Assembly: GCA_016125215.1 (NCBI GenBank)
Contig: WGMF01000027.1
Location: 1-35,836 of the forward strand
Direction of reading: 5' to 3'
Source of the DNA: Phycisphaera sp.
GTDB lineage: Bacteria > Planctomycetota > Phycisphaerae > Phycisphaerales > Phycisphaeraceae
DNA length: 35,836 nucleotides
This document shows, piece after piece, positions 1 to 35,836 of the stretch; the stretch's first letter is position 1, and every line of letters begins with the position of its first letter. The position numbers and the translations under genes are program-made. The notes beneath the pieces were generated by a model. The model searched no databases and was not told the origin of the DNA. It saw only the letters and a program-made list of their open reading frames with translations.

Positions 1-162
1 ACAATCCTCCAGGTTTTAAGCGTCTCGCTTTTCGAAAAAACCCCGCTTTTACAGGCGTTTTCGAGACAAAACGAAAATACCAAGACCGACCCATTCGCTA
101 ACCAGTTGTCGCTGTTCGAGTAATGTTGGGACAGTAGTGAATACACATGTAAGATTAGAATC

Positions 163-1137
163 ATGCAAATGAACCCAAAAACCCGACGTATCGTTCGGCC
201 TTTTCTCACGGCAGGTGTGTCGGTGTTGTGTCTTGCGTTTTCTACCGCGGTCCTGGCGCAGCAATACGGCCGCAACGTCCCCGAACCGACGAAGGTCGGC
301 ATCGCCTACGGCCCGGACGAACGCAACGTGATGGACCTCTGGCTGGCGGAGGGTGAGGGCCCCAGGCCGGTCGTGGTCAACTACCACTCCGGCGGGTGGT
401 ACGAGGGCAGCAAGGAACGGTTGGGCCGGGACCTGGGTGTCAAGCAGTTGCTCGACGCGGGCATCTCGGTCGTTGCGGTCAACTATCGGTTGATCCCCCA
501 GAACCCCACGACGCCCCAGACGATCGACGCCAACGTGCCGCCGCCCGTCGATGCGCCGATGAGCGATGCGCGGCGGGCGTTGCAGTTTGTTCGTTACCAC
601 GCCAGGGACTGGAACATCGACCCGAACCGCGTCGGCCTGTCGGGTGGCTCGGCGGGCGGATGCACGTCGCTGTGGCTGGCCTTCCACGACGACATGGCCG
701 ACCCGAAAAGCGATGACCCGGTGTTGCGTCAGTCCACGCGCGTCACCTGCGCAGCGGTCGGTTGGCCACAGACCACGCTCGACCCAGCACAGGGCCGGGA
801 GTGGATCCCCGATCTGCAATACGGTGCCCACGCATTTGGAATGGGGAGCGTCGATGATGCTCTGGCCCGGCGCAACCAACTCATGCCCTGGATCAAGGAA
901 TACTCCCCGGCCGCCTGGGTCAGCAAGGATGACCCGCAGGTCTGCTTGATTTTCAGCAAACCGCCGGACCTGGGGAACGGCGGCGGCGACCCCACGCACT
1001 CGACCAACTTCGGTGCCGGGCTCAAAGCCATCTGCGATCAAACCGGCGTCGAGTGCGTGCTGTTCTACAAAGGTGTGGAGAAAGTCAAATACAACAATGC
1101 GACGGCCTACCTGATTGAAAAATTGAAGGGGGAGTGA
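163..1137 (+). CDS. Secreted alpha/beta hydrolase (esterase/lipase type)
   Basis: This is a predicted secreted esterase-like hydrolase of the BD-FAE/hormone-sensitive-lipase kind. An N-terminal signal peptide is visible: a basic start (KTRR), a hydrophobic stretch and a likely cut after VLAQ near residue 33. The oxyanion-hole motif HSGGW is at residues 75-79 and the nucleophile elbow GGSAG at 161-165 (Ser163). The C-terminal part has a DPTHSTNFG segment that could supply the acid. The usual late catalytic His (normally in a G-x-x-H-G segment) is not obvious, since the matching place reads KGVEKVKYNN. A second ATG six bases downstream (169) is equally possible; neither start has a clear ribosome site. 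It precedes GH130 by 374 bp on the same strand, so a role in removing acyl groups from glycans is a guess from context. The fold assignment is firm; the substrate is unknown. Confidence 0.85.
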   Translation: MQMNPKTRRIVRPFLTAGVSVLCLAFSTAVLAQQYGRNVPEPTKVGIAYGPDERNVMDLWLAEGEGPRPVVVNYHSGGWYEGSKERLGRDLGVKQLLDAGISVVAVNYRLIPQNPTTPQTIDANVPPPVDAPMSDARRALQFVRYHARDWNIDPNRVGLSGGSAGGCTSLWLAFHDDMADPKSDDPVLRQSTRVTCAAVGWPQTTLDPAQGREWIPDLQYGAHAFGMGSVDDALARRNQLMPWIKEYSPAAWVSKDDPQVCLIFSKPPDLGNGGGDPTHSTNFGAGLKAICDQTGVECVLFYKGVEKVKYNNATAYLIEKLKGE

Positions 1138-1511
1138 CCCCACGAGGCCGATCATGATCCGCGTCGCGGGAAAGAATTCGGCTGGGAGAAATGAACCCAT
1201 CTGAATGAATTCGAAATCGTGACGCTCACCCATCGAGAGCAGAGGCGTGCCTGCATCACCGCATGGATATGGAAACTCTCACGCGTTCCGGGATACCCTT
1301 ACAATTGATTACCTTGTCATGCTTTTTTCATCTCGGGGGAACTTCAAAAACTGGCCGTGCGGCCGGGGGCCGGAGACGATTGCCCCGCCGCATACGATGA
1401 CTCAGACGGGCGGGTGGGGTTGCGCGTCGAATGGCGGTACTCAAAAAAACGGTATTGTCTCCCGACAAATGGGTGCCGCCGCTATGCGCCCCGTGAACAG
1501 GAGATGAACGG
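1138..1511. other. Gene-free stretch between the hydrolase and GH130
   Basis: These 374 bases hold no credible gene. The short open frames here lack ribosome sites and recognisable protein sequence. It must carry the GH130 promoter, but I see no convincing -35/-10 pair. A TTGCGC at 1420-1425 and an ATTGTCT at 1454-1460 recall parts of the operator-promoter block found near the PEP-CTERM genes, but the distance between them is wrong, so I do not call a site. The 3' edge holds a good ribosome site (AGGAG, 1499-1503). Confidence 0.5.
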
Positions 1512-2600
1512 ATGCTTGACCGCCTATCCACACACTGCATGCTCAAACCCGCTGACGTCGAGCCCCGCGATGCCCGGCTGAAGGTGGTCGGCGCGTTCAA
1601 TCCCGGCGCGGTGAAGTTCGGCCAGCGCGTGGCCCTGGTCGTACGCGTTGTCGAAGAGGTCGTCGAGCAGCGCGAGGGGTGGGTTTCCTCGCCACGCATC
1701 GACCCGTACGACGGCTCGCTCCACGTCGACTGGCTGCGCCCCGAGGAGCAGTACCTGAGCGACCGACGGATGTATACCAGCAAAAAGACCGGCATGTGCC
1801 GGCTGCGTTTCATCTCCCATCTGCGGGTCTATTTTTCCAGCGACGGCGTGAGCATCGACGGGGCTGGGGCTGTGATCGAACCGCGCGGCGAATTTGAAAC
1901 CTACGGCATCGAAGACCCGCGCATCACCGAGATCGGCGGACGCTTCTACATGACGTACGTCGCGGTGTCCGACCGCGGGGTGTGTACCTGCCTCATGTCC
2001 ACAACGGATTTTCAGTCCTTCGAGCGGCACGGCGTGATCCTGCCGCCGGACAACAAGGATGTCGTTTTGTTCCCCGAGAAAATCGCCGGCCAATACCTGT
2101 GCCTGCACCGGCCGATGCCCTCGTTTCGGATCAGCACGCCACAGGTCTGGTTGGCACAGAGCGACAACCTCATCCGATGGGGTGGCCACAAGCGATTGCT
2201 GGGGACTGAGAACTCGGTCCGTGACCGCGTCGGCGGCGGCACCCCACCCATCCGGACCGAGCGAGGTTGGCTGACGATCTACCACTCGAACGATCGACTG
2301 CCACCCGACGAGAAAGGCAACATGCGTCTGGCCTACACCGCTGGTGCTTTGCTCCTCGACCACCACGACCCCTCGAAGATCATCGGGCACACGCCCAGGC
2401 CGATCATCGTGCCCCGGGAGCCTTACGAGACGCACGGCTTTGTCGACAACGTGATCTTCCCCACCGGTATTGTTCGGCGGGGAGATGTATACCTGGTTTA
2501 CAACGGTGCCGCGGATGAAAATGTTTGCGTCATCGCTTACCCCGTCAAGGCCCTTGAAGAGTCGCCGCTTGCGGGGAACGGCGCGAAGACGGCTTCGTGA
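1512..2600 (+). CDS. Glycoside hydrolase family 130 (beta-mannoside phosphorylase or mannosidase)
   Basis: GH130 enzymes split beta-mannosides either with phosphate (releasing mannose 1-phosphate) or with water. The five-bladed propeller signature is clear. An NPG element is at residues 30-32. The GIEDPRIT motif at 132-139 contains the catalytic Asp135. There is a KDVVLFPEK segment near 183-190, GTPPI at 243-247, and a typical late block ending in VYNGAADENVCVIAY. There is no signal peptide, so it should act in the cytoplasm on imported oligosaccharides. The start at 1512 is chosen because AGGAG lies 8 nt upstream; an in-frame ATG at 1539 is the alternative. Length (362 aa) is normal for the family. 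Whether it is a phosphorylase or a hydrolase depends on phosphate-binding residues I cannot place with certainty. It is followed by repeat DNA, so it is probably transcribed alone. Confidence 0.9.
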   Translation: MLDRLSTHCMLKPADVEPRDARLKVVGAFNPGAVKFGQRVALVVRVVEEVVEQREGWVSSPRIDPYDGSLHVDWLRPEEQYLSDRRMYTSKKTGMCRLRFISHLRVYFSSDGVSIDGAGAVIEPRGEFETYGIEDPRITEIGGRFYMTYVAVSDRGVCTCLMSTTDFQSFERHGVILPPDNKDVVLFPEKIAGQYLCLHRPMPSFRISTPQVWLAQSDNLIRWGGHKRLLGTENSVRDRVGGGTPPIRTERGWLTIYHSNDRLPPDEKGNMRLAYTAGALLLDHHDPSKIIGHTPRPIIVPREPYETHGFVDNVIFPTGIVRRGDVYLVYNGAADENVCVIAYPVKALEESPLAGNGAKTAS

Positions 2601-2707
2601 CCCACGTCGATACGCGTGGGTCCTGTCAAGCATGGGCCGGTCCCGTTGATGCCCGTGCCCGTCGGCGGTGAAACGCCATCAACTTGAAGTGCATGCGCTG
2701 GGTCTCA

Positions 2708-2854
2708 GAAAGTGTGTGAGAAGCCAGACTGAAATCACGAGGGTGTGTATCTGGGTGCCACTGGCGGCTTGTCCGCCAGTGAAAAAGCCGTACATTTTAA
2801 GCACTGGCGGACAAGCCGCCAGTGACACACCCAGGCTTCTCACACGCTTTCTCA
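2708..2854. repeat. Nested inverted-repeat element (planctomycete-type palindromic repeat)
   Basis: The outer arms 2708-2725 and 2834-2851 are near-perfect reverse complements (one mismatch in 18). Inside are two short palindromes, 2759-2781 and 2802-2824, which are reverse complements of each other. Each has 9-bp arms built on CACTGGCGG. Smaller matching pieces (GGGTGTGT at 2741-2748 with ACACACCC at 2825-2832) lie between. The whole could fold into a long cruciform or hairpin. The core resembles a repeat common in planctomycete intergenic DNA; this is recalled, not searched. The right arm runs into the end of the adjacent regulator fragment. Confidence 0.8.
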
Positions 2855-3369
2855 GCCGCGTGGCGTGCCAAGCGTCGGCGATACTGCCCGGGTGTCATCC
2901 CCGTGGCGCGTCGGAAAAAAACATAAAACTGCTTGGGTGCCACGCCGCAGGCCTTGGCGACCTCGACCATGCCCGATTCGGATTTGGCCAGGAGGTTCTT
3001 GGCTCGCTCGATGCGCGCGCGTGTAATGGCGGTGTAGGGCAACTGCCCGATGGATTCTTTCATCCGGGCTTCGAGTTTCCGCCTTGAGACCCCCAGGTGA
3101 TCCAGCACCGCCTCGACACCGATCTCTTCGCCGCAGTGGTCCTGGATGAACGCCAGCGCCTGGGTGACGATCGGGTCATCGCTCACCATCACGTCGGGGC
3201 TCTTGCGAGTCACGACGCGCAGCGGCGATTGTCTATGCCACCGATAACAGGCAATACTGGCCGCACCGCAAGGTGCCGGTCCTTTCGCCTTCAATACATC
3301 GGGGTATCCCGCTCCGTTTGCCTTGAAGTTCACCGACACGGGGGGCGGCTCGGACGACTCCTTCGACAT
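2797..3369 (-). pseudogene. Truncated XylR-like regulator, AraC DNA-binding domain only
   Basis: Only the C-terminal part of a XylR-type regulator remains. The recognisable sequence starts near 3228 with PLRVVTRKSPDVMVSDDPIV, the linker before the helix-turn-helix region, and continues through LDHLGVSRRKLEARMKES and GMTPGQYRRR. It aligns by eye with residues from about 275 onward of the intact regulator at 20838-21989. The LacI-like sensor half is missing. The open frame extends upstream to an ATG at 3369, but those 47 residues are antisense to the pseudopilin fragment at 3248-3862 and do not look like regulator sequence. The last 18 or so residues (EKACEKPG onward) are encoded by the inverted-repeat element, which also gives the stop codon. 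It could be a free DNA-binding domain if expressed, but a decayed gene is more likely. Confidence 0.75.
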
Positions 3370-3862
3370 CCGACCGGACTTGGCACCTTATATCCCGCTC
3401 AACCTGCAATGCCCTTTGTGCCCGCAGAGAGACTTGATCACCTTGACAGATGCTTCGGTCATGATGCCCTACGCTTATTATATCGGATGGACGTTGACGC
3501 CAGGCGGACAAACCATGGCCAATATCAATGATGTCATGACCCAAGGTGGGTATGAGTTCGACATCATCGTGTGTGACCGAAACTACGCCTACAACGGCCT
3601 AAACGGCTATGTCTTCTGCCAAGCCAGCCACCCCGACATCAACACGAATATCATGCACTTGCTTCCGACCGGTATCTACGGCATTGGCAACACGCTCGAC
3701 CGTGGGCTGGTGGATATGAACTTCACCCGATGCGACGGCTCGACCTACCGCATCAATCAGGTCTCGGCCGACGATACCCGCCTCAAAAAAGTTGACTACA
3801 AATATGGCAACTCCGGCGTCTCTTTGAATATGGCCTGGACCATGTTGCCTTCGGTCAGATAG
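3248..3862 (+). pseudogene. Pseudopilin fragment, C-terminal part only
   Basis: The open frame starts right after a stop at 3245-3247 and has no ATG near its beginning (a TTG at 3323 is the first alternative start). It lacks the N-terminal methylation motif (FTLVELL) and hydrophobic helix that a pseudopilin needs. The remaining sequence has the look of the Phycisphaerae pseudopilin globular domain: FDIRPDLAPYI, QCPLCP, a Tyr-rich ASVMMPYAYYIGW segment, and near the end DMNFTRCDGSTYRI, which matches the conserved DG turn. Compare the intact gene at 15977-16876. The break coincides within about 20 bp with the break of the opposite-strand regulator fragment, so both 5' ends were probably lost in one event. 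The BNR_4 gene follows 241 bp downstream on the same strand. Confidence 0.65.
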
Positions 3863-4103
3863 AATCATCCCCCGATCAAAACCTATTCTTATGGTGGAGT
3901 TTTGCCCCTGTCTATCCGCCGATTGTGTTTCGGATGACAAGGTAGATTCCCGGGTGGGGTCGGATAGGAATGAAACAGTGAATCCACTCCGTGATGCTGT
4001 GTGATACCTGACGTGGCAAGCGTTCATCTTATGGACAACCCGACATTCGAGAAAACATGCCCGGTTAGATGAACCATGACATGAACATTATGATCTGGGA
4101 CAA

Positions 4104-5474
4104 ATGATGCGTTATTGGCTGTGTTTATTGGTGTTGGGCGGGCTTGTTCACGCTGTCTTAGCCGACGAAAACCACGACACGACGGACCCACCCCTCAAAG
4201 GGCCGAGGGTTCTGGAAACGGTCGTGGTGGACAAAATCTGGTCCGCGGTGTCGGTGCGGTTTTGCCTGCTCACGCACGGCGACATGCAGTACGTCGCCTA
4301 CTACGACGCCGACCGCAACATGGCGGTGGCGCAGCGTAAGCTCACCGAGTCTGCGTTCCGGGACAAGACCGTCCTGCCCTCGAAGCAGGGGTGGGACTCG
4401 CACAACTACATCACCATGGCGGTGGACAGCGAGGGGTACCTCCACCTCTCGGGCAACATGCACGCGGTGGCGCTGGTCTATTTCCGCAGCGAAAAGCCCG
4501 GTGACATCACCACGTTGACCCAGGTGAAATCGATGGTCGGTGACAACGAGGCCCGCTGCACCTACCCCAAGTTCCTCCGGGATCGCCAGGGTAGAATGCT
4601 CTTCCACTACCGCAGCGGCGGCAGCGGCAACGGCAACGAAGTCTACAACATCTACGACGAAAAATCGCGGACCTGGAGCCGACTGCTCGACACGCCGCTC
4701 ACCGACGGGAAGGGTAAGATGAACGCCTACCAGGTCGGCCCCGATTACGGACCCGACGGGTATTACCACCTTTGCTGGGTCTGGCGGGACACCCCCGACG
4801 CCAGCACCAACCACGACCTGAGCTACGCGCGGAGCAAGGACCTGGTCCACTGGGAGAGCGCCGCGGGTGAGGCGATCAAACTCCCGATCACGCTGGACAT
4901 GACGGACCTCATCGTCGACCCGGTCCCGGTGAACGGCGGCCTGCTCAACGGCCTCCACCGCATCGGGTTTGATCCGCAGAACCGCCCGATCATCACCTAT
5001 CACAAGTACGACGACCAGGGCAAGAGCCAGGTCTACGCGGCGCGTTTCGAGTCCGGGTCGTGGAAGGTCCGCCAGCTCACGCAATGGGATTTCCGCTGGG
5101 TCTTCGGCGGCCGGGGGTCGCTGGGGTCCACGCCCAATCAAGTCGGTGTGGACGCTGTGAAATCAAACAACGGTCAACCGACCCTGTCCTTCGGCAGCAG
5201 CAGCGTCGGGTTCCACACCTGGGTGCTTGATGAACCAACCCTCCAACCCCTGCGCACGCTCCCCGAAGCGCCCAGGTATCCCCCTGAGCTGACGCGGGTG
5301 CAATCCAAGTTCCCGGGCATGGGCGTCATGTGGGTGGGCGATATCGGTGAGTCGACCCAGCCCGATGGCCGTTACTTTTTGCGGTGGGAATGCCTGGGCA
5401 AGCACGGCGACCGTCCGCGTGAGGAACCGCTGCCGGAGAGCAGCGACCTGGTGGTTTACAAAATCGGCCCGTGA
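4104..5474 (+). CDS. Secreted BNR_4-family beta-propeller protein, putative polysaccharide lyase or glycosidase
   Basis: This is a member of the BNR_4 propeller superfamily, which includes ulvan lyases (PL24, PL25) and the GH145 rhamnosidases. A signal peptide ends near residue 20 (VHAVLADEN). Characteristic blocks follow: HNYITMAVDSEGYLHLSG then NMHAVALVYFRS, CTYPKFLRDRQGRMLFHYR followed by SGGSGNGNE, and HLCWVWRDTPDASTNHDL. These contain the His, Tyr and Arg residues typical of the family's active-site faces, but I cannot assign the catalytic set. Two adjacent ATGs (4104, 4107) are possible; the ribosome site is weak. It sits 175 bp upstream of the ABC importer genes on the same strand, which fits extracellular release of oligosaccharides for import. 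There is no PEP-CTERM tail, unlike the relative at 14502-15926, so it is probably periplasmic or released. Superfamily is sure, reaction type is not. Confidence 0.85.
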   Translation: MMRYWLCLLVLGGLVHAVLADENHDTTDPPLKGPRVLETVVVDKIWSAVSVRFCLLTHGDMQYVAYYDADRNMAVAQRKLTESAFRDKTVLPSKQGWDSHNYITMAVDSEGYLHLSGNMHAVALVYFRSEKPGDITTLTQVKSMVGDNEARCTYPKFLRDRQGRMLFHYRSGGSGNGNEVYNIYDEKSRTWSRLLDTPLTDGKGKMNAYQVGPDYGPDGYYHLCWVWRDTPDASTNHDLSYARSKDLVHWESAAGEAIKLPITLDMTDLIVDPVPVNGGLLNGLHRIGFDPQNRPIITYHKYDDQGKSQVYAARFESGSWKVRQLTQWDFRWVFGGRGSLGSTPNQVGVDAVKSNNGQPTLSFGSSSVGFHTWVLDEPTLQPLRTLPEAPRYPPELTRVQSKFPGMGVMWVGDIGESTQPDGRYFLRWECLGKHGDRPREEPLPESSDLVVYKIGP

Positions 5475-5649
5475 ACACGCATGCAAGTCGGTACGGGTGC
5501 TGGATAGTGGGTAGGATTGTTAAGACCGAGGCGGAGGGTTGGTGGATACCGTCACAGGCCGCCTTGGGCTTGCGTGGGTATTCATCCCTTCGAGACGTTG
5601 CGGTGCGACTGCCGCCCACCCCGCAAGAGATCGGACGCTGAAACTCGTC

Positions 5650-8600
5650 ATGCGCAAACTCTTCCGAAAAGTTCGAGGGTTTGTGTCGGCTGGGTTTCTG
5701 TCTGTGGTGCTGGCCTGGCTGTTGAGCCACGCATTTCAACCAGTCGGGGTGCGGGATTCGCCGGTGCCCCCAGCCACGGACAAGGTCGACGAAGCGCTTG
5801 CGCTGCGTGACATCGCGCTGGAGGGCAAGCCGCCCAGGCTCGTGGCGGACGTGGATTACTCGCAGCAGGATCGCGCGGCGTGGTACCCCAGGAGCGAGTC
5901 GCCCATCCTGCGCGAGCTTGTGGACGAGGGCCGACTGCCCCCGGTGCGGGAACGATTGGGTGTTCAAGTCGACGGCAAGTGGGTCTGTGAACCGCTCGTC
6001 ATGCAAGGCGTCGACGGCATCGGGCACTACGGCGGCACGTGGACGCGCGGCGATACGATCCGCTGGATTTCCTATCGCGGGTCGGCCACCACCCTGTTGC
6101 ACTACGACGTGTATGGGCAAAACCTCGTCCCCCACCTGGCCAAGGGTTACGAGGTCTCTGACGACCAACGCGAGTTCACATTCCATCTTCGTCGGGGCGT
6201 GCGCTGGTCGGACGGCTACCCCTTCACCGCCGACGACATCCTCTACTGGTGGGACTGGGAAGAGAACTGCAAAGACATCCAGAGCAACCCGTCGAGGGAC
6301 CTGCTGATTCAAAACCACCCGCCGCGCGTGGTGAAGATCGATGACTACACCGTACGGTTTATTTTCCCCGAACCCTTCAGCGCCTTCCCCCTGTTCGTCG
6401 CGGCCAACCTCGACATGGCCAACGCGCCTGAGCACTACCTCAAGTCTTTCCACCCCAGCCACCCCCAGCGCGACGAGCACCGCATCCGTCAGTGGATGAC
6501 GCTGCTCAAGACCAGCAACCCCGCGACGGTCTACAGCCAGGTCAAGCTCTTCAACAACCCCGAGCACCCGCGCCTCTGGCCCTGGCTCTACCGCAAGTAC
6601 ACCACGCTCGACCCGCAGTCGGCCGTGCGCAACCCCTATTACTGGGTCGTCGATCCGCAGGGCCATCAACTGCCCTACCTCGACCGAATCCTGTTTAACC
6701 CGCAGATCATGCAGACCGCGGTGGGTCTGTCGATGGGGCAGGTCTCCATGCAGTGGAGCTACAACCTCTTCCTCGATTACACGCTCTACATGCGTAACCG
6801 GGACGAGTACGGCTTCCAGGTCTATCACTGGTGGAACGGTGAGATGCCGTTCGTCATCTACCCCAACATCACGATGCGCGCGGACGCGGCGCCCGACGGC
6901 GAAGCGGTGTCAAAACTTCTGCGGGAGCGTGAGTTCCGCATTGCGCTGAGTGTGGCGATCAACCGCCAGCGCATCATCGACGCGGTCTACCGCGGTGTCG
7001 GCAAACCCATGGCGTTGGTCCCCGAGAACGGCACGCCGTGGTACAGCCCGGCCGTTGAGACGCTGCACCACGAGTACGACCCGGCGCAGGCCAACCGACT
7101 GCTTGATGGGCTGGGCCTGACCCAGCGCGACAACGAGGGCTACCGCACCTTGCCCGACGGCAGCCGACTGACACTGATCCAGAGCCTGCCGCAGTCCGCC
7201 GACGTGGACACCGCGCAGTTCGTGGTCAACGACTGGAAGGCGGTGGGTCTGCGCGTGATCCTGCGACCGCAGGGCCTTGCGCTCTATCAGGTCGAGCGCG
7301 GCGGTCGGCGACAGGAGCTGAGCTGGTGGAGCGGCAACCCGCACTTCCCGTTGTGGCTTGGCGTAAACCCGGGCATTTATGCTGCACCCGGTTACACGAA
7401 GTGGCTCAACGCCGGTGGGCCTTATGTCGACGAGGGTCAGTCGGTGCCCGGCATCGCCCCGCCGCTGGACCACCCGATGCGTCAGACGATCCAGCTGCGC
7501 GCACAGGCTCTGGCGGAAGCCGACCCCGTCAAACGCAAGGCGCTGATCGACCGGGCCCTCTGGATCGCCGCCGACCAGGTCTGGGCCATCAACATCACCC
7601 GTTCCCTGCCCCAACTGGTGATCGTGAAGAACGGTTTGCGTAACGTGCCCCGCAAAGCCATCCACAGCTACCAAACTTTATCGCCCGGCGGCAACGCGGG
7701 GATCGAGACTTACTTCTGGGACGAGCCCCTCAACCACGACGACCCGACCACCGTGGCGCTAGTCAAGAGCCTGGTCGCCACACCGGTCTTGCGTGAGGGC
7801 ACCGTGTCGGCCACAACCACAAAAGCATCCACACCCGCGCAAGCCGGCGGGTGGATCGCCCCGCTGGTCCGCTGGCTTTTCATCGGAGTGGCGCTGTTGC
7901 TTCTGGCGCTCTGGGCGGCTCGCCATCCGTTCATCAGGCGGCGGCTGCTCATGATGATCCCGATGCTCGGCGTCATCTCGGTGCTGGTGTTCACCATCAT
8001 TCAGCTGCCCTCGGGCGACTACACCACCGTCCGCATCGCGCAGCTCGAAGAAGAGGGCGACCTTGTTCAGTTGCAGCAGATCAAGGAGATCCGTGAGTCG
8101 TTCCACCTCGACGAGCCGGCCGTGGTGCGCTACGTCTACTGGATGGGCCTGCGCTGGTTCGTGACCTTCGACGAACGCGACACGGGCCTGCTCCAGGGCA
8201 ACCTCGGGCTGAGCATGAAGGACAACATGCCGGTCAACAAGCTGGTGGGCGATCGGCTGCTGCTGACGCTGTGCATCACGCTGGGGTCCGTGCTGCTGAC
8301 GTGGGCGATCGCGTTGCCGATCGGCATCTACTCCGCCGCGCGCCAGTATTCCATCGGCGATTATTTCTTCACCAGCCTGGCGTTCCTGGGCATGTGTACG
8401 CCCACGTTCCTGCTGGCGCTGGTCCTGATGGTGCTCACCGGGGTCACCGGGTTGTTCTCGCCCGAGTTCGCCGCGATGGAGGGGTGGAACGCCGCAAAAC
8501 TCATCGACCTGCTCAAACACATCTGGCTGCCCATCGTGATCGTGGGCATCTCCGCGACGGCGGGCATGACCCGTATCATGCGTGCCAACCTGCTCGACGA

Positions 8601-8928
8601 ACTCAAGAAGCCCTACGTCGCCACCGCCCGCGCCAAGGGGGTGCGGCCGATCCGACTCCTCATCAAGTATCCCGTACGCATCGCGCTCAACCCGTTTGTC
8701 TCGGGCATCGGCGGGCTGTTCCCGGCTCTGGTCAGCGGCAGCGCGATCATTGCCATGGTGCTGGGCCTGCCCACGGTCGGGCCGTTGCTGCTCGCTTCCG
8801 TGCTGGACCAGGACATGTACCTGGCCGGCTCGATGCTGATGCTCCTGGGCCTGCTGAGCGTCTTTGGCACACTCGTGAGCGACCTGCTGCTGTTGTGGCT
8901 TGATCCCAGGGTCCGTTATGACCAATAA
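5650..8928 (+). CDS. ABC importer subunit: binding protein fused to permease (DppA-DppB type)
   Basis: One chain carries two ABC importer parts that are normally separate. After an N-terminal membrane anchor or signal (residues about 10-28), a family 5 solute-binding domain spans about 120-690, with GVRWSDGYPFTADDILYWW as a typical block. A hydrophobic helix at about 737-757 leads into a DppB-type permease domain (about 765-1092). The latter has several membrane helices and the EAA-like loop ATARAKGVRPIRLLIKYP, which contacts the ATPase. The binding domain is thus tethered to the outer face of the permease. The frame opens upstream to 5539, but the ATG at 5650 gives the natural membrane start and is preferred. 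The stop overlaps the next gene by 11 bases, so translation is coupled. Neighbouring glycan genes suggest oligosaccharides as cargo rather than peptides. No ATPase gene is present in the window. Confidence 0.88.
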   Translation: MRKLFRKVRGFVSAGFLSVVLAWLLSHAFQPVGVRDSPVPPATDKVDEALALRDIALEGKPPRLVADVDYSQQDRAAWYPRSESPILRELVDEGRLPPVRERLGVQVDGKWVCEPLVMQGVDGIGHYGGTWTRGDTIRWISYRGSATTLLHYDVYGQNLVPHLAKGYEVSDDQREFTFHLRRGVRWSDGYPFTADDILYWWDWEENCKDIQSNPSRDLLIQNHPPRVVKIDDYTVRFIFPEPFSAFPLFVAANLDMANAPEHYLKSFHPSHPQRDEHRIRQWMTLLKTSNPATVYSQVKLFNNPEHPRLWPWLYRKYTTLDPQSAVRNPYYWVVDPQGHQLPYLDRILFNPQIMQTAVGLSMGQVSMQWSYNLFLDYTLYMRNRDEYGFQVYHWWNGEMPFVIYPNITMRADAAPDGEAVSKLLREREFRIALSVAINRQRIIDAVYRGVGKPMALVPENGTPWYSPAVETLHHEYDPAQANRLLDGLGLTQRDNEGYRTLPDGSRLTLIQSLPQSADVDTAQFVVNDWKAVGLRVILRPQGLALYQVERGGRRQELSWWSGNPHFPLWLGVNPGIYAAPGYTKWLNAGGPYVDEGQSVPGIAPPLDHPMRQTIQLRAQALAEADPVKRKALIDRALWIAADQVWAINITRSLPQLVIVKNGLRNVPRKAIHSYQTLSPGGNAGIETYFWDEPLNHDDPTTVALVKSLVATPVLREGTVSATTTKASTPAQAGGWIAPLVRWLFIGVALLLLALWAARHPFIRRRLLMMIPMLGVISVLVFTIIQLPSGDYTTVRIAQLEEEGDLVQLQQIKEIRESFHLDEPAVVRYVYWMGLRWFVTFDERDTGLLQGNLGLSMKDNMPVNKLVGDRLLLTLCITLGSVLLTWAIALPIGIYSAARQYSIGDYFFTSLAFLGMCTPTFLLALVLMVLTGVTGLFSPEFAAMEGWNAAKLIDLLKHIWLPIVIVGISATAGMTRIMRANLLDELKKPYVATARAKGVRPIRLLIKYPVRIALNPFVSGIGGLFPALVSGSAIIAMVLGLPTVGPLLLASVLDQDMYLAGSMLMLLGLLSVFGTLVSDLLLLWLDPRVRYDQ

Positions 8929-10030
8929 GAGCCTCAACCAATCGACCCGCATCGAGTCCGCCGGCCAGTGGCGGCTGATCGTCATGCGATTCAGCCGACA
9001 CCGTCTGGCGGTCCTTGCGGCGTATCTGCTCGTGCTCTCGTACATCGTGGCGCTTATTGCCGAGGTGGTCGCGCCCTACGCGCCGGACAAGGTGAATCCC
9101 GCCTTTGCGTTCTGCCCGCCGCAACCGCCGCGGTTGAGTGTGACGCAAGGCCTGTATGTCTATCCCATGCTCCGCACCATCGACCCGGTCACGCTGCAGA
9201 AGAATTACACCGAGGACCGCAGCCGTGCCGTGAAACTGGGTTTCCTGGTGAGGGGCGACGCGTACCGGCTTTGCGGCTTGATCCCGATGGACCGGCACCT
9301 GCTCGGGCCCATCGAACACCAGGCCGACGAGGCCCGCGATACTTTCTACCTGTTTGGGGCCGACCGTTTCGGCAGAGACCTCTTGAGCCGAATTGTCTAC
9401 GGGGCGCGCGTGAGCCTCTCGGTCGGGCTGGTCGGCATCGTGCTCTCGTTCATCCTCGGGTGCCTGATCGGTGGTGTCAGCGGTTACGCCGGCGGAAAGA
9501 TTGACGACCTGATCCAGCGTTTCATTGACATCCTCAACGCGATCCCGACGCTGCCGTTGTGGATTTTGTTTGCGGGCCTGATGCCGTTGACCTGGCCGCC
9601 GTTGATGGTCTATTTTGCGATCACACTCGTGCTGAGCCTGCTGGGGTGGCGTGGGCTGGCGCGTGTGGTGCGCGGGCGGATCATCTCCCTGCGTGAGGAG
9701 GATTACGTCACCGCGGCGCGGCTGCTCGGGGCCGGCCACGGGAGGATCATCACCCGCCACCTCCTGCCGGGCATGACCAGCCACATCCTCGTCTCGCTCA
9801 CGTTGAGCATCCCCCAGATGATCCTGGGCGAGACGGCGCTGAGCTTCCTGGGCCTGGGCCTGCGACCGCCTGTGGTGAGTTGGGGCGTGCTGCTGCAGGA
9901 TTGCATGCAGGTCGAGTCGGTGGTCAGCCATGCGTGGCTGCTCTTGCCGGTCTTCTTCATCATCCTCACCGTGATGTGCTTCAACTACGTCGGCGACGGC
10001 CTGCGCGACGCGGCGGACCCTTACCACTGA
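8918..10030 (+). CDS. ABC transporter permease (DppC/OppC type)
   Basis: This is the second membrane subunit of the importer. An N-terminal OppC-like helix (AVLAAYLLVLSYIVALIAEV) is followed by an extended outer segment of about 100 residues. The core starts with FGADRFGRDLLSRIVYGARV, the standard opening of this permease class. The EAA loop YVTAARLLGAGHGRIITRH lies near residues 262-280, and the domain ends with GDGLRDAADPY, the usual C-terminus of DppC-like proteins. The start ATG at 8918 overlaps the end of the upstream fusion gene by 11 bases; an in-frame alternative start at 8900 would only lengthen the overlap. Function, import of a short oligomer across the inner membrane together with the fusion protein, is known for the family; the carbohydrate substrate is inferred from the lyase genes on both sides. 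Confidence 0.93.
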   Translation: MTNKSLNQSTRIESAGQWRLIVMRFSRHRLAVLAAYLLVLSYIVALIAEVVAPYAPDKVNPAFAFCPPQPPRLSVTQGLYVYPMLRTIDPVTLQKNYTEDRSRAVKLGFLVRGDAYRLCGLIPMDRHLLGPIEHQADEARDTFYLFGADRFGRDLLSRIVYGARVSLSVGLVGIVLSFILGCLIGGVSGYAGGKIDDLIQRFIDILNAIPTLPLWILFAGLMPLTWPPLMVYFAITLVLSLLGWRGLARVVRGRIISLREEDYVTAARLLGAGHGRIITRHLLPGMTSHILVSLTLSIPQMILGETALSFLGLGLRPPVVSWGVLLQDCMQVESVVSHAWLLLPVFFIILTVMCFNYVGDGLRDAADPYH

Positions 10031-10109
10031 TTCAACCCCGGCAAGCCCCCGTATCACCAGCGACGATCCAACACGATCGTGACCCGAGTCGGATCGTCAG
10101 TCTAATCAC

Positions 10110-13019
10110 ATGCAAGGGCAACACGCAACGATGATATTGACTTTACCTATTGTCATCCTTGTCATCACCGCAGTTCTTCCAGGACAAACCGTGGCCACGG
10201 AACAACCCGACTATCGTTACCCCGCGACCTGGAACAACCTCGTCTCCAACGACAACCACCCCGGGTTCAACCCGGCTCCGCTCTTCACGGATGAAGAGTT
10301 CTACGGCAAGTGGGATGGGACCCAATGGACCACGCCGGGCTTGTTCGACTACGCCGGCCGACCGGGATTGGCCGCGGTGGGGGTGTGCGTCAAGCGCGGA
10401 GATTACGCGGCCGCGGACGGGGCGCTGCTCAAGTATTTCCGTGAGCGTGAGGGCCTGATCCTGCCCGACCTGCCCGAAGCCAACCCCCGCACGATGATGG
10501 CGGCTGAGCTTTTCATGGACCGGTTCTACATGGAGACGCCGATCGTGCCGTTGTGCCGGTTCGAGGTCGGACGCGAGGCGAGGGAGTTCACACTCGATGT
10601 CACCGATCGGGCCCAACACGGCGAAGTCGGTTTCATGCTCTACAGCCGACACAAGGGCGAGGGCGCAGCTTACTTCAGCAGCCGGGAGTCGGGCGACCAC
10701 CCGCCACAGCTGCGCCTCAAGATCAACGGGCAGACGCGCACACTCGACGCGGTGGCGGACACCTATCTGCGCTATAGCGACAAAGGCAAAGGCAAGGAAC
10801 CCCTGCTGCGGGTCAGCGGCTCGAAGATGGGCGTGATCCTCGATGAAAACTCGTGCGAGGCGCTGATCCGCTTCAGCTTGGAAGGCCTCAACCCCTCCGA
10901 CATCGAACAGGCCGACTTGGTGATCCACGGGTACACCGACGCGGCCACGGGCACGAAGGCGGTGCTGCTGTGCCCCGACTCGATCTCGCCGTTGGACCCC
11001 ACCAACGAGGCCACGCTGGGCTGGGACGACGCGGTCCACAAACTCGGTTCCTACGAAGGGGTCGAGGGCGGGGCCGCGTGGCGTAACCCACCCCAGGGCG
11101 GGCTGTTCATGTGGTTCTTCGTCACCGCCATCGTGCGCTTCCCGCACTACCCGCACGTCATCGCCGCGTACCTCGACACCCACGACGAGCGCTACGCCCA
11201 GCGCGCCATCCAGATCTACCTCGACTACTTCGAGAACCAGATGTTCAACCGACTCGACGACGGCTCGCGCGTCGACAACCTGATCCGCCCGAGCATGGCC
11301 CTCTACAAAAGCCCGTCCATGACACCCCGTGCCTTGAAGATCATGCTCGAACACGCCTGGCGCCTGGGCGATTGGTTCTACGACAAGGGCAAGTGGTTCC
11401 ACAACCACAACTACGGCTCGTCCTTCATCGCCGGGTCCGCCGGCATCGCCTACCAGTTCCCCGAGTTCCGCGACACGCCCAGGTGGTGGGCAAAAAACCA
11501 CGAGCGCGCCCTGCTCTACACCACCAAGGGCGACTTTTCAGCTGACCACTCCTTCTCCGAAGCCAACACGGCCTACGGCTGCATGGTCATGCGCTTCCTG
11601 AATAACTACCGCAGCCTCGCGGTGGCGAGCAAGGCCGAGCTGCCCCCCGAACTGGTCAAGAGTTTCCGCGGCATCGGTCGCTACACCATGGACGTGACCG
11701 ACCCCAGCGGCGTGCTCTTCCCCTACGGCGACACCTCCAAGCCCCACGCCTACGACCCGGACATCATCCGGGGCATTGCCACCGACCACCACGACGACGA
11801 ACTGCTCTACATCATCACCCACGGCCAACAAGGCACGCCACCCACGCGAACCTCCGTCTGGTACCCCGACACGAAGATCGGCATCATGCGCACCGCGTGG
11901 GCGGATCAAAACGCGCTGGCACTCTTCGTGAACGCACGACAAGGCGGCACCCACTGGAAAGCCAGCGTCCTCTCGCTCTGCGCCTACGCCTATGGCCAAC
12001 AGCTCATCGACGACACCTACAACTACCCCGGCCACACGCCCCACCCAAGCGACGCGACGAGCAACCACAACACCATCGAGATCGACGGCAAACCCCAGTC
12101 CCCCGGCGCGGCTAGCGATGGAGGCCTGGTCACTAACCCCGGCTTCGACCACTTTGCCGGCTTCACCGAGGCGTATGCCGGGTTCCGTCACCAGCGCGAC
12201 ATCCTGCTCCTCAAGCCCGCGAAGTTCTGGGTCGTGTCGGATCGGGTGCAAAACAAGACCGACACGCAGGGCACGCACCGTTTCACCCAGACCTGGCACC
12301 CACGCCCCGGTTCAAGGATCACCCTCAACGAACAAACCAAAATTGCACAGACCGATTTCCCCGAAAAAGCCAACATCCAAATCATCCCCGCGGACCCCGG
12401 TCAACTCACCGCGCAACTGCCCGAAGGCTGGTGGTCCAACCAGACGCACACCTACGCCGCGTTTGAAAAAACAGGCGCGGACGGGGCCACGTTCGACACC
12501 GTGCTCTACCCGGTTCCCGCCGGCCAATCCGCAAAGGTGAACGTCACACGGTTGGACATCGGCGAGCCGACCGGCGTGGCCACCGCGTTGAAGATCGATA
12601 TCGACAACCCGCGCGGGCAACAGACCGGGTGGTATTACCTCTCTCACGAGCAATCCCCCACCACACGTGTAGCCAGCCAATTCACCACCGACGCACGGCT
12701 GTTCTATCTTCAAACGCATCGTGACGGAACGGTCCAATCGTTGTCCGTCGAGAAAGCCAGCGTGGTCAGGGATCACCAGCAAACTCTTTTTGCCGCGTCG
12801 AAAACCCTCGACGACATCCATATCGAATGGGACGCCGACACGAAAGTCATCCGTGTCCAGACCGCGGCGCGTGACTTGTCGGCTGACCTGACACTCTTTG
12901 CCCCCTTCGATGTGACGCAAGTCACGCACAACGGTTCACCCACTGCATACACCGCCGACCCAGCCACCCGGTGTATCCAGATCACCGCGCCCAAGCCACA
13001 CGATCACCCCACACCGTGA
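10110..13019 (+). CDS. Heparinase II/III-type polysaccharide lyase with DNRLRE-like insert
   Basis: A large secreted lyase (969 aa). A hydrophobic signal (MILTLPIVILVITAVLPGQ) starts at the ATG at 10131, which may be the true start; the ATG at 10110 adds seven residues. The toroid domain contains WFHNHNYGSSFIAGSAG near residue 430, with Asn and His in the position expected for a heparinase active site, and DFSADHSFSEANTAYG. The beta-sandwich half shows SNHNTIEIDGK near 650, the usual heparinase II/III C-terminal motif. Between about 155 and 305 is an insert with features of the DNRLRE carbohydrate-binding fold (LDVTDRAQHGEVGFMLYS, then FSSRESGDHPPQLRL, then ADTYLRY and ALIRFSLEGL). Related folds act on heparin, alginate and ulvan; the substrate here is open. 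It ends the plus-strand importer run and faces the next gene tail to tail. Confidence 0.88.
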   Translation: MQGQHATMILTLPIVILVITAVLPGQTVATEQPDYRYPATWNNLVSNDNHPGFNPAPLFTDEEFYGKWDGTQWTTPGLFDYAGRPGLAAVGVCVKRGDYAAADGALLKYFREREGLILPDLPEANPRTMMAAELFMDRFYMETPIVPLCRFEVGREAREFTLDVTDRAQHGEVGFMLYSRHKGEGAAYFSSRESGDHPPQLRLKINGQTRTLDAVADTYLRYSDKGKGKEPLLRVSGSKMGVILDENSCEALIRFSLEGLNPSDIEQADLVIHGYTDAATGTKAVLLCPDSISPLDPTNEATLGWDDAVHKLGSYEGVEGGAAWRNPPQGGLFMWFFVTAIVRFPHYPHVIAAYLDTHDERYAQRAIQIYLDYFENQMFNRLDDGSRVDNLIRPSMALYKSPSMTPRALKIMLEHAWRLGDWFYDKGKWFHNHNYGSSFIAGSAGIAYQFPEFRDTPRWWAKNHERALLYTTKGDFSADHSFSEANTAYGCMVMRFLNNYRSLAVASKAELPPELVKSFRGIGRYTMDVTDPSGVLFPYGDTSKPHAYDPDIIRGIATDHHDDELLYIITHGQQGTPPTRTSVWYPDTKIGIMRTAWADQNALALFVNARQGGTHWKASVLSLCAYAYGQQLIDDTYNYPGHTPHPSDATSNHNTIEIDGKPQSPGAASDGGLVTNPGFDHFAGFTEAYAGFRHQRDILLLKPAKFWVVSDRVQNKTDTQGTHRFTQTWHPRPGSRITLNEQTKIAQTDFPEKANIQIIPADPGQLTAQLPEGWWSNQTHTYAAFEKTGADGATFDTVLYPVPAGQSAKVNVTRLDIGEPTGVATALKIDIDNPRGQQTGWYYLSHEQSPTTRVASQFTTDARLFYLQTHRDGTVQSLSVEKASVVRDHQQTLFAASKTLDDIHIEWDADTKVIRVQTAARDLSADLTLFAPFDVTQVTHNGSPTAYTADPATRCIQITAPKPHDHPTP

Positions 13020-13077
13020 ACTCGATCAGCAGGAAACAATGTCCATCACCCGACCCGCGGCGCATCTGCGCCTGATG

Positions 13078-14502
13078 TCACCGGGTCTTGAGGTCCAGCA
13101 CGCGCAGCGCTGTGGGCTTGTGATCGCTGCCCTGTCCCTCCTGCACCAGCACGGAAAGAATCCCCTCGGATTCCCAGAGCGCAGGGTCGGCCAACGGCTC
13201 GGTGAAGAACGGGCCTTCTTCTGAATAGACCCGCTGCCAGTCGTTCCACTCGCTTTCCGCAGTGGCGGCGAAGACCTCGAATCGCCGGGCTTTCTGTGCG
13301 ATCATGTAGGCGGTGTCGTCTTTGCCAAAGAAGAGTTTGGGCCGAGCACCACCGCCGCCGGGCAGTCTGCTCATCACCCACTGACCGGGGCCTTTACGCC
13401 AGTAGTGAAAGTAGGCGGAGGGTTTCGTCTTGGAATTTGCGTTTGGGTGGGCTGGATCATCGGGCGCGGTAAAACCCTCGGGGACCACGTCGGCGTAGTG
13501 ACGCAGGATCGTGTGGATGCGCCCCTGCGAATCGACCGCCTGGCAACATTGATTAGCCAGCCCGCTGTCCATGGGGATCTTGAGCGCCGTGATGCCCGGC
13601 GTGTCCACACGCAGCGGAGACGGGACCGTCTGGTCCAGGTCATTGCGCCACGTCTTGCCCCGGTCTTCACTGTAGGCGTACATCAAATCGTGGTTGGTGT
13701 TGGCGCGACTGGTTTCGCGCCAGACCCACGTCACGTGCATGCGACCCTTCGGGCCGTAGGTGTAGCCATTCGGGTAAGAACAGCGGTTCTTGTCGTTGGG
13801 GTCCTTGTAGACCCCCGCGCCGGAGTCGAGTTGCACAGGATTACTCCACGTCGCGGTGGTGGGGTCATAGGTGTGCATCCACATGTTCCCCCCGCCGGAC
13901 GCGCCGCCGCGGTAGAACATCTGCAGCTTGCCCTCGGGCGTGGCGACAAAGCGCGGGTAGGTCAGACCCCCGATCCGCTTATTGGCCAACTCATCACGGA
14001 CCGGCCCGAACAGCGAGGCGTCCCATTTTGTTTCTTTGGGTCTGTCCGCCACGCCTTTTTTTGAAACACGGTAGTGTAGAAGACTCGTGTGGTGGTCAAA
14101 GGCCAGGTGGATCGTGCCGTCGCCGGGGCAGATGCCCATCGAGATGAAGTTGTGCCCGTCGTTGTTCTTGAAGAGATAATCCGTGAAGCGGATGACCTGC
14201 CACTCCCCCGCGGGGCGCTCACGACGGGCAAGGCAGACGTGACGGTCGGCGTCGTAGTAAGTGGCGTATTGGTAGCCGTTGTACGTGAGGATCGCTTCCT
14301 GTTGACCGGTGACGCCGTTGATGACCGGGCCGTATTTACGAGGGCCGAACTTCGGGTCGCCCAGGACCAGGGCCTTGGCGTCCACGACCGTATCGCCGAC
14401 CTTCTCGATTTTGATCTCCGCCCTCGCCGGGGGCGCAAGCATCACGAGCAATACCACGAACAACACCACGGGTAACGCGATTCGTAGAACAACATTTCCC
14501 AT
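13078..14502 (-). CDS. Secreted BNR_4-family beta-propeller protein, putative ulvan-lyase-like enzyme
   Basis: Second BNR_4 propeller protein. A signal peptide with a long hydrophobic core ends at PPARAE near residue 29. Family blocks are clear: GHNFISMGICPGDGTIHLAF followed by DHHTSLLHYRVS, LTYPRFVATPEGKLQMFYRG followed by GASGGGN, and GRMHVTWVWRETSRANTNHD. The pattern fits the PL24/PL25/GH145 superfamily; of the three copies here this looks most like the ulvan-lyase side, but that is an impression, not a search. The ATG at 14502 shares its A with the TGA of the upstream gene, a TGATG junction that indicates translational coupling; a GTG at 14505 is an alternative. No PEP-CTERM tail is present, so the product is periplasmic or released, unlike its coupled partner. 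Confidence 0.85.
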   Translation of the reverse strand: MGNVVLRIALPVVLFVVLLVMLAPPARAEIKIEKVGDTVVDAKALVLGDPKFGPRKYGPVINGVTGQQEAILTYNGYQYATYYDADRHVCLARRERPAGEWQVIRFTDYLFKNNDGHNFISMGICPGDGTIHLAFDHHTSLLHYRVSKKGVADRPKETKWDASLFGPVRDELANKRIGGLTYPRFVATPEGKLQMFYRGGASGGGNMWMHTYDPTTATWSNPVQLDSGAGVYKDPNDKNRCSYPNGYTYGPKGRMHVTWVWRETSRANTNHDLMYAYSEDRGKTWRNDLDQTVPSPLRVDTPGITALKIPMDSGLANQCCQAVDSQGRIHTILRHYADVVPEGFTAPDDPAHPNANSKTKPSAYFHYWRKGPGQWVMSRLPGGGGARPKLFFGKDDTAYMIAQKARRFEVFAATAESEWNDWQRVYSEEGPFFTEPLADPALWESEGILSVLVQEGQGSDHKPTALRVLDLKTR

Positions 14503-15926
14503 CACCGCCGTCTCCGTGCGAATACAAACAGGCTACTGATCCCCAGCAGCGCCAGCGACGCCGGCTCGGGGACCAGCGAAGCAAAGTAGCCACGCGCGTC
14601 GAACTCGAAGAGCGACAAGGTCTTGGCGTCGCCGCCGGTCGATTGGAACAACATGCTGATGACGCCGTCGCGTTGCCAGCGTTCGAGGTCGTAAGTCGGG
14701 TCAAGGCTGTAACCCGACGCCGCCAGGGTGATGAAGTCCCAATGCTCGCGGTCCATGCTGTGCGCCAAGACAAGGTTGCCCAGACTCGTGCCCGCGATGA
14801 GCACCAGCACTTGGCCGTCCTCGTTGACCATCACCGCCGGCCGCCGACCCGCGGATTCCCCGCCGGTGAATTGCGTGATCTGTGACACGTGCCAGTCCGT
14901 GCCATCGAACCACTCGAGCATCTGCTGCGCCTGGTCGTTGCCGCTGCCAGCCCCCGGTGCCCATCGGCTGGCAACGATCGGCTGATTGTTCTGGTCCACC
15001 GTCATTGAAGTCTGATTGATGTAGCTGTAGTTCTGTGGGATCGAGACCACGAGATCACTCGTCGATTGCGTGATCGTGCCAGCATAAGGCGTGCCGTCGT
15101 CTTTCTTCCATGTGACGCCGTCGTCTTCGGACACCGCGTAATACAGGCCGTGGTTGGTCTGGAACGTGCTCGAACTCGAACGGAAGAGCCAGCTCAGGTG
15201 AATCTTGCCCTCCGAGTCCACCGTGGGTGTGTTCCAGTAGGCGTTTGTCGTTTCCGAGTCCACACCGGAGACATAGCCGTCGATCAGCGGTTGCTTCACG
15301 ACGGACCACGTGTCGGTCGCGGTGTCGTAACGGTTGAGGCGCAGGTCGCCGTTGCCCGAGACGCCGTTTCGGTAGAAAAAGAGCAGGTCGCCGTCGGCGA
15401 GCTTCACGAACTCGGGGTAGGTGACTTGCGTTTCGTTGCCCGTCATGCCGGTGGAACCGAGGTTCGATGTGAAGCTGATCGACGAGCCGGGCGAGAGCAC
15501 CGACGCGGTGGACTTGGCGTAGTTCGTCCCGCCGCCCTGGTTGGCGTGCATGCCCCAGGACATGTGCATGATCCCGTCGCCGTCGACCGCGATGGAGATC
15601 ACGTCGTGCGAGTCGGTGATGTTGTTGGAGAGGAAGTTCGTCTCGCTGAGCGTCCACGCGTCCGAACTGATCGTCCGCCGGGCGATCACGACGTGCCCGT
15701 CGTACCCGTCGTTGGCGGTCGTGTCGGGTTCATAAAAGGCGACAAACTGCTGGTCGCCGACGGTCGTGACGTTGTTGCGCGCAAAGCTCGTGCCGTTGAT
15801 GGTGTTGTTGCCGTAGGCCGTGCCGATCGGGCTGGTGTGAAGATAATCACTCACCAGCACGTCACCGGCGTGGGCGAAACTCACGGTGATAAACAGAACA
15901 AATAAAACGGGGTACAGACGGGCCAT
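14502..15926 (-). CDS. BNR_4-family beta-propeller protein with PEP-CTERM sorting tail
   Basis: Third BNR_4 propeller protein. A signal peptide ends near residue 20 (VSFAHAGDV). Typical blocks are SHDVISIAVDGDGIMHMSWG then MHANQGG, VTYPEFVKLADGDLLFFYRN then GVSGNG, and GKIHLSWLFRS. The C-terminus is VPEPASLALLGISSLF followed by a membrane stretch and RRRR, a complete PEP-CTERM signal. PEP-CTERM proteins are cut by an exosortase and held at or passed through the envelope, so this enzyme should be displayed while its coupled partner is free. A purine-rich ribosome site (GAGAGAGG) precedes the ATG. The gene lies 50 bp after the pseudopilin gene and overlaps the next gene by one base (TGATG), suggesting one operon. 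Enzymatic activity is inferred from family only. Confidence 0.88.
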   Translation of the reverse strand: MARLYPVLFVLFITVSFAHAGDVLVSDYLHTSPIGTAYGNNTINGTSFARNNVTTVGDQQFVAFYEPDTTANDGYDGHVVIARRTISSDAWTLSETNFLSNNITDSHDVISIAVDGDGIMHMSWGMHANQGGGTNYAKSTASVLSPGSSISFTSNLGSTGMTGNETQVTYPEFVKLADGDLLFFYRNGVSGNGDLRLNRYDTATDTWSVVKQPLIDGYVSGVDSETTNAYWNTPTVDSEGKIHLSWLFRSSSSTFQTNHGLYYAVSEDDGVTWKKDDGTPYAGTITQSTSDLVVSIPQNYSYINQTSMTVDQNNQPIVASRWAPGAGSGNDQAQQMLEWFDGTDWHVSQITQFTGGESAGRRPAVMVNEDGQVLVLIAGTSLGNLVLAHSMDREHWDFITLAASGYSLDPTYDLERWQRDGVISMLFQSTGGDAKTLSLFEFDARGYFASLVPEPASLALLGISSLFVFARRRR

Positions 15927-15976
15927 TTCTAAAGCCTCTCTCCCAAAAAAAAAACCACGACTTACGGTGTGGCGGG

Positions 15977-16876
15977 CTACTCACGCCAGTCCTTGGGGAA
16001 GAAGATCGGCTCGGCCCCGCCCTCCGTTTTCGAGCCCATGTTCATCGTGACCTTGAATTCCGCGGGTTCGAAGGTGAAATCTTTGACGCTTCCATCCGTG
16101 AAGGCATAGTTGGTTGTGGCCGGTCCCGTGTTCCAGACCAGCCATGTTTTCTGCTTGGTGAGGTAGTAATCTCCGCGCCCATGGTTGGTCAGAACCTTCG
16201 AACCCGAGCCGCCGTATCGCTGGCACCGATCAGAAGCCACGATGCTGTAAGAGCCGCTGATCCCGCTCCACCCAGTGTCCGCGTAGAAATACATCTTGCT
16301 GTCGATCTTCTGGATAAGTTTGGATTCTTTGATCGCGTATTGTTCCGTGGTCGTGGGGTTCCCACTGGAGTTCGTCGAAGTGGCGGTTTGATTACTCCCC
16401 TGCGCGTTGATGCGGTTGGCGTAGAAGCTGTAGAGCGGGAGGTCCAGACTCATGTTAGTGCTCATGTCATACAACCCCACGCCGGGGCACCACAGGGCCG
16501 AGGTCAGGCGAGGGTCCATGCTTTTAGCGCCACTGATGTACGGGATCAGTTCCGGGGAATCGCCAGCGTACGTGCCCGTGGGGATGATCGGCCTGACGTG
16601 ATTGTTGGCGTCGAGCATGAACTTTTGTGTGCCCGAAGGCCATGAGGTGATGTGGTAGGGATACCACTTTCGGCTGTCCAGCGCATAGGTCGTGTGGGCG
16701 ATGGTCAACTGCCGCAGATTGCTCTTGCACTGAGTCAGACGCGCAATGTACCTGGCTTTCTCGAAAGCCGGCAGGAGCAGTGCGACAAGCAGCACCACGA
16801 TCGTGATGACCACAAGCAGTTCCACAAGGGTGAAGGCCCTGGGTTGGGGGGACGACGTGGGGTGCTTGCGTGTCAT
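15977..16876 (-). CDS. Pseudopilin (type II secretion/prepilin-type protein)
   Basis: A prepilin-type protein. After a basic leader comes [20 protein letters not shown] (residues 14-33): the methylation motif with Phe15 as first mature residue and Glu19 as the conserved fifth residue. The residue before the cut is Ala instead of the usual Gly. The globular part has [11 protein letters not shown] and near the end [12 protein letters not shown], the DG turn common in planctomycete pseudopilins. Its role would be a minor or major subunit of a secretion pseudopilus in the inner membrane and periplasm. No other secretion genes are in the window. It is first in a likely operon with two BNR_4 enzymes. 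A fragment of a second pseudopilin lies at 3248-3862, also beside a BNR_4 gene. GAGGG about 10 nt upstream is a plausible ribosome site. Confidence 0.88.
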
Positions 16877-16936
16877 GGTTCGGACCCTCGAAAGTTTTCA
16901 CATGCCCTGATCGTGTGGAGGCTCGGATCGTGAAAA

Positions 16937-16968
16937 CGGCTGTGCGACTTTTTTCGTTCGCACAGCCG
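16937..16968 (-). terminator. Hairpin, likely terminator of the PEP-CTERM gene at 17018
   Basis: The arms 16937-16947 and 16958-16968 are perfect 11-bp reverse complements (core CGGCTGTGCGA) with a 10-base loop. Read on the minus strand, the hairpin is followed at once by TTTT. It lies between the end of the PEP-CTERM gene at 17018 and the start of the pseudopilin gene at 16876, so it should end the former transcript and separate the two units. Confidence 0.7.
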
Positions 16969-17017
16969 CTGGAGGAGGATCAAACGGTATCGTGAATGTG
17001 CGTGAATGTACCCATGA

Positions 17018-17824
17018 TTATTTCCGCCGGGGCAGCAAGAGCAGGCCACCGAAGCCCATGAGCGCCAGCGACGCGGGCTCGGGGATGGTCGTGAAGGCCA
17101 GGTCATCAAACCCGCTGCTGGAGGCGCTGCCGTCCGAGACCGCGATGACGATCTGGGCGATTTTGTTGGTGTTCTGGGCGGTGGCGTCCCAGCCGACGTA
17201 GATTTCCGGCCAGGAACCGTCCGTGGAGGTGTCCGCACCGGTGCCTGTCGTCGCGGTGGCGTCGCCGGCCAGATTCAGGAACTGCGTGATGGTGTTGCCG
17301 CCTGAATCCTTGAAGGTGACGTCGAAGTGCCTGATCGAACTGTTAAGGACTTGCGTGAGGACGAAACCCGCCGCATCGACGGTTTGGTCGGCGGTGAACG
17401 TGCTGCCATTCCATGTGCCGAACGAGATCGTGAGAACAGGTGTGACCGACCCGTCGTTATCGAAAAGAAGAGCGCTGCCTGCGGATGAATTGAAGTTGTC
17501 CGAAGTGATGGCACCGCCGGCGTCGGGGTCGTCGGTGGTCATCGCAAAACGAATGTCAGGCAAGGTGGGGTCGGTGAAGGCTACGATGTTGCCCCCCGAT
17601 CCGCCCGTGAAGCCGGCGAAGTCCTGCATGACTTTCAGGTCGCTGCGTGCTTCGAGCGTCGCCTGCGACGTGCCCCACGATTCATCGGGAGCCGATGTCA
17701 CGTCCTGCACCCCGGCGGGGTCGATCACCGTGTAGAGGGTGGGATCGGAAATGGTCGCGGCATGGGCTGAAACGATCAAACCCGCCGAAGCGACCAGCGA
17801 GGTGGCAAAGGTGCGTGCTTTCAT
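17018..17824 (-). CDS. PEP-CTERM sorting-domain protein
   Basis: A secreted protein of 268 aa. The signal peptide is basic then hydrophobic and ends near SAHAATI (residue 22). The tail is IPEPASLALMGFGGLLLL followed by PRRK, a full PEP-CTERM signal: PEP motif, membrane helix and basic end. The middle is rich in Thr, Ser, Asp and Gly, with short beta-like stretches and segments such as FDVTFKDSGGNTITQFLNL; I do not recognise a named domain. A strong ribosome site (TCAGGAGG) lies upstream and is shared with three of the other PEP-CTERM genes nearby. A promoter with a two-half-site operator lies about 90-160 bp upstream (17917-17983) and a hairpin terminator just after it, so it is probably a single-gene unit. 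Its role could be adhesion, glycan binding or matrix, none of which is shown. Confidence 0.85.
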   Translation of the reverse strand: MKARTFATSLVASAGLIVSAHAATISDPTLYTVIDPAGVQDVTSAPDESWGTSQATLEARSDLKVMQDFAGFTGGSGGNIVAFTDPTLPDIRFAMTTDDPDAGGAITSDNFNSSAGSALLFDNDGSVTPVLTISFGTWNGSTFTADQTVDAAGFVLTQVLNSSIRHFDVTFKDSGGNTITQFLNLAGDATATTGTGADTSTDGSWPEIYVGWDATAQNTNKIAQIVIAVSDGSASSSGFDDLAFTTIPEPASLALMGFGGLLLLPRRK

Positions 17825-17916
17825 GATGATGAGCCTCCTGAGAAGCGATTGACCAAGCTTGAGGGAAAGGATCTTGGCAGTTCCGACAGGCTGCTACCAT
17901 CCCCGCATATGTCCAA

Positions 17917-17983
17917 ATTATGTCACAGATTGAGTTGAAAACAATCCCCGTTTTGCGCAACTTTGTGTCTGTTGGCGCAAATA
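17917..17983 (-). promoter_or_regulatory. Promoter and two-half-site operator A, upstream of the PEP-CTERM gene at 17824
   Basis: Read on the minus strand: half-sites TTGCGC at the complements of 17975-17980 and 17955-17960 (20 bp apart), a 10-nt gap, -35 TTGTTT (17939-17944), a 16-nt spacer and -10 CATAAT (17917-17922). The start codon at 17824 would be about 85 nt after the transcript start. Two other blocks (19628-19693, 20752-20817) have the same parts at the same distances. AraC-type activators bind tandem half-sites about 20 bp apart just before the -35, so this fits an activator site. A 12-bp palindrome, TAACGCGCGTTA (17984-17995), abuts the distal half-site and includes the stop codon of the next gene. 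Confidence 0.7.
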
Positions 17984-17992
17984 TAACGCGCG

Positions 17993-18745
17993 TTACACCC
18001 TTTTCCGCCGCGATAGCAAGAGCAGGCCACCGAGGCCCATGAGCACCAGCGACGCGGGCTCGGGAAGGGGAGCCTCAGTGCCGGTGATGGTTACCGAGTT
18101 CAGGTAGCCACGGTCGTTTTCGCTGTTGTAACCGGTCTCTTCGTAGAGGATGCCGATGTTGCTGATGGCACCCGCGGCCAGGTTCCCAGCGGTACCACTG
18201 ATGCTGCCGGTCGCAAAGCCGTTGGTCAGGTTGATTTCGCCGGTCCAGACATGCCAGATGCTGGAGGAGACAACCAGGTTGTGCGTGGTGTTGGAGCTTG
18301 TCCCGCTACCGTTTAATACGGGTTGGATCACATTGGATGCGTAGATGGTGCTGCCGACCTGCAAAACCACTCGCCATTGATTTTGGGGGGTGGTGCTGTT
18401 GTCAACAACGTGCTCGTTGAAACTGATGGTCAGGTCATTCAAATAATTGGTCGGGTCGATTGAGCCGGCATCGGAGAGCATGACGATATCGATCCCTCTT
18501 GAGTCGGCCTTCGTGGTTCCGGAAGAGATAAAAAAGTAGTTGGAAGCACTTGCATAGAGGGGGTCAGTGGTCGAAGTGCTGTAGTTAGTGCCGGCCTGTG
18601 TGTATCCGGTCCATCCAAACGCGCTCACGGACGTCGCGGAAGCGGTGACGAAGTTCTCCGAGTAGATCGTGGCGGCTTGCGTAGCGCCGACGGCTGAGCC
18701 AAGGCCCAGGACGGCGGCGGCGGTAAGGGTTCGGATGCTGTTCAT
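17993..18745 (-). CDS. PEP-CTERM sorting-domain protein
   Basis: A secreted 250-aa protein. The start at 18745 is chosen because AGGAGG (18755-18760) lies 9 nt before it; the frame opens 14 codons further upstream without support. The signal peptide (MNSIRTLTAAAVLGLGSAVG) ends near TQAATI. The tail LPEPASLVLMGLGGLLLL plus SRRKRV is a PEP-CTERM signal. The middle has the look of a beta-sandwich: ENFVTASATSVSAFGWTGY near the start, then LNDLTISFNEHVVDN. It may be a jelly-roll or LamG-like domain, but I cannot assign one. The signal peptide closely resembles that of the next gene upstream (VLGLGSAVG in both) although the passengers differ. The 107-bp gap to that gene shows no strong promoter, so the two may share the transcript from 19628-19693. 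Confidence 0.85.
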   Translation of the reverse strand: MNSIRTLTAAAVLGLGSAVGATQAATIYSENFVTASATSVSAFGWTGYTQAGTNYSTSTTDPLYASASNYFFISSGTTKADSRGIDIVMLSDAGSIDPTNYLNDLTISFNEHVVDNSTTPQNQWRVVLQVGSTIYASNVIQPVLNGSGTSSNTTHNLVVSSSIWHVWTGEINLTNGFATGSISGTAGNLAAGAISNIGILYEETGYNSENDRGYLNSVTITGTEAPLPEPASLVLMGLGGLLLLSRRKRV

Positions 18746-18852
18746 GTTAGATTTCCTCCTGAATAACGGGCATGGGAAACGATTCACTGGTCTGCGAAAG
18801 AATCAGGTTGGTATGCTGAATACAAAAAGAGATCGATAAACATTCGTAGGTT

Positions 18853-19530
18853 TCACTTCTTGCGTCGGGGCAGCATGAGCAGGCCGCCAAGTCCCATCAG
18901 GACCAGCGACGCGGGCTCGGGGATGGTGGTCAGTTCCAGCTTCGGGCTGTTCAATACAGAGTTGCCGGCGGCTTCAGCGCGGGTGATGGCGATGGTGACC
19001 ACGTCGTTGGTATCAGCCTGGATGAAGCTCAACATCGCTGCACTGGAAAAACTGTATTCCCCGCCGTCCTTGTTGAAGGTGGCTGAGCCGAGGTAGGTGG
19101 TCTGTGCCTGATCCAACAGTTCGCTGTTCGCTTCACTCGAGCCATCGTAGAGCGAGTTAGCGTGCGAAGGGTCGTATGTGGCTTGCACGAACAATTCGTC
19201 ATCGTAGCTGTCGTAGGCTTCTTTGACGCCCCAGAAGTAGAAAGTGAAGCTTGTTGACGTGACTGCGGCCCACGTCCCGGGAGTCAACTTCAGCGATGCC
19301 GTATCTACACTCGCACCAAAGTCCGTTGAGTCGAAACGGATCAGACCGAACCGATCGGTTGTGCCGGCGGCCTCATTCTTTGGATGGACGCTGCTGGTTT
19401 CCTTTACGGGGCCACGCTTGATTGATGCAAAATCGTGGAGATCAACCGTGATCAACGCAGCTTGTGCAGTCCCGACGGCCGAGCCAAGGCCCAGGACGAC
19501 AGCGAGGGTAAGCGTTTGGATTCGGGTCAT
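18853..19530 (-). CDS. PEP-CTERM sorting-domain protein with DNRLRE-like passenger
   Basis: A secreted 225-aa protein. The signal peptide is MTRIQTLTLAVVLGLGSAVG, ending near AQAALI; the tail is IPEPASLVLMGLGGLLML plus PRRKK. The passenger has features of a DNRLRE/CBM96-like beta-sandwich: RFGLIRFDSTDFGASVDTAS followed by LKLTP near residues 60-85, and a late block ending in NSPKLELT just before the PEP motif. Such domains occur as carbohydrate-binding or stalk modules. That reading is tentative. The ribosome site TTTCAGGAGG precedes the ATG. The promoter-operator block at 19628-19693 ends about 98 bp upstream. It is probably the first gene of a two-gene unit with 17993-18745. Confidence 0.85.
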   Translation of the reverse strand: MTRIQTLTLAVVLGLGSAVGTAQAALITVDLHDFASIKRGPVKETSSVHPKNEAAGTTDRFGLIRFDSTDFGASVDTASLKLTPGTWAAVTSTSFTFYFWGVKEAYDSYDDELFVQATYDPSHANSLYDGSSEANSELLDQAQTTYLGSATFNKDGGEYSFSSAAMLSFIQADTNDVVTIAITRAEAAGNSVLNSPKLELTTIPEPASLVLMGLGGLLMLPRRKK

Positions 19531-19627
19531 GATGCATTACCTCCTGAAAACGGGTCGGACATTCGATTTCCACGCCGGAAACCATGAAACTTGGCAAAGC
19601 TCGACGAGGCTTTACCCACTGGAATGA

Positions 19628-19693
19628 ATTGTGCCACAGAAAAGAACGAAAACAATCCCCATATTGCGCAATCTTATTGCCTTGAGCGCAAAT
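19628..19693 (-). promoter_or_regulatory. Promoter and two-half-site operator B, upstream of the PEP-CTERM gene at 19530
   Basis: On the minus strand: half-sites TTGCGC (complements of 19686-19691 and 19666-19671, 20 bp apart), a 10-nt gap, -35 TTGTTT (19650-19655), a 16-nt spacer and -10 CACAAT (19628-19633). Every distance equals that of block A. The predicted leader is about 90 nt. The run AATGGGGATTGTTTTC-like just before the spacer is shared with A almost base for base, while the spacer sequences differ, which argues for conserved function rather than a recent copy. It lies directly behind the 60-codon PEP-CTERM gene at 19698-19880. Confidence 0.7.
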
Positions 19694-19697
19694 CGGC

Positions 19698-19880
19698 TCA
19701 GCGGACGCCCATACTCTTTCGGTAGGGCATCACGAGAACTCCGCCAAGGCCCAGCAATGCCAGCGACGCCGGCTCGGGGACGACTGTTAAGGAAAAGCTG
19801 GCCACTGTCGGGGAGGCGGCAAAGATCATCATCGTGAACCCCGCGATAACCGCCAAGATCTGGGTTTTGCAACGCGTCAT
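19698..19880 (-). CDS. Minimal PEP-CTERM protein: signal peptide and sorting tail with almost no passenger
   Basis: A 60-aa open frame that starts at an ATG (19880) with GGAG 8 nt upstream. It contains a complete signal peptide (MTRCKTQILAVIAGFTMMIF then AASPTVAS) and, only a few residues later, VVPEPASLALLGLGGVLV plus a basic end. After signal cleavage the part before the PEP motif would be about five residues. The tail is as well kept as in the full-length neighbours. It may be a relic of a gene that lost its middle, or a true small protein, for instance a decoy or a filler for the sorting enzyme. The C-terminal end MPYRKSMGVR is longer than usual. No promoter of the A/B/C type is seen before it. 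Confidence 0.65.
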   Translation of the reverse strand: MTRCKTQILAVIAGFTMMIFAASPTVASFSLTVVPEPASLALLGLGGVLVMPYRKSMGVR

Positions 19881-19991
19881 GAGACTGCTCCACTCCGAGA
19901 TGGGTTTGTGGGAAAATAACTCCAAGGAAATAAGATTGACCGGGATTTTTCCTGTCCCATCTCGCTCCCAACCGCAACATGTACGGTCAGA

Positions 19992-20657
19992 TTAACGCCT
20001 GCCGCGTCGAATCATCGCCAGCCCGCCGAGGCCAAGCAGCGCCAGCGACGCCGGCTCGGGGACGATCAACGATCCGGTCACCGCCACGTCGTCGACGCGG
20101 AAGGCGTCCAAGGCGTTGGTCAACGCGTTGTAGCTGTAAACTCGCCACTCGACGGGTTTATCCGTGTTGAAATCAGTGAAGTCGATCACGACGTGAGCCA
20201 TGAGGACAGGACTACCAGCCGTACCACCGGACTGAACAGTGGCGCTGGTGCCGGCTTCAATGAAGACTTGGCTGCCGCCATCGATCACATAAGAAACTGC
20301 GTATTTCTGGTCCGCGCGTACGCAGTTCTGGTAGAAATCGAATGTTTCATAGGTTACGGAGTCCGTCGGGCTGGTGGCATCCGTGGTGAAGGAGAAATAA
20401 TCGGTCGGTGTGGTTTCCTGGGCGTTAATCATCCGATAGTTGGGCGAGCCAGAGGGTCCTTTGTAGGAGGTGTTGTATGCGCCGCCGGAGGTGTTTGTGT
20501 CCGAGAAGTTGCTTGCCGTGATGCCGGCGAGCGTCGAAGTCGGGGCAAGCGTGCTGCCTGTAAAGTTGTATTGAACGATCACCGCGGCCTGGGCTGAACC
20601 CGCAGCCACAGATAACCCCGTTGCGGCCACCATCGCGAAGGTTTTGAAGTTGAACAT
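19992..20657 (-). CDS. PEP-CTERM sorting-domain protein
   Basis: A secreted 221-aa protein. The signal peptide (MFNFKTFAMVAATGLSVAAG) ends near SAQAAVI; the tail is VPEPASLALLGLGGLAMI plus RRGRR. The passenger begins VQYNFTGSTLAPTSTLAGIT, a start seen in many planctomycete PEP-CTERM proteins with a concanavalin-like or other beta-sandwich fold, and includes DSVTYETFDFYQNC and VEWRVYSYNALTNALDAFRV. I infer a beta-sandwich surface protein without a known ligand. The ribosome site TTCAGGAGG is strong. Promoter block C (20752-20817) is about 95-160 bp upstream, in the region shared with the divergent XylR-like regulator, so this gene is the likeliest direct target of that regulator. Confidence 0.85.
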   Translation of the reverse strand: MFNFKTFAMVAATGLSVAAGSAQAAVIVQYNFTGSTLAPTSTLAGITASNFSDTNTSGGAYNTSYKGPSGSPNYRMINAQETTPTDYFSFTTDATSPTDSVTYETFDFYQNCVRADQKYAVSYVIDGGSQVFIEAGTSATVQSGGTAGSPVLMAHVVIDFTDFNTDKPVEWRVYSYNALTNALDAFRVDDVAVTGSLIVPEPASLALLGLGGLAMIRRGRR

Positions 20658-20751
20658 GGCTTAGTCCTCCTGAAGAAGGTTTGCAGTTTCTCGTGGCGGA
20701 CGGGCATGACGGAGCCGGTTGCCGCCGACGATCCGAGTAAGAACACGCCCC

Positions 20752-20817
20752 ATTCTGACACGATCAAATCTCGAAACAATACTTCTAAAGCGCATTTTTA
20801 TTGCACTGGGCGCAAAT
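20752..20817 (-). promoter_or_regulatory. Promoter and two-half-site operator C, in the divergent region beside the XylR-like regulator
   Basis: On the minus strand: half-sites at the complements of 20810-20815 (TTGCGC) and 20790-20795 (ATGCGC, one change), 20 bp apart. Then come a 10-nt gap, -35 TTGTTT (20774-20779), a 16-nt spacer and -10 CAGAAT (20752-20757). The geometry equals blocks A and B. It drives the PEP-CTERM gene starting at 20657 with a leader of about 88 nt. Its operator also overlaps a possible plus-strand promoter for the regulator, so one bound protein could activate one side and repress the other. Confidence 0.7.
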
Positions 20818-20829
20818 ATGTGACATATT
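20801..20829 (+). promoter_or_regulatory. Possible promoter of the XylR-like regulator
   Basis: TTGCAC (20801-20806) and CATATT (20824-20829) are 17 nt apart and lie just before the regulator ATG at 20838. The -35 would sit between the two operator half-sites of block C. If right, the transcript is nearly leaderless. TATTAT (20826-20831) is an alternative -10. Weak evidence by itself. Confidence 0.35.
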
Positions 20830-20837
20830 ATGAGTTC

Positions 20838-21989
20838 ATGAATACCCAAAACACCCCCAAGCGGATTGCCCTGTGCGCACCGGGTCAGGACGAGATTGCC
20901 TTCCCGAGTTTCTCCGGTGTGCTCGAATACAAACAGAGAGTTGAGCACTGGCGGCTGCTGGCGAACGGGGAAAGCCCGATCTTTCAAGTCAGACAGATCG
21001 ACCTGAGTCAGGTCGATGGGGTGATTGGTTACATCCGTGACCCGCAGTGGGCCGCGACACTCGGTCAATTCCGTGTGCAGGCGGTCAACATCTCCCGCGC
21101 GATCTCCGGCGTCACGTTGCCCTGTGTCGCATCGGACGATGAAGAAGTGGGACGGATGGGGGCCAGGCACCTGTTGCAGCGTGGGTTCGTGCAGTTCGGT
21201 TTCGTGGGCTACTCGGACATGGGTTTTTCCAGTCACCGGATGGCCGGCTTCAAGGAAGCGCTTGGAGACGCCCCCGGTCGGCGGTTGTCCGAATATTCCA
21301 TCTCACTGGAAGAGTTACCCGACTGTGCGTCGCGCATCGGCGAATGGGTCGCCTGCCAGCCGCGTCCGCTTGCCCTCATGACCGCCAACGACCACCTCGG
21401 CCGACAGGTGATCGACGGGATTACGCAGGTGGGCCTGCGGGTGCCGCAGGATGTCGCGGTGCTGGGCGTGGACAACAACAAGTGGCAGGCCCAGATGGCC
21501 GGCACGCCCCTGTCGAGTGTCGAGCCCAACTGGCGACAGATCGGCTACGAGGCCGCCAAGTTGCTCGATGGCTTGCTCTCTGGGCAGGCGCCACCGACGC
21601 AGCCCGTCCTCATCGCGCCGCTGGGCATTGCGACCCGACAAAGCACCGACATCGTGGCTGCCGACGACCCGATCGTCTCGCAGGCGCTGCAGTTCATCTA
21701 CGACCGCTGCCACAGCGCCCTGCGCGTGGAGCACGTGCTGGACCACCTGGGCATCTCACGTCGAAAGCTGGAGATGCACCTCAGGAAACAGACCGGCCAA
21801 ACCCCGCAGCAGGCGATCTTCAGCGCCCAGGTCGAACGCGCCAAACGCCTGCTCGTTGAGACGGACGCCTCCACCTACGAGGTCTCCCAGCAATGCGGCT
21901 TCCTCCGGCAGGACCGCTTTTTCATCGTGTTCAAACGCCTGGCAGGCATGACCCCCGGGCAATACCGCCAGTGGGGCAAGCACCGGTGA
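20838..21989 (+). CDS. XylR-like transcriptional regulator (LacI-type sensor plus AraC-type DNA-binding domain)
   Basis: A 383-aa regulator. Residues about 8-270 form a periplasmic-binding-like sensor as in LacI/XylR: CVASDDEEVGRMGARHLLQR then GFVQFGFVGY, ALMTANDHLGRQVIDGI, and VPQDVAVLGVDNN. Residues about 280-383 form an AraC helix-turn-helix domain: LDHLGISRRKLEMHLRKQTG and the signature QDRFFIVFKRLAGMTPGQYR. XylR-type proteins bind a sugar in the sensor and switch genes through tandem half-sites. The start ATG at 20838 is chosen because the longer open frame upstream covers the promoter region. It is divergent from the PEP-CTERM gene at 19992-20657 and shares operator C with it. It ends 6 bp from the oppositely oriented sulfatase. 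The ligand is unknown; a breakdown sugar of the local polysaccharide is likely. Confidence 0.92.
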   Translation: MNTQNTPKRIALCAPGQDEIAFPSFSGVLEYKQRVEHWRLLANGESPIFQVRQIDLSQVDGVIGYIRDPQWAATLGQFRVQAVNISRAISGVTLPCVASDDEEVGRMGARHLLQRGFVQFGFVGYSDMGFSSHRMAGFKEALGDAPGRRLSEYSISLEELPDCASRIGEWVACQPRPLALMTANDHLGRQVIDGITQVGLRVPQDVAVLGVDNNKWQAQMAGTPLSSVEPNWRQIGYEAAKLLDGLLSGQAPPTQPVLIAPLGIATRQSTDIVAADDPIVSQALQFIYDRCHSALRVEHVLDHLGISRRKLEMHLRKQTGQTPQQAIFSAQVERAKRLLVETDASTYEVSQQCGFLRQDRFFIVFKRLAGMTPGQYRQWGKHR

Positions 21990-21995
21990 GGCGTA

Positions 21996-23423
21996 TCACA
22001 ACTCACTTTCCTCAAGGACCGTCAGCGGATACTTGCCGATGTTCAATCCCTCCGGCAGCGGTTCGATGCGCGGGCGGTATTCATTGTCGAGACGGTTGAC
22101 GACCAGGCTGCGCGCGATCAACTCGCGCTCGGGGGTTTGGCCCAGGTCGCCGAAGCGTTCGAGTTCTTCGTCCAGCGCTGCCCGCAGGCGTTCGAGGTGC
22201 GCCTTGCACGACGGATCATCGGCGAGGTTGTTCACCATGTCGGGGTCGTTGTGCGCATCGTAAAGCTCTTCCGGGGGCTTGGTCGGGGGGAAGTAGCAAG
22301 CCGATGCCCCCGTGAGTTTGCCCTCGGCGTTGAGGCGACGCATCGCACGCGTCGTGAGCTGGTGTTCCATGTAACGGTTGCGCTGCGCGTAGGGTAGTTC
22401 AGGATAAAAGTTACGCAGGTAGTGCCAGCGCTTGTCTCGCGCCATGCGGACTCGGTCGAACGTCTCGTCCATGCGGTCGCGGCCGGCAAAGACAAACTCG
22501 CGCAGCGAGTCGTCGGCGTCACCCAGAAACGCCGAGCCTTGAAAATCCCCGGGTATTTCCACGCCCGCAAGCGACAGGACCGTCGGCCCGATGTCGACCC
22601 AGCTCACCATGCGGTCGCTCACCGTGCCCGCCTCGATCCCGTTGGGCCAGCGCACGATCAGCGAAAGATGCACACCCGCGTCGTAGCACCACCGCTTCTC
22701 TCGCAGCAAGCCCCGGCCGTGGTCGGTGAGAAAGATCACCACCGTGTTGTCCCGGCAGGGTGAGGCGCCGAGCGCGTCGAGCACCTGCCCGGCCTGCGCG
22801 TCCATGAGCGACAGCGCATCGTAAAACCGAGCGATGTCTTCCCTGATCTCCGGCGCTTCGGGGGTGTCTGCGAGATAGGCGGGCACACGCACGTCGGCGG
22901 GCTGGGTGAGTTTGTTGGCGGGAACACCCTTGAGCATTTCCTCGCGATCGGCCCTCTGGCCCTTGTGGTCGCCGGCGGTCGCCCACATCGTGCTCTCGTG
23001 CGTGATCCCGAAGTTTTTATAAACAAAGAACGGCCGGTCGCCGAACGCGCCGCTGCGCAAACGTTCTTCCCACTCTTGCGTGTCGTCGCAGTAGTCTTTG
23101 TCAGGCTCGAAATTAAAATCCAGCTTGGTCGGCCAGCTCACGTGGTACCCCGCGTCGCGCAGCGCGTGCGTGAACAGCCGCGGCGGCTTCACGAGCGTCG
23201 AACGCATGTGGTGCGAACCGAGCGACCAGGCGTACCGCCCCGACACGAGTGTGCTGCGGCTGGGCGCACACACGGGCGCTGTGGAAAAAGCGTTGTCAAA
23301 CCGGCAACCCTCGGAAGCAAGACGGTCAAGGTTGGGCGTATAGGCAAGCGGGTCGCCATAACAACCGGCAAACCGCCCGGCATCTTCGCCGACGAGGAGG
23401 ATAAAGTTGGGACGCTTGGGCAT
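21996..23423 (-). CDS. Type I sulfatase (sulfamidase-like family)
   Basis: A formylglycine-dependent sulfatase that removes sulfate esters from a sugar or related molecule. The active-site signature CAPSR is at residues 52-56, with Cys52 to be turned into formylglycine. Metal ligands are seen in VGEDAGRF (Glu13-Asp14 region) and in FLTDHGR. The opening PNFILLVGEDAGRFAGCYGD and TPNLDRLASEGCRF look like the heparan N-sulfatase-like branch. I see no signal peptide: the protein starts MPKRPNF, directly at the first strand of the fold. It should then work in the cytoplasm, which is unusual for planctomycete sulfatases, unless an upstream start was missed. It is last in a minus-strand run after GH5, the DUF6288-like gene and PhyH, with a 60-bp gap to the latter. 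Confidence 0.93.
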   Translation of the reverse strand: MPKRPNFILLVGEDAGRFAGCYGDPLAYTPNLDRLASEGCRFDNAFSTAPVCAPSRSTLVSGRYAWSLGSHHMRSTLVKPPRLFTHALRDAGYHVSWPTKLDFNFEPDKDYCDDTQEWEERLRSGAFGDRPFFVYKNFGITHESTMWATAGDHKGQRADREEMLKGVPANKLTQPADVRVPAYLADTPEAPEIREDIARFYDALSLMDAQAGQVLDALGASPCRDNTVVIFLTDHGRGLLREKRWCYDAGVHLSLIVRWPNGIEAGTVSDRMVSWVDIGPTVLSLAGVEIPGDFQGSAFLGDADDSLREFVFAGRDRMDETFDRVRMARDKRWHYLRNFYPELPYAQRNRYMEHQLTTRAMRRLNAEGKLTGASACYFPPTKPPEELYDAHNDPDMVNNLADDPSCKAHLERLRAALDEELERFGDLGQTPERELIARSLVVNRLDNEYRPRIEPLPEGLNIGKYPLTVLEESEL

Positions 23424-23483
23424 GGTGCAAAGGTTACAGCGCCCGCACCGTGATTCAAAACAACTCTGCGTGGGATGAGGCGG

Positions 23484-24497
23484 TCAAGAAGCCGACGGCG
23501 AACTTGTGGCCTTGACCTTCTCCAACCCCTCCCACTTGCCGCGGAAGCGGTTGGTCAGGGGTTGGGCGACGTACTTTGTGCGGATCGCTAAAAACTCTTC
23601 GGCGCTCTTGCAGACCTCGTTCGGGCGCTTCTTGCTCCGCACCAGAAAGTCCGCTTCCGGGGGGTAGCAGGCAATCGGCACGCCGTGCTCGGGGTCGGGC
23701 TTGCTTTCACTGGGCAGCCGCGTGATCTTCGCATTCGTCGGCAGGTCGGCGGCCTGGTAACGCAGGTCCATGCTCCAGCGCACCATGTCGGTGTTGTTGT
23801 CGAAACTCGCGTGCGGGATCAGGTTGGTCAGAAAGAGCGCCCCGTACTTGGGCACCGGCACACACACCGGCTCGTCGCCGCCCGTGGTCTTGAGCACGTC
23901 GTCGTCGATCATGAGGTAGGGCTGGCCTTGACGCTGTTGGTGGTCGACGACCACGCCCTTCTTGTGCCCGCGCGGCTGCACCCACAGGCAGCCGTTCTCG
24001 CGCGTCGCCTCCACCAAAGGCAGCCAGATCGTCAACACCAACGCCTTGTCACAGTAAGGCTCGAAATACCCCGAGTCCTGGTGCCACGGCACCGCGGAGC
24101 TCACGTGCGTCGGCACCTTCGGACGCAGTCGGTAGACACTGCTGGCAATGATCTCCGGCCCGGTGAACTGCTCGACGATGTCGAGCAGGCCGGGCTTGCG
24201 GATCAGGTCGAAGAACGAACCCATCGCGATGCCGTTCCACAGCCTGCTGGGGATGCGCGGGTCCTCGGCACTGATCTTCGCAAGGCGGTGCTCGAAGTCA
24301 AACTCTTTGTAAGTCTGGGACAGCTTGCCCTCACGGATCGAAGCCTCCGCGAGTCGGTCGATGTGGTCGTTGATCTCGGCGATGATGGGGTCGAAGTCCG
24401 ATTGCTCGAAGATGTTTTCGACGACGAGATAACCAAGCTCGAAAAACCGGGCCTTCTGTTCGTCAGTGAGGTGGTTTGTACGGGCGATCTGGATCAT
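23484..24497 (-). CDS. Phytanoyl-CoA dioxygenase (PhyH) family protein
   Basis: A non-haem iron, 2-oxoglutarate-dependent oxygenase. The metal-binding set is visible: His139 and Asp141 in VPWHQDSGYF, and a later His in NLIPHASF (His229). The likely 2-oxoglutarate-binding Arg is in MVRWSMDLRY (Arg240 or Arg246). The entry GYLVVENIFEQSDFDPIIAE is typical of the family. There is no signal peptide, so the protein is cytoplasmic. PhyH proteins are very common in planctomycetes and act on many small molecules; the substrate cannot be told from sequence. Its place between a sulfatase and a DUF6288-like gene, with gaps of 60 and 73 bp on the same strand, suggests one operon. Possible roles include oxidation of a methyl or alkyl group on a sugar or on a sulfated organic compound; this is inference. 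Confidence 0.9.
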   Translation of the reverse strand: MIQIARTNHLTDEQKARFFELGYLVVENIFEQSDFDPIIAEINDHIDRLAEASIREGKLSQTYKEFDFEHRLAKISAEDPRIPSRLWNGIAMGSFFDLIRKPGLLDIVEQFTGPEIIASSVYRLRPKVPTHVSSAVPWHQDSGYFEPYCDKALVLTIWLPLVEATRENGCLWVQPRGHKKGVVVDHQQRQGQPYLMIDDDVLKTTGGDEPVCVPVPKYGALFLTNLIPHASFDNNTDMVRWSMDLRYQAADLPTNAKITRLPSESKPDPEHGVPIACYPPEADFLVRSKKRPNEVCKSAEEFLAIRTKYVAQPLTNRFRGKWEGLEKVKATSSPSAS

Positions 24498-24570
24498 GGC
24501 GGGGTGCTCGTGGTGGAGTATGAATCTGCGCCGATTTTATCCGGGAAACCGAGTGAATCCAAGAGTGGGA

Positions 24571-27075
24571 CTATAGATTAGTCTTGGTGTTGTCACTCTG
24601 GGTAAGCCGGATCAGTTTCGGCTGCTCGGTCGTGGCTTCGATGGCCTTGATGCCGTCGAGCACCGCCTGGGTTTTTTTGTCTTTGGCCCACTGCGGGAAG
24701 TTCTTTTCCTCACGGCATTCTTCGACGAGTTTGTGAAGCTCGGGCAACAGCGCCTTGGCGGCCGTGCCGTAGCTGGCGATCGCTTTCATGATCTTGACCA
24801 TGCGGTCCTGGCTGCCGTGTCCGCTCTGGGTCCGGGCATAAAGCAGCGCAACCTCCAGCCCCTCTTCAAAGTGATACTTGGTCAGCGCGTTGACCCCCGC
24901 TTCACGGATTGCATCACCGAACATCGTGTCCGCCGGGGCGATCTTGTGGATGGCCTTGAGGATGTCCGGTCCCAGTTCACGCACCTGGTCCTCGGTCAGC
25001 ATGTTCTGCATCACACCCGCCACCGAAGCCCGGCCCGCGCCGTCCGTGTTGCTCATCATCGCGCGGACGGCTTCGACCTGAACCTTCGGGTCCACGTCTG
25101 TGAACGATGAACGCAACATCCCGGTGAAGATCGACCGGGCGACCTGGGTCTGGGCAAACTGGATCGGGTCACGCCAGTCGATCACCTCACCCCGGTTGGC
25201 CATCTCGATGATCGCGTCGAGCATCTCATTCAACACCGGCTTGGCGTCTTTGCCCATCGCGCTAAGCGCCTCGGCGGCCTTGTACCGCAGCCAGTAGTCA
25301 TCGCTCTTGAGCAAGCCCGCGAGCACCGGCAGCGCACGGGGGTCCTTGATCGCGCCCAGCGCTTCGCACGCGGCAAGGCGCTCATTGACACCGTCACCCC
25401 GGGCCATCTCCATCAGGCGCGGGACGAGTGACTCGGCTTCGGGACGTGTGGCCAACTCCTCCGCCGCCCAGCCGCGCGTGATCGGCGACCAGTTGCCCAG
25501 CGCCGTGATGAGTTGTTCAACGGTGCATTGCTTGCGGTCAATATCAAAGTTCCCCGACGCGATGGCCTCGTCGGTTTCCTTCCGGTCAAGCCACAACTTC
25601 TCGTTGGCGTCTCGGCCGGTGATAAAGATTTTGCGAAGCGGGACCGAGTACGCCAGGACATACGTCGCGTTGGGGCTCAGGCCGTTGTATCCGCTTCGGC
25701 CGAAGTAGGTGTTGTCGTCGGTGCTGCCCGGTCCGTATTGCTCCGCCCCGTCGTAGGTGAACGAGCCGTCGGTTCTGCGGACCAGGTCGTAATGCCACGA
25801 CGCCTGCTTGAAATAAGCCGACAGCGCGATGGGGCCGGCGGTGTTGGCACCCAGCGTGGTCCAGAGATAACTCAGCCCCTGCCCGGTGTGGCCGTATTCC
25901 CGGTTCTTGAACGACGCGGCGCACATGCGGGCAAAGTAGTGCGCCTCGACCGGGCGGTTGCCCTGCAGCGTGAAGAACACCGCCGCCATCGCGTTCTTGC
26001 CGTTGTTGTCGCTGGTGGGGTAAGCCAGGTGCTCGCCGTAGGGGATCGCGCCTTTGTTGACGTATGTGCCGAAGAACCGCGATGCCCGGTCGATGGCGTC
26101 CCGCACCTCGACATTGTCCACGCCACACTTGGCACCGAGGACGATGGCGATGTTGACGACAAGGCCCGTCTCGTTGACCGGGCCGTACGCGGGGACTGAG
26201 CCGTAGAGCTCGCCGTTGGGTCCGGGGCTGAGCAGGCGGTGGCCGTAGGTCCCGAACATGCTCTGGCCGTGCACCATGGCCATGGTCAACTGTTCGATGG
26301 CGGGATAGACCGCTTGATCGTGCGTGAGCAGGTAATACTCGCAAAGAAACAGGCTGCGATAGCTCAGCTCCCACGTGCCCGTCTCGGGATCGCCTTTGGC
26401 TCTGTCCAGGGTTTCCTGGGCCTGTATGTGGGCGTACTCGCGCAAGGTGGGGAGAAACGATTCCTTGCCGCTGGCCAGCATCGCCAGCGCGCTGACGGGG
26501 CCGGCCCAGTTGTTGGAGAGGCCCTCTTTCTCAAGCGCGTTGCAGGCTTCGTCGAAAATCAGTTTCGCTTTCTGGCTTGTCAGAGGCTCATCGCCGTAGT
26601 CGCCGAGCACGCGCATCGGCAGGTGGATGTCCTGCGTTTTGTTGTCACGCCAGACGAGCGTGTCCAGGTCGCCCTTGCCCTCCGTGGACTCGGCCCGCTG
26701 GATGGCCGTGGCGAAGAGTTTGCGTGCGTCGTCGGCAAAGGGCTTGCCGTCCACGCCCACGATCACGTCGCCGATGCGCATCACGCCGTCCGCCGGGGTG
26801 CCTTGGCCGATGTGTGTCACCAGAATCTGCCGAGCGAGCACCGTGGTGCGACCCTGGTATGAATCCATGTGCGTCGGCGGCTTGGTGAAGATCCACCCCC
26901 GCATGCCGGTGGCGCCGAGGTTGTACGTCGCTTTCGTGTCGACCTCGGCCCCCTGCGTCAGGTCGGGCACTTCGATCGGCTTGGACTTGTCAGGCGCCGC
27001 GAACGTGGCGTTGGCAATAAGCAATCCACACAACACACCCCACATCCCAGCGATCAATCTGAATCCATGATTCAT
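24571..27075 (-). CDS. Secreted DUF6288-like protein with PDZ domain and HEAT repeats
   Basis: An 834-aa secreted protein. The signal peptide ends near residue 27 (NATFAAPDK). A PDZ-like domain follows at about 75-155, with GQGTPADGVMRIGDVIVGVD then GKPF. The middle (about 165-500) is an alpha-helical toroid-like region with blocks such as EYGHTGQGLSYLWTTLGANT, which recall the prenyltransferase/terpenoid-cyclase-like fold annotated as DUF6288. Residues about 535-740 hold HEAT-like repeats, for instance ERLAACEALGAIKDPRALPV and WLRYKAAEALSAMGKDAKPV. The domain name is recalled from planctomycete annotations and not checked. No catalytic residues are assigned. It lies 100 bp after GH5 and 73 bp before PhyH on the same strand. 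The toroid shape suggests a link with polysaccharide or peptide processing, but the function is not known. Confidence 0.75.
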   Translation of the reverse strand: MNHGFRLIAGMWGVLCGLLIANATFAAPDKSKPIEVPDLTQGAEVDTKATYNLGATGMRGWIFTKPPTHMDSYQGRTTVLARQILVTHIGQGTPADGVMRIGDVIVGVDGKPFADDARKLFATAIQRAESTEGKGDLDTLVWRDNKTQDIHLPMRVLGDYGDEPLTSQKAKLIFDEACNALEKEGLSNNWAGPVSALAMLASGKESFLPTLREYAHIQAQETLDRAKGDPETGTWELSYRSLFLCEYYLLTHDQAVYPAIEQLTMAMVHGQSMFGTYGHRLLSPGPNGELYGSVPAYGPVNETGLVVNIAIVLGAKCGVDNVEVRDAIDRASRFFGTYVNKGAIPYGEHLAYPTSDNNGKNAMAAVFFTLQGNRPVEAHYFARMCAASFKNREYGHTGQGLSYLWTTLGANTAGPIALSAYFKQASWHYDLVRRTDGSFTYDGAEQYGPGSTDDNTYFGRSGYNGLSPNATYVLAYSVPLRKIFITGRDANEKLWLDRKETDEAIASGNFDIDRKQCTVEQLITALGNWSPITRGWAAEELATRPEAESLVPRLMEMARGDGVNERLAACEALGAIKDPRALPVLAGLLKSDDYWLRYKAAEALSAMGKDAKPVLNEMLDAIIEMANRGEVIDWRDPIQFAQTQVARSIFTGMLRSSFTDVDPKVQVEAVRAMMSNTDGAGRASVAGVMQNMLTEDQVRELGPDILKAIHKIAPADTMFGDAIREAGVNALTKYHFEEGLEVALLYARTQSGHGSQDRMVKIMKAIASYGTAAKALLPELHKLVEECREEKNFPQWAKDKKTQAVLDGIKAIEATTEQPKLIRLTQSDNTKTNL

Positions 27076-27175
27076 GAGCGGGCTCCTTGATCCGGTCGGC
27101 GTTGGATTGCTGACAAAGCATAGCTTGTGATACGCACGCGGCCTTCACGGCTGCTCAGTGGTGCATCCATCTTGT

Positions 27176-28171
27176 TCACGGCTTGAGCAGGGCGTCACGC
27201 AATTCATCGCGCCACCGGTCAGCCTTGGGGTCGTAAAGGCCAAAGCCGGAGCAGAACTCCCAGTAGGCCCAGCTCATGCCCAGCCGCCGGGCTTCGAGCG
27301 ACACGAAACGCATCCAGCGGACGCGCGAGTCCATGTCGGCCTTGGAGTATGCACCAAACTCACCAAGAAACAGCGGGCGGTTGTGGTCTTTTGCCCACCT
27401 GGCGGCGGATTCGAGGCGGGCGGTGATGTCCTGCTTGTCCTTGTCGTGGCCCAGCCACGGGACGTACTGCCAGCGGTCCGCGCCCTTGACCCACGACGCG
27501 CCCTGGTGTGTGAACTTGAACGGTTCGTAGAAATGCACGGTGACGATGAGGTTTGCATCGTCTTGCGGGAGTTCGAGTGTGTCGAGTTTGTCGATGCTGT
27601 TCCACTGCACAGGCCCGACGATCACCGCACGCGTCGGGTTGGTCTTGCGCACCGCGGCCAGCAACGAGGGGATTGCGGCGTTCCACGTCGGGGCGTCGAG
27701 CTTGTCGTGCGGTTCGTTGAGCAACTCGAAATAGACACCCGAAGGTCGGTCCTTGTACCGCGCAGCGATCTGCGACCAGATTCCCCCCAGCCGCGGCAGG
27801 TGTTGCGCGGGGTCCGTGAAGACCTCTTCGTAGTGATGCACGTTGACGATGATGTTCAAGTTGTTCTCCAGCGCCTGATCGATTGCCCAGTCCACACGCT
27901 CGGCAAAGGTCTCGTCAAGCGCGAAAGGCGGCTGCTCACCCGCGTGCGCACTCCAACGCACCGGCAGACGCACCGTGTCGAACCCCGCCTCTTTGATGAG
28001 CTTGAAATACGCCGCGTCGAGCGTGACCCCCCACTTGCCCTCGACCGGCGCTTCGAGCGCGTTGCCGAGATTCACCCCGCGACCTAACCGGGTGTTAGCC
28101 TCGGTGATGTCCAGCGCGGCGACGTAAGGGGTTATCGATAACAACACCAGTGCGATGAGGATCAGACGCAT
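27176..28171 (-). CDS. Glycoside hydrolase family 5 (endo-beta-glycanase type)
   Basis: A secreted 331-aa enzyme. The signal peptide ends near VAALDI (residue 20). GH5 hallmarks are all present: GRGVNLGNALEAP at the first strand, DTVRLPVRW at 65-73, NVHHYEE at 110-116, FELLNEPHD with acid/base Glu153, a VHFYEPFKFTHQG block with conserved His and Tyr, and FLGEFGAYS with nucleophile Glu271. The C-terminal GMSWAYWEFCSGFGLYD carries the conserved Trp. Family members cut beta-1,4 or beta-1,3 linked glucans, mannans or xylans; the specificity here is open. It is the first gene of a likely run GH5, DUF6288-like, PhyH, sulfatase. Product sugars could feed the GH130 enzyme at 1512-2600 if the substrate is a mannan, which is only a possibility. 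Confidence 0.93.
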   Translation of the reverse strand: MRLILIALVLLSITPYVAALDITEANTRLGRGVNLGNALEAPVEGKWGVTLDAAYFKLIKEAGFDTVRLPVRWSAHAGEQPPFALDETFAERVDWAIDQALENNLNIIVNVHHYEEVFTDPAQHLPRLGGIWSQIAARYKDRPSGVYFELLNEPHDKLDAPTWNAAIPSLLAAVRKTNPTRAVIVGPVQWNSIDKLDTLELPQDDANLIVTVHFYEPFKFTHQGASWVKGADRWQYVPWLGHDKDKQDITARLESAARWAKDHNRPLFLGEFGAYSKADMDSRVRWMRFVSLEARRLGMSWAYWEFCSGFGLYDPKADRWRDELRDALLKP

Positions 28172-28229
28172 GGGTCATTCTCCGAAGATCGTTGCCGAAG
28201 CGTTCACCCCTCACATGCCGGCCGGCCGT

Positions 28230-28790
28230 TCAACAAGCCATGATCTTATCTTTGATCGCTCGTCCGCACTCCGGGCAACGGTCGGATGATGCGCGAACAT
28301 CGTAGCCGCAACCCGGACAAAAGCCCGGCCGCATCCTCAGCCGAAGCTTCTTCACCCGCCGCCAGAAGAACGTCGCGCCCAGCATCAACACAAGCACGAC
28401 AAACCACGTCGGCACGATGAGCTTGAAATTGAAGTTCCCCGGCCAGAGGCTTCCGTAACTCGTGCCAAAACCCAGCCACGACGCGTCCGACCGACGGAAA
28501 GGAACGACAATGCCCAGCATCACCGGGTCGTGGAAATCGACCTGGTTGTGCCCGATGATCGTGTCGCGCGGGTCGCTCCAGTCCGCCTTGTTGCGGTAGA
28601 CGACCTGAACCCCTACCAGGCCGCGCATGCTGGCCAAGTTGACCCACGAACTGAGCATCGGCGCGTGCCGGCGCATGTAGCCCAATGACTCGGCCACGAA
28701 ATAACTGCGCACCCAAAGTATCCCCGCGGCGACGCCCAACGCCAGTGATAGCCCCATCGCAAAACGGTATAGGGTGTAGCGAACAGTCAA
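28230..28790 (-). CDS. Membrane protein with C-terminal zinc ribbon
   Basis: A small membrane protein of about 186 aa. One helix lies near the N-terminus (about 12-29, ending WVRSYFV) and another at about 126-142 (TWFVVLVLMLGATFFW). The tail is a four-cysteine zinc ribbon: CPGCGYDVRASSDRCPECG (Cys158, 161, 172, 175). This two-helix plus zinc-ribbon design, with the sequence CGYDxRAS, is common in Phycisphaerae genomes and of unknown role. The start is a TTG at 28790 with GAGG upstream; an in-frame ATG 11 codons later (28757) would cut into the first helix. It stands between thiG and GH5 on the same strand and may be independent of both. Confidence 0.7.
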   Translation of the reverse strand: MTVRYTLYRFAMGLSLALGVAAGILWVRSYFVAESLGYMRRHAPMLSSWVNLASMRGLVGVQVVYRNKADWSDPRDTIIGHNQVDFHDPVMLGIVVPFRRSDASWLGFGTSYGSLWPGNFNFKLIVPTWFVVLVLMLGATFFWRRVKKLRLRMRPGFCPGCGYDVRASSDRCPECGRAIKDKIMAC

Positions 28791-28978
28791 GGGGATGCCT
28801 CACAGGCCGGCAAGCATTGAGAGAAGCGACGCAGGATAGGTCAAATCCCCGCAACACAAGGGCGATGTGTCTACAGACGCACGGGTCGTCCTCCGGGATC
28901 AATGCGTCACCGGTTATCCTCACATGGCGGCCTTCGTGGACACGCCACGCGGCAGCCGGTTGGCTGTGACTTCAGAGG

Positions 28979-29827
28979 TCACTCGCCGGGAATGTAGGAG
29001 ATCACCCCCGTCCACGGGCTGCTCGCGGTGGCGTAGAGCTTCTTCGGGATGCGGCCGGACTGGTAGGCGAGGCGACCCGCTTCGAGGGCGTGGCGCATCG
29101 CGTGGGCCATCTTGACCGGGTCCTTGGCGTGGGCGATGCCGGTGTTGAGCAGGACGCCGTCGGCTCCGAGTTCCATGGCGATGGTGACGTCACTGGCGGT
29201 GCCGACGCCGGCGTCGACGATGACGGGGTAGGACTCGTCGCCAGCCTTCAAGAGTTCGAGGATGATGCGGATGGCATTGGGGTTGAGCACGCCCTGTCCC
29301 GAGCCGATCGGGGAGCCGGCGGGCATCACGCTCGACGCGCCGGCTTCCTTGATCTTCACCGCCATCACGGGGTCGTCGCTGGTGTAGCACAGGACCTTGA
29401 AGCCGTCTTTAACAAGCTCTCGCGTAGCTTCGAGTGTGCCGACGGGGTCGGGGAGCAGTGTCTTCTTGTCAGCCAGCACTTCGAGTTTGACCCAGTCGGC
29501 CCCGGGGTTGTGGAGCTGTTCGAGGATGTCCCGCCCGAGACGCGCGACGCGCACCGCGTCTTCAGCGTTAAAACAACCGGCTGTGTTCGGCAGGACCGTG
29601 TAACGGTCGAGGTCGATAAAATCGAGCAGCGACTGGCCTTTGTCGTTGTAAAGACGCTCACGCCGAACGGCGACAGTGACGACCGACGCGCCGGATGCGT
29701 CGAGCGCAGCCTGCATCGTCGGGAAGTCGGCGTACTTGCCCGTGCCGACGATCAGGCGCGAGGCGAGCGTGCGGCCGGCGATGGTGAACGGTGCAACGAG
29801 CGTATCTTGGGTTGTCGAGGTTGTCAT
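28979..29827 (-). CDS. thiG: Thiazole synthase ThiG
   Basis: ThiG makes the thiazole phosphate ring of thiamine from 1-deoxy-D-xylulose 5-phosphate, dehydroglycine and the ThiS thiocarboxylate. The TIM-barrel protein is complete (282 aa). The Schiff-base lysine is Lys114 in [16 protein letters not shown]. Phosphate-binding loops are seen in [16 protein letters not shown] and in [14 protein letters not shown], and the C-terminus has [19 protein letters not shown]. The cytoplasmic enzyme forms a complex with ThiS, which is encoded upstream at 30430-30630. Normally thiS and thiG are adjacent; here two small genes (29840-30330) stand between them, the nearer ending 12 bp before the thiG start. 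No thiamine riboswitch is visible. Confidence 0.97.
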
Positions 29828-29839
29828 CGTGTTCGTGTC

Positions 29840-30118
29840 TTAACGTGGAGTTCGATTCGTGGCATCGAGTTCCAACAGCGCGTGCTCCAACTCGGAGGAT
29901 GCGTCACGGGTCTTGCGCAGTTTGTTCTGGACCCGGCGCCATTGAGAAGAACTCGGACGCCGATCGAGAAGCAATTTCGTGAGGTAGCCGACGATGTAGC
30001 GGCGGTCGGTCTGTTCGGCGACGTCACCGTTGTTCACAAGATCGGCAATGCCCTTGTCCAGAGTTTTCCAGATGCCCGATTTCTCATACCGCTTGTATGG
30101 ATAGTCTTGATCGGTCAT
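29840..30118 (-). CDS. Small conserved-looking protein, putative immunity partner of the upstream toxin-like gene
   Basis: A 92-aa protein starting at the ATG at 30118, which overlaps the stop of the upstream gene as ATGA, so the two are translationally coupled. The sequence (YPYKRYEKSGIWKTLDKGIA, DLVNNGDVAEQT, RRYIVGYLTKLLLD) is mostly helical and cytoplasmic, with no signal peptide. It resembles small proteins often found after polymorphic-toxin C-terminal domains, as I recall them; no family name is claimed. The open frame extends upstream past 30118, but that part is only antisense of the toxin-like gene in another frame. Its position immediately behind a toxin-like module and inside the thi cluster is unusual. 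Function as an immunity protein is inference from order and size. Confidence 0.6.
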   Translation of the reverse strand: MTDQDYPYKRYEKSGIWKTLDKGIADLVNNGDVAEQTDRRYIVGYLTKLLLDRRPSSSQWRRVQNKLRKTRDASSELEHALLELDATNRTPR

Positions 30119-30330
30119 GGTGTGTTGCCTTTGTGCTTGGGTCCCATCGGCCAGATTTGCCTGCCCGCGAAGTCGACTTCCCTGATTTTTCGGCCCTTGC
30201 GATCCGTGATATCCCAGTGGTCCTTGTGGAGTTGATCCTTGCGCCAAATGTTGCCCGCTGCGTCGCGCCAGCCCTGATCGCCCCGGAGTTTGGTCCAACC
30301 TTCCCCTTGGCCCGGCAGTGGCTCGGTCAT
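30115..30330 (-). CDS. Free-standing polymorphic-toxin-like C-terminal domain (71 aa)
   Basis: A 71-aa protein with its own ATG (30330) and an AGGA ribosome site 7 nt before it. The sequence GWRDAAGNIWRKDQLHKDHW then DITDRKGRKIREVDFAGRQ and IWPMGPKHKG is strongly charged, rich in His, Asp, Lys and Arg. It resembles short domains found at the extreme C-terminus of long secreted toxins (Rhs and similar). Here it stands alone, with no delivery domain. It overlaps the next gene by four bases (ATGA), the usual toxin/immunity arrangement. The many His and Asp residues (KDxxHKDHWD) could form a nuclease-like metal site, but no catalytic assignment is made. It lies 99 bp after thiS. It may instead be a harmless small protein. 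Confidence 0.55.
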   Translation of the reverse strand: MTEPLPGQGEGWTKLRGDQGWRDAAGNIWRKDQLHKDHWDITDRKGRKIREVDFAGRQIWPMGPKHKGNTP

Positions 30331-30390
30331 TGGGGTTTCCTGTAGCGGGTCTCTGGGTGCATTCGTCTATTTTACTCCCTATCCCCTCCG

Positions 30391-30421
30391 ACATCATCCA
30401 TCATACATCATCCATCATCCA
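30391..30421. repeat. Short tandem repeat of CATCATC-type units
   Basis: A low-complexity run built of CATC/CATA units sits between thiS and the toxin-like gene. It is the kind of tract that slips in replication. It is not coding on either strand. Confidence 0.7.
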
Positions 30422-30429
30422 TTCCCCTC

Positions 30430-30630
30430 TCACCCCCCGCCCACGAGGGTCACGATCTCGACCACGTCGTTGTCATTCAAGATCGTGGTTTCGTGACGCT
30501 TCCGGGGGACGAGTTGTTTGTTGACTTCGACGGCGACGGCGGCTTTGGCCAGGCCCATCTCGATGACGAGGTCGCGCACGGTGTGCGATTTCTCGCTGCT
30601 GCGGGGTTGGCCGTTGACGGTGAGGTTCAT
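30430..30630 (-). CDS. thiS: Sulfur carrier protein ThiS
   Basis: A 66-aa ubiquitin-like sulfur carrier. It begins MNLTVNGQPRSS, has the central VAVEVNKQLVPR strand and the NDNDVVEIVTLVGGG end. The C-terminal Gly-Gly is the site that is adenylated and turned into a thiocarboxylate to give sulfur to ThiG; an extra Gly precedes the pair here, which is common. The start is the ATG at 30630; a much longer open frame runs upstream on the same strand but consists of antisense sequence of the next gene. It lies in the same orientation as thiG, separated from it by the toxin-like pair. The upstream region to 30783 is shared with the divergent thioredoxin-like gene. Confidence 0.93.
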   Translation of the reverse strand: MNLTVNGQPRSSEKSHTVRDLVIEMGLAKAAVAVEVNKQLVPRKRHETTILNDNDVVEIVTLVGGG

Positions 30631-30666
30631 AGGGGCATGATAGTGGCCGATTGTCGATCCATAAAG

Positions 30667-30685
30667 CCCGCGATGGCATCGCGGG
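30667..30685. repeat. Perfect hairpin between thiS and the thioredoxin-like gene
   Basis: CCCGCGAT and ATCGCGGG arms (8 bp) flank a GGC loop. No T-run follows on either strand. It lies in the divergent promoter region, so it may be an operator or a small repeat element rather than a terminator. Confidence 0.5.
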
Positions 30686-30706
30686 TCTTGAAAATACAAG
30701 TTGCCA

Positions 30707-30730
30707 AGTGGCCCAGTGGCCCAGTGGCCG
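30707..30730. repeat. Three tandem copies of AGTGGCCC
   Basis: Three 8-bp units, AGTGGCCC, AGTGGCCC and AGTGGCCG, stand head to tail in the region between thiS and the thioredoxin-like gene. Similar runs occur in planctomycete intergenic DNA as I recall. No role is known. Confidence 0.6.
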
Positions 30731-30789
30731 GGTGCGAGCGGGGCGGACACCGCATGAGACAGGCACGCATCGCAGGGATATGATTGAAC

Positions 30790-31413
30790 ATGATGCACCT
30801 GGAACGCGACTTGACCGTGAAGGCTGGGGCGTTGTGTATCGCTGTGCTGCTGGCGGGTTGTGGCGATCGGGCTGGCACCCCGCAGGCTCACACGGCCGGC
30901 GATGCGATACCCCAATCCGTGGACGCTGTGCCGACCACGCTGCCCGTAGTCCGTCTTGATGACTTGCGTAAGCTCATCGACGAGACCGCCGGGAAAGGCC
31001 GGGTCACCGTCATTGATTTCTGGGCGACGTGGTGCGTCCCGTGCAAGGCGATCTTCGGACCGCTTCACGAGGGGCTTGTCGAGATCGACAACACGGTCCG
31101 CCCCGTTACCGTCACGCTCGACGCGGAGGGCTACATCCCCAAGGCGATCAAGTACCTCAATGAACACGATGCGCTCAACGACGCCTATGCCCTCGACCCC
31201 GACGCGGATGAACAGATCAAAGTCGTGCAGGGCCTCGGCAAAGAGTGGTCCAACCTCGAAGTGCCTGCGATCCTGATCTTTGATACCCAGGGCAAGCTTG
31301 CGGGCGAGTTCCTCGAGCCCAGCCCGGATAAAATCCTGGCCCGTGTGCGTGAGGTCATCGCACGGAACGAACAAGAAAACGCGGGGGGCACCCACGGAGA
31401 ACCCCAGCCATGA
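30790..31413 (+). CDS. Thioredoxin-like lipoprotein (TlpA type)
   Basis: A 207-aa thiol-disulfide protein anchored outside the inner membrane. The lipobox LLAGC places the lipid-bearing Cys at residue 24. The redox motif is WATWCVPCK (Cys82 and Cys85). The fold continues with VTVTLDAEGYIPKAIKYLNE and the cis-Pro region LEVPAILIFDTQGK. Family members reduce or oxidise protein thiols, for instance in cytochrome maturation, or respond to redox stress. The client is unknown. The ATG at 30790 is taken as start; ATG 30793 is equally good and a TTG at 30784 is less likely. Its stop overlaps the start of the methyltransferase gene (ATGA), so the two are coupled. Confidence 0.9.
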   Translation: MMHLERDLTVKAGALCIAVLLAGCGDRAGTPQAHTAGDAIPQSVDAVPTTLPVVRLDDLRKLIDETAGKGRVTVIDFWATWCVPCKAIFGPLHEGLVEIDNTVRPVTVTLDAEGYIPKAIKYLNEHDALNDAYALDPDADEQIKVVQGLGKEWSNLEVPAILIFDTQGKLAGEFLEPSPDKILARVREVIARNEQENAGGTHGEPQP

Positions 31414-32114
31414 GCATGACCGAAGCGGTGACCAAGCCGATGTACGACATCTGGTCGCTGTTCTACGACTGGACCTTCGGTGCCTGCGTCACGAGGCGGC
31501 AGGCCCGGGCGATCGAGCAACTCAACATGCGCCTCAAGCCCGGCGACCGCGTGCTCGACATGGGCGTCGGCACCGGGTTGATGCTCAGGCTTTATCCCAA
31601 GGACATCACCCTCGTGGGCATGGACCTTTCGGAGGGGATGCTCAACAAGGCTGACACCCGCCGACGCGATGCGGGCTACACGCATGTCGAGCTCGTGCGC
31701 GGCGACGCGACCAAGCCACCCTTTGCCCCGCGCAGCTTCGACCACGTCGTGATGTGCCACACGATCTCCGTCGTGAGCGACCCCGTGCGTGTGCTGCGGT
31801 GGGCCGCGGAGCTGGTCAAGGACGACGGCTCGGTCATGCTGCTCAACCACTTCCGCTCGACCAACCCGGTGATGGGCTTTCTCGAGAGCGCCACCAACCC
31901 CTTTTTCTCCCGCGTCGGCTGGAAGAGCGACCTCGAACTCGAACCGCTCATCCGCCAGTCGCCGCTGCACGTCGAATACATCTTCAAGCTCAGCCCGCTG
32001 GACCTGTGGAAGGTCGTCACGCTCTCAAAGAACCCGGCGCGCAGACGGTCATCAACGGACGACTCATCGCCGAACCAGACGATGCCCCATCACGGCAAGG
32101 CCTCCCCGGCGTGA
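31410..32114 (+). CDS. Class I SAM-dependent methyltransferase (PmtA-like)
   Basis: A 234-aa methyltransferase. Motif I for the methyl donor is VLDMGVGTG at residues 48-56, followed by the acidic end of strand 2 in VGMDLSEGML. A later FDHVVMCHTISVVSDPVRVL and DDGSVMLLNHF complete the Rossmann-like core. The arrangement, including the opening MYDIWSLFYDWTFG, looks like bacterial phosphatidylethanolamine N-methyltransferases of the PmtA kind, which would make phosphatidylcholine or methylated lipids; ubiquinone-type methyltransferases are the alternative. The last 25 residues are Ser- and Pro-rich and probably unstructured. Translation is coupled to the thioredoxin-like lipoprotein by an ATGA overlap. 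Confidence 0.88.
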   Translation: MSMTEAVTKPMYDIWSLFYDWTFGACVTRRQARAIEQLNMRLKPGDRVLDMGVGTGLMLRLYPKDITLVGMDLSEGMLNKADTRRRDAGYTHVELVRGDATKPPFAPRSFDHVVMCHTISVVSDPVRVLRWAAELVKDDGSVMLLNHFRSTNPVMGFLESATNPFFSRVGWKSDLELEPLIRQSPLHVEYIFKLSPLDLWKVVTLSKNPARRRSSTDDSSPNQTMPHHGKASPA

Positions 32115-32201
32115 TCGGCTAACCCCGATGCGATCAAGAACCAGGCCTTGATGCGCAGAAGTTGCATCTTGCACGGATTCGATCCGAGAATTCCAAATCG
32201 G

Positions 32202-32284
32202 ATTGGCCACCGAGACGCCGAGCACACCGAGAAGAGGGATCCAAAATGGACTCTCTTGGTGCCCCCGGTGTCTCGGTGGTGAAT
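32202..32284. repeat. Palindromic intergenic repeat (83 bp)
   Basis: The arms 32202-32236 and 32250-32284 are about 80 percent complementary over 35 bases and are built on CCACCGAGAC / GTCTCGGTGG. The loop holds GGATCCAAAATGG. Such elements are frequent between planctomycete genes, from memory. The repeat is open in several frames, which makes false open frames on both strands, including a false N-terminal extension of lptD. Confidence 0.8.
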
Positions 32285-32304
32285 GACCTCCCCCCGGGGT
32301 TTGA

Positions 32305-32331
32305 AATCTGCGTAATCTGCGCAATCTGTGG
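32305..32331. repeat. Three tandem copies of a 9-bp unit AATCTGCGT
   Basis: Units AATCTGCGT, AATCTGCGC and AATCTGTGG follow one another. The same motif is widespread in intergenic DNA of several phyla as I recall. It lies 21 bp after the palindromic repeat and may belong with it. Confidence 0.65.
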
Positions 32332-32397
32332 ATCACTTTTTTTCACACAAACAGACCGGGGAATCGATCTTCATGAAAGGCCCCGTGAATCGGCGGA

Positions 32398-32425
32398 TTG
32401 CCAGCTACGCAAGGGTATCTATAAT
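32398..32425 (+). promoter_or_regulatory. Sigma-70-type promoter of lptD
   Basis: TTGCCA (32398-32403) and a perfect TATAAT (32420-32425) are 16 nt apart. Transcription should begin near 32432, about 18 nt before the ATG at 32450. This supports the start at 32450 and argues against the longer open frame that runs through the upstream repeats. Confidence 0.7.
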
Positions 32426-32449
32426 CGCTGCCTCGAAGACGCCGATTCG

Positions 32450-35400
32450 ATGATCGGACGCGCAACGACACGAACCCGTCGCTGGACCGCCCGGATGAGG
32501 CTCACCATCGCCCCCTCAACAACCCGCAGACAACGACGCGCACGCTCTCGGCGAAACGCGCGCCGGTGGAGCCGACGGTCCGTGGTGCTGCTCGTGTGTG
32601 GCCAACTGCTCTTCGGGGCTTCGTCCGTTCTGCGTGCCGATGACAACACCGCCCCGATCCTCAGTGTGGACGAGGTCTCCCCGAGCGAGTTCGTCTCCGA
32701 CCTCTCCAGCCGGGACGCGGTCATCGTGGCGGACACGTTGCTCAAAGCCAACCGTGCCAACGCGTGGCGTTCGGGCAGGACACAGTGGCTCCTGCTCGAC
32801 CGTGAAGTCACCGTGCGCGTGGGCGACACGGGCTTCACCGCGGACCGCGCAGTGGTCCGCATCACACCCAGCGAGACCGGGACGATCAACACGCACGACC
32901 TTGCGATCTATCTCGACGAAGCCAAAGCCCTGCGTGGCACCGGCGCGGTTCAGGCCGATGCCAAAACACTCCTCGTCACCGCCACCGTGCGGGGCCAGGT
33001 CAACCTCGATACCAACCTGCTGCTCGACGAACCCAAGTCGGACAACACCTTCGTCGCCGCCGGCCGCGGGCGCATGACGGAGTACGACAACCGCAAAAAA
33101 CCCAGCTTTGCCAACGTCCCCCCCACCGCTGACCTCCCCGTCATCAAACCCCCGGAAGTCAAACCCCCGGAAGTCAAACCCCCGCCCCCGGAAGTCAAAC
33201 CCCCGCCCCCGGAAGTTAAAACCCCGGAAGTTTCCCCTGTAAAGCCGACGACAACTTCGCAGCCGGGCCAGGCCACCGTCACAAAGCCGACCACGGCACC
33301 GCCGACTGCGGCCACCACCGACCAGGCTGGCATCATCCCCAGACAGGCGGTCGTCCACTTCATCGCGGACCGCATCGTCTACGAGCGCGCCCCCAAAGAC
33401 CCCCAGGCACCCGGGACTGCTTCAAGGCCCGCTAACGAAGACCTGCTCATGCTCTTGGGCCACGTGCGCGTGATGGTCCAGTCGCTCACCGACGACCGCG
33501 TCATGACGCTCACAGCGGACAACGCGGTGCTCTTCCTCGCACCCAACGCGCTGGGCGACCTCGCTTCGGGACAGGCCCAGGCCACCGCGCTGCACGGCGT
33601 CTACCTCGAAGACAACGCCATCGCCACCGACGGCAACTTCACCGCCCGCGCCCCGCGCGTCTATTACGACCTGCCCACCAACAAGGCCACGCTCCTCGAC
33701 GCGGTGCTCTACACGTGGGACTTCGACGCCCAGGCGCCGATGTACGTCCGTGCCCAGCGCATCCGGCAGGAGTCCCGCACGTCGTGGACCGCGGACAAAG
33801 CCATCGTCACCACCAGCGACTTTGCCGTGCCCCACATGGCGCTGGCCTCTCGAAAGGTCCACTTCACACAGCGCACCCGGCCAGACGGCACGACACGCAC
33901 GCACTACGTCGCCAAGGACAACACCGTGCGCTTCTCCGGCCTGCCCGTCTTTTACTGGCCCACGATGTCGGGCGACGCCGAGGAAGACACGCCCCTGCGC
34001 AAGGTCGTCGTCGGTCACTCCACTCGCAACGGCATGGACGTGCTCACCACGTGGGATCTCTTTGCCCTCTCCGGTGAAGAGGCGCCCGACGGTGTTCGGC
34101 TCGACGGCAACATCGATTACCGCGGCAACCACGGGCCGGCCCTGGGCACCAGGCTCAACTACGACATGCCCGAGATGTTCGGAACGTTCGATGGCTACCT
34201 GGCCTTCTGGGACAACGGCAACGACGACATCGGCGGCAGGCTCCCCATCGAACACGCCGGCGACATGCGCGGCTTTGCCCTCTGGCGTCACCGACACGAC
34301 CTGCGCAACGGCTGGGAACTCTCCCTCGAAGGCTCTTATGTCTCCGACCCGACCTTTCTCGAAGAATACTTCCCGTTCCGGACGTATGAAGACAAGCCCT
34401 ACGAAACCTCCATCTACCTCAAAAAACAGGAAGGCGACACCGCGCTGACCTTCCTGGCCAACTACAACTTCTCCGAGTTCCTCACCAACACCGCTTACCT
34501 CCAGTCGCCGGGCTACGATGTCAACAAATACCCCGAGCTGAGTTACTACAAGGTCGGCACCAGCCTCTGGGAAGATCGGCTGACCTATTACTCCGAGTCG
34601 CGCGTCGGCGCGATGCAGATCGACCGCTACACCGACACGCCGCTGGACCGGGGCTTTGCATCGGCCGCCAGCATGACACGCTTCGGCATCCCTAACACCA
34701 CGCGCTTCTCGATGCGACCCGGGTTAGCCGGCATCCCCGACCGCACCATCTTCCGAGCCGACACGAGGCACGAAATCCAGGCCCCGCTCAAGGTCAGCAT
34801 CTTCGACGTCGTGCCCTACGTCTCCGGGCGCGCGACGCTCTACAGCGATGATTTTTCCGGTTACATGCCCGACAGTGAGCAGTACCGCTTGAGCGGCACG
34901 GGCGGCGTGCGGATTGCCACGCAGGTCTCGCGCGTTTACGACCGTGTCGAAGACCCCGTGCTCGACCTGCACCGCATCCGCCACGTCATCGAGCCGAGCC
35001 TCGACCTGTTCTACTCCGGCACGACCGTCGAGCCGTGGAACAACCCGGTGTTCGATCAGGATGTCGAGGGGATCAGCGAGGGCGCGGGCGTCCGCATCGG
35101 TCTCAAGAACACCCTCCAGACACAGCGCGGCGGCCCGGGGCGGTGGCGGAGCGTCGATTGGCTGACCGTCAACACCGAACTGGTCCTGCGCTCGGGCGAC
35201 AGCGACAACTCGATGCCGATCACACGCTTTTTCGGGTACCGCCCCGAATACACCGTCGGCGGAAACCACTTCCACGCCGAGGTCATGTGGGCGGTCACCG
35301 AGACGCTCGGCCTCGTCGGCGACGTGATCCACAACATGGAGACCGGCCGGATCGAGCAGTGGCGCGTCGGCGCGTCTATGGACCACACGCCCCGCCTCAA

Positions 35401-35698
35401 GTCGTTCGTCGACGTCGTGGATACGTCCGCCTTCGACGAGATGCTCATGTCCTACGGCTTCACTTATCGCCTGGCCCCGAAATACACCTTCTCCTTCGTC
35501 CACATCCTCGACCTGCGCGGTTCGGGGTCGCGGGCTTATTCCGTCATCCTCGAACGTGAGTTGCCCCAGTGGCGCTTCCGTTTATTCATCAACCACGACG
35601 ACATCGAAAACGAAGAGACCTTCGGCATCCAGCTCACCCCCGAGGGCACCGACGGCTCCCCCGCCCTGCTCCCCTTCGTCAACCAGTGGCAGGACTGA
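32450..35698 (+). CDS. lptD: LPS-assembly outer-membrane protein LptD homologue
   Basis: LptD forms the outer-membrane barrel that inserts lipopolysaccharide. The protein has about 1082 aa. An Arg-rich leader of 40 residues comes before the signal helix (SVVLLVCGQLLFGASSV), cut near LRADD. An OstA-like beta-jellyroll region follows (DREVTVRVGDTGFTADRAVV, later VMTLTADNAVLFLAP), interrupted at about 232-261 by a proline-rich KPPEV linker. The remainder from about 500 on has the alternating pattern and aromatic ends of a barrel, for instance WELSLEGSYVSDPTFLEEYF, and the end FRLFINHDDIENEETFGIQL. The mature protein has no Cys, so the disulfides of the E. coli protein are absent. The start at 32450 is set by a promoter just upstream; ATG 32495 is an alternative. 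It implies an LPS-bearing outer membrane. Confidence 0.85.
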   Translation: MIGRATTRTRRWTARMRLTIAPSTTRRQRRARSRRNARRWSRRSVVLLVCGQLLFGASSVLRADDNTAPILSVDEVSPSEFVSDLSSRDAVIVADTLLKANRANAWRSGRTQWLLLDREVTVRVGDTGFTADRAVVRITPSETGTINTHDLAIYLDEAKALRGTGAVQADAKTLLVTATVRGQVNLDTNLLLDEPKSDNTFVAAGRGRMTEYDNRKKPSFANVPPTADLPVIKPPEVKPPEVKPPPPEVKPPPPEVKTPEVSPVKPTTTSQPGQATVTKPTTAPPTAATTDQAGIIPRQAVVHFIADRIVYERAPKDPQAPGTASRPANEDLLMLLGHVRVMVQSLTDDRVMTLTADNAVLFLAPNALGDLASGQAQATALHGVYLEDNAIATDGNFTARAPRVYYDLPTNKATLLDAVLYTWDFDAQAPMYVRAQRIRQESRTSWTADKAIVTTSDFAVPHMALASRKVHFTQRTRPDGTTRTHYVAKDNTVRFSGLPVFYWPTMSGDAEEDTPLRKVVVGHSTRNGMDVLTTWDLFALSGEEAPDGVRLDGNIDYRGNHGPALGTRLNYDMPEMFGTFDGYLAFWDNGNDDIGGRLPIEHAGDMRGFALWRHRHDLRNGWELSLEGSYVSDPTFLEEYFPFRTYEDKPYETSIYLKKQEGDTALTFLANYNFSEFLTNTAYLQSPGYDVNKYPELSYYKVGTSLWEDRLTYYSESRVGAMQIDRYTDTPLDRGFASAASMTRFGIPNTTRFSMRPGLAGIPDRTIFRADTRHEIQAPLKVSIFDVVPYVSGRATLYSDDFSGYMPDSEQYRLSGTGGVRIATQVSRVYDRVEDPVLDLHRIRHVIEPSLDLFYSGTTVEPWNNPVFDQDVEGISEGAGVRIGLKNTLQTQRGGPGRWRSVDWLTVNTELVLRSGDSDNSMPITRFFGYRPEYTVGGNHFHAEVMWAVTETLGLVGDVIHNMETGRIEQWRVGASMDHTPRLKSFVDVVDTSAFDEMLMSYGFTYRLAPKYTFSFVHILDLRGSGSRAYSVILERELPQWRFRLFINHDDIENEETFGIQLTPEGTDGSPALLPFVNQWQD
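33146..33232 (+). repeat. In-frame tandem repeat coding KPPEV / KPPPPEV
   Basis: Five units code for KPPEV twice, KPPPPEV twice and KTPEV once, a proline-rich spacer inside lptD. The units keep the frame, so number changes would alter linker length without breaking the gene. Confidence 0.85.
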
Positions 35699-35710
35699 TA
35701 CCAATCCCAT

Positions 35711-35836
35711 TTAATTCTCGTGCGTGAGCCACTCGGTCGCAGTGATGGTTTTGAGCCGCTCGGGCGTCAGTTTGTTCCAACTATCGTGGCAGGCTCGATC
35801 GATGTCAGCCCCGTCCTCGAACACGCGGTTGCTCAG
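35711..35836 (-). mobile_element. C-terminal end of an IS630-type transposase, cut by the window edge
   Basis: The last 126 bases read on the minus strand give LSNRVFEDGADIDRACHDSW then NKLTPERLKTITATEWL and a TAA stop at 35711-35713. This is the usual end of IS630-family DDE transposases (SNRVFxD, AWNxLTPER, ITxxEW). The element continues beyond the window. IS630 elements insert at TA; a TA (35699-35700) stands directly after the lptD stop codon and only 10 bp before the transposase stop, so the insertion point is probably there. The rest of the gene cannot be judged from this window. Confidence 0.75.

Follow-up and report, generated by a model that had tools for sequence, protein, structure and literature searches.

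The closest described relatives of the two gene remnants examined here are XylR-like LacI/AraC hybrid regulators, in which a periplasmic-binding, sugar-sensing domain (Peripla_BP_3) is combined with an AraC-type DNA-binding domain (HTH_18), and pseudopilins carrying a prepilin signal at their start. The name XylR-like is assigned by domain order and by what we take to be the same arrangement in E. coli XylR. The window, that is, the whole stretch of 35,836 nucleotides analysed here, is contig C15 of a 4.04-Mb Phycisphaera sp. genome in 58 contigs, and it contains a remnant of each of the two gene types. The regulator remnant resembles the hybrids in its C-terminal HTH_18 domain and is 57% identical over ~120 amino acids to a full-length paralogue; it differs from them in that the periplasmic-binding domain is absent and the tail is replaced by repeat sequence. 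The pilin remnant resembles the pseudopilins of its own genome, of which all three scanned have the N_methyl start, over profile positions 91-277 of 282, and differs in being frameshifted and without the prepilin signal. The scar formed by these remnants is real: two divergent genes, both truncated at the 5' side, abut at one point. The locus shows truncated homologies, a tight joint and a frameshift, and the same genome holds the corresponding cassette order elsewhere as well as a second, similar scar. We are confident that the locus is a decayed copy of a recurrent cassette, produced by one deletion of ~2 kb or more with the enzyme gene retained.

The minus-strand open frame 2797-3369 (190 codons) matched HTH_18, the C-terminal AraC-type HTH, with an E value of 3.7e-17, and had 44 matches in its own genome at E ≤ 0.01, itself included. 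When searched with a profile of the 31 intact paralogues, only positions 267-388 of 390 were matched, from nt 3228 down to 2866, corresponding to a loss of ~266 positions. The nine best paralogue matches begin at residue 44, 46 or 48 of the frame (residue 48 being encoded by nt 3228-3226), and these paralogues have open frames of 387-457 amino acids, compared with 196 at the remnant; a weaker paralogue match, in C45, covers residues 4-166. Both the profile end and the paralogue starts bear out the earlier note, made from the sequence alone, which had found XylR-like sequence only below about 3228. The regulator remnant is thus confined to 2857-3228 (minus, 124 codons) and contains the AraC-type DNA-binding domain. 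The part covered by the profile match does not include the N-terminal periplasmic-binding domain; the missing part is the sugar-sensing part, since Peripla_BP_3 precedes the HTH in both intact paralogues scanned. The rest of the frame comes from other sources. Its 5' part (3229-3369, the first 47 codons) is the antisense of the pilin remnant and not XylR, as expected from the earlier suggestion that open frames crossing the junction are chimeric. Its 3' end (2797-2856) consists of 19 codons and a stop from a dispersed element and its flank; codons 172-190 are 84% identical to a stretch of C36 that is itself a copy of this element.

In a phylogenetic tree, the regulator fragment fell inside a clade of 10 rows, all from its own genome (support 99/94), with L065:4105-5286 as its nearest relative (support 88/87), the bootstrap being not fully settled. 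The fragment departs from the rest of the clade at 2 of the 23 positions that never vary among those nine; for each paralogue assessed in the same way, the figure is 1 or 2 of 22 or 23. Excess decay of the DNA-binding domain was not seen in this comparison, and either the domain is still used or the deletion is recent.

On the plus strand, a profile of 20 own-genome pilins matched in order and in two frames, first at positions 50-72 (3219-3287, E 0.0007) and then at positions 91-277 (from nt 3350, E 1e-11). Pairwise alignment with the nearest intact pilin (C23, 270 amino acids) followed the first frame as far as ~3284 and took up the second at nt 3266, so that the second piece, the C-terminal part, spans 3266-3862 up to its stop. 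Profile, pairwise alignment and sequence all place the frame change at 3276-3290; we read it as a frameshift, which could be a sequencing error. The C-terminal homology was also recovered in the own-genome pilin search (E 7.9e-11), and the open frame 3323-3862 alone (179 codons) gave no Pfam or NCBIfam family match. Among the 67 matches in the genome to TIGR02532, the prepilin N-terminal cleavage/methylation motif, none falls at C15:3200-3862. About 49 of the 282 profile positions are lost, the signal segment included; with this segment gone and the frame shifted, the remnant cannot make a pilin. These data revise two points of the earlier interpretation. The pseudopilin had been thought to start at about 3248, but this base merely follows a stop codon in the second frame, and homology begins at ~3219 in another frame; and the loss of the N-terminal half, which had been claimed for both genes, holds for the regulator and not for the pilin.

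The two homologies meet or overlap at 3219-3228. The regulator homology ends at 3228 and the pilin homology starts at ~3219, the two coming together within ~10 bp and without filler. A 20-mer across the joint was present only in loci overlapping the window itself, and 14-mers around the joint had no other occurrence in 336 kb of own-genome sequence. With 40 of the 119 candidates scored, no repeat spanning the joint was seen; beyond the dispersed element, the sole other match of 2640-4100 ends at 3218. The scar is a case of ordinary gene decay, most likely by deletion, and a single deletion would be the simplest cause of the joint. In an annotation, both chimeric frames would pass for whole genes. 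Downstream of the pilin remnant lies a plus-strand gene for a BNR_4 protein (4104-5474), the enzyme gene left from the broken cassette; its only NCBIfam match is to alpha-L-rhamnosidase BT3686 at 208.8 bits, below the model cut-off of 700.

Comparison within the genome reveals what the locus probably looked like. We counted as intact the 31 regulators of at least 350 amino acids in the stretches around the stronger matches, the weaker AraC-type matches lying outside this count, and combined sequence patterns with the PF07589 and TIGR02532 results; 66 of the 67 TIGR02532 matches were entered, one below cut-off (C25) being omitted, together with all 72 PEP-CTERM matches, 10 of them below cut-off. 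A divergent PEP-CTERM gene lies within 4.5 kb of 19 of the 31 regulators. In 14 the divergent PEP-CTERM gene or genes are followed by a pilin, with PEP-CTERM first in every case; by pilin density, ~0.037 per regulator or ~1.1 in all would be expected. Five more regulators (L072, L073, L074, L075 and L078:14509) have PEP-CTERM and then a pilin downstream in the same direction, and the remaining ones have PEP-CTERM or a pilin nearby, or neither. Eight of the nine intact members of the fragment's own clade have at least 1 kb of upstream sequence and could be tested. In all eight, the first divergent gene among PEP-CTERM, pilin and regulator genes is PEP-CTERM, at 37-197 bp, and in seven a pilin comes next, its distance from the start of the regulator being 1002-3866 bp. 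The exception is L065:4105-5286, the closest relative of the fragment, where the PEP-CTERM gene is present but no divergent pilin lies within 4.5 kb. The products of genes after the pilins include GH16, melibiase-like, sulfatase, esterase and BNR_4 proteins; for others, DUF6288 and FA_synthesis proteins among them, a role as glycan enzymes is not obvious; one, L072:1610-2980, is without a family match. Presumably the cassette serves polysaccharide use. The leftover parts of the broken locus (XylR minus, pilin plus, BNR_4 plus) fit the cassette in both order and orientation.

An intact cassette in the same window (13078-21989) mirrors the broken one, and both lead to BNR_4 genes. It starts with an intact XylR-like hybrid (20706-21989, plus), placed by tree and domains in the clade of the fragment, and continues on the minus strand with four PEP-CTERM genes (19992-20657, 18853-19530, 17993-18787 and 17018-17824), an intact pseudopilin (15977-16876) recognized by prepilin motif and domain scan, and two BNR_4 genes (14502-15926 and 13078-14505) that are 36% and 34% identical to 4104-5474. 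One of these two BNR_4 genes carries a PEP-CTERM tail of its own. In the broken cassette, the remnants abut and no PF07589 match was found at C15:2600-4100, in a search that overlooked one or more genuine PEP-CTERM genes elsewhere in the window, among them that at 19992-20657.

When the C-terminal halves of 22 pilins were used to search the genome, with matches accepted to E 1, 31 copies were found. Twenty-nine lie in frames of 282-376 amino acids, each with a TIGR02532 match upstream; the other two are without signal and in short frames (204 and 170), and both abut an XylR C-terminal fragment head to head. One of them is the pilin remnant described above and the other, at C24:18792-19118, belongs to a second scar at L078:9601-10122 (C24:18600-19121). 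Here a minus-strand XylR fragment covering profile positions 330-388, with ~59 codons kept, meets a plus-strand pilin fragment covering positions 205-281, and the scar is flanked by a GH95 gene and, on the opposite side, by a WbsX/GH99-like gene. As judged by eye against the nearest paralogues, XylR homology reaches ~9780 and pilin homology starts from ~9775, giving a joint at L078:9775-9780. The geometry is that of the window scar, with the fragments meeting within ~6 bp. The parts are different: the regulator belongs to another branch (68% over 59 amino acids to L065:5279-6571), the pilin is another one (56% to the C6 pilin), and an in-frame TAG is found in place of the frameshift. With n = 2, it may be chance or survivorship that both signal-less pilins end at an XylR fragment, enzyme-sparing deletions perhaps being the ones kept. 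A 7-mer, GCAGCGG, occurs near both joints (chance ~0.014) and was dropped because, by eye, at least ~14 bp separate it from the refined second joint. Another truncated XylR, the third (C19:850-1113; L091/L174), was not counted as an XylR/pilin scar because no pilin-profile match was present in 2500 bases at E 0.01. This fragment lies near a contig end and, by eye, adjoins a putative tyrosine recombinase sequence. Among the pilin frames, that at L072:3034-3957 starts with two tandem prepilin signal motifs.

In its intact form, the locus would have comprised an XylR-like sugar-sensing regulator, a divergent promoter region, one or more PEP-CTERM genes, the pseudopilin and, as is often the case, a carbohydrate-active enzyme. 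One deletion would then have joined the DNA-binding end of the regulator on the minus strand to the C-terminal end of the pilin on the plus strand, taking the sugar-sensing domain, the promoters between the divergent genes, the membrane and processing segment of the pilin and probably a PEP-CTERM gene, and sparing the enzyme gene 4104-5474. The size of ~2 kb or more would follow from the clade spacing of 1002-3866 bp together with the missing gene ends. The PEP-CTERM gene was probably deleted as well, because divergent PEP-CTERM precedes the pilin in 14 of 14 own-genome cases. As no orthologous intact locus was found in pilin searches of 61 genomes (relatives, with the own genome included) and 400 genomes of the order, we infer the lost interval and have not seen the deletion directly. 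At E 1e-8, weak pilin matches in the order came from two of the 400 genomes, own genome included. The genus is represented in the collection searched by one genome, the source's own, in which a BNR_4 search gave no orthologue; nor did a pilin scan of a genome collection from which the own or a very near genome may be left out. A BNR_4 protein scan of that collection, with the same possible omission, gave seven loci at 44-54% identity, whose stretches lack both pilin-profile matches and PEP-CTERM patterns and contain one XylR-profile match (L101, labelled Aeromicrobium).

A smaller event would suffice if the ancestor had been a directly adjacent divergent XylR/pseudopilin pair, a deletion of ~1 kb then removing only the gene ends and a short gap. 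This is a live rival because among 16 XylR loci of relatives, 3 (L131, L133 and L134) have the pilin directly divergent; 2 have the order XylR, PEP-CTERM, pilin, 3 have PEP-CTERM only, and 8 have neither divergent in the stretch covered, some of these lying at contig ends. We nevertheless regard such a pair as an unlikely ancestor, since PEP-CTERM comes first in every testable member of the fragment's clade and all 14 divergent own-genome pilins within 4.5 kb lie beyond a PEP-CTERM gene. The same evidence bears on the earlier proposal that a single deletion removed the space between two divergent genes: deletion still appears to be the simplest cause, and the wording of a mere space is probably wrong. 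The earlier interpretation was largely right, with corrections to where the pilin homology starts, to how much was lost and to what the lost interval held. An assembly chimera, or inversion or recombination between two cassettes instead of deletion within one, might be suspected in a 58-contig draft in which the two fragments have their nearest paralogues in different cassettes (C7 for XylR, at 57%; C23 for the pilin, at 33-37%). It seems very improbable given that no repeat crosses the joint in the sequence searched, that orientation and downstream enzyme are consistent with one cassette, and that the same type of joint recurs in C24. An orphan N-terminal half of XylR was also not found in a genome search that used the corresponding part of the nearest paralogue as its single query; all 32 places matched lie in open frames of 374-457 amino acids, 31 of them adjoining a C-terminal XylR match and the remaining one (C12:66514) being in a 374-amino-acid frame.

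The regulator remnant could also be imagined to work as a stand-alone AraC-type DNA-binding protein, freed of sugar control and driving the neighbouring enzymes constitutively. Its intact DNA-binding domain is no less conserved than that of the paralogues, and 190 codons are open. We think this highly doubtful, as the frame begins in antisense pilin and finishes in a repeat, and the second scar retains just ~59 XylR codons. For the promoter type scanned, 2600-4110 gave 2 matches on both strands with 1.0 expected, a chance level, and the only minus-strand match (3914-3885) is within these chance numbers. Decay of a cassette by one larger deletion remains the reading we favour.

The locus shows a route by which such cassettes decay, and the recurrence of the scar and the cassette itself are its points of interest. 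A cassette that combines a sugar-sensing regulator with a surface protein, a pilin and an enzyme would be in line with a hypothesis reported in a review, namely that planctomycetes take up polysaccharides via pili built from dedicated pilin-like proteins (PMC12078418; Boedeker et al., 2017 cited therein). With a repeated unit of regulator, PEP-CTERM, pilin and often an enzyme at hand, pilus-aided uptake would become testable locus by locus. A literature search covering titles and abstract openings gave no description of this cassette. One might go further and view the cassettes as substrate-specific units of pilus-aided polysaccharide uptake, retired by a stereotyped regulator-to-pilin deletion in which switch, promoters and surface parts are lost and the spared enzyme passes to neighbouring control, the two scars being its traces; this is a speculative extension, to which we give little credence.

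On its other side, the regulator remnant is convergent with a plus-strand GH130-type gene (1512-2600), assigned by domain match. Between them lies the dispersed, MITE-like inverted-repeat element (2708-2851, 144 bp), which is flanked by 3-bp TCA duplications at 2705-2707 and 2852-2854 and has its inverted ends at 2704-2725 and 2834-2855. A search with the element ends gave 24 matches at ≤ 3 mismatches, six pairs of which are spaced at the element's own length. Identical 3-bp flanks were found in 14 of the 19 copies read, the window copy included, and 13 of these 14 are TNA. In its inverted-repeat ends, shortness, copy number and 3-bp flanks, the element resembles MITEs with 3-bp TNA target duplications; presumably it belongs with IS5-type MITEs of the IS1031 group. 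Many copies of it are present across the genome.
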